A stretch of DNA of 64,000 bases, taken from contig OX387604.1 of the NCBI GenBank assembly GCA_947568835.1, positions 850,501 through 914,500 of the forward strand, given 5' to 3'. The notes under the pieces were generated by a model. The model was given only the letters and a program-made list of their open reading frames with translations, ran no database searches and had not been told where the DNA came from. The first letter of the stretch is position 1; the number at the start of each line of letters is the position of its first letter. Source of the DNA: Protonemura montana. Taxonomy: Eukaryota; Arthropoda; Insecta; Plecoptera; Nemouridae. Shown in pieces: positions 1 through 64,000 of the stretch. A program made the translations under genes and the position numbers.

Positions 1-654
1 GTCACTCGGGGATTTATGCTTTTGGGGAAGAAGGATTATTCCGCAATATCTAGAGGGCATTTTTTCAGTTGCGAAGTGTGATATGTTACTATGATAAGAC
101 GTCCATAATAAACTATCAAAAGAGCTATGGGCATTGGGCAATATTTGGAGTAGCAAAGTTTTAATTAAAATTACTCAAACAAAACAACAAATGAATATGA
201 TATTTGAACAATAATTTAAGATTTTTGTCATTTTTATCAACCCTTACCGTGAAAGTGTTTTTTCTACATGAACATGATTTTTGTATATATTTTTTAAGAC
301 ATTGTTTGTAATTATCTTAATTTTTTTATTTACATTACACTAACCTAACCATGTTTTTTCCCTTTGCTTCAATTAATGTTATGCACAGAGCCCTGCTCAT
401 CTGTGGGGTTGATAGATAAGAATTACAATTTGAATAATGCATGTTAACATCTGGGACAAATTTACACAATTATTAAATTAATTGAAAAATTGATAAAAGA
501 AAACAAGTTTCAATAATAATCAAAATAAAATCATTTAATAGTAGAAGGTAGGGTAATTACCACCGAAATTCCAATGTGACAACTCAAAATGTTAATTTGA
601 CTTGGGCTAAAAAATGTCATTTGATTAAGCATCTTTGTTTTGATTTGCTTCTAG
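1..654. other. upstream intron of the Mitf gene, no exon seen
   Basis: AT-rich sequence left of the first recognisable Mitf exon. It ends in an acceptor (CTAG at 651-654). I see no coding exon or repeat I can name. It is inferred to be intron, because the exon at 655 encodes the middle of the protein and the N-terminal exons must lie left of the window. Confidence 0.5.
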
Positions 655-3600
655 AATGGACAGAATGGAAGCCTGTATGAGCAGCTGATAGCTCTGGGTG
701 GGGGTGGCCTGATCAAGTCCAGCAACTCATGTCCATCTGAGCTGGACATCAAACCTGAGCCGCTGCTTGATTTGGGTGATGTTGACTACCATGCACTCGC
801 TAAAGATCGACAAAAGAAGGACAATCACAACATGAGTATGTGTCCACATTTCTCTTTTATATCAATCCATAACTAAAAAATTAACCTGGAAGGAGAAGTG
901 AAAAAAAACCAAGATATGCATGGATGGTAATGCTTATATTAACTGGCCAATGAATGTGAGAGTGTTTTATTGCCAAAGTTAAATCATTTTCTTCTTCAAT
1001 GCCTCATCATTATTTTGGTGTTTTCACTGGTCTACTTTGATTTGCATCTTTGAAGCTCAAACCAAGATTCTCCCCAGACTATTAGGGAGAGGGGGTGACT
1101 CCAATGTAACCACCGACAAGAATGCATTACAGGACTCTTTGATAAGGGGGGGGGGGGGGGGGGGAGGTGATTTTATTGAGAATTGCATAACTTAATAAGA
1201 GATAATGTTCTTACTGATAAAACCAGGGGCGTAGTGTTCCAACTGAATAAGGTGGGTAAATGGTGATTTTTGAGTAATTGACAGAATTTATGAAATTTAC
1301 AAAATGTTCACAGTGAAATTCTTGCAACATTTCTAAGAGTTCCAGCCAGCTGATTTATTTGCATCGTTTTCTTTGGGTCCTGTAATCTCCTTGTATGGGT
1401 TTCATCAGCAGATGTTAATAAATTGGTTAAATTGGTCCAAATCAATTAAACACTGTAGTTCCCTGACATTCCAAGTTGTAGAAGTGGGGGGTATGGCTAG
1501 AAAATACATCAGTAGTGGGGTGGACTGCGCCCACTTGCTTACCCCGATGAAACCCATCTCGTTGCCAATTTGTCACCACTTTTACCTTTGCAAATGAGAG
1601 CAGCAGAGTTTTTGGGGAACAGGCTGCCAAACACTGATTGTAAAAGCACAAGATTGAAATGAGACACAAAGTTCTTAAAATTCGAAGAAGGTATTAACAT
1701 TTCAGTTCCAGCAAAGCACCTGAAAAATGAGTCCCTCCTGTACCAGTCCAATTGTGCTTTTGTTTAATTGATTCACTAGTGACTGATTTGTTTGGGTACA
1801 TTTATTTTCTACCTGCTGAGTTTAGAATTGTCCTTTCTATGCAAATTACTCTTGACCTTTGCTCCAATTTGCTTAAGAAGTATTCATCTTATCTGCAGAA
1901 AAAATGGTTGTCTCATTTCGATAGATTTTTTATTTTAAATCCAGGATAATTAGTTGAGTACACAGCTTATGCAGCTTTTGGTTTCTAGCAGTTCCCCTTG
2001 ACCATTCACACCTTCAAGTAGTTCAAATGGATAGAACAAAATCTGGAAGCAATTACATTGCAGCTATACCACAGTTCTTAATCGAGGCAACTTGCTTGTT
2101 TTGATTTATAACATTTGTTGGTTTGAAATGAGAACTGTTTTAAACTCTAGATAAATTGCACTCCATTTTTGCAAATAACTCCTTTGAAATATTATAATTT
2201 ATCAATCATCTTCTATTTCCAGTCGAGCGAAGAAGACGGTTCAATATAAACGATCGGATTAAAGAACTAGGCACGCTGCTACCAAAGAATAATGATCCGT
2301 AAGTTTTCTCACCTTTCAATTCTTGTCGCTGTTAGGCATTCAATCATCTGTGAATTGGGTAAGAGGAAACACAACGTATCGTAGATGAAATGGCGGGTTG
2401 CGAAAGATACAGCGAGTTGTAGTGTTCAGCAGCTGCCTTGTTCAAGTAGAGTGTGGAACAAGATGCAATGAGTTCAGTAAAGTTAAGTCAAGACTTCAAC
2501 CACCTTTAAAAACCTTTTTAAAAACCTTCTGTTTTTTATTATTTCAATGGCCACTCACATACACATGATCTCCTACATTTATCATAGCTTGTTTGTTCTA
2601 AACTCTGCTTCGTTAACAAGGCAGAAGCTGAAAGGTTATAAATCAACATCATTCTTTACCGGTTATTTCAACTTCGGTAAGTTGTGTTTTCTTCTTCTTT
2701 ACTCTTTCTCTTCCCCCAGCTCACATATCACGCTGGTGGTTCACATGTCTTATCTGGTTATTCTTATTTTCAGATATTATGAAATTGTCCGTGATGTGCG
2801 GCCAAATAAAGGAACTATTCTCAAATCATCTGTTGATTACATTAAGGCATTAAAACATGATGTCCAAAGAATGAAGCAAGTTGAAGCTCAACAAATTAAA
2901 TTAGAATCACAAAATAAACGCTTGTTGCTGCGAATACAGGTGAGAGAAACGTAGTTTTGTTATTTTTAGACGCATCTATTCAAACTACACTGGACTTCTT
3001 CCAACTCTTATACTTCCATTAATTGAATTCTTTGCATGTTCATTCTCATTCCCAAACATACCAGTTCTATTCATTCTTGGCTTATGGAGAAACAACGTTT
3101 TAGGCCCTAAATGAAGAACGTAAATCTCTAGGTTTACTTTTATTTTGCAAATAACGGCTGCAAATTGTTAAAGGGTTGCCTTATAATTATCAAATCAGAA
3201 AACTTCTTTGTGCTGGGGAAGCACAAGTCCACTTTACATAGTTTGTACATTTTAAGTTTAAAAATTCAATTGGAAGGAACCAAAATGTAATACATTTTTT
3301 TCTTTTGCATAACATATAACCTATGCACTTAAAGCAAAAGTGGATCTTGTCTGCCAGGTTTGTTCTGGGTAGGATTGCAGTTCTAAACACAGTGTGTGTG
3401 TTTTTTTTTTATCTAAAAGCGTTATCTTTCTGAAATCGGTGCATCTATGGGTCCTTATTTCTCTTCTTTTCTGTCCATATTTCTAGAACCACACTGAACT
3501 GTTGAGCCTGAGAAACAATTCTCTTTTTTTCAATTCAACCAACCTTTGATTGACTTGTCGTGTTTAACAATACACTGTTATGACATCTGGCCGTTCGGCA

Positions 3601-5383
3601 CTGGTCTAATGGCTTCGGTGAATGATGATGAGGATAATAATTAACCTAACCTAGCCTAGAAGGGAGGAGAGGAAACCCAGTGCCGGCACCTAGCCTACTG
3701 CTGTCGATGAGCTCCAAGGGGACCACCGGCTTAACGACCCTTCCGAAGGACAGCAGGATTCCTCCACAAATCCATGCTATCGAGAGGTTGACAACCAAGG
3801 CGAATGAAGTTTCTGTACTAAATTTCATCCCTCCAACATCTCTCTCGAACAGAACTGGTCATGTGTAAGATGGTCAGCCATCCAATACCTGACTCAGGGC
3901 AGTGTTGCTGAACTTCGGTAATCTCACGAGAACCGGTATTTCCAACATGCCAAACTGTTCGTTCAAAACCAACCTTTTTATCATATTTCTAATTGCTGTA
4001 CATGCTACAATCCTGCAAAACCAGGCTAAAAAATTTGACTTGTTTATTGGTTTGTTTCAACCCATTCACTTTCTAAAAACAAAAAGTCAACAAAAATGTA
4101 TAATTACCAATTCTACTAGAGTAAAATTCATGAAGCCAAAGCATTTTTTAAATATTTTTTATGGGAAAATGCTTATCCAAAAAGTTCAACTTTACCCTGA
4201 AGCTAACTTTTGAACTCTAATTTTCTAATATCCACTTTTTCAGGAGCTCGAGCTGCAAGCCAAGGGGCATGGCTTGCCTGTCTCAGAGTTTGCCTGGCAA
4301 CACACAGCCCCATCTACCGTCATCTTCAACTCATTTGCCAAGACTAGTCACAGCCTGCAAGACCCCATTCAGAAGGTGAGAAGTCTTGCACTTTTCACAG
4401 CTATGCCTACCCCAGTGGTTACAAAATAGCTAATTATCACTATCAAACACCACTTTTTATATTCAAACATATATATTTTACAAACTTTCTTGAGTTTATG
4501 AGATTTGGGCTTAAAAAGTTTAATTTTTCTGTTTTACACGCTTTCCTTGCATTGGGTAGGTCCCAGCTACAATGTTGCAGGGCTAACACGGTTGAGGTTT
4601 TCTGTTAGTTTTGGTGGTCATTCTAGGCACTTATGTAGATCTTCACCCAAAATGGGACATGCTCATGATCTTATCTCCTACTCATTCTTCCTACGAACTC
4701 CCAGGCCTAAGAAACAGCAGCCACTTGCTGCCAAGAGATTCCCAGTGGCTACAGCTACAGTGGTAGTAGAAGGTAGTAGTGACAAATATTGTCTTAAGTA
4801 TTTAGTGCCTCATCTGTTTGTGCCACTGGTCACTGTGGCTTCCACCCTATCTGTATGCAAAAGAACAGTTGATGCTGTTAAAGTATTCCTATGACTTCGA
4901 TCATTTTTGTTGGATCATTTTATATTAGAAATCTCATTAATCTGAATGTTTGAAGAGAACATCAATCATCTCAATCATTTCAATCATTTCAATCATTTTC
5001 AAACTCGAGTACCATGAACTATTTTTCCTCAAAACTTTTGGAACCTACCATACGCTTATACATTAAATGCGATAAGATTAAATTTTGCCACTGATGACAT
5101 GTTTTGTCTAAGATTAATTTTACAAGCTAACTCTGCATTGAACTTACGCTTGTTGTTTTAATCCTTTCAGATGCCAGACATTTTGGCAGAAGCTGCAACG
5201 CTAAGTGCAAGTGAAGTTGAAGATTTAATGGACGATGACGTGCCAGTGAATGGTGACCCTATGTTGTCATCTCCTCACCTGCCCAGTCCCGCACCCCCCG
5301 ACCATCACCATCACTGCATGGATGACGATGTGGCAGATGAGGATGAAGACTCACTAGTTGGTGACATAGACATGGTGGCATGA
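655..5383 (+). CDS. Mitf: Mitf/TFE-family bHLH-leucine-zipper transcription factor, 3' part (5 exons)
   Basis: Join 655-835, 2223-2298, 2774-2939, 4244-4375 and 5171-5383. Every junction is GT-AG, the phases agree, and the joined exons give about 255 residues. Exon 1 carries the SNSCP patch and ends in the basic-region lead [14 protein letters not shown]. Exon 2 gives [21 protein letters not shown], which is the DNA-contacting basic region and helix 1. Exon 3 gives helix 2 ([19 protein letters not shown]) and the start of the zipper. Exon 4 continues the zipper and exon 5 is an acidic tail. Known family role: a nuclear dimer that binds E-box/CLEAR sites and drives lysosomal and autophagy genes. 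Helix 2 is preceded by [10 protein letters not shown], the insect type of loop, rather than the short vertebrate DMRW. The N-terminal exons are outside the window. Confidence 0.95.
1146..1164. repeat. G19 homopolymer in a Mitf intron
   Basis: A run of 19 G in an AT-rich intron. The length may be unreliable in an assembly. Confidence 0.95.
2223..2298 (+). CDS. Mitf: Mitf exon encoding the basic region and helix 1
   Basis: This 76-bp exon is flanked by CCAG and GTAAGT. The first codon is completed by the last A of the 655-835 exon (A|TC, Ile) and the last codon runs on into the next exon (CC|A, Pro). The run of four arginines after Ile-Glu holds the E-box contact residues of the MiT family (His-Asn on the previous exon, Glu-Arg-Arg here). 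I see no disabling change. Confidence 0.93.
2774..2939 (+). CDS. Mitf: Mitf exon encoding loop, helix 2 and start of the zipper
   Basis: This 166-bp exon follows a TTTTCAG acceptor and ends CAG|GTGAGA. It encodes an extended loop ([13 protein letters not shown]), helix 2, and a leucine/isoleucine heptad stretch ending LLLRIQ. The extended loop also occurs in insect Mitf. Vertebrate MITF has a shorter segment here. Confidence 0.93.
3590..3960 (-). repeat. SINE-like repeat with a 5S-rRNA-like head (copy 1)
   Basis: Read on -, the head at about 3960-3860 resembles the internal promoter half of 5S rRNA. It has an ATACCGGTTCTCG block, CCGAAGTTCAGCAACA (like 5S box A) and TATTGGATGGCTGACCATC (like 5S box C). 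The body then has a CCTTCGGAAGGGTCGTTAAGC segment and a GGTTTCCTCTCCTCC segment. It lies inside the Mitf intron 2940-4243. A second copy in the opposite orientation at about 40198-40540 shares the box-C segment and both later segments. This argues for a dispersed element rather than a lone 5S pseudogene. Confidence 0.6.
5171..5383 (+). CDS. Mitf: Mitf terminal exon, acidic C-terminus
   Basis: The last coding exon follows CTTTCAG and has 70 codons before TGA at 5381-5383. It has an acidic patch ([12 protein letters not shown]), a short proline-rich stretch, a His run and a second acidic run ([12 protein letters not shown]). The motif LEDILMDD...DPLLSS of vertebrate MITF corresponds to VEDLMDDD...DPMLSS here. 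That match supports homology out to the C-terminus. Confidence 0.9.
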   Translation: MPDILAEAATLSASEVEDLMDDDVPVNGDPMLSSPHLPSPAPPDHHHHCMDDDVADEDEDSLVGDIDMVA

Positions 5384-6310
5384 CTTAAAACCAAGTCTCA
5401 AGAATCAGTGTTAAAGTCCAAGGTTACGATACCTAGTTTACAGGCTATTTTAAGCTGACGGAAGGTTTATTATAATCACAGTTTCAACATTGAATATCGT
5501 TCACCCACAGCTAAAAAGAAAACATCCAATTTACTATGTTTTACAGTGCCGATAACCAAAGAATGGACTTAATTTTATTAGTGAGATTTGCACCAGGATA
5601 TTTATGTGTTTCACAAAGTTTTGTGGCAATTGTTACTCAGCTAAACACTGTTGCTGTGTTTAAAGCCAGTGATGTGCGTGCACCGGGATTGTATTTCAGG
5701 ATGTGTATTGAAAATCAGTGCAAAATCAGTGCAATCGACACCAATTTTATTTGTTTTCATTCAGTGCCTCGGTCATTGGTTTAAAACTTTGGCTTTGCAC
5801 TAAATTAGAGCTTCACAAATAATTTTTGGTGACATCATGAATAATTCCAAAAAATTATGATGTAATAGGAAAGAAGAAAAAATGTCAAAAACATCAATTG
5901 TGATGATGAACTACCACATCGTTTCTAAAGGCTCAAATTTCCATGAATTTTCTTTTGGAAGTGCAAATCAGATACATTTTTTGTTATTTTTACTTTCATA
6001 CAGATCACATCACATCAGAATTATCACCTTAGAACATTAATACTGTCAATTTAGTATTTACGTAAATGAACCTTCGAGTTTCATAGCCAAAGTTTATTTT
6101 CAGATTCGCAAGTCTAGTTATACAGTCGTTACAGTACATTTAAGACGTTGATACATTTCTTGAAAATGATCACCTTATAATTCTTGCTCGATGAATGGCA
6201 TAGAGCCATTCCTTGCCATTTTATGTTGTTTTTATATTCCTAAAACTATTGGTCAATTTTAAACAGTACACAACTTGATATTTTTGAAATAAAACAAACC
6301 TTCCACAGCA
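5384..6310 (+). other. Mitf: probable Mitf 3'UTR with AATAAA at 6288-6293
   Basis: AT-rich non-coding sequence follows the Mitf stop. A canonical AATAAA hexamer lies at 6288-6293. If it is used, the 3'UTR is about 0.9 kb. The use of this site is inferred. Confidence 0.5.
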
Positions 6311-6723
6311 ATTTCCCTTAAAAGGTTTTTGGTTTGCTTCATTTCTGTTTGCAAAAAGCAGTAACGGCACAATACCACCTTAAAGCATGCTGGCAGCGAA
6401 AGGCGTCAAGGTGGTCGCAGGCCTTGCGGGGTGCCTAGTTCTGTCACTGAAAAGTTATCAATAATTGATTTCATGCCATTCCAGTACCAAACGGCCAGGA
6501 GGAGTTTGTCGGCCGATGCAGTGCATCCACGCAGCAGATGATATTTATCTATGAAATAAGCAAGTTTGAGGCTGTTAGTTGACAGGAGTCAGGACCAAAA
6601 CCTCTCCAACATTATTTTATATATTGCTAACTCCTCTTTCTATAACATAATTCAACTTGCAGGTTTTATTGTTTTTCTGGTGTTTCCACTATGGAGCTGA
6701 AACCAGCAAGCGATTGATGCAAA

Positions 6724-7029
6724 GGAAGCAAGACTGGAAAAATATGCAACCGAACCGGGATACGTACCCGGGACCTCCCAATTGTCGGTCGGAAGAGGCC
6801 GGGGAAGAGGTCTAGGCGACTCGAACGTAATGACAAGTTCTTAACAACTCTCTTATCCCTCCCTCTATGAGGCCTCTCCTCCTTGAAGGGGATCCTTTAT
6901 CCCACCCGGCAAAAACTGGAATATGTGTGCCTGGATAGCTCTTTTTGTAGAGCACCCGACCGGCAATTATGAGGTCCTGGATTCGTATCCCAGTTCGGTT
7001 GCACATTTTTCCAGTCTAGCTCCTCTTCC
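6724..7029. repeat. foldback element or inverted pair of tRNA-like SINEs
   Basis: The left arm (about 6724-6792) and right arm (about 6956-7029) are inverted copies with few mismatches. Both carry GACTGGAAAAAT, then TGCAACCGAAC and GGGATACG, and end in an ATTG(T/C)CGGTCGG block. The right half read on + is tRNA-like: a D-arm-like GCTC...GAGC, then a T-arm-like GGATTCGTATCC. Either two tRNA-derived SINE ends sit tail to tail, or one element with long terminal inverted repeats has captured a tRNA-like end. Confidence 0.6.
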
Positions 7030-7568
7030 ATAAATCAGCTTGGTTGGTTATTAAAATATGATGTCTTATAATATTAACACATGTTTGGTATAAATATTCA
7101 GAAATTTCTGATTTGCAACAGCAAATTTACTCTCAGACAAGAAATTCTTCTTTAAGAATCTTGGCTTGTTGATACATAATCTTACATCATGATCCATGAT
7201 AAAAAAAATCTTTTATCCCTTCACTGATGAAGCATCTGTGTCGCTCATTGGACCCTGAAGTCATGGTTTTCGTATCGCAGAGCAGTTGACATCAGCTCGG
7301 ACCTGACCCTTTCTAGCTTCTACTGCCAAAGCACTGACAGAAGTGATATAGCAGGCACTCGTAGCAGGCACTCTATGCTCTCATGACCGGAAACTTAAAG
7401 CTCCTGATTTTATCTGATGAAACAAGCTTTTCTTCCTGGCTGAAAATGCTTACTTTTGCTTAAGTTTATTGGTTTGGGTTTGTGTGAGATCACTGCCTTG
7501 TGATGTTTTAGGGATGTGAACTTATCACACTTATCATTTTTTATACTACATCGAAATCTTTTTAAATT

Positions 7569-7660
7569 GGCAACCAGTGTCGGACTGGCCAGGGCAGCCA
7601 GGCGGCAAATGCCGCCGGGGCCTCCAGCCGGCCGGGGCCCCTGGGGCCCCCATTTACAAT
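7569..7660 (+). repeat. GC-rich dispersed repeat, CAGTGTCGGACTGGCC type (copy 1)
   Basis: This copy contains CAGTGTCGGACTGG followed by GGCAAATGCCGCCGGGGCC. The same blocks occur in reverse orientation at about 12134-12234. I do not know the family name. Confidence 0.55.
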
Positions 7661-7904
7661 AAGGAAGTTGTTTAAAACATTTTTTAATTTATAGTCATTT
7701 AATTATGTTGTCTTAATGTTGCAAATAGCCAGTGCTTGTTATCATTGAGCCACGCTGCCCTGATGGCAACAGGTTGGTGGAAGTCGTATATAAACACTTG
7801 ATTTTAGACTTGGTAAAAAAAAATCATGAAAGTTATATTTCGGATCATCTCTCCCCATCCCTTCACTTGATCCATGTTCCAGGTGAAGGGGTTTGTAAGA
7901 CAAA

Positions 7905-7980
7905 TGTAGGAGGTGCCGGGAAGCGAACTGCGGACCCCACGCATTGGAACTCACGACCATCCCACTGCATGGTAGGACAC
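7905..7980 (-). repeat. tRNA-like remnant, weak
   Basis: Read on -, GTCCGCAGTTCGCTTCCCGGC resembles a tRNA T-arm with an imperfect B box. The 5' half does not fold convincingly. Probably a SINE fragment. Confidence 0.35.
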
Positions 7981-8540
7981 ATATGCTGTTACTGATTTGT
8001 TATCAACATGCAAGTCAATAAAACAAGATGTAAATAAATCACTTCTAGCAGTAATATTTATGTGTGAATCCTGATGGGTAGGCCACTCATCGTACACGTG
8101 TGCACTGACGTCGTGTTTACAGTCCAGGCGTTGGGTGTGCAGTTACTTCAATTTCCACTCAAAAAATATTGAAAAATCAATGGACGTTTTTTATGTTTCT
8201 TACGTTTATTCTTGATTTTTGAAGATTCGCCCATACTGTGATCTATGGGGTATTTTGCACCCCCGAACACGATGGGCTATTATGGGCACGATTCCGTTAT
8301 TTTATATCTTCAAGGTTGGCAGTTCAGCAAGGTGGGTACACGGGTTACCGACCGATGGCCGTGATTTATCGACATTTTAATTGATCAAGTACATTTGATA
8401 TCCAACAGAATGCGTTTGCGATTACTGTGTGATTTAACTCGACTGCTGGTTCGGTGATACTTGTTTGGTATGGTTGACCAGGATACCTGCATTCGAACAA
8501 CGGGGTTCGACTGGCGTTCCTCCAGTCGGGCTTCAAGGCT

Positions 8541-8620
8541 TGCATTTTCGCGTCAGATCGTGGCAACTGGTGAAAGCCCATATTTTTGGAGTGGCCGTGG
8601 CCTCAGCACTGCTTGGTGTT
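8541..8620 (-). repeat. dispersed repeat, CACCAGTTGCCACGATCT type (copy 1)
   Basis: Read on -, this shares CCAAG(C/T)A(G/A)TGC, a CCACTCCAAA block and CACCAGTTGCCACGATCT with the + strand at about 10583-10665. The family is unknown to me. Confidence 0.5.
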
Positions 8621-8690
8621 GGGGCCCGGTCCGGCATTTACACATCGTGTAGAGGCGAAACCTTCTTTCTCTATTAGCGCATGGTTGATA

Positions 8691-8780
8691 TCGTGGTGGT
8701 GGTGATGGTGATGTTGGTGATGTTGGTGATGTTGGTAATGTTGTTGGTGTTTGTGTTAATGCTGATAATGTTGTTCGTAT
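8691..8780 (+). repeat. degenerate TGATGTTGG minisatellite
   Basis: GGT/GAT triplets pass into several copies of the 9-mer TGATGTTGG and then decay into related TG-rich sequence. Confidence 0.85.
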
Positions 8781-9145
8781 TATTGTACGTTATCTTCGTT
8801 ACAATGTTTGTGATGATGTTTGTTCATTTCTATGTCGCATGATTATATAATGTAATTATAATTCCGCATAACTTGTCTGTATATTACTCTTTCCCCGTTT
8901 TCCTACTTCTTCTTATATATTTACTTTATGTATTTATAATATAATATATATTAATATTTAATTTTTCGTACTTAAGTTACTTTTTCTTTTAGTAACAGTA
9001 GCCATCTTTTCATTTATAGTTCCCCACCATGGCCACTATTGTTTCGTTGATTATCACCCCCTAGTAGCCAGGCTAGGAACTAAAATATAATTTGAAATTT
9101 TTTTCTTGCCCTGGAGGATGATTGGTGTGATTAAAAAAAGATGTA

Positions 9146-9218
9146 GGCAACGAGGATCGAACGCAGGACGTTTGATACCTGATGCACATAAACCGCTCGA
9201 CCACAAGACCCGCTCTCC
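9146..9218 (-). repeat. tRNA-like element (SINE head or tRNA pseudogene)
   Basis: Read on -, GTGGTCGAGCGG fits a pol III A box and GCGTTCGATCC fits a B box at normal tRNA spacing. The T stem has at least two mismatched pairs and the acceptor stem is not closed, so a working tRNA is unlikely. It is the first clear member of the same-strand run at 9.1-11.5 kb. Confidence 0.5.
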
Positions 9219-9509
9219 ACGAAATGTTTTTTTGGGATACATAGATTGTTCAACTGTGACAACTCTATCAAAATTTCCGAAAAAAATCTCAAATACTGTC
9301 TCCATGATTTTCAATAAAAGATATTTCGACGAAACATTATAAACATCAGCTTCAGTATTGCCCATCATCGTACAAAATAAAAATACGTTCGAAGTCTTGT
9401 ACAGTTTACTCATCCTGGATCTTTCACTATGTATGAACGACAAGTGGTGTCATCTAACACCACTTGGACACCCAGGACAACGGTGCCATACTCTGGCGCT
9501 GGCCATTAG

Positions 9510-9756
9510 GTCTAGCATCAAGCGTATAGGAACGATTACAATGAGTGTTACGCATCATCAGCGCCACATGTTGACAGGAGTTTGTACTACACTTTGAACA
9601 AATTATTTTCCGATTAGTTAATCAATTAGATTAAAAATCAGACTTGGCAAATGTCTTCAATTTTTACAAGTCCAGAGTATAGTACAAAATCCTGCCAACA
9701 GGTGGCGCTGATGATGCCTAACACTCATTATCGTTCCTATATACTTGATGCTAGAC
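9510..9756. mobile_element. MITE-like foldback element with about 79-bp terminal inverted repeats
   Basis: The left arm 9510-9590 and right arm 9678-9756 are inverted copies. They start with GTCTAGCATCAAG, continue through GTATAGGAACGAT (left) or its variant with ATATAG (right), then ATGAGTGTTA and GCATCATCAGCGCCAC, and finish near TTTGTACTA. There are few mismatches and small gaps. The 87-bp centre has no coding potential. No clear target-site duplication is visible. A non-autonomous DNA transposon is the simplest reading. Confidence 0.7.
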
Positions 9757-9769
9757 GTAGGAGCCCAGC

Positions 9770-10036
9770 GCGTGAGCGACTGGCGCTCCGCGCCAGTCGC
9801 TCACGCACGCTGCTGGGCCCTGGCGCGGAGCGCCAGGGCCCAGCAGCGTGCCGGCGCGCCGGTGCACCTGAGCGCGCTTCGCGCGCTCAGGTGCACGGGC
9901 GCGACGGCGGGCGTTTTAGCGCGCGAAGCGCGCTAAAACGCCCGCCGTCGCGCGCTCACGCGCGCGAAGCGCGCGTGAGCGATTCAAAATTGCGGAGCGC
10001 GACTGGCGCGAAGCGCCAGTCGCGCTCCGCAATTTT
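9770..10036. repeat. array of seven back-to-back perfect palindromes with 3-nt loops
   Basis: Units by position. H1: 9770-9786/9790-9806, 17-bp stem, loop TCC. H2: 9805-9826/9830-9851, 22 bp, loop GGA. H3: 9851-9862, perfect 12-bp palindrome without a loop. H4: 9862-9877/9881-9896, 16 bp, loop TTC. H5: 9899-9924/9928-9953, 26 bp, loop GAA. H6: 9953-9965/9969-9981, 13 bp, loop GAA. H7: 9986-10009/10013-10036, 24 bp, loop GAA. All stems are perfect and neighbours abut or overlap by one or two bases, with gaps of at most 4 bp. The block is very GC-rich against AT-rich flanks. H4-H7 carry GCGAAGC at the tip on one strand, a sequence known to form an unusually stable DNA mini-hairpin. Function unknown. 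Confidence 0.9.
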
Positions 10037-10093
10037 CGTGGTATCTTTACCGTTCGCTCAAAAAAAAAAAAAAGGTGTGAAACTGCAGTAGTT

Positions 10094-10178
10094 GTGCGGA
10101 CGGGATTCGAACCCGGGACCCCGGAAATCTCATGATTGTTCACAAGAGGTAATGCCTTGTACCAACGTCCACGCGGAC
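10094..10178 (-). repeat. tRNA-like element next to the hairpin array
   Basis: Read on -, CCCGGGTTCGAATCCCG is a near-perfect T-arm with a consensus B box. The 5' part (GTGGACGTTGGTACAAGGC) is A-box-like. The two ends carry GTCCGC as a direct rather than an inverted repeat, so no acceptor stem forms. More likely a SINE end than a tRNA gene. Confidence 0.5.
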
Positions 10179-10278
10179 ATGTAGTTATACAGGCATTTTT
10201 ATGGTATATACTTTCTTCAGACTGCAGCTACCATATGTGAATAATTTGAATGTCGTATTCCAATAGAAAAAATATCCT

Positions 10279-10358
10279 GTCGGTGAGCGGGATCGAACCA
10301 TGTCACAATGTAGCTTGATGGTTCCGAAGTAACGACATGTCCATTGTGCTACGCAGAC
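10279..10358 (-). repeat. tRNA-like element, best preserved of the cluster
   Basis: Read on -, it starts GTCTGCG, has TAGCACAATGG (A box) and TGGTTCGATCCCG (B box), and ends CACCGAC. Five of seven acceptor positions can pair. The length is 80 nt. It could be a degenerate tRNA or a SINE head. I do not assign an anticodon because the anticodon arm is unclear. Confidence 0.5.
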
Positions 10359-10582
10359 GGTCGCCCCTGTGGTGGTAAACTGAATATATTTTAATTTCAT
10401 ATCTGATGTCCCTGTTTACCGGGTTGACTATAGGCACATGTCACTGACGGCACTCAATGTATACTACGGTTCGGAGTCGCATTCTTCTTTGCGTTTCAGT
10501 GAACCATCATTTAAGAAATTCAAGATATTATGATCGACTATGACCGACTTACGCAGCGAGCAAGAACTGGACCTGACCCCCG

Positions 10583-10665
10583 CACCAAGTAATGCAGGGG
10601 CAATCGTCCACTCCAAAGATACGGGCTACCACCAGTTGCCACGATCTAGCGTGAAAGTGTCAGCT
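10583..10665 (+). repeat. dispersed repeat, CACCAGTTGCCACGATCT type (copy 2)
   Basis: Partner of 8541-8620 in the opposite orientation, with shared blocks CCACTCCAAA and CACCAGTTGCCACGATCT. Confidence 0.5.
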
Positions 10666-10838
10666 GATAGCGCCCTCTGCAGGGACGCGAGCCACACCCA
10701 GTTGCTGGTTTGTCGTTTTTTTTTGTTTTTTTTTGCCTTCTTATCCGACCCCGGCAGCATGGAGATCGCTTTACACTACATCGCCTCTGCCATGCACTAT
10801 CAAAGATTGTGCAAGCTATGTCGTGAAGAACAAAAAGC

Positions 10839-10915
10839 GGAGCGGACAGGACTCGAACGCGGTCACATCCGAATTGCTCTTTCGTGGAGCGACTTTTCCA
10901 ACCGGCCATCGAGAC
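10839..10915 (-). repeat. tRNA-like SINE, GTCTC-TGGCC family (copy 1)
   Basis: Read on -, GTCTCGATGGCCGGTTGG gives an A box and GCGTTCGAGTCCTG a B box. Just downstream is TTTTTGTTCTTCA. The copy at 11082-11161 shares the start (GTCTC..TGGCCG), the B-box region and this downstream tract, so both belong to one SINE family. Confidence 0.6.
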
Positions 10916-11081
10916 GAGATGATTTTCGGTGGAACAAAGAGATACATGAATAGCAGAAGACGACTACAGTGTAATAATGAAAAGAGTCAAAAATACTTTG
11001 AGAGTTTCGATGGATGAACGAGCGATGCAATATTTGCAGCATTCAATGAATGCCAGTCGCCACTTGATGAAGAACAAAATG

Positions 11082-11161
11082 AGGATCGGGCAGGATTCGA
11101 ACTCGAGACATTTAAGCAATGTCCCCATGAAGAAGTGGCCGTACCTCACGGCCACTGAGAC
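11082..11161 (-). repeat. tRNA-like SINE, GTCTC-TGGCC family (copy 2)
   Basis: Read on -, it has GTCTCAGTGGCCGTGAGG (A box), GAGTTCGAATCCTG (B box) and TTTTGTTCTTCA downstream, as in the copy at 10839-10915. Confidence 0.6.
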
Positions 11162-11288
11162 ATGTTACCAGAGGAAATAACATATACTTGAATAGCAGCT
11201 GGCGGGGATCACGGTACATCATCGAGAAGAGATGTTAGTTTTCTCTGTAAAGATTAATACATATCCAGCAGTTTTACACACATGTGAC

Positions 11289-11360
11289 TTACCTGCTTCG
11301 AACCAGCGACCCTCTGCACCCTGGCGCTGAGCACGAGAGCGATCTTCACTCGCCGCCGAA
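11289..11360 (-). repeat. tRNA-like 3' end, weak
   Basis: Read on -, GGGTCGCTGGTTCGAAGCAGG resembles a T-arm with a B box. The 5' half is not convincingly tRNA-like. Confidence 0.4.
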
Positions 11361-11446
11361 TGGACGCTACGAAGACCGGCGAGAGTTGCATGGCAATACT
11401 TTAACAATCTTGGTAGGTGATTGATTCTTAGTTAAAAATAGTGCAC

Positions 11447-11520
11447 CAAGCGGGATACGAACCCTTTCCGCAACCTTTCCGGAAATGAATGATCGATTTA
11501 CACTATCGCAAGAAAAAGTG
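11447..11520 (-). repeat. tRNA-like remnant
   Basis: Read on -, a T-arm-like GGGTTCGTATCCCG follows a GCGATAGTGTAAATC stretch that is loosely A-box-like. Confidence 0.4.
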
Positions 11521-11853
11521 GGTACGCGGGGCTAACGTGAGCTTACGCCAAAAATAACCTCTGCAGTGGGCAGAAAATGTATCGTATTCCAGACTAAGAA
11601 ATGCACCAGTATGTTTTTGCCCTAGCACAAGCATTTTTCTGAGAAGTAGATAGACGATTTCAAAAAGGCTTTATTTTCAGTAATTCCAAAGGCAATTAAT
11701 ATTGTGTTGTAATATCGTGTTAATATCGTGTATCGTGTTTCTACGATTTCGTAGAGTCCTGTAGCCTGGTTGTAAATCGTCTATTCAATTTTATGAATCG
11801 TCGACGTGTTGACTCTTGTCGACAAATTTTTTCATTTAATTTTGGCGTGTGCC

Positions 11854-12344
11854 GTGCTGCCTGAGTTTTTTTCGGGGCACAAAATTTGGGTTTTGCTTCG
11901 GGCGTCCAAACCCTACACTGTGCGTACACGACACTCTGCGTATGTCAAGTCGATACGTCACAGGTGTATAATTTTGGTTTAATTAATTTCAAATTGGCCA
12001 TTGATCGATCATTGTGTCTATAAATCTCCATTCTATAATGCCGGACTTGGGCGCTGCTACCAGTTTATGTGTATACAACCCTTAGTTGACCTATACACCA
12101 ACTTGCATATACATTCCTTTCCTGCTTAGCGGACCCCCCCCCCCCCCCCCCCTCCCAAGGCATGGGCTTTGCGGGGCCCCAAAAGTCTCATTGCCGCCGG
12201 GGCCTTTTGGAGCCAGTCCGACACTGTTGGCAACAACATTGAAGGTATACTTGACACGTGAGGTGCTGCCTGAGTTTTTTTCGGGGCACAAAATTTGGGT
12301 TTTGCTTCGGGCGTCCAAACCATACACTGTGCGTACACGACACT
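11854..12344 (+). repeat. 82-bp direct repeat pair (11854-11935 and 12263-12344)
   Basis: The two 82-bp copies differ at a single base (CCCTACAC versus CCATACAC), start at GTGCTGCCTGAG and end at ACACGACACT. They enclose 327 bp containing the C19 run and the second CAGTGTCGGACTGG repeat. Flanks outside the copies do not match. The layout could be a small LTR-like (TRIM) element or a local duplication. Confidence 0.85.
12134..12234 (-). repeat. GC-rich dispersed repeat with C19 run (copy 2)
   Basis: The reverse complement shares CAGTGTCGGACTGG and the GGC(A)ATG...GCC(C)CGGCGG block with 7569-7660. A run of 19 C lies at 12134-12152. Confidence 0.55.
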
Positions 12345-13120
12345 TATTTGACTACCCCTTGTAGAAGTGCTAAATCAGGGCCCTTTTGCCGGCATGACGT
12401 TAATCTGGACCTTCCTCGAACATTAGTGAGTATCAACTTATCCTTGGACGGGCTAGCTAGGCCTTGTTGAGCTTCGTCAGTGACAGTGATTCGTTATTGG
12501 ATACCCTGACTGTGCTGACAGTAATTTCAAACTGTTTTTTCTTATTGCGTAGCAAATTATTAGATGGGTTTCATCGAAAGTCAAGATTCACTTCAAATGA
12601 ATTTAAATTTATTCTGCAAGGTATGAAATGGTGCTGTTGAAATTGAATCTAAAATACAGAATTAACTACCAGAACCTGTTCAATTGGTGTGAGGTCTCAA
12701 GTGTAGATGTAGTAGAAATTCTTTGCAACCTGTTCAACAGATTCTAAGAAACTGATGTTTGCTCTTACCCAAGGAGGTCCCCAAGAAGTTTTGCAGATGG
12801 CCGATCGCCCAATAAGCATCGCCCAAGCGGAAGAATCGCCACAGTCAATAGTTAGTAATTTTCTCAACAATATTTTTTTCTTCCTTGGCTAGGTGACAAT
12901 TAAATAAATTTTTGAGTGTAATATCCTGTCTTTTGAAGCTTATTGCAGTGATCCATTCTTCTATGAGTATGGTACAAGAAATAAGGATAACATAAAAGCA
13001 GGAGAGGAACACAGGCTACTCACGAAAGGTGTGGTAAATTAAGTGATAATAATCTGTGGAGTGAGGATGACTGCCAATTCAATAAAACAAAAAGACACAA
13101 GCATGTTAATTTATGAAAAC

Positions 13121-13126
13121 TTTATT
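13121..13126 (-). other. candidate polyadenylation signal of the MOXD1-like gene
   Basis: AATAAA on - (TTTATT on +), about 500 nt downstream of the stop codon at 13630-13632. Use of this site is inferred from position only. Confidence 0.45.
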
Positions 13127-13629
13127 CATATAATGATAAATAGGCAATTTACACTATACAGAATTTACAACATTATTGTACAAAGCTTCTAGCGGTTGTG
13201 CCGCCAAGGTTAGCTGTTATTTAAAGTTTTCTACGGAAAGATTTCAGGCACATTTCCTGGTGCCAGCCACCTTAGTTATACACCAAGGTCTGGAAGTGTG
13301 GACAGTTCTTGCACAGAGTTCTTGCTCAGATAACTACGGTTGGCCACAAAGCCAAGGCAGGCCAGGTCTCCAGCCTACCTCTTCGAATATATGGACAAAT
13401 AGCCAAGCTATTAGAAATTCCATACCTAGAACTATTTTTCTGTGAAGGCCACCTCCTATCTTACCAAAACAGTCAGTGCCAACCAGAGTTAGATCTTTAC
13501 ATAAAGTCCTCTGGGTATTTGACTTTTCCTTACGTCATATGGTCTCATACCTTCCTTGTATGGCATTGTTGCCCAAGGAAATATCATAAAAATAAAGGAA
13601 CCTTAATTTTCACAGCAGAGTAGGTGGTC

Positions 13630-13908
13630 TCATCTGCAAAACACAGTGATACACCAGGCTAAAAGAAAGAGACCACTGGACCACCGGCAGATCTCGGACC
13701 CATTCAATCTTGAAGACTCGTGAGTCGCCATGTTCTCATTGTAAGCGTCGCTTTTCTCAAATGACTGATTTTCCAAACTATCTGCTCCCTCGTACAGCTC
13801 TGGCTTCTTTTTGTGACGTGGTTTCTTGCCTTTGTTTTTAGCGCAAGTACTGCGATCTCGAAAAGATTTTGTGATATTTGGATAAAATGCTTCATTAGAT
13901 GTCCCATG
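13630..13908 (-). CDS. MOXD1-like terminal exon: basic linker and hydrophobic tail
   Basis: The exon follows a TTTTTAG acceptor (AG at 13909-13910 on -) and runs in phase from the previous exon to TGA at 13630-13632, giving 92 residues. It includes a lysine-rich linker (KNKGKKPRHKKKPELY) and ends in a short hydrophobic segment. The other frame of the same stretch gives a longer-looking product but is out of phase with the upstream exon. Confidence 0.85.
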   Translation of the reverse strand, partial: HGTSNEAFYPNITKSFRDRSTCAKNKGKKPRHKKKPELYEGADSLENQSFEKSDAYNENMATHESSRLNGSEICRWSSGLFLLAWCITVFCR

Positions 13909-16900
13909 CTAAAAACAAAAATTAAAAAAATTAGGGATAGAATAGATTTTGCCAAAGAAGCTGAGTTTTTAATTGAGATAAGTCATACATTTTTGTGCAG
14001 TTGGCTTAAATGAGCTTGGTGCAAAATCAGCTTTGAAGTCTTTCTTCAAGAACTTACAATTAGAGTCCGTGGAACTTTCAACATGCAAACAGATGTGAAG
14101 CTGCCCTCGCGTGTGGCTTCCTGAAAGCTCTGAAAGTTGTGTTCCCAGTCGTATGTGACCAACCGTGTTTCTAGAGTCATGTCTGATAACTCTGTTGGAA
14201 GCTTGATGGATACTGGATTTGATTCCCTAAAAAGCATAAGGTTAAAATGATTATTTATAAATATAATAAGTATCCACTATTTTCTGTTTTATTCTGATAT
14301 TCTGTTTTATTTATCAGGTGTTAATTTAATACCTGGTCATAATCCGTAATGTGTAAACGTTTCATTTGACAGACTCCACAGCAAAGCAATAAAACCAGTT
14401 GGTGGTTCTAAGAAATTTGTTTCGATTCACTTACGGCCAAAGCTCCTGAATGCCAAGCGAGTGCAGTACTGTGGGCAGCGAAGGGAGGCTGTGGCACAGC
14501 GACAAGTTGATCCTCGGATAATACATGCCGTACACGAGACACTTTTCCTCGCGGGTCGTCAGCCCTCCCAGGGTAATCGTGGTGCGCTCCTCGCTGTCGT
14601 AGACGCACTCTGCGATCAGGTGGTCACCCTACACATAGAACGAAGGGTAGAAAACAATTACTATCTACAGCAGGAACGTTTCATTTGGTGATGTAGTCCA
14701 TTAGTGTAAGACGCCACGTTTCGCCATGCCATCGCCACTAATTTGATGAATTTCTTTAACAGTCGTTCTCTTGAAACATAGTATATGTTTTTTTTTTTTT
14801 TTGTTTGAAGTTGTTTATTTAGCAAAAAAATGCTATTTACAGTACATTTTACATTTTTGTAATTTCTTAGCTTAAAGTTTTACTTAGATACTAACAAAAC
14901 TTTCTAATTTTTTACTAAACTTAACAAAATCTTCCTCGCCTTTGATGTTTGCAGGAAGTGCATAATATTTTCTTACTCCTCTATAAAATATACTATTATT
15001 AGACTTGCCTTCTACATACGAATTTCTTTCTGATCTAGTATTATGTTCATGATCTTTAATATTTAGTCTATTTTCTAAGTACATAGGCATTTGACCATGT
15101 AGGATCTTAAATATAAAAGTACATACATCTATTTCAAAATTTTCTTTAACATTTTTCCATTGAAGTTTATTTAGCATTTCTCTTTGGTCAGAGAACCAAC
15201 TTTCTTTTAATATTATTCTAGCTGCCCTGTTTTGGAGTTTTTGTAGTTTCTTACATTCATTTTCGTTTGCTATTGCTAGTATTGTGCTACAGTATTTAAA
15301 ATGTGGTTTAATGATGGTATTGAAGATGATTGATTTTGTCCACATTGAAAGTTGTCTGCTTACTCTGTACAAGTATCCTAATTTTTTATCGATTTTATTT
15401 GTTACTCATTTTATATGGTCCTTGAAATTTAATTTATTATCTATAATCACTCCTAGGTACTTGATTTCACTAACAGTTTCAATATCAGTCCCCTTTATGA
15501 CTATTTTATTTTTCTGGTGACTTTCTTGTGATACACCTTTGTTTACATACATTATTTTGGACTTGGTTTCGTTTAGTTTAAGTTTATTTACATTTAGCCA
15601 TTTGGACATTATATTTACATCATAATTTAGTTTGTCTGCGACATCGTCAATATTTCGCCCACTCGTCCATATTACCATGTCGTCGGCATACATATTTAGC
15701 TGACTATATGATAAACACTTATACGCGTCATTAATATAGAGTATAAAGAGAAGGGGGCCCAAAATAGATCCTTGAGGTACTCCTTGGGTGCATTCTATGA
15801 GGTCCGATTGTTCTTTTCCGTACTTCACTCTTTGAAATCTATTTGTGAGGTAGTCATTTATCCATGCAAGAGCTTTTTCAGTGATGCCATACATAGTTTG
15901 TAGTTTGAGAAGTAGTCTTTCTCTGTTTATTGTCTCGAAAGCTCTTTTTAGGTCAAGAAAAACGGCTATTATTTTAGTTCCTTTTTCTTTCTCACTGTAG
16001 AAATTTGATATTAAATTTTGAATCGCAGTTTCACATGAGAAACCATTTCTAAAGCCCGATTGATTTTCGTATAGTAAATTATTTGTTTCTAGATAGTTTG
16101 TAAGTTGTTGATATACTAATTTTTCTATGATTTTGTCCATCACTGAAAGCATATTTATTGGTCTATATTCATTTATTTTTATTGAACCCCGAACTTTAGG
16201 TACTGGTATTATTTGAGATATTTTAAGTTTTGAGGGAAAAATTCCACTCTGAAGCGAGGCATTTATTAGGTCTAATAGGTAGTATTTTATAACAGGGTAC
16301 GAGTCTTTGAACAGTTTCACAGATATACCATCCATATCACCCTTTTTATTTCTTAGTTCCCTAATTACTTTATCCATTTCTCCAATCGAGATCTTGTTGA
16401 ACTCTATAAATTTGCAGTCTTTTTCTCTTTCATATTTCTGAATGTTGTCCAGGTTGAGTTTTCCTATGTTGTTTTCTACGTTATTATTTTCTACTTCGAT
16501 CTCAATAGTTTTTAGGATATCATTTATGCTATCAATAAAATATTTGTTAAAATGATCTGCTATTTCTAGGTCATTATTTAACATTTTTTGGTCCGAGTTT
16601 ATTATTTCATTTTTATTTTTTTCAGTATTATGTGTTTGTACTATTTTTTTAAGTGTCCTCCACATTTTTTCTCCATCATATTTGACATTGTCAATCTTTT
16701 CCTCATAATAATTCTTTTCAGCCCATCTTAGAGCATTCGTCGTCATGTTTCTTTCATTTTTATATCTTATCCAATCGTTCACCTTCCTGGACATTTTTGA
16801 TCTTTTGTACCAGTAATTTCTATTTAACACACTTTTCTTGCATTCATCATTAAACCATGGTTTACTACTTTTGTAGTTTACCTTTCGTGTCTCTTTTTTT

Positions 16901-19900
16901 ACAAACTCTTCCTTACATTTTAAAATATTTCCCTCCATATTTTTAAACATTTCATTTATATCCTTTTCGTCTCTTATCCAAGAACATCCATACAGTTTGT
17001 TTTGATATTCTTCTTTTTCATATTTGTCCCAGTTTTCGATTGTTTTAATTTTAATTTTTTCTGTTAATTCTTTAGTTTTGTTCCTATTACACACTTTTAT
17101 TTCTAGTACCTCGTGATCTGTTATGCTGATTCCATCTAATGTTTTTGCACTGATTGATTCATCATTTGAAATTACAATGTCAATTAGAGTACTGCTGTCC
17201 TTTGTTATTCTAGTTGGGCTCATTATTAATTGTCTCAGTTCATATTTTAGTACCAATTCTTTTAGTTTCCTTGTCAACGGTGAGTTTCCAAGCCAGTCAA
17301 AATTCATGTCACCCATTATAATCACTCGTTCCCTTTTGTAGGCTTCATTTTCAAAGATACGTTTTAGCTTTTTTAGCACCTCTTTCTTCTTCCCATTTGG
17401 AGAAACATATATTACATAAATATTTATAGTTTCACCATTCATCCATACTTTGGCTCCTAGCACCCAAAGTCCTATGTCTTTTAGGCTTTTTTGCTTATGT
17501 ACTGATAAAGTAAAAGCGTTCAAATAAAAATAGATAGGCGTATATATTGGCAAATATATCGGATCGTATGTCAGCGGAGTTTAAGTAATTCCATAGGAGG
17601 CTGTATGGTTTGGGCTATTTCCTGGATCTTATCTTTTGTACGCCCCACAAAATTGCGCACTCGGCCTGTCTCTAAAATATAATGGAACGGAGTTTTTGTT
17701 TCGCCTATTGAAGCAATCTGGGGAGTGGTTTATGTAAGTTGGATAAGATCTTTAATCCAAAAGTCACCCATTCTGCGCGTTCAACATCAAATTAAATGCC
17801 AACGTTATGGTCCTATAAAACGCAAATATGTACCACATTGAAAAAGTTTCGCACTTTTCCTGCGGTTTTGAAATAACAATGTAGCGGCAAATGTTCAAGT
17901 TTAAGAGTAAAGTTGTGAATAAATTACTCTGACTTACCGGTAACACTCTTACAGGCTTCGCCAGGTGCCTGTTTTCCTGGTAGTTGAAGTCGTAATTATT
18001 GTCCATGGCGATCGGTGACAACTCTTCTCCGTCGCGTATTTGCCGCAGCCTAATTTTCCTGCCAATCAGGTGAGTATGGAGGGCGACGCCAAAGATGTTG
18101 ATGCCCTTCAGCGGAAGTGTCTGCCTGGTGCAGTCTGCGATGCAATGTCCTTCGGAAACCACCTGAGGTTGACCAGGAGGGATGATGTGCCTCCAATTCG
18201 GGTCCAGACCCACCGAGATGACGCCGGCGTCGTGCTGGCGAAGGTTCTTTGTGTAGAAAATGCGGATTCCTGAGCTGTCCACGATATTTTTGTGTTGCAG
18301 ACCAGGGTTGTTGTAGTGCGTCTCCAACATGTAGTACGAGCCTGGGTTCAGGGGGTAGCCAGCCTCAGGGGGGAAGCTAAAACCCTGGATGAAATAATTG
18401 TGTGAGTATTTAAAATGATCAGTCAATAAACGTCAAGAGATATTTGAAAAGAGGTAAAGTAGTGTCGTACCTCTGACCCTTTGTTCCACGCAAGAACAAT
18501 TGTGTTACAGCTACCAAATGGGCTGTTTGGTTGATAGCAGTGCTGGCCCCGACTTCTTACAAATTCTTCTAATTTTTCGTTGTCACCATCACACTCATAT
18601 AATATCATGTGGTGCAAATAGGCAGAATTTCCACCTTCAATTAATGGTGTATACTAATGAAAAAAAAATTATAAATTAGTTGCTAACAGAAATTGTTATT
18701 AATTTTTATTTGGACTATTTAATTTGAAATTATTTCAAGCAAAAAAAGAAAAACCAGTTGTTCAACTTACAGCTATCATATGATTTTTATTTCTAATTTC
18801 TCGAGGAAGCCTGAATATTTTGCACCAGTGAAGACTGTCATCAAAGGAAGGTAGAAGCACCTGTAAATAGTAATTAAAAAATGTAGAACATATTCAAAGC
18901 ATAGTTGTTGAGCTCTTTGCAACAGTTTGGACTATTGCATCTCAATTGTTTAATCAACTTGAGTCATGCAAGGAACCTAAGGTGTGGTCATTCCTCAACA
19001 TCCAAAGTTCATTTGTTGGCACCAGCCACAAAATAATATTGGTTATCATATCTATGCATTGTTTATGGACATTGTACAATTTGAACTAGCTGCCAAAACC
19101 AACAATGAACAAAGGAAAGTTGGATGTATCATGAAGGTAAACATTTAATCCACTGCATTATCAAGGTTTACACAGTGAGTCCACAGACTGCAAACAATGT
19201 TAAGTGGTGTTAACATTTTTTGACGAGATAATACGAAATTGGTAATATCTCTACATTGATGGACGCAGCTTTTAAAGGCAGTTCATTTAAAGTGAATGCA
19301 TTGTACAGTAAAACAAGCGGGTACTGGAAACAAGAAATCTGTTAGAAGAACTTGTGAAATAAAATATTTTGAGTCAATGAAATCTTATCCATGAAAAGTA
19401 AATCATAAGAGTTTCACTAAAAATTTCACTAAAAAAACTGTCACTAAAATACTTATTGAGTTGAAAAGAACAAATAAATAATGAAAAAATTAATAATATA
19501 ATATAACTAATTTTGAAATCAATTTGTTTTGGCTAAAAACCTCTTTGACAATTTTTCTGACAAACACAGCAGATCTAATCACAATTAACAGTCTGACCAC
19601 AAGTGAATTTGTGTCAGAGCTAATGAAATTGATGATTTTGCTCATTTTTTCAATGGAAAGCAACAAACCTGCGAGTTGGTGACTTCCCAAATACGAGAGT
19701 CGTGATTAGGTAACCAAACTGGTGCTACTGGAGGGTTCTCCAGCAAATAGAGACTGCGAGAGCCCCTCTGAAGTGGCCCGTGGTAGAGCATGGAGCCCAA
19801 AGACTTAGAGCTTGATGATTTGGAGCCTGCAGGGCCAAGGGCAGCTGGGTCCTTGGAGTGGTATGACCACAGAATGCGCATTGTGTCGTTCTGCAATGCA

Positions 19901-22900
19901 AGAACAGAAATCAGATTCACGTTTCCAGCTCTTCCAGAGCAAAAATATTGTATCACATGATAAATGGGTTTTTTAAATGAGATAAAAATGTGCACGTGTC
20001 ATTTTTCTGTATTCGAGGTATTTGAGGTATTTTTAGGTACCAGATATTTAAGGTGCCATGCAAAATTGTAGTGATCTCAACATCAAGCTCAAGCAGGGAG
20101 ACTGTAAGAAATGTTAGCACGGTAGAGGAAAAAATGTTTGTCAGTGCAAAAGATATTCGTCTTCTATGCGGATTGTAATGTAAGTGCAGAAGAGAATATG
20201 CAGTACTGACTAAAACTAAAAATCTCTAAAAATAATGGACTAAATCATTGAATCAACATAAGGATGCAAGTGTTTGGTGCATGCTTGTGCATGCTTGTAT
20301 CTGGCCAGGTCAGATGGCTTAGTAGCCAAGAGATTACTTTGCTGAAATAAAATAAGAAGACAAGCATGTGTTTCTTACCGTAATGCGAATGTCGCGGTCG
20401 TCGCAAGTGTCCAAGAGTCGACGGAAACGCAAGACGGTGTGAGTACCGTTCTCGTAGCCCAGAAGGAGTTCGTAGTCCTGGCTGGGGTCCATCTTCGGCT
20501 CCTCGCGACCTTCAGCATAGCGATCCTGAAAGACGATAAAATACTACTGTCAATTCATTTTCGAAACTGGCAGATAGTTATGAATTTAGAGAGACGAAAA
20601 GACTGAAAGTCGTATATGTTTGGGTGTCTGTAAAAACATGGGTTTTGTAAGAATAATACAGAGATGTTTCTACCAGTAGCAGCCAGGAGTCATTTTTGTA
20701 AAATAATTATAACTATACTGTGAAACATTCCTGAATCCTTACAACTGACTAGGGCAAATTAGGTATCAATGACATTTGGATTTTGCCAGTGTCAAAGCAA
20801 TATGTGTCTTTGTTAAAACACATCCATGTGTTCTCTTTTTCCTTAAAAACCGTTATTCACTCCCATCCAACAAAAGAATGTTTTTGAAATACATATTCTA
20901 TATACCAAGCTGATATCGAGTTCAACTTTATTGATATAAATATATTTTTCATTGGAAAATTTCAAAATTGGCACTAAGATGGGTATTTGATTTTCCCTCC
21001 ACTCATGAAGCATATCAGATAGGAAAATAAGCCACGGGAAAATTCACCGAACTCATTTTATACAGATATTGTGATCTGTAATGAATGTATGTGTTATGGT
21101 TCTGAGCACTTGAAGATGCTTTTCGGTCTCGAATCCAGAGAAGTACCAAAAGCAAGAAAATAAAGACATTGATTGGTATCTTTCCAAAATATGAATTTGT
21201 TGCAAACGCACGGTGTGGTCATACACAAACTGGACATACAGAACACACTATTGTCTGCTAAATTACAAAACGATTAATACTTCTTTAAGCTAGTCTCTCA
21301 CTGAATTGTTCAAGCACCCCAATATTGCCTTTTTCCAAGCCATTCGGCCGCGCTCGGCAAGACCGTGCTACACTACACAACGAAAACGATGAGCGGCGAA
21401 TTCAAAAGTTTTAGACCTATGATTGCTTTGCCAGTAAGCATGGATTTAGTTTGCTGTAAACCTAAAGGTGTTTTAGATATGAAACGTGGTGAAATGTCTG
21501 GTACAACGGTGCGGAGAGCAGGGTGGGTCATGTGATTATTATGTTTTTTTATAGTATTTTTAAGAGATCGTACAAGTATTTAATAATTTTTGATCTCTAA
21601 GAAAGATTTGAGAAATCATGAATGACACCTTTTTGACAGCTAGCGTCATTTGATTTTCGAAATTTTTCTCTTGGCCACTCTGGAATTCACCAAGTTCCCA
21701 TTATGTAGTGACCAAAAGTGACAGAAGCGCCAATTTTTAAATATAGATAATAGGTTTTAAAGAATAAGAAGCATACAATCCACAACACCGGAACAACTCT
21801 ATACCCATATCCCAAATTACGTTTAATATTATGTGTTACATTATATTAGGCATAACATAACCTGTAGCCGTAAGTTTTGTCCCTTGGTCTAACCTTGACT
21901 TTACGGGTAGTTGTTAGTGCGAAGTACGGCGAACAAGCAGCAAGCACACGTTAATAAGAATTTACCAAGCTATTTTGTTTCCAGGCTCTGACAAACAAAG
22001 CCATCAATCTGAATATGTCCATCTAATTTTTGTGATCTGAGTTCGAACTTCACAGGTTGCTTTTCAAGCATTTGGCACACAACAGAAAACGCTAGTAAAA
22101 ATGCTATTATCTTGCTCCTACCTCCACACAGTAAAAACAACGTAAACATTTTATTCCAAAACTGTTGCCAGCTGCGTATAGAGGTGATGAGTAGACATAA
22201 AAGAAAACTATGCCTTAACAAATAAATTGGAAAAAGAATTGACCAATAGATACGGTCATTAGAGAATAATATGTAGCAACCATGTATGAAATATAGCAGG
22301 AATCTAATTAAAACGCAGTATACTTTTTGGATTCGATCGTTTTCAGTTAACTAGGTACGTCATGCATGATAATCATTATTCTGGAAACCAATTGGTTGGA
22401 CATAGTCATATGACCTGTTTTGTATCACACCAGTAAAAAGCGTCATGCTTGATTGTCTTTTGAAACACAACAAAAGAACAAGGCATCCACGTACTTATAC
22501 TGTATATATCTAATCTAAAATGTTATTACCCTCTTGAAAAGATTCAGAACTTTGGTATTTAAATATGATTTTCATTGTGAATCTTTAAAGGCACTTTAAT
22601 AGGGTTTCTATACTATTATCATACTACCATACCGCTAATGCTAAACTGTGTTAGCGAAAAAAAAGTCAATGTCGAATTGAACGACAAAAATGGAGGATGC
22701 TCCTAGGTGGAGTCGATGTGGACTCACATTTGAGGCTGGTTTACGCTTAATTTATGTTAATAATACCAACCTCAACGGGTGATATGCACGCATCGATATT
22801 TTGAGTTGCAATTATTTAATTAATGTATCAATTAATTTATTATTTTCTTCAATTGAACAGAGAAAAATGTTATGAGAAGTATGGCGACAGCAAAAATATT

Positions 22901-24328
22901 AAAATTGTAAAAATATCACAAGTACGTCAATAAATGATCACAATATCGCTCAAGTTCGGCGTAGAGGTTTGTTAAAAAAGACGGTAGTATCAGGTCGTTA
23001 CCACGTGTTGCCGGCTCGTTTGATCAGCAGAAAGTTTAACATTAACGCTAGCCCTGTGACTGTACTTATTAACTTAATGCTATTATACATTATTGTTAGT
23101 TTCACATAGCGTTTCATGTGCTGGACGTGCGAGGTTATTCAAATATAGATCGTTTTAATTTTTAATTTTACTCTGACACCAATTTCAGCGGATAAAGCAG
23201 CACATATAAATTATTGCACTGCTAAATTACTAGAAGTTCTTGTCCCTCGCCTGCACGAGTTGTTATTGACACCCAGCGTATCAACCCATTTCACTCGTCA
23301 TCAATTAAAAGTGATTGATCGGAAGATTGATCGGAAGATGAAATGTTTCAAAACGGACCGCTTTCGCACAACAATAAAGTGTTAATAATAGTAACCACCT
23401 AATATCATGACCACCTGAGTATAAGCTTTAGTAAGCATTAATTAGCACCGGCACCGGCAAACAAGATATCGTTTCTCGTGGAATATTGTTTCTATTTCTT
23501 GTAGGTCCTGTACCTCTCGATCAGGTAAAATAAGAGACAACCCACAATAAACCGACAAAACACCGCGCCGGTCGACCGCTAAGAACGTCTAAGAACGGCC
23601 AAGGAAGGCCGAGGCACCCGTCAAGTGCATGTTGGACGCTCGATTCTCACGGCCGACCCGTAAAATCGGTTTTGTATTGAATAGCTTAAGGCGACTCCCA
23701 GAGACTGGACATTTTAGCACCACACATTCACCGAATTCCAATCGTTATTACCAATTATCAGTTGATTAGTTATATGCCACGAGTGCGTGTACACGCCACG
23801 CGGGCAGTGGGTAAACGCGTAACCAGATTCTTGTAGAATGCAAATAAAAAGCAAATAACAAATATTTTATGCATGATTATTACAGACGAGGAATTTGTTT
23901 GGAATGGCACTTCTCAGACTTTGAAGTTTCATAAAATACCTTACAGTCAAACCGTTTAGAATTAATTGAGAACCCCAAATATAACATACACAACAATTTC
24001 AAGTTCAACGATTGATTTCGCGTGTAGATTTTAAAAGCTATAATTTATTCACACTAATTACCTGGAAGAATACTTGATTGTCGCGAACCCACCCGACCAC
24101 CATGTCCGCTCCCGGCATCTGCCCGTCTGGAGAGAACCCGAAACCGACGTAACCGAGAGTCCGGACTTGCACTTCAAACGTGACATGTTGTTCGGTGGGA
24201 GTCCAGAACAACGAGTAGTTGGCATCGAGCTCCTTGTGGTGTGCCCAGTGCGCTCCTAGGACGCCGCCGTCCCACGTGGAGGCGACGGCCAGCGCCAAAA
24301 GAAGCCAGCAGCCCTTCATTCGTAACAT
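13630..24328 (-). CDS. DOMON / copper type II monooxygenase, MOXD1 (DBH-like) family, complete
   Basis: Coding exons on -: 24062-24328, 20379-20525, 19669-19890, 18771-18860, 18471-18653, 17938-18384, 14435-14628, 14058-14226 and 13630-13908. All junctions are GT-AG and the joined frame gives about 665 residues. Residues about 1-25 form a signal peptide (MKGCWLLLALAVAST). A DOMON domain follows (TFEVQVRTLGYVGFGFS, GADMVVGWV). The two monooxygenase domains carry HHM at 256-258, ETHYNNP with His326, and ALHTHLIG with His406/His408. Known family role: copper- and ascorbate-dependent hydroxylation in the secretory pathway, with substrate unknown for MOXD1-type members. The expected EEMC copper-ligand motif reads EEKC (Lys481). 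The C-terminus is basic, then hydrophobic (SGLFLLAWCITVFCR), so membrane or GPI attachment is possible. Start: ATG at 24328, with a second ATG 9 bases on. Confidence 0.93.
14435..14628 (-). CDS. MOXD1-like exon 7 with Met-to-Lys change at a copper-ligand position
   Basis: This 194-bp exon has a TAG acceptor and a GTAAGTG donor. It encodes GDHLIAECVYDSEER, then GGLTTREEKC, then YYPRINLSLC. In PHM, DBH and MOXD proteins the tripeptide before this YYP is EMC, and its Met is a copper ligand (M314 in PHM). Here the codon is AAG, not ATG. All five other metal-ligand histidines of the protein are present. Confidence 0.9.
14884..15405 (-). pseudogene. C-terminal part of the same LINE ORF after the frameshift
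   Basis: It encodes YRVSRQLSMWTKSIIFNTII...HFKYCSTIL...LQKLQNRAARIIL, the conserved region downstream of the reverse transcriptase in Jockey/CR1-type LINEs. It joins the upstream ORF by a one-base shift. Confidence 0.85.
15406..17553 (-). pseudogene. LINE endonuclease/reverse transcriptase ORF, truncated and frameshifted
   Basis: An open frame of 715 codons (from a non-ATG start; the frame is open to 17580) ends at TGA right after KYLGVIIDNKLNFKDHIK. The next frame resumes with the expected thumb and C-terminal region (GYLYRVSRQLSMWTK...) down to TAA at 14884. The polymerase YADD box is intact. The break and the missing N-terminus make the copy non-autonomous. Confidence 0.9.
20526..24061 (-). 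other. first coding intron of the MOXD1-like gene, nothing recognised inside
   Basis: A 3.5-kb AT-rich intron. I saw no exon-like open frame with conserved motifs and no clear repeat. Confidence 0.6.
24062..24328 (-). CDS. MOXD1-like exon 1: signal peptide and DOMON start
   Basis: Encodes a hydrophobic signal sequence, then AHWAHHKELDANYSLFWTP and the DOMON core, ending in VFFQ at a CAG|GTAATT donor. A 3' splice site at 24376-24378 (TTTCAG on -) lies 47 bases upstream of the ATG. So part of the 5'UTR is probably on a separate upstream exon. Confidence 0.92.
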
Positions 24329-25878
24329 AGCTTATCGGTTGAACAGATGCATTGCCAAGAACGTGGGGCCGGTGTCTGAAACAAAATAGCCAACACAGTT
24401 AGATTACTTAATTAGACGTCACTTTGAACGTACTCGACAACATTGGAACGATTTAAATAGCTTTTCCGTCCGTTTCACTGTCAATGTTTAACCATGGTTA
24501 AGTCATGGCTATGTGTTCTCCGTGTGATTCCGATGGCGTGCTTAGCTAGGCGTCGCCGACATTGTTTCACATCAATAATAATAGGAAAGGGACCCGTCCT
24601 GTCGGCCGTGTCTTCCAAGGCAGAAGAACTATCCCAGCATGTTTACGACTGGAGCGAGGTGCAGGGAGAGGTGGGATTTGCTATCCTGGAAATGTTGTCC
24701 AGAACTTGGTGTTTGTTGTCTGCACGATTCACGAGCTCTCCGCGAGCGCTTACAGTTTTAGCGAAGTGGAGCAGAGCAATAGCATAGTTAAAAAGATGAT
24801 GGCTCGTTAAGTTAATGGCTTGAGACTGGCTGAGACAAACCCCAAGCCGTGGAGAACACAAGCTGGATGAAAAGCGTGACAGCAAAGCAAACGACGAGAT
24901 GTTAGTGACGTGATTCAGGCTATAGCGGCTGGCCTGGGCGTATACCCCTCGTGAGATCGCAGTACCCGTAGTGCTATATGACCGTGCCGGCGCTGTCCAG
25001 GTCATCATTGTCTACCAAACTGCCGTGATATGCAGCGACTAGTAACATTGTACCAGCTCGCCGGCCGTCGAGCACAGTTAGCTGACAGCATTGCACAACT
25101 CGCAACTTATTCAAAAATGGCACTATAAAGGACACTAAGGACAGAAATGGCATTATTGGGCCGGGAAAAACCGAGTACCGAATGAAGCGAATGTGTTGGG
25201 TATCGGTAACAATGCGGCTCCACCTAGCCAGGAAGGATATCTTGTGTTGCAATCGAGACATGGATCGGTAGGAAATGCGTTAAGTAGTAGCTTTTAGTGG
25301 AAAGTGATGAATAAAATCGGTAATAGATTACGCTTTCAGAACGTTACAAGCTGATGCACCAATTGACATTTCATATTGATAATAATAACCAATACCCGAT
25401 AAAGTGCGAACACAATTGCCAATAATAAGTGAGAACAGCGATAAGCTTGACACTGAATAATGAAAGCACGCACATCCCTAATATATGACTTCGGCTATCG
25501 CCGGTGTCATGTGCACAGTTCCCGACGGCAACGTGGGAGTTTTTATCCATTTCCACGTCATCGCCCCGTGAAGTCGCGCCCGAAAATATACACCCCTGTT
25601 CTCTGGGGTACAATATTCGGATGGAAAGTCAAAATCGGATCCCCTTTACCATAAAAACGCTTTCTCGATTCCAGTCCCCAAAACGCAATTTACTTGTCGA
25701 AATTTGATTGTCCTCGCGACAATCTGCAATAGATGCAAAACATATCTAAAGGGGAAAAAAGTGCAGAGCAACCCCCTAAAACGCAAAGAGATCGCACACG
25801 AGTTCAATCCAATGTGCTTTTCGTGGGAGTGGAGATTCAACCGTCTAATCCAGAGCGATGTCTAATCTGTGTGAAACA

Positions 25879-25922
25879 ACATAGAATGTACACAGAATGT
25901 ACGCAGAATGTATACAGAATGT
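25879..25922 (+). repeat. tandem repeat, 11-bp unit (ACAGAATGTAC)
   Basis: About four copies of an 11-bp unit with small changes. Confidence 0.85.
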
Positions 25923-26307
25923 ATTTGATCGCGCACCACCTGTACAAATATATCCAATAACCGTCAGGCAAGGAAACCACGATACAATATTTTGATCGAT
26001 CGCCATGGATCGTACAGGTGAACCTTTACTTGACGGCTGTTAGGTAATCTATCATTAATTAGGCTGGTGGCTGACAGTGTATTCTGCCTGATAAAGCGGT
26101 GCCTGCTAATACATCAGGTAGGTTGCGTATGATTCCGCACGCAATGAGACTGATGAGACTTCGTGGCTCCTATTTTTTTTTTTTGGGCTTTCTTATGTCC
26201 TTAAGCCTAAATCTCCGCGGGTTCGCCTGAGATCCAGCTCGGAGTAAATCAATCAGTTCAAGTAATTATGCTACATCATTAGTATCCGATCTTCCCTTAT
26301 TACTTAT

Positions 26308-26355
26308 TCTCTCTCTCCTCTCTCTCTCTCTCCTCTCTCTCTCTCACACACACGA
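26308..26355 (+). repeat. CT-rich then CA microsatellite
   Basis: CT dinucleotides interrupted by CCT, then a short CA run. Confidence 0.9.
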
Positions 26356-28498
26356 CACGGGTTTGCCAATGTCACGTGTGCTGCACGGACACTTAAAAGG
26401 TCATGTTCAGTTTCAGCCACATATGATGGCGTGGCACACAAAATCGAACGAGGTAATCATAAGTACGTATCGGTAATTTGATTAATACTTTATTCTATGA
26501 AATATGTCGAAGCCAACTAAACGTCAGCCAATCTAATTTGTAATTTTCGATTCTGAGTTGAAGCCGTCAGTAACGAAGCCTTTAATCCACACAATGTGCA
26601 TGCAGTGCAAACCATGCAGCGCACGACATTGTAAACGTATAATAAACTCAATTCTAATCTCACGTAGGTGATTTACTCAAGCTTACCTGTGCTATAGATA
26701 TAATTGTCAGGTCATTGGGTTATCTTCCTGTCTCGCTACACGAAAATCACGTCTAGCTTGCTAGATCATCCGAATCCGAGTAGGTGGTCATCTAAGTCCA
26801 AAATCAACTTAATTGTCGTCCCGTTGCTCGATAGCGATGCTTTGAAATGGCAGCATCTTACAACAGTTTAAAACTCTTGCGCCATAACTCAGTCGGCTAC
26901 GGTGGGTCTCAGACATTCGACAGCATGCCTCAGAGTGTGGGAGAGAATCTCTCACCCATACCATTTCCATGTTCGTCTTCTCTTATTTTCAATCTGTCTA
27001 CCCATCCGACCAGAGACCGACCGCAGCCTATCTGTCCTATCCTCAGGTATAGCCTACACATCAACAAACCTACACCCAGTCATTTATCAGCGACGTATGC
27101 TTGCCCTTACGGTGCGTGCGAGAAAGAATAGGATCGCACATAATGTGCAGGTAAGATAAAGGTAAGGTAAGGTAGGTGGTGCCTATCTCGATGAGATTGC
27201 CGAAAGCGACAATCTAATTCTGATGGCGCATCAAGCGTAGAGTGGAGTGGGACAGAGTGGAGTGGGACAGGGTGGGGGTGGGGTGCCGGACACAACATCG
27301 CGTGCGTTGTTTGCGTGCGTCCACCACGTCCACCCTCGCTTGGTCGCCACCAACCACCCGACACCCTAGCGCTATGCTAGCACGAGTTCGCTAGAGACAA
27401 AAGGCATAACGCGTTCACGATTTCGTTATTTGTATTTTGGTAACGCTGATGCATGCATAGCAACAAAAAAAGATAGGTGTATGAAGTATATATCATTTTT
27501 ATCCAACGTATTACAGATTCGTATGAGATTGCAATTTTCTATTTCCTCTGTATGTATAACAAACAATAGAAATTGTACAAGGCGGAAATTGAAAAAAATA
27601 AACCAACTGCAAAGATATAAAATGAAATGATGTTTGAATTGAACCCGAAACTGAGCCATCCTAAGCTGAAATTTCACGTAGTAGAAAAACAGACACGTTG
27701 TATGGTATTTGTTGAGGCGTGTATAGGGAAGGTATCGGTACCGTGAAAGGCAAGCCATTCCAAACAAGCGAAGGCTCAGCCCAACAGATAATCCTAGAAG
27801 AAAAGTAAAATGCCGTGTTTGCTGGAATGGCCCAAGGCATAAGGTACGTTACACGGCTATGTATATCTATAGAATGTAGAGGTGTCCTCACAACCCCCGA
27901 TTTGAAGTGTCAACTGGCGATTGCGAGCAAGGCCACTTTCAGCCCCCATATCGAAGGAAAAAAGCAAGAGCTTAGTGCTCATAACAAGAGGCTAGGATTT
28001 CAATCCTATATGTTGATGCAGCGGCGGCCGATCTGTCAAGATTGTTCATCACAGCTCGGAACGTGACCAACGAAAAGACGTCCTAGATTTAACCCAGATC
28101 GAACAATGAGACTACATAGTTTTCAGTTACATTCTTTCCGGGGCGATGCGATTCCTTGCAATATTCACACCTTTCTTGGCGTTCAAAAATGACAAATTGA
28201 TACCAGACAATTCTTTGCGTGATATGTTCTTTGAACGCAAACGAGGTAGGGGCAGGTCATGACCAAACGATGCCAGAGATGCTAGTTAGTTTGGCCATCG
28301 ACAGCCGACTAATTATAGTCCTGCTTTGGTCCTGCTAAATATTAAATATTATCCAGAGTTTTTTCGTTGGTCTTATCTGGGTGGAACTCGAGATGAGAAT
28401 GGGTCAATCGCAGAGTCCGCCTTTGGTTCAATGCTCCATCCCATTACCGGCCATTCTGTCTTATCCTGTCCGTGCGTATTAGGGGTCGCGGAGGACAG

Positions 28499-28546
28499 TG
28501 GTTTTCAGCGTGGTTTTCAGCGTGGTTTTTAGCATGGTTTTCAGCA
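28499..28546 (+). repeat. tandem repeat, 12-bp unit (TGGTTTTCAGCG)
   Basis: Four copies with few mismatches. Translated, it gives a short periodic peptide of no family. Confidence 0.85.
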
Positions 28547-28891
28547 TGGCAGCCCACAAACCACAATCCGACATGGAAATCGCTAGATCGGATTAGATTT
28601 TATGCTAGCTGGTATGGGGCAAGACCGATGTCTAAGTTCCCATTTCTATTTCCGAATTACGGTACCAAGCATCAAGCTGGCCGTCCCTTCATCCCGCCGC
28701 ACCGGTAGATCTCATATAGACCGCAAAACGTACAGGTACACTTAAAAAGTTTGTTTTTAAAGAGAAAAATCTATATTTTGTACAGATAAAACAACAGGGA
28801 GCAGTCATCTCATAGAGTACTTTTGCTGTCACTGCAGTTTACCTATGTACCTATTCTTTCAAGAAACATTTTTAGCAACAACCCCATAATA

Positions 28892-28917
28892 TTATTATTA
28901 TTATTATTATTATTATA
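28892..28917 (+). repeat. ATT microsatellite
   Basis: About nine ATT triplets. Confidence 0.9.
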
Positions 28918-29810
28918 TAAAGAGAAACATTTGTGGATCACTGAACGATATCGTTCATAATTTTGAATAATTGAATTATGAACGGAACATGAGAAAAGCC
29001 GACAATTTGAGCCACTCTAATTAAAAGATTGCGAATTATCTACCCAACACATAAAACGAAACTTACGGAAATTCTTGTAGGATTGTACCAACGATTGCGT
29101 GTGTTCCATGATACTGATAATATTTCTAACCAACACCCACATTACATGTTTACATACGTACAACTTGCAACAAAACCCAGCCAACTCTTAATTTTCGACA
29201 AAAATAAATAAATACATTTCCAACAAATCAAAAACTTGTAATAATCTTACCTTTAAAATGTTATTCCAAGATAAAAACAAAAAAAAAGTGCCGCCTAACA
29301 CAATAAGGTGGAACTGAACACGAGAGCGTGCGATCATTCACCGTGTACCTGGACCAATGAATGCACCAACACACGAGCAGCTTCGACTGCGTCTGGCCGA
29401 GAACTAACTTGATCTCTTGCCATGCAGTCAGACAGCAGTCAGCAGCAGACTGCATCGAAGCGACGATCCACGCTCCCAAGGGGTGGGGGGGGGTTACCGA
29501 GTCGCCCAGTGTAAGGCTCACGCACTAACTGTGAGTACGAGTGACTGGTCATAAATGTTGTCGATTACCTCCCCCAATTCCACAATTCACCCCAAACTGC
29601 CCTTCGTAAATACAACAATATTAATCGCCGGTTTATGGAATGATAAATTGCTAGGAAAAAATATGAACATGGTTTCACACAAATGCAAAGTACGCACGCG
29701 TGATTTTAGTGAATGGAATCCAAATAGTTGAGCACCATATCTTTGCCAGAAGATGTGAATCCTGCACGGACAGATTTGACATGTCGGCACTGCGCAGGTA
29801 TTTGCGCTGG

Positions 29811-29842
29811 TACTCTTTGCTGGTACTCTTTGCTGGTACTCG
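29811..29842 (+). repeat. tandem repeat, 13-bp unit (TTTGCTGGTACTC)
   Basis: Nearly three copies. Confidence 0.8.
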
Positions 29843-32800
29843 CCATTTTCAGGATTATAAAACCTTCAGGTGCATAGATTTTCCTTTTTAGTCCTCCTCC
29901 CCCTAAATGACACTCATATAGACGCATTCAGAAAACTGTTTTTGGGCATTCCCATAAATGACTACTCCACAAGCGGAAAGTTTAATTTTTACAATTATTT
30001 TCAGTAAATAGGCATTTGGTATTCTTAAACGAAATTGAAGTTAGTTGTTTGGAAAAGCTATCGATAAAGGAATTTGTGCCGGCTCTCTCACAATGCAAAT
30101 GCTCATAAAGTGTTTGCATCGTCTGTCGAAATATGACTCTTTCTAGGGTATTTTACTGATAACTTCTCCCTAGGGTCAACCCTCTTTCTTACAAAGTGGG
30201 GTCGGGTAGAAAGACGGAGATAAAGAAATGCCTACAAATATTTTCCGCTATCGGGCACGTATACATATAAGGCTGTGATCTTTGCAGCATATATTGTATA
30301 TTGATTATTTGTCAAACGTGGAAAGATTATGGCCATCCTATACAAACACCACCAAATCGGTATCAAATGGGTGGAAGGCTCGTTCAAACAGAGATGCAGT
30401 GGAAATCGAATAGATGGGATGCACGTCTAAGTGCGGAACATGTGATACCTATTATCTGCGCATGCTTGTCGACAAACTACAACACCAATTAGGCAGTAGA
30501 TTTTTGTTTTAGCCTGTACTAGATGGTCAGACGCCGACAAAAGAATATTTTAAATGCTGAATTCTGATATTTTTGGGGACAGCAATAGAATTTTCTGATA
30601 TGTGTTGTGTTAAAAAGTGTGATTTTGCACGGCATTTCTTTCACACTGCAACGAAAATTCGTGCTAGTCTTTAGCTGAGAGCAGTCGAATAAAAAAGGCT
30701 TGGCAAATGTGTTACGTTTTATAAGACACTCGCAAGAAGTTGCAGTAAGCAGTACTTGTTGGTAAGAAGAAAACCCGGACATCATAGATGCTACACGTGG
30801 AAGTTTCAATCTAGAATTCTGGAGATTTGTTGGGGATGGATGTCTGCTTTGATGGTGGGCGTATCATAAAAGTGGGTACATAAAGATACTTCACCAGATA
30901 AAATATACAAATTACATTTTAATTTTGCTGTAAAAAATGTTGATTGGTATTGGCACTGTTCAAACAATGTGTGCACGTTGCATATTACGAACCCGAATGC
31001 CGATCAACAAGCAAAGCATGGCTGAATAGTAAATACCTTAGCCGTGAACCACCGAGTACAGGCCTGAATTCCCTGTCAGTTCTGTGCCGGTAAATGCTTG
31101 GTGGTTGCCTATGTTTTGACATTATGACACTCCTCCATTCAAGCTCGAAGCCAACCATGTATTTAGAAATCTCCCGCAGTCGACGCAACAATAGCCTTGT
31201 CCTGTCCCATGGTGCGTGGATGTCCCATGGTGCCGTGGTGCGATATCAAGACCAAGCAAGTCAACGAAAAGAAAGGCGATGGCAAAATAAGGTTGGACCA
31301 AATTGTGACCAATTCTCCATTGCCTTTCAGTCTAGAGTTTTGGCAAGAGCAACGGCTTATAAAATGGAACAATTAAGACGAAGTAGAGTGCTCTAACTTT
31401 TCAAAACCATCATTCCCACAGCCATGCACTTCAATAATACTTGAAGGCAAAATTCTAAAAGATTACATTTTTCCAAGATCTTAGATAATTATTGTTTAAA
31501 AAAAACCAAAAGTTACCTGCCGGAGTGAAGTGAGTTGGGAGCTAAGATCTTGGGAAGATGACAGTGTTAAGTGGTAACACACTAGAAAGTGCTTGAACAC
31601 ATGGTTGAAAAGTTCTGGCATCATCATGGCCAACAATACAATGGCTAATGGTGAGGCATCTTAGGTAAGTCCCGAACAGAGGACAGAAAGAAAAATGCAA
31701 ATGAAGTGCCCGAGAAATCATGTGGCCAAGAAGCGTTTACAGGACAGACGAAAACATGCAGAGGCAACAGATGAGTGAGACTAGCGACCCGAACTTTGAC
31801 CTGACAACTTGAAGCACTTGGGACTCACTACACGCAAGTGTATAGCTATGAGGTAAGCATACAAATTGAAAGTACTAAAATCACAAGCAATCTAAGTTAT
31901 TACAATTATAATCCATACCTTCCATAAATCACAAAATTATAAAAATCATATTTTGAAACCCGAAGACATATTGACGTTACAGAAAACTTGAAGGGACTGT
32001 GAATTTATAAAAAAAAATAAAATAAAATAAAAAACGGGCGCCTACGTATTTTGTACGCATGGCAATTGTTTCATAATGCAAGAAATATAAGTATATCATT
32101 AATATGTGTCGGCTGAATCAATGCTTCCAAATAGAGAGAAACAATTCAGGTTGACAATAGACCGAACAGAAGTCTTTCTTTCAGTTTAGTTGGTTTTAGC
32201 AAGGGGTGGCACAGAGAGAAATAGAGGGAGAGGGGCGGGAGGGGGAGAGAGAGGTAGAGTGCAGAGACAGACGAACCAGGGAATATACTAAAGGGTGGGT
32301 GTAGGCGGAGAGCTCGAAAGCTTCCCCGTGTATAGAGATAGGTAGAGCTTGGAGGAGCATGGTAGACAACGGCAGTGCCAGGCATTATGTGCCAGCCGAA
32401 GCAGCGAAAGCAGCCGCAGTGGTCCCATCATTCCATTCTGGGGGTAGGAGGACTCTCTCCCGATCTTCATATTATTCAATCCCATTCATTTGCTCCATTG
32501 AGGCTGACAGTGACCGACTACTCAGGATTCAAGGGGCATACGCAGGACGAAAGCGACTAGCTACTAGCGACTGAATTACCGCAGACATTTTGGAAACATA
32601 GTCACATACTGCCTCCAGCTGTCTGTGCCAGTCCCAGTGCCGTGTCACTCAGAATTAGATGCACTGTTTTCAATTGAAACAAGAGAGTGAAGAAGAAATA
32701 CATACGAGCACCAGGTTCCTATCCCAGATGCTAGAGAAAGAAAATACTATCAGGCGTACAATACAGCTGAGAGAATTAATAATGCCAACAGATCTGAAGC

Positions 32801-35272
32801 TTGAGACGGAGTTGAGCATAAGAATTCAAAATTTATATTTGTTATGCAACCCCTAAAAACGGATGCTCACACTCGTTTTTATTTACGATCAAGCATTTGT
32901 ATTTTGTAGAAACAAAAGAACGGAAATCATGAACAAAGCTTTTCAAATCTTGTTTTAAACATGGGTCGAGCCATCGAAGCTTGTAAGGGCGAGGCAGGCA
33001 ATGTATGCGTCATTTCCAATCAAATCCAACATACAACATCAAATATACGCAGCTTTATTACATACCTCAGAAAATGAATGTTCAAACTTCAAAGGCAGAT
33101 AGTCTCATGACGCTCAAATTAATTCGCGCTCTCTAAGCGTAGTAACTCTATTCTCGGTGATACTGAAAAAAGTGGCATCGCCACCGGTGATAACAATTGC
33201 CGTATTAACGATTTTCTATAACAAATTAATCAAATCAAGTCTAGCGCAGAGAGGGGTCCTAGAGTTTATAAAACAGCCTGATTATTTCTGGCTGTCTTCC
33301 TCCGTCCTCGGCATAAAGTTGCTCAGAACCAGAGATAAAGTTTTGAGATTCATCCCTCGCCCCAGAGGTAACCTCTTCGATGAGAAACAATTTTATTGGC
33401 TTGGGGTCTTCATATTAATACTAGCCCTTGCAAACTATGAATAGGTGCTGTTATCACTGCGGGGGTCTAGTTCCATATTCGAAACACGTTGACATGCCTA
33501 GTAAGGGATGGGAAGAGTGAGTCACACTCACATTCACATCTAACAACTCACAACTCATATAGTGAGAGCATATTGATTGGTTTAGTGTGTGTTTAGAGCT
33601 ACCCTCCTTCGTATACCATACATCAGCATATCATCAATGACAAAATGTTATGTTAATCAGAAACCAATGTATTAAATGAGAACCTTTTAATGCTAGTAGC
33701 ATTTTATCAAGTTTTTTTAGATATTAAAATTAAATTGGAGAGCATGAGGCTGGCAGGACAGAAAGTAATGCTGTCAAATGAATCAAAGACTTGATACATT
33801 GCCCAAAATGCGTATCAAATTCAAATGGCTTAGTGCCATAATATATTATTGAGCCAGATCATGTGAGATGGGGTTGAAAATCTGTTTTATCAAGTTAATT
33901 AATTATAGTGTGTACATGCAGGCGCAGGTACTTCCTAGTAAATAGATTAAAACTACAACCAAAAAAACACCAGTAATAAGGATTAACTATTTGGATTTTT
34001 TCAGTAAAATAAACACTCGGTCGAAATGACAAAAACCGAAACCCCCTTCTAGCACAAATATTGAACATTGAAACTCGTCATACGTAACTTCTTCATTCTC
34101 GAGTTACGATTTAGAGCTCCTGACTTTGATTTCGACTTCACAACAGGAGGTCATTAAAACATTTTGAAAAATATACCTCCTGTGCGAGAATCCACCATAC
34201 AAAGCGATCGCGCAGCGACTCTCTGAATAATCGCGTGATGTTTCCTGTACTCCCCATACTCATCATTCATCAATTCAATCTGCAGGCCAGCCTCTGTTAT
34301 TGCAGAATAGGGGCTTAAATCAGCATGAGGTAAATCTACTTAACGCTTAAATGAAATATTTACGAGCGCATGATCAGAAGCTTAAAATATTTCCCGCAGC
34401 TTTTGAAGAGTTCTGAAGGACAAGAATTTTATAGAACATGGGAATCGAATGTGGGATGGAAATACGAATGTGAATAAATTAAACAAATAACGTGTATATT
34501 TATAATATAATGCAGGATGCAGCGCAGTGCAGAGCATATTCACAGATGATTTATATCACATTCAATATTAAGGTGACGACAAAGTCATGGAACTTGGTCT
34601 ACCTATCCAATGTACGCTAACGTTATTAGAGGTAACCTACAGTGCTGAAGGTGTCATTGAAATGCATTGCATACTTTGGTAGGAGCTCACATGTGGGTTC
34701 TTATGAGGAGAGAGGATTGGGTTAACAAGGTTGATATCAATTGAGAGATGTGCACACTGTATGCTGAAGATGGATGACATGAGCATTGAAATCAGCATTA
34801 AACAGTCTCCACATACACGAGTGAAGGGCTCCATGGAGGAAACCGACGAAATAACAAAGGGATATCTACGGTAGGGGAGGGTTGAAATTGAAATGACATG
34901 ACGGCTTATGCTTAGCAAATGGGGTGGGCCATGCTGAACAATCAGATTAGTGGAGGGCAGTTTCGTACATTTCGCGTCAATTAGGTTGTCCTGCTAAAAT
35001 AAAAGCAATCATATTTGACATAAATATTTGCTTGATGCAGAAATTTCCGCGTCAGTTACAATTAAATGCTTTTTAACTCGTCACTAAGTGCGCTGTTAAA
35101 TTCCTATTGCAATTGTTTCTATGGACGAAATAATCGATATTGCCCATTGGGGGACATTCGAGTAAAGGTACAGTTGGCAATATACGTGTGTGGGGTGTTG
35201 AAGCGGACCCCCATGATGTAGCCGATGAGTCATGAGTCATGACGTCCACTGTTTAACTGTCCTGTGGAAGTC

Positions 35273-35314
35273 CTACTAGCTTAGCTAGTAGCTTAGCTAG
35301 TAGCTAGTAGCTAA
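35273..35314. repeat. small palindromic tandem array
   Basis: CTACTAGC-TTA-GCTAGTAG forms an 8-bp hairpin with a 3-nt loop, and overlapping copies of CTTAGCTAGTAG follow. Confidence 0.75.
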
Positions 35315-35677
35315 CGAGGACAAACCAACGAAAAATTGCAGACTGCATTTTATTGCAGGGCTATTTTAGTATTTCATTCTCTTGTGAAAGGTACTAAAGG
35401 TTCCCTTTCGGCATCAACTATGGTAAACTTTAATTTTTGTTAAACAAACAACGTCAATAAAGCCGTCTAAATTCATACCATTATTGCTGCAAAGAACTCG
35501 AGAGAATATATCTTTTTTTTACAAATAAAATAAATTACTTTTCTAGTACAATCGTCGAATGCAAAATGGTATCATTTCAATTTAGAAAACGCATCTCCGC
35601 TCCACTGTCGCAGCTTGAGCGTTGGTGCACGGGTGCACAAAACTCATTCTCCGTCTCTTTCAATGGTGATAAAAAAG

Positions 35678-35720
35678 CGAGCACACACGCACACACGCAC
35701 ACACGCACACACGCACACAT
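35678..35720 (+). repeat. octamer microsatellite (CACACACG)
   Basis: About five copies of the 8-bp unit. Confidence 0.9.
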
Positions 35721-38700
35721 AGTCAACAGTCGCAATTGTGCACAAGGAAAATGATAGGTCGCTTATATGTCAGAGCTTTCAGTCCCATACAATATATTAT
35801 TATTATTTATGAATAGGGTTCCATCTTTTGTCACCAATGTATAGAATTGGAAAGGGTGGCTCACTGCGACAATTCTTAATTTTTAATAACGATTATAATC
35901 CTAACTTAATCTGAACTCGTTTTAATATAACAACCATCCTTTTCACGATCTCGTTCCGTTTGATTGATAACAGAATTGCATGATCTCTAAGAGCAATCGG
36001 AAAGTAAAGACACACATTTTGTTTTCTTTTTTGAGATTGGTGAGATTGAATGGCTCACTGGCAATTGAACTTGTATGGTACGTTTCACGGTAGGTATACC
36101 TACTAGCATAGCCACCAGGCTCACGAAACGTATGTCCTGAGTCACATGACTCCTGGCTGTCACGTACTCTCTCCATGCTCAGCGGCAAGAATTACCCACA
36201 ACTACAATGTTAAATCCCTGCAGTGTTCCGTGTTTCGCATGTTTCAGGTTTCGCGACGAGAACGTCGATTGTCTCGTCCTTTTCTCTATTGTTATAGTAA
36301 GTGTCATAGGAATCGAAAAGACAGTGTTTATCGTGTTCCAGTTTCAAACAAATAATCCTAAATTTGTGTATGAATAGATAAATAAATAAGTACAGCTATG
36401 CATATCCAATTATATTCAATTTCAAAATAATTGGGTCATCAGGCTCACGTCCCAAAACCCGCATCTCAGTCTCAGATAACTACATTTGCGGAGTTGCAAG
36501 TTGGAGTGGAAGACGGCAAGGAGTTTCCGTTTCTTGCGTTTGCACCCCTATCCATGGCCATTGATGTCTAAATTTGTATTGTTAGATCTAAAGTGGAAAA
36601 GTTAGGTATATGGTATCCGTTTATAAAAAAAAAACGGGATTCTGATCAAATGGCGATGTATAGTCTGCCTATAGCTGTAACTTGTAAGTGAATAAAAAGT
36701 GAGGAGCAGAGTCAGGTGAGGTAAGATTACGATTGGAGTAGAGAGATGGTGCACTTAGAAGCCTAACGAACGACATTTCCTCGACACCCGGGGAAATGTG
36801 GGACCACACAAGAGGCGGTCCACTTTGGGGTACGACACCGCACCGGACTATGCTGCAACTATACGCAAGAGAGCGCTCTCAGCGGTTAGTTATTTAAACG
36901 TTGATTACAATCTACGCCGGCTTCTGTGTCTCTGAAACAAGTTTAGTGTAGTATGTGCCCACATATCTCGGTGGTCGTTAATAAAGGATATGTATTAGGT
37001 GATGTCAATTTATAATGATGTAAGCGCAATATAGCTAAATAAATAAATTACTTTCTCAAAAACCAACACAAATGTGTCCCTCGGTAGTAGCTGGCATACA
37101 AACTGAGTAAAAAAGGAATGCTTTTTTCAGTGCTCATAAAAAGTCAAAAGTTTCTCTATCACATTGATTATTGGAAAACCATACACTATCATGGCATATC
37201 GGATAGAATGGAGTTCGGCGTGGGTCAGGTCGGGTACATGCAGGGCACTGGGCAGCGTTAGCGTTCGGTGTTTGCGACCAATTTCTCTGCGCGTTTTGAA
37301 CAGTATAGGAGGTGAAATTGATTAAATTCCAGAAATATTTCAAAGATGAACAGCACCTGGGTATTGTCTGAAACTTTTCTGGGGAACCATTGAACGACAA
37401 AATAGCCTTGGGTCAAGCGTGCGTGGAGATATTTTGTGACAATCATGAATGGAACGGAATTGAGCAAATAAAATACCAAAAAAAGACGGCAGTGAGTAGC
37501 GACGGTGGCGAGTTTTACGATTGCTCGCTAGAGCTGTTTTTTTTCGTTTCAATAACGATCGATTAGGGGCTACGTCTTTTTGTGACCAATGCTGTTTTAA
37601 TTATGGCCGATGTGGATTCCGAACAGACAAAAAAGAAACGGCAGTGTCGGTACCGATGAGAGAAATGATGGGGTATACAATTTTACTAATCGAATCAAAT
37701 TTCGTCCCATCCCATAATGCTTATTATTTTTTACTGTGCTAGAAATAATTCAATAAAACGGACAAGAAAGCAGATATGAAGTCCGTGGATAGGTGAACAA
37801 TTTCCTTTTGTCATCTTCTGCTGGGTAATATTAGTTATTTCCGTGGTTAGCTAATGACCCGGGCGACCGGCGTGTGCACTTATCACGGGTCTAGCAGCGA
37901 CTATCCGTCTAGATAGGATTGACATGCTCACTTTAAGTGGGCTCGACCTCAGCGGACTCGGCCGTCGGCCGTCGGACGATTTCGACATTTATCTTTAATA
38001 CCAGGTTCTACGTTCCGTCGAAACTTACGGTAACGACCACCCTTACATTTGATATCAATATTGCTAGCGATGGAGCCTGTAATTTGGAATCGTATATTCC
38101 CCTCCCCCTGATGCCTGAGCGCCCTGATCAGCGCGCTCTGCACCTCACACATTAAACCGAGACGTATTCTTCCATTTACCAGCTGTGCGTGATTTTAGAT
38201 TGGGTGAATACTGACTCGGGTAACGCGGAATGACGGACCAAAAGACTGGTCGTCAGTGTTAACCTATCGACCTCCTAGCATATGCAGGAACAGCTTGGAG
38301 CAAAGAAGATAATTATACTACGCGCACGCGGAACAGCAAAATTAGCAAATATTTCGAGTATTGAAAACGCTTTTCACGTTAGAACAAACTGCACCAACAG
38401 CAGGAAGACCAACAGTATAAGAAGTACAAAGCGTCTTAATTATTTCTTACTGTCTGGACATTTCTAATGGGAACTAGTTCTATTTTAGAAGCAAACCCGT
38501 AGTTGAAATTCAAGAGCGGGTGGTAGGTAGGTAAGTAAATAAATGATTGTGATGGATTATAAGACTACTAATACATGAAATGTCTGGTACCTATACTGTC
38601 GGCCGATGAGTCGACTGTAGACAGACTCTCCTAATTGTTTCCTGCCATTTTTTGTGTGCTTCTTCAACCCTTTCCTTTCCTCTTCTGTCATACATTCATT

Positions 38701-40197
38701 ATTGAAAGACGTCTAAATTCTTGTTCGCTCAGCACACTTCTCGACTCTGCGAAAGCAACAAGAAGGCCGGGTAAAAAAGTAACGCAAACGAGTGGCATTC
38801 AGTACCTACCCCTACATTCTACAGTATCATTGCGGAAGAGTGCCCATTTGTTTTTGTGTTGCCTGATTGAAGCCCTCTGGACCACATGATGCTCTCGTAG
38901 ATAAAATTGCCATCGACAGCCATGAATGCAGCAATACACATCGGGGGGGTATTAAATGTATCCGCTCAACTTCACCTAAACATTTTATTTTGATGAAGAG
39001 CACACGGTTCGGTTACTTTTCTATTCTGACGAAAGTCATAACAGAGAGTTGAGAGACCAGTATGGTCTAAATTTCCATTGAACTATTTCTGCTAGTTTCC
39101 CCATCGGAATAAGACGATACGATGGATGGAGTGGAGGGTGAAGAGAATCATTCTTTGAGCTCATACCAAAGACCAATAATACAGCTGTCCGTTATAGCTA
39201 TAACCTACCGCAGCCTGCATAGCAGCGGGGGTCATCCTCTGAAAAGGACCGCATCCACCCCTTAAAACACCCCGAAAATCACTTTCACGCTTTATAAACG
39301 ACTGCCCATTCCACTGTCACACCACACTCCAAATTTGACATCCGACTTCCGTGATCAATCATTTTTATAATTTAATCTATGACTGCACATTATGTGTCTG
39401 CTTTCATATCTATCTCGGTGCTGTATAAAATATTTTTTCAGATTTTTGGAGTGGGGAAACACGGCAATGCTTTTCATTCAAAGCACATCTTAATTAAATT
39501 GGAGAGAAATTTTTGATGAGGAGTGATAACACATCTGTCAAGTATGCGCTCACAAAACCGACCACATTCACAAATAATCGCGAAGAGTGAAATTGTACGG
39601 CGATAACCTTGCAACTGCGCTTGTTATTTATTGTGATGCAAATAACGATGCAAAACAAGAATAAAACCGCTAACCAAACTTGGCTAGAAGTCTCCGGATT
39701 TGTTCAGAACATTTTCAAGATTTCTCCACGTGAAAATAGCAACGTTAGCTTTGAACTTCTGCATTCTGCCACTCTGAAAGCAATCAATGTATTTTACAGG
39801 CTTTATCCACAATTCTTTGATTTTACGAATTTCAAAGCTACATTACTTTTAAATGCATATGTAGGTAGGGACTATACCCATCAATTGATGTAACCGTAAT
39901 TTCTGGTACTATATGGAGCGGTCCGTTCATTTTTAAGTTCCGAGTGTGTAAAAAATCATTGCATCGAGGGGTGTATTTTGAAAGCAATGCTCTAGACTTG
40001 AACATTAGCATTCTCAAGGTCGGCTCGAAGTCGTTCGCGTGAAATGTTGTTTACCTGAACAAGTTATGGGTATTTGGTACTTAGCGCAGGCACCCTCGGA
40101 CACGAAACTCTGTCAACGACCTCTTCTGATATGCAAATCAAATTCTATGTATTTTTATTTCAAGCGGCTCACAATTATGACAAAATGCTATCTTAGC

Positions 40198-40540
40198 CGA
40201 AGCCTAGAAGTTGATATCGGTTTGGCGTATTTGGAAACACTGGGGGTCAGGTATTAGATGGGTGACCATCTTGCACAAGGCTGGTTCTGTTTGGGAGGGA
40301 GATAAGAGGGATGCACATTAGTAGGTACAATAACTGCAACCGCTTTGCTTATCAACTTCTCAACAATATGCACAATATGCAATATGCACATTGACATTGT
40401 GGAGGAATTATGTTGTTTGCGTTGCACTGTCCTTCGAAAGGGACGTTAAGCCTGTGATCCACTTGATGTTCTTCGGCAGGAGTAGGCTACGTGCCGGAAT
40501 CTGGTTTCCCCTCCTCCATTTTAGGCTCTGTTAGGCTCAG
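40198..40540 (+). repeat. SINE-like repeat with a 5S-rRNA-like head (copy 2)
   Basis: The head includes AACACTGGGGGTCAGGTATTAGATGGGTGACCATC, in which the GATGGGTGACC core is 5S box C. Downstream are CCTTCGAAAGGGACGTTAAGCC and GGTTTCCCCTCC, matching copy 1 at 3590-3960 segment by segment. The box-A part is less well preserved here. Confidence 0.6.
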
Positions 40541-40606
40541 TGATGTATTCGTAAAATTTTTAGTGGGGGTACGCAAAAATTACATATTTTTTTGTGTCGG
40601 CGGGCG

Positions 40607-40640
40607 GGGTGGGTGGGGGGGGGGGAGGAGGAGGAGACCC
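40607..40640 (+). repeat. G-rich tract (G13 plus GGA triplets)
   Basis: GGGTGGG followed by a long G run and several GGA triplets. Confidence 0.9.
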
Positions 40641-41000
40641 AAGGCGAATGCACCGAAAGAGTGGAAAATAGGGGGCTTCGGGCGCAGCTCCAAGTGAATT
40701 TTTATTCTAAGGTTTCTTTTGGAGTCAATCTACGAGTTTACGATGAAATTGGGCTTGGAATGACATGGTCAGAACTGCATTTTTAATTACGTAATGATTT
40801 TGAGAAAATTAAATTAATGCCGCCCTCTCATGTCTGCACCTTCCCACATTGTATTGTATTGTATTGTTTTTTTTTATTTTTCAATTTCTTTACAGAAACA
40901 CTCATTAGTTGGATTGCAACATAATTTGAGCATGAAAAAAGGTCCGAATGTGCATAAAATACATCGAGATGAAAAATTAAAACCTAATACATATGTACAG

Positions 41001-43997
41001 TCAATTTATACAGATAAAATCTACACAATAAATACATTTACAATCCTTTGATGCTAGAAATTCGTCAAGAGTATAAAAACCATGATTTAAGAGGAACCTC
41101 TTCGTTTGTTCTTTAAAAACTGACCTTTTTTCAGTTAGCGTTTTTATGCAGTCCGGAAGATAATTGAAAATATGAACTCCTATGTTTTTTGGGCTTTGTT
41201 CTGCAATGTTGAGTCTAGTTTTATTTTTGCGAAAGTAGTTGGATCTTGTGTTAAAATTATGAATATCGGAATTTTTCTTGAAATCACTTATATTGTCTAA
41301 TACAAATAAAACCAGTTCTAATATATAAATACATGTCAAAGTTAAAAATTGAAGTTCTTTGAAAAGTGGTTTACAAGATTGTCTTTTTCTTAAATTTCCG
41401 ATTATTCTTAAAGCCCTTTTTTGCTTCTTAAAAACTCTTTCAGCTGATGGCGAACTACCCCATAGTATGATACCATATCTAATTTTAGCTTGGACCAGCG
41501 CGTGGAAAGCGATCTTGACGGTGATTTTGTTTACATGACTGGTCAGGTTGGATAAAACAAAGCAGGCCGAGCTAAGTGAGGAGCTAAGATTATTTGCATG
41601 GGTTTTCCATATGAGTCTGTGATCTATTGTGGTGCCCAAGAAGTTACAAGTATCTTTGGTATATATAGTATTGCCCTCACATATCACTTCCGTTTCGCTT
41701 GCGCTTCCTTTCCCCGTGAAAATAACAATATTGGTTTTATCGTGATTAAGTTTCAGTTGGTTTGGTTTGAACCATCTTTCTGCCTTGCTGATAGAGCTTT
41801 TTAGGTTTGCTAGCAGTTCATTTCTATTTTTACTTTCGACTATTAAGCTCGTATCATCCGCATATAAAATTACATCCGTGTTTACATTTTTCGCTGCATA
41901 AGCCAGGTCGTTAACATATAAACTAAAAAGGATTGGCGCCAGCAAGGTCCCCTGCGGGATTCCGTGTTTACTTGCTATCCATTCGGAACCATCATCGTTG
42001 AAATTCAGTTTCACTTTTTGTTTTCTTTCCGAGAGGTATGATTTGATCCATTTTAATGCAGTCCCTTTTATGCCATAGAAATTTAATTTTATAATTAGGA
42101 TACAAGTGTTAATGGTGTCAAAGGCTTTTGAAAGGTCACAGAAGATAACACCTACTGCCTTTTTGTTTTCGAGACATTCGGTTACGGTCTGTACCAGACA
42201 GGTAGTTGCTGTTGTAGTTGAAAAACCTTTCCGAAACCCATGCTGATTTTTACATAAAATGCCATTGGCTTTAATGAAGCTTAGAAGCCTAACCAAGAAT
42301 ACTTTTTCAAATATTTTCGAGAAGTTTGTAACTAGACTAATTGGACGGTAGTTATCCATATTTGTGTCCGCACCTTTCTTATGAAGGGGTTTAATAATTG
42401 ACCATTTTGCCGCAGAAGGGAATGTCCCTGTCATTAGAGAGAAATTGCATATATCAACCATTGGTTTTGCTATTAGTGTGCTTACGCATTTTATGACTTT
42501 AATAGGAATTTCGTCCCACCCTGTTGATTTTTTGTTTTTTAGATTCGTAATAATTTCGATAATTTCTTTTTCATTTGTCGGCGTAAGGGTGAATTCCGGC
42601 CCAGCGTATTCAGGACAAGCGTTTTTAATTAGGTTCATGCATTCAGGTATTTTTATGGCTTGAGTGTCGACGATAGATTCCGCGATTGTCGCAAAGTGGT
42701 CATTAAATTGGTTGGCTATTATTTGATTATCCAGGATTTTTATACCGTTGACTACGAGTTGTATGGTTTTTGGTTTTCTTAACACCGATTTATTTCTACA
42801 CTTGTTTATAATGTCCCATAATGCTTTATTTTTATTTTCAGCTTCTGCGATCGACTTGTCGTTTTGTTTCCTCTTCTCGGCTTTGATTAAGGATCTTAAA
42901 GATTTTCTTGCTTTCTTCAGTTCTTCCTTGTGCTTGCTTCCATTTTTTTTGCAGCTCAGGTGATACAGACGTCGTTTCTTCTTGCTTGCTTCGATTATCT
43001 CCGGCGTAATTTTCCATGTTCTTTTTGGGGTATTTTTCCCAGGGCCTACTTTTAAAGTTTTTTTAGGGAAATTGTTATTGAAGTGGTAGTTGAAGATTTC
43101 TTGAAATGCTGCGAATTTCTCGTCCACCGTTGTCCCGTGGCAGACAGCTGTCCAGTCCTGAATTTCGATATCCCTTGTGAAATCGTTTAGCTTGTCTGTC
43201 GTTATAAGTCTTTTCTTGTAAAACCCCGGGATTTTCACGTTTTCTTTAGTTTCATGAATTTGTAGGACAAAAGAAAGACCGTAATGGTCAGATATTGCTG
43301 TCTTTTCTATCTTCGGGTCATATTTTAATTTAAAGTTTGTTAAGATGTTGTCGATGGCAGTTGATGATGATGCTGAAACTCTTGTTGGCGTTTTTATTTG
43401 AGCTTTCATGTTAAATTCAAGTAAAATGTCTACGAGCCGGGATTTCTTTTTATTTTCTTGCAGTATGTCGATGTTTAGATCTGCGCAAATTGACACTGGT
43501 TTTTTTTCTTTGCTTAGGCGTGAAAGAAGACCATGCAGTTTCTTAAAAAAGCTGTCTAAGTTCTTTTCATCTGGGGTTCGATAAAGAACTACTATGATTG
43601 TTGAAGTTTCTCCTTTGATCTCGATGCCACTCACCTCGAAAGTCGATTCTTCGCCGATTGCTTCAATGTCGGTTCTTCGTGTGAAGGTCCAGGGTGTGTT
43701 TTCTCTCACGTATATGGCTACGCCACCACCTATTTTCTTCTTTCTGGAAAAACTTGCTGCGAGCGTGAAATTTTGAATGGAGACGGACTCTTGCTGTCCT
43801 TCCTTTAGCCAAGTTTCGGCTAGACACATTACGTCATATCTTGTTTCTGTTTTCATATCCATGTATAACTCAATTTCTTCAATTTTGTTCTGCAGACTGC
43901 ATATGTTGTGGTAAAAAATTTTGATATCTGTTTTATTAGTTTTACTATCCTGATTACTCTTGGGTACTACTCTTGGGTACTTGGGTACCCGTGATTG
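41001..43997 (-). CDS. LINE ORF2: endonuclease and reverse transcriptase
   Basis: The frame is open from 43997 to TGA at 41001, about 998 codons; the first ATG is at 43862 (953 codons). The sequence upstream of that ATG (KIFYHNICSLQNKIEEIELY) matches the usual start of LINE endonucleases, so translation probably begins further upstream or by reinitiation. Endonuclease motifs are CLAETWL, SICADLNID and ISDHYGL. Reverse transcriptase motifs are FCDLSKAFDTIN, GIPQGTLLAPILFSLYVNDL and YADDTSLIV. The C-terminal region ends in FICIN. No stop or frameshift is visible. Confidence 0.92.
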   Translation of the reverse strand, partial: QSRVPKYPRVVPKSNQDSKTNKTDIKIFYHNICSLQNKIEEIELYMDMKTETRYDVMCLAETWLKEGQQESVSIQNFTLAASFSRKKKIGGGVAIYVRENTPWTFTRRTDIEAIGEESTFEVSGIEIKGETSTIIVVLYRTPDEKNLDSFFKKLHGLLSRLSKEKKPVSICADLNIDILQENKKKSRLVDILLEFNMKAQIKTPTRVSASSSTAIDNILTNFKLKYDPKIEKTAISDHYGLSFVLQIHETKENVKIPGFYKKRLITTDKLNDFTRDIEIQDWTAVCHGTTVDEKFAAFQEIFNYHFNNNFPKKTLKVGPGKNTPKRTWKITPEIIEASKKKRRLYHLSCKKNGSKHKEELKKARKSLRSLIKAEKRKQNDKSIAEAENKNKALWDIINKCRNKSVLRKPKTIQLVVNGIKILDNQIIANQFNDHFATIAESIVDTQAIKIPECMNLIKNACPEYAGPEFTLTPTNEKEIIEIITNLKNKKSTGWDEIPIKVIKCVSTLIAKPMVDICNFSLMTGTFPSAAKWSIIKPLHKKGADTNMDNYRPISLVTNFSKIFEKVFLVRLLSFIKANGILCKNQHGFRKGFSTTTATTCLVQTVTECLENKKAVGVIFCDLSKAFDTINTCILIIKLNFYGIKGTALKWIKSYLSERKQKVKLNFNDDGSEWIASKHGIPQGTLLAPILFSLYVNDLAYAAKNVNTDVILYADDTSLIVESKNRNELLANLKSSISKAERWFKPNQLKLNHDKTNIVIFTGKGSASETEVICEGNTIYTKDTCNFLGTTIDHRLIWKTHANNLSSSLSSACFVLSNLTSHVNKITVKIAFHALVQAKIRYGIILWGSSPSAERVFKKQKRALRIIGNLRKRQSCKPLFKELQFLTLTCIYILELVLFVLDNISDFKKNSDIHNFNTRSNYFRKNKTRLNIAEQSPKNIGVHIFNYLPDCIKTLTEKRSVFKEQTKRFLLNHGFYTLDEFLASKDCKCIYCVDFICIN

Positions 43998-44035
43998 CTA
44001 TGTGTCCGTGTGAAGCAGCTTTTCCACTTCCTCCA

Positions 44036-44929
44036 TTATGAGCTTTCCCAAAATTCTTCCCCCGCATGGTTTAGATGAATCCCATCTCTAGCTGCCTCAT
44101 TTCCTGAAATTCTCATATTTGGGTTGTAGAACACAGCATCTTTCTCTTCGCAGATCCATTTGATGCTGTCATTCAGTTTGTCTATCGTTGTATAGTACAT
44201 GTCATCCCGATACACAATTCCACCTATCACAAATTTTGCATTGTTGTACACTTTCCTCGCTTCATCTATAAGTTCTCCCATTTCTACCATCAGATGAGTT
44301 CCAGTCCGAGCTTTCATATTGTTCGTTCCCACGTTGACAACTATGACTTTAGGATCGAGCGACTCTTCTTTCCTCTCTACTATCTTCTTTTCTAGTTCCT
44401 TTGCTCTAATTCCTGGAAAGACATGGACTTCGCAGCCTTCATTTTCGCAGAATTTTCCGGCTCCCCTGATCATCGAGTCCCCGAATATTAAAACTTGGCT
44501 GTTTTTTTCTTTTTTCATTTTATCGGCTTCTGTGTCTGATGGTTTCGCTTCTTTGCCTCCCCCCAACAGTCTACGATATAGATCAGATCTGTTTGTTTGG
44601 GTTGACGTGTTATTCACCTCTGATGTTCCTTCCGCTACTTCCTCATTATTGTCCGCACCGAGGTTGTTGGGATTTACCTGGTGACCTACATTTCGACGAA
44701 AGGGTTGACCTTGTGATACACCTCTCATCGGTGATTCTAGCCGCGCCACCATCATCCCCACGGTTGACTGTGCTGATATCTGTTGTTGCTCACTAAAGGC
44801 TTGCTTTGCTAAGCTTTCAGCTGAGATTTTCGTTTCCCAATCCTTTATTCTAGCTTTCTGTAGGGAAATTATTTCTTCCAGTTGCAGTCTTGAAATTTGG
44901 TGGGGATTCGGGAATCTGGTAAAAGAAAG
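44036..44929 (-). CDS. LINE ORF1 with SGNH/GDSL esterase domain
   Basis: The frame is open from about 44929 to the stop at 44036. An initiator is unclear: an in-frame GTG at 44761 gives 241 codons, with ATG codons just after it, and coding-like sequence continues upstream (ISRLQLEEIISLQKARIKDW, coiled-coil-like). Esterase motifs are VLIFGDSMIRG (Ser block), VVNVGTNNMKA (Asn block) and DGIHLNHAG (Asp-His block), in the expected order. The esterase of CR1/L2 ORF1 is thought to aid lipid or membrane contacts. The stop lies 39 bases before the ORF2 frame opens. Confidence 0.85.
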   Translation of the reverse strand, partial: LSFTRFPNPHQISRLQLEEIISLQKARIKDWETKISAESLAKQAFSEQQQISAQSTVGMMVARLESPMRGVSQGQPFRRNVGHQVNPNNLGADNNEEVAEGTSEVNNTSTQTNRSDLYRRLLGGGKEAKPSDTEADKMKKEKNSQVLIFGDSMIRGAGKFCENEGCEVHVFPGIRAKELEKKIVERKEESLDPKVIVVNVGTNNMKARTGTHLMVEMGELIDEARKVYNNAKFVIGGIVYRDDMYYTTIDKLNDSIKWICEEKDAVFYNPNMRISGNEAARDGIHLNHAGEEFWESS

Positions 44930-45009
44930 TCAATCATTTTAATCGAATACTGGTTTAAATTTTTGTTGAAACTATCCATAGATACGCGCGTACTTTCGCG
45001 TTGAGGAGA

Positions 45010-45208
45010 TTACATCAGTTTCGACAATGACTCTTTTTCATTAAGCTCTTCTTCATTCGACGTTGGTGGTGTCTTCAACTTCTCCCAAACCAAATTTTGG
45101 TTTTTTAGGAGGAGCAAGGCCCGAAAGGGAATGCAAATCCACTTGCTTCCTCTTCTGTATCTTGAATTGAACTAACTCGTCCAGTGTGGCTCGTATGTGG
45201 CATTTTGG
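45010..45208 (-). pseudogene. broken open frame upstream of the LINE, unknown
   Basis: Read on -, 45208-45053 encodes a hydrophilic segment (ATLDELVQFKIQKRKQVDLH, then APPKKPKFGLGEVEDT). A neighbouring frame continues TSNEEELNEKESLSKLM to TAA at 45010. A single-base shift near 45060 separates the two. The composition is protein-like but I recognise no family. It may be the start of the LINE ORF1 or an unrelated remnant. Confidence 0.3.
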
Positions 45209-45455
45209 TTATTGTTTGTATTTTTGTCTTTCCTGCGAATTCTTATTATTTGAAGCGGGCTTGCTTCTGAGAGCTTGCACCGCCGTGCGACGCCGCGAAA
45301 GCGGCTACCGACTTCCCTAAGTGATAACAGTAATATGGTTCTAACTAACCCTTTTGTTGCAAGTCGCGACGCAGGCAGTTCCAGCCTACCGACTCTTAGT
45401 ACGTTCGCATACAGTGGCATTCTTGGTAGGTTTATTTTCAAGTAAGTGGATTATC

Positions 45456-45590
45456 AATCAATCAATCAATCAATGGTTTTATTATTAGCTCAGAAGCCAT
45501 GGTGAATACAATACAATTACAATACAATACATTACTTAGGAATATTAGGTTTTATTAGGAATATTAGGTTTTATTAGGAATAAAACCCTT
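45456..45590 (-). repeat. 3' end of another LINE with ATTG tail, plus 19-bp tandem repeat
   Basis: Read on -, AATAAAACC is followed by (ATTG)n, typical of a LINE 3' end with a simple-repeat tail; the body is only about 80 bp. At 45539-45585 a 19-bp unit (AATATTAGGTTTTATTAGG) is repeated about 2.5 times. Confidence 0.55.
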
Positions 45591-48500
45591 AACTGGGATA
45601 TTTTCGCCTTGAAAATAAAGAAGTGCAGGATATTTCGAATAATCATAATTTAATACTGCTTTCCCGTGCGTTCGCCTGCGTTCCCTCAAAAGTTCAAAGT
45701 GGGGGTACGGCCAAAAATAAAATTAATAGTGGGTGGACTGCGTACACCCGCGTGCATTGACCAATACATCACTGGTTAGGCTTATCATCATAATTGTCTA
45801 CTCGTTCACCTACACCATTACACCAGTGCCAAATGACCTGTTGTCACAACAGTGCATCATTAAACAATACTAATAAATCAATCATACAGCTAAGTGTAAG
45901 TTGAACCTGGAAACGTCCTTGCCCTCTGGTAGATAAGCTATCCCAGAATTTTCTTGGAGTGGTGGTGGGAGATCTGGAAATATATAACCACTACCAGGAT
46001 AGCCGGTCACCAAGATCGAACCTCGGACCTCCCGATTGCAAGGCAAGGCAGATGCCCTTTCAGTGTAATACGCGTACTTACCCAACTTACTGAAAATTGT
46101 ATATGCAAAATCAAAGATAAAGTATATAGATACTATATATATATATTGTATAAAACCTGCAAAATAGTGATCAAAACTCAAAAGTGAAAGGGTAACAAGA
46201 AACGATAAAGTAGGAAAACAATTTCCTCTGTTTCAGTTTCGTCGGCTTGCAATAGCATCTTTTTTGTAGATCTTGTGCTGTTTTCGACTCTTGTATTCGA
46301 TTGTTCGAATTCGTTAAAAGCAACTTTAACTCGACCAAACAATTCTGCAGCTATGCTCGCGTTCAACTTGTTGAACGGCTATGATGGTGATACAAGAGTG
46401 ATAGCACTAAAAGATAGAAAAGTGATATATTCTTCGCTCGAATCAGATTGCTCACGATGTGTTAAAATACCTTCGATCGTTTCCACAGATTCCAAGTCCC
46501 CATAATTTGCAAGTCTCGAAACTAGATGTTCAATTCAGAAATACGTATCAATTGTGTTCGGAAACGCAACTGAGAATACATAATTCATATTAACGTATAA
46601 TTATTTTCTTTAAAATTGAGAAGTTTTCAATTGGAAGAATTCTAAAAACCCAGAAAAAAACTGATTTGCTAATTAGACAGTCGAATGAGCTCGAAAAATC
46701 TGCCAGTACACACAGTAATGCGGTAGTCTGGCAAGAAAAGGGTCATATTTGCTCCACTCTTGATGTGCAAAGTTTGCTCTGGGCCAAAAGTCTGGGCTTG
46801 TGTTGTAATTCCAGACTCCGAAACATTTTTTAAGATAGCCTATTTTCACTAGTAACGCTAGATAATATTATGGTACACAATTCGGCTCAAAAGACACAGA
46901 GATTATTCGTTTCACTGGTATAAATAGAACGTACAGGTGATAAATAATATTCAACGGCTGTCAGAAACAAGCGCATGTGCCGGTGCGAATTTGAATCTCG
47001 TATGCACCTCTGCGACTCCGCCAAGGTCTGTAGAGACATCTACGAGTAAACCCTGGAACTAACACTCGACGTGGACGACCGCCAACGATCAGTGCCGCCA
47101 ACACCCGCGAAGCTTGACTTTCAAGGGCAACGCGTTGTTCTTAACAAATCATAATAAAGTTAAAGGGCTTCCAAAAGTACAAGAACCAACAGCTGAAGTA
47201 AAAAATATTTCTCAAATCATCTCTGCTAAATCTAATGCCAAATCCTAAGCAACTAAGAAGCGCATCAACGAAAAGAAGACCCTGGAAATATCAGAATGTC
47301 AAGGAATGATTCTTTAGCAATAAAAAAGAAGCCACAAGTTTTTTTTCCAACAAGGTATTTGAGACATTAAAAATTTATTTTGTAAAAACGATTAATTAAT
47401 AATAGAATAGCCATTAACATTGGATAGAAATAAAATCTGAGAAAACTTAATACCCTGGGTAGGGAGTAGAAAAAATTAAGGGCGTCAACTGCTAAATCAC
47501 CATCTATTACTAACTTAAAGATAATTAGTTGTGCACCCCTTTATCGGTGGGTACTTCTTCAACACTGATAATAGGCAGTATCTACATTATGTTATATTGT
47601 GATCATTGTATTTGGTAAGTTTAGAAAATCCGGAGCGATTTGCCAGGACTTGCCATTGTTTGACTGTACTAGTAAGCTTATTATGCGATAGGGGTGTTAA
47701 CGAGGTGTTCCACTGCAAGACAACATTGGGCGGCAGCGGTGGAACGAAAACCCGGCAAACACCCTCCTCACATCTTCTTTCCTCGTTTTTTTTTTTTCTC
47801 GCAATTGCTTTGCTTGGACATTCAGATAATTATCGTAAGGCTCAAATTTATTTTAGAGTAGGTATGTTTTATATGATTACAGTGGTCTACTATTACCAGG
47901 GAGCTAAAACAGCCTACAGGGAGAAATCCATCGGCATAATTAGTATCCCATGTGAACACTATCTACAGCATAAATGGTGAGACTAGTAATTCCTTTTTCC
48001 TTAACAGATGCAACCTTCGATCAGTCATCAATTGATACTTCATGTTTAAATTTACTTAACAGCCCATGGAAAGTTTTTTTATATACTAATGCATAATTGC
48101 AACATCTAGAATAGGTCTCAAACTATCATTTATAGTTCCTAGACACACAGAATTTGCAGTCGTACATACCCAGCAGCCAGCCATGCATCACACACACTAA
48201 CACACACAGTATTTACATAGAAACCAAGAGCACATCAAGGGTCCAATCATCCAATCCAACCATTCATTCAATTCGCAACAAATAAATCAAAATAACATTT
48301 AAATAAAAGCACTTTTCTCCCAATGGTATTTACAGATAAGTAACAACATCATAGAAAATACATTCGAAAACATCTTCAGTCAGTCATTTATTCGTCGGAG
48401 GAGGAGGAAATCTGTGTGGTAACTTGCATGCTATTTTCCGAAGTATATAATATGAACCTCTAAATATCTACACTTTCTATCATATATCTCAATCTGCCTT

Positions 48501-49556
48501 TCTACATATCAATCGACGCAATCCACGACTCAATTAAACGATCTAACGAAACAACCCTCCAAACTAGCAGTATTGCTCTTGCGATGCTGACAAAAAGAAT
48601 AACAAACACTTTTAACAAGAACGTTTTCAATAGTGGGAATAACTTTTAAGTACACCAATACAAAGGAGTTAACAAAATCCTTTCACAAAATTCATAACAG
48701 CACGTGCACATCGTTTCCATGTTACTCGAAAAGTACTCGAAAAGTACTCGAAAGAAGAAACACCATGAACCTACAAGCTAGAATCATGACCCCAGACATG
48801 TGACTCATGTTTTCACATAAAGGGAGGTTTCAAATAAAATCAAACAATTTTTACATTAGTTGTTTTCATTGTTCAACAATGCATTTCAGCCAAAGGCTGC
48901 ATATCCTTTCGAAGACACATGGCATAATGTCTTTATATTAATTTTATAGACTAAGTTATTTTTTACAATATGTATCATAATTTATTAGACGCATAAGAGC
49001 CTTTTATAAGATAACTTTCCTCAAATGTTTGCTCGAGCAATGCTTGGTTGGTGCTTTGCGTCTGTGCTCTGGGTTCGTGCTTCTTGGAGGACTTTCAACT
49101 GAACGCTCCCAGGAGAAAGTCTCAACTCGGCTCGCCATGACCTTACGACATTCGGCAACGAACTACGCTCGGCCGTCCCGTCCCCTCGCAAGCAAACCAA
49201 AACGCCAGTGGGACGGTAGGGCCACGGGGGTGAAAAGGCGGGGAAAAAATGTGTACGATAACAATATCCTGTATAAGTTAAGAAATAACATTAGTTAACG
49301 CTATGTGAATGAAGAGAGGAAATTGAACATCACTGCCAGGACCACTAGGCTGGGGGAAACTGCTCGTCAATGCAGTCGTTCTCGTCTTGCGTTCCCGTCG
49401 CTGGTCGCGGTCGTAAAAATCTGGCCGTACGATCTTCTGATATTTTACCATCATGTTAACTTTCCAAAATTCTTACTCGCACATCGATAACGCTTCGTCG
49501 AAGGCCTCGTCATGACAACGTGGCTAACAGAGTCGCGGTGGGACGCGGCGCGCGGA
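45591..49556. other. intergenic DNA and probable 3'UTR of the short PMCA isoform
   Basis: No coding exon was recognised. An 11-bp unit (ACTCGAAAAGT) is repeated about three times at 48723-48755. AATAAA on - occurs at 48981-48986, about 570 nt downstream of the ETAV stop, and could end that transcript. Confidence 0.5.
46000..46080 (-). repeat. tRNA-like element
   Basis: Read on -, CTGAAAGGGCATCTGCC is A-box-like and GAGGTTCGATCTTGG is a B box, followed by GACCGGC. Probably a SINE head of the same general kind as those at 9-11.5 kb. Confidence 0.5.
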
Positions 49557-63613
<14,057 letters not shown>

Positions 63614-64000
63614 CTGAAAATAAACAATCAATTTTTGTCCAACGATGCTCTGCACATTAATTAATATTCAGAAAGAGAGATTTGGAAAAATTAAGGAGAT
63701 TGTGAGGACTTTTCCAAGAAAGAGCCTTCCCAACGTCCATCAAGTATGGTCATTGATATCACGAAAATCTCCGTCAAGCATTCAGTTACAATCAGTTGCA
63801 CAGCGAGTAAAAGGGCTAAGTTCAGTAACCTTCCCTATCACATTAAAATTCTTTTAAACTACCAGCAGTTTGCAATGGTCCTTAAAAGGTTTTTATTTTT
63901 ACACTGTCTTTACACCATGGAGGATTTTTTCTCTACCGACGACGTTCCAATATTATGTAAAATGTGATGAAATGAAATAAAAATGTATTATTTATTATTA
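63614..64000 (-). other. PMCA: PMCA intron at the right edge
   Basis: The region begins at the CAG acceptor for the exon ending at 63613. The first base of that exon completes a split codon, so the gene continues to the right. No other exon is visible in these 387 bases. Confidence 0.7.

Follow-up and report, generated by a model that had tools for sequence, protein, structure and literature searches.

An array of perfect short-loop DNA hairpins within a putative hAT-type transposon of Protonemura montana: arms that change together and tips that invert

A row of six perfect hairpins in the genome of the stonefly Protonemura montana appears, judging from its sequence, to be a cassette within a hAT-type DNA transposon in which no coding capacity was found. 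At least 37 copies in the genome bear the array, including the one in the window, as we call the whole 64-kb stretch of DNA analyzed here. Across these copies, most of the two-arm changes leave the arms paired, and the 3-nt tips of three of the six hairpins occur in both orientations. We consider it probable, if well short of certain, that the array reflects three things together: carriage as a cassette by the hAT element, template switching within the palindromes, and selection for DNA structure.

The hairpin array and its carrier

The earlier note on this DNA, made by inspection of the sequence, described six perfect hairpins at 9770-10036, with arms of 17, 22, 16, 26, 13 and 24 bp and 3-nt loops. 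A scan of the window for arms of at least 11 bp and loops of 0 to 6 nt confirmed them; these six are the only perfect hairpins that it returned from the 64 kb, and every one lies inside the block. The lengths given below as consensus refer to the 37-copy alignment described later in this section.

H1, 9770..9806: perfect hairpin of 17 bp (19 in the consensus), tip TCC; 0 flips in 36 scorable copies
H2, 9805..9851: perfect hairpin of 22 bp, tip GGA; flips in other copies, minimum 10 events
H3, 9862..9896: perfect hairpin of 16 bp (27 in the consensus), tip TTC; flips, minimum 7 events
H4, 9899..9953: perfect hairpin of 26 bp (19 in the consensus), tip GAA; flips, minimum 6 events
H5, 9953..9981: perfect hairpin of 13 bp (14 in the consensus), gapped in 10 of 37 copies, tip GAA; 0 flips in 26 scorable copies
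H6, 9986..10036: perfect hairpin of 24 bp, tip GAA; 0 flips in 36 scorable copies

The GCGC-NNN-GCGC tips and the loops of exactly 3 nt are as originally claimed, and the tips of all six window hairpins are GNA or its complement TNC (TCC, GGA, TTC, GAA, GAA and GAA, in order). The stems had been described as differing from unit to unit. The arms do vary, but they are not unrelated: the core type CTGGCGC-NNN-GCGCCAG recurs in H1, H2 and H6 and the type GCGCGC-NNN-GCGCGC in H3, H4 and H5, and H1 and H6 have in common a 25-nt core that is 96% complementary. The pattern GCGCGNAGCGC occurs six times in the window, always within the hairpin block, and in none of 100 shuffles, and folding of 9765-10040 as single-stranded DNA gave -179.7 kcal/mol (z = -25 against 200 shuffles); on both counts chance is no explanation of the perfect stems, as the note had argued. 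The 12-bp palindrome at 9851-9862 that had been counted as a seventh unit is present, but we read it as decayed outer H3 rather than as a separate unit, because its position corresponds to the outer part of the 27-bp H3 arm in the 37-copy consensus. In that consensus the six palindromes, all perfect, have arms of 19, 22, 27, 19, 14 and 24 bp and lie end to end or almost so.

The genome searched comprises 258 Mb in 34 contigs. A search with the kilobase around the block returned 543 candidates, and among the 40 scored, 37 (the window included) matched over most of the length and 3 over part of it. For alignment of the array itself, 42 places were considered (the window, L010-L038 and L049-L060) and 37 were used: L056, L057 and L060 were dropped for lack of the two block ends and L058 and L059 as unalignable or decayed, while L055 was kept even though parts of its H2, H3 and H6 are missing. 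In this alignment 284 gapped cells were set aside. Divergence from the consensus was 3.4% in the stems, 4.6% in the flanks and 27% in the few spacer columns.

The features of the putative carrier in the window are as follows.

7567..7574, no strand: left target-site duplication TTGGCAAC, repeated exactly at 12227-12234
7575..7589, plus strand: left terminal inverted repeat (TIR) CAGTGTCGGACTGGC, with at most 2 differences in 19 of the 23 copies whose left end was read
7575..12226, no strand: putative hAT-type element of 4.65 kb, with TIRs and target-site duplication
9507..9759, no strand: long imperfect foldback (arms 9507-9599 and 9670-9759), used as an internal control
12212..12226, minus strand: right TIR GCCAGTCCGACACTG, the inverse of the left TIR
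12227..12234, no strand: right target-site duplication TTGGCAAC, matching the left one

The left end of the element was placed near 7575 by comparing copies. hAT transposons are recognized by short CAG...CTG TIRs combined with 8-bp duplications. The TIRs here (CAGTGTCGGACTGGC/GCCAGTCCGACACTG) are short, start with CAG and end with CTG, and an 8-bp target-site duplication flanks both of the two copies read at both ends, being TTGGCAAC in the window and GCCCTAGC in a second copy with the same TIRs (C16, about 12483150-12489439). The ends vary among copies: the left TIR is missing in 4 of the 23 copies with a left end read, the right TIR was found in two (L063 and L066) of six further copies read 2.5-3 kb rightwards and not in the other four, and 18 of 29 other copies compared leave the window copy at 11463-11469, where another sequence takes its place. 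No transposase was seen, in that none of the 5 open reading frames (ORFs) tested among the 22 of at least 60 aa in the window element matched Pfam; L063 has one ORF of at least 90 aa. Non-autonomous transposons of the hAT superfamily are similar in their short CAG...CTG TIRs, 8-bp duplications, dispersed copies and want of any coding capacity found, but the present element is long, measuring 4.65 kb in the window and about 6.3 kb in the second copy, and is set apart by its palindrome array and by repeated motifs that resemble the tRNA T-arm (B-box-like). The suggestion of a mobile hairpin family therefore holds as regards mobility, with the hairpins as apparent passengers inside a hAT-type transposon.

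Inside the element, six of the T-arm/B-box-like motifs (GGRNNCGAAC) share one strand, at window positions 7919-11462; the whole window has 7, against 1.67 expected. They are perhaps degenerate tRNA-like or Pol III-type modules, despite which ARAGORN called no tRNA in the window or in 21 loci. A 94-nt direct repeat (94%) occurs at 11842-11935 inside the element and at 12251-12344 just beyond its right end.

At gathering score, the only Rfam match in the window lies outside the hairpin block and is to 5S rRNA (3843-3963, minus strand, RF00001, 44.2 bits). Stretches around 3546-3965 recur in other loci at about 73-86%, and the 5S-like region is for this reason perhaps a 5S-derived SINE. Non-LTR retrotransposon reading frames occupy 14884-17553 on the minus strand, a 715-aa frame having endonuclease and reverse transcriptase domains and a 162-aa frame having no Pfam match; the reverse transcriptase gave 12 matches in a protein search (E up to 1e-60, best 36% identity). 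One exon in the window codes for a protein in which Pfam finds copper monooxygenase domains, best matched by a termite MOXD1-like protein (59%), and those of its matches that show an organism are from arthropods, except for one tardigrade.

Concerted change of the arms and inversion of the tips

In the 37 copies there are 4341 ungapped pair cells in the array, 4155 of which equal the consensus. Both arms have changed in 91 cells that still pair and in 3 that do not, and one arm alone has changed in 92 (62 mismatched, 30 G.T). In the neighboring long foldback of the same 37 copies, two-arm changes number 2 pairing and 1 non-pairing, against 140 mismatched and 46 G.T one-arm changes. The copies are therefore old enough for arms to have drifted apart, and only the short-loop palindromes resist. 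In a pair-counting test on 30 of the 37 copies, 69 two-arm cells were counted, against 12.2 +/- 2.9 after shuffling and 1-7 after sliding by 1-3 columns.

Events were placed by parsimony on a maximum-likelihood tree of the flanks (placed by BLAST; 37 tips, length 1.43), which gave 47 doubles from pair to pair, 3 doubles to non-pairs, 57 one-sided breaks, 27 one-sided changes to G.T and 9 restorations. These counts are approximate, since the flank tree has high bootstrap support for many small groups, lower support for several others and a weak backbone, and since conversion between copies may have spread states; on tip branches, two-arm events before and after insertion are not separable. Fourteen of the 47 pair-to-pair doubles could not have arisen via a single G.T wobble. 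Doubles also cluster in the same hairpin on the same branch, as exemplified by four H4 pairs on the branch that leads to the window and L010: there are 13 co-branch pairs, against 5.4 +/- 2.1 in permutations, a value reached in 5 of 5000, although a null based on branch length leaves a weaker signal (136 of 5000). Multi-pair compensatory changes thus exceed chance, less clearly so against the latter null, as is characteristic of homogenization by template switching.

The tips are almost invariant in kind and variable in orientation, 207 of 210 being GNA or TNC. In the 37-copy set, both orientations occur at H2 (GGA 19, TCC 7, TTC 6, GAA 5), H3 (TTC 27, GAA 9) and H4 (GAA 15, TCC 13, GGA 5, TTC 3, CAA 1), while H1 (TCC 32, TTC 4, TCA 1), H5 (GAA 24, GGA 2, GAC 1) and H6 (GAA 34, GGA 2) keep a single one. 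On the flank tree the observed tips require at least 23 inversions, 10 in H2, 7 in H3, 6 in H4 and 0 in H1, H5 and H6, a strong split of 23 against 0 between flipping and locked hairpins. A purely mechanical process does not account for the locked H1, H5 and H6, whose arms reach 24 bp. Flips separate sister copies that have 100% support (L021/L023, L020/L025 and L024/L029), and 4 of the 23 flips share a branch with two-arm changes, which is no clear association (p = 0.13).

Four copies bear on whether these changes need transposition. L036, L037, L038 and L052 are 98-99% identical over 1 kb beyond the left TIR, and from this comparison of left flanks we read them as probably one hAT insertion that was later copied with its surroundings. 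Closest to the TIR, this flank is part of a more common repeat, a fifth place (C2:18696875) has part of the flank at 97%, and the element flanks of the four differ by 2.1-2.8%. In H3 the sole difference between L036 and L037 is an inverted tip, and so it is in H2 between L037 and L038; in both, the spacer is swapped for its exact reverse complement and the arms are unchanged, which is what inversion by template switching produces. Because these two inversions separate copies with a common outside flank, flipping can occur without hAT transposition. The arms behave otherwise: six one-arm breaks stand uncorrected in the group (five in L052, one in L037), compensation was found 0 times in this small sample of four copies, and two further differences are at H4 positions whose partners are deleted in the group. 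With flips and no compensation among the four, inversion in place is shown and repair of the arms in place is not.

Origin, template switching and selection

The account that we think probable would begin with one imperfect, GNA-tipped hairpin that grew into five or six abutting palindromes. H6 is the counterpart of a single imperfect hairpin found in related, more diverged repeats. Seven such loci (L002-L008) each have, at the queried tip, one imperfect hairpin of the H6 kind, mostly between the same flanking motifs. The hairpin reads ...GCGCGACTGGCGC-GAA-GCGCCAGGAGCGC... or nearly so, and contains a GA/GA tandem mismatch. Genome-wide, this hairpin has 853 strand matches with at most 3 mismatches, the H6 of array copies included, against 0 for the reversed control, and among the 100 matches listed 95 have a GNA tip and 0 a TNC tip. 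Some single-hairpin repeats follow one another head to tail, in arrays whose unit measures about 1.75-1.79 kb (C1:28.85M, 29.63M and 30.87M; C3:22.73M). Moreover, L023, L029, L034 and L054 retain GGAG where other copies have GTCG or GTTG, and copies of the L036 type, which have no H5, hold an apparent remnant of the old spacer. The single-hairpin relatives, the GGAG remnants and the L036-type spacer together suggest that the array grew from one hairpin.

The DNA mini-hairpin d(GCGAAGC) is stable and very compact, and GC-GNA-GC tips could likewise nucleate very compact DNA hairpins. During DNA synthesis a polymerase may then switch template within the palindrome, and such a switch would invert the 3-nt tip and copy one arm onto the other, so that the arms would stay complementary while their sequence drifts. 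The earlier note had proposed hairpin-primed synthesis as one origin of the block, and this finds support in the sense of template switching, by which arms homogenize and 3-nt tips invert. Selection for DNA structure would be a second force, with copies whose hairpins are broken being left behind by the active lineage. The ratio of doubles to one-arm breaks (G.T included) is 20:11 on internal branches and 27:73 on tip branches (Fisher p = 2e-4), and this concentration of one-arm breaks on tip branches suggests that broken hairpins drop out of the mobile lineage. The flank-sharing copies have six uncorrected breaks and none compensated, and more of the pairing could be owed to selection on the source than to template switching.

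The palindromes might instead be kept by selection alone. If an active lineage depended on DNA hairpins or cruciforms, which might for instance block replication forks, mark a chromatin boundary or offer a platform for binding, compensatory mutations could be fixed one after another, and the enrichment of one-arm breaks on tip branches, the near fixation of G and A in the tips, the constant orientation in 36 scorable copies each of the mutually inverted H1 and H6 at the array ends, and the lack of arm correction among flank-sharing copies would all be expected. The tip inversions nevertheless require an inversion mechanism regardless, and they separate copies with a common outside flank; the doubles, for their part, cluster, and 14 of 47 skip the G.T route. 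Selection alone is accordingly a possibility that we hold to be real yet doubtful. If the selected structure were instead an RNA, a miRNA-like or siRNA hairpin or other dsRNA precursor, perfect stems of the size of miRNA precursors would fit, and a relaxed Rfam scan did list 10 weak matches within the element, none of which reached gathering score and 7 of which were to miRNA models. No Rfam family matches the block at gathering score, however, the tips of H2-H4 flip strand, and one-arm cells have no clear wobble bias (30 G.U against 22 A.C); this symmetry between the strands favors a structure formed by DNA over one formed by RNA. We regard the RNA reading as very improbable, and of the structured RNA or DNA signal that had been proposed, strand-specific RNA is the part left unsupported.

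Palindromic double-stranded sites whose symmetry is kept by contacts with a homodimeric protein would explain the common symmetric core GCGCNNNGCGC of the 37-copy consensus, and a dimer would tolerate flipped spacers, but symmetry and compensation extend to pair 25 from the H3 tip and the outer sequences differ from hairpin to hairpin, making this explanation very improbable. An assembly or library artefact, which the note had asked to see excluded, comes to mind because GC-rich hairpins are difficult to sequence. It is rejected on the evidence of 37 dispersed, diverged places with lineage-specific differences in the array and of duplications around both copies read at both ends, and together with chance (0 in shuffles) it is scarcely credible. 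Returning to template switching with selection, a bolder version is that the transposon keeps a selected, self-renewing organ of DNA structure, in which the orientation-locked and mutually inverted H1 and H6 bound the flipping hairpins, fold-back synthesis at GNA tips builds and repairs the whole, and spread depends on a need at the DNA level for a cruciform or single-strand hairpin. We offer this as speculation that is rather unlikely to hold.

Relation to known systems and significance

Repeated GC-rich hairpins in AT-rich genomes, possibly mobile, are familiar from mitochondrial double-hairpin elements, GC clusters and repetitive hairpin-forming elements. Unlike these, the present hairpins are in a large animal genome assembly and are apparently carried by a DNA transposon. 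Closer parallels concern template switching between inverted-repeat arms. According to Abraham and Hazkani-Covo 2021 (PMC8604942), perfect repeats with 10-11 bp arms and 3-nt spacers differ among yeast strains by tcc/gga and ttc/gaa inversions, some of them recurrent. Monttinen and Loytynoja 2022 (PMC8794818) found multiple compensatory changes and loop inversions to be enriched in rRNA genes and the two in combination not to be. The likeness lies in arm homogenization, exact inversion of short spacers, recurrent flips and multiple compensatory changes, and the difference in context: the precedents are single hairpins in yeast coding genes and rRNA genes, whereas here five or six long, GC-rich, GNA-tipped palindromes abut in an array copied by a transposon, with some hairpins that flip often and others that never do. 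The signature matches known template switching, here seen across an array of several hairpins. Mitochondrial coding palindromes of Nematomorpha (PMC6649704) are also preserved perfect inverted repeats, but they sit in mitochondrial protein genes, and the abstract makes no mention of an array with GNA tips.

Among the papers listed for the terms used in an open-access literature search, we found no description of a transposon with such a hairpin array, and what was seen of an inverted-repeat survey across genomes (PMC13155455) contained nothing specific to it. Phage records gave no match to the block. Viral contigs yielded 17 stretches with three GCGCGNAGCGC tips, but in 13 of them hairpins with 3-nt loops and arms of 9 or more are absent. 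Two AT-rich contigs (34-36% GC), L091 (3190-3300) and L092, have four short TNC/GNA-tipped hairpins in a row with different stems, and a row of this type adjoins the largest L092 ORF; from their ORFs the contigs look phage-like, and their hairpins are probably an independent small analogue.

How long hairpins originate and keep perfect pairing is an old puzzle, and most work on it has dealt with strongly selected RNA genes. In this genome a six-hairpin array is present in dozens of diverged copies, with a foldback in the same copies as a built-in control, and one can measure how fast tips invert, how long compensatory tracts are and how much selection contributes. Such a transposon would also disperse rows of highly stable DNA hairpins across an animal genome, where they might affect replication forks, chromatin and fragility.
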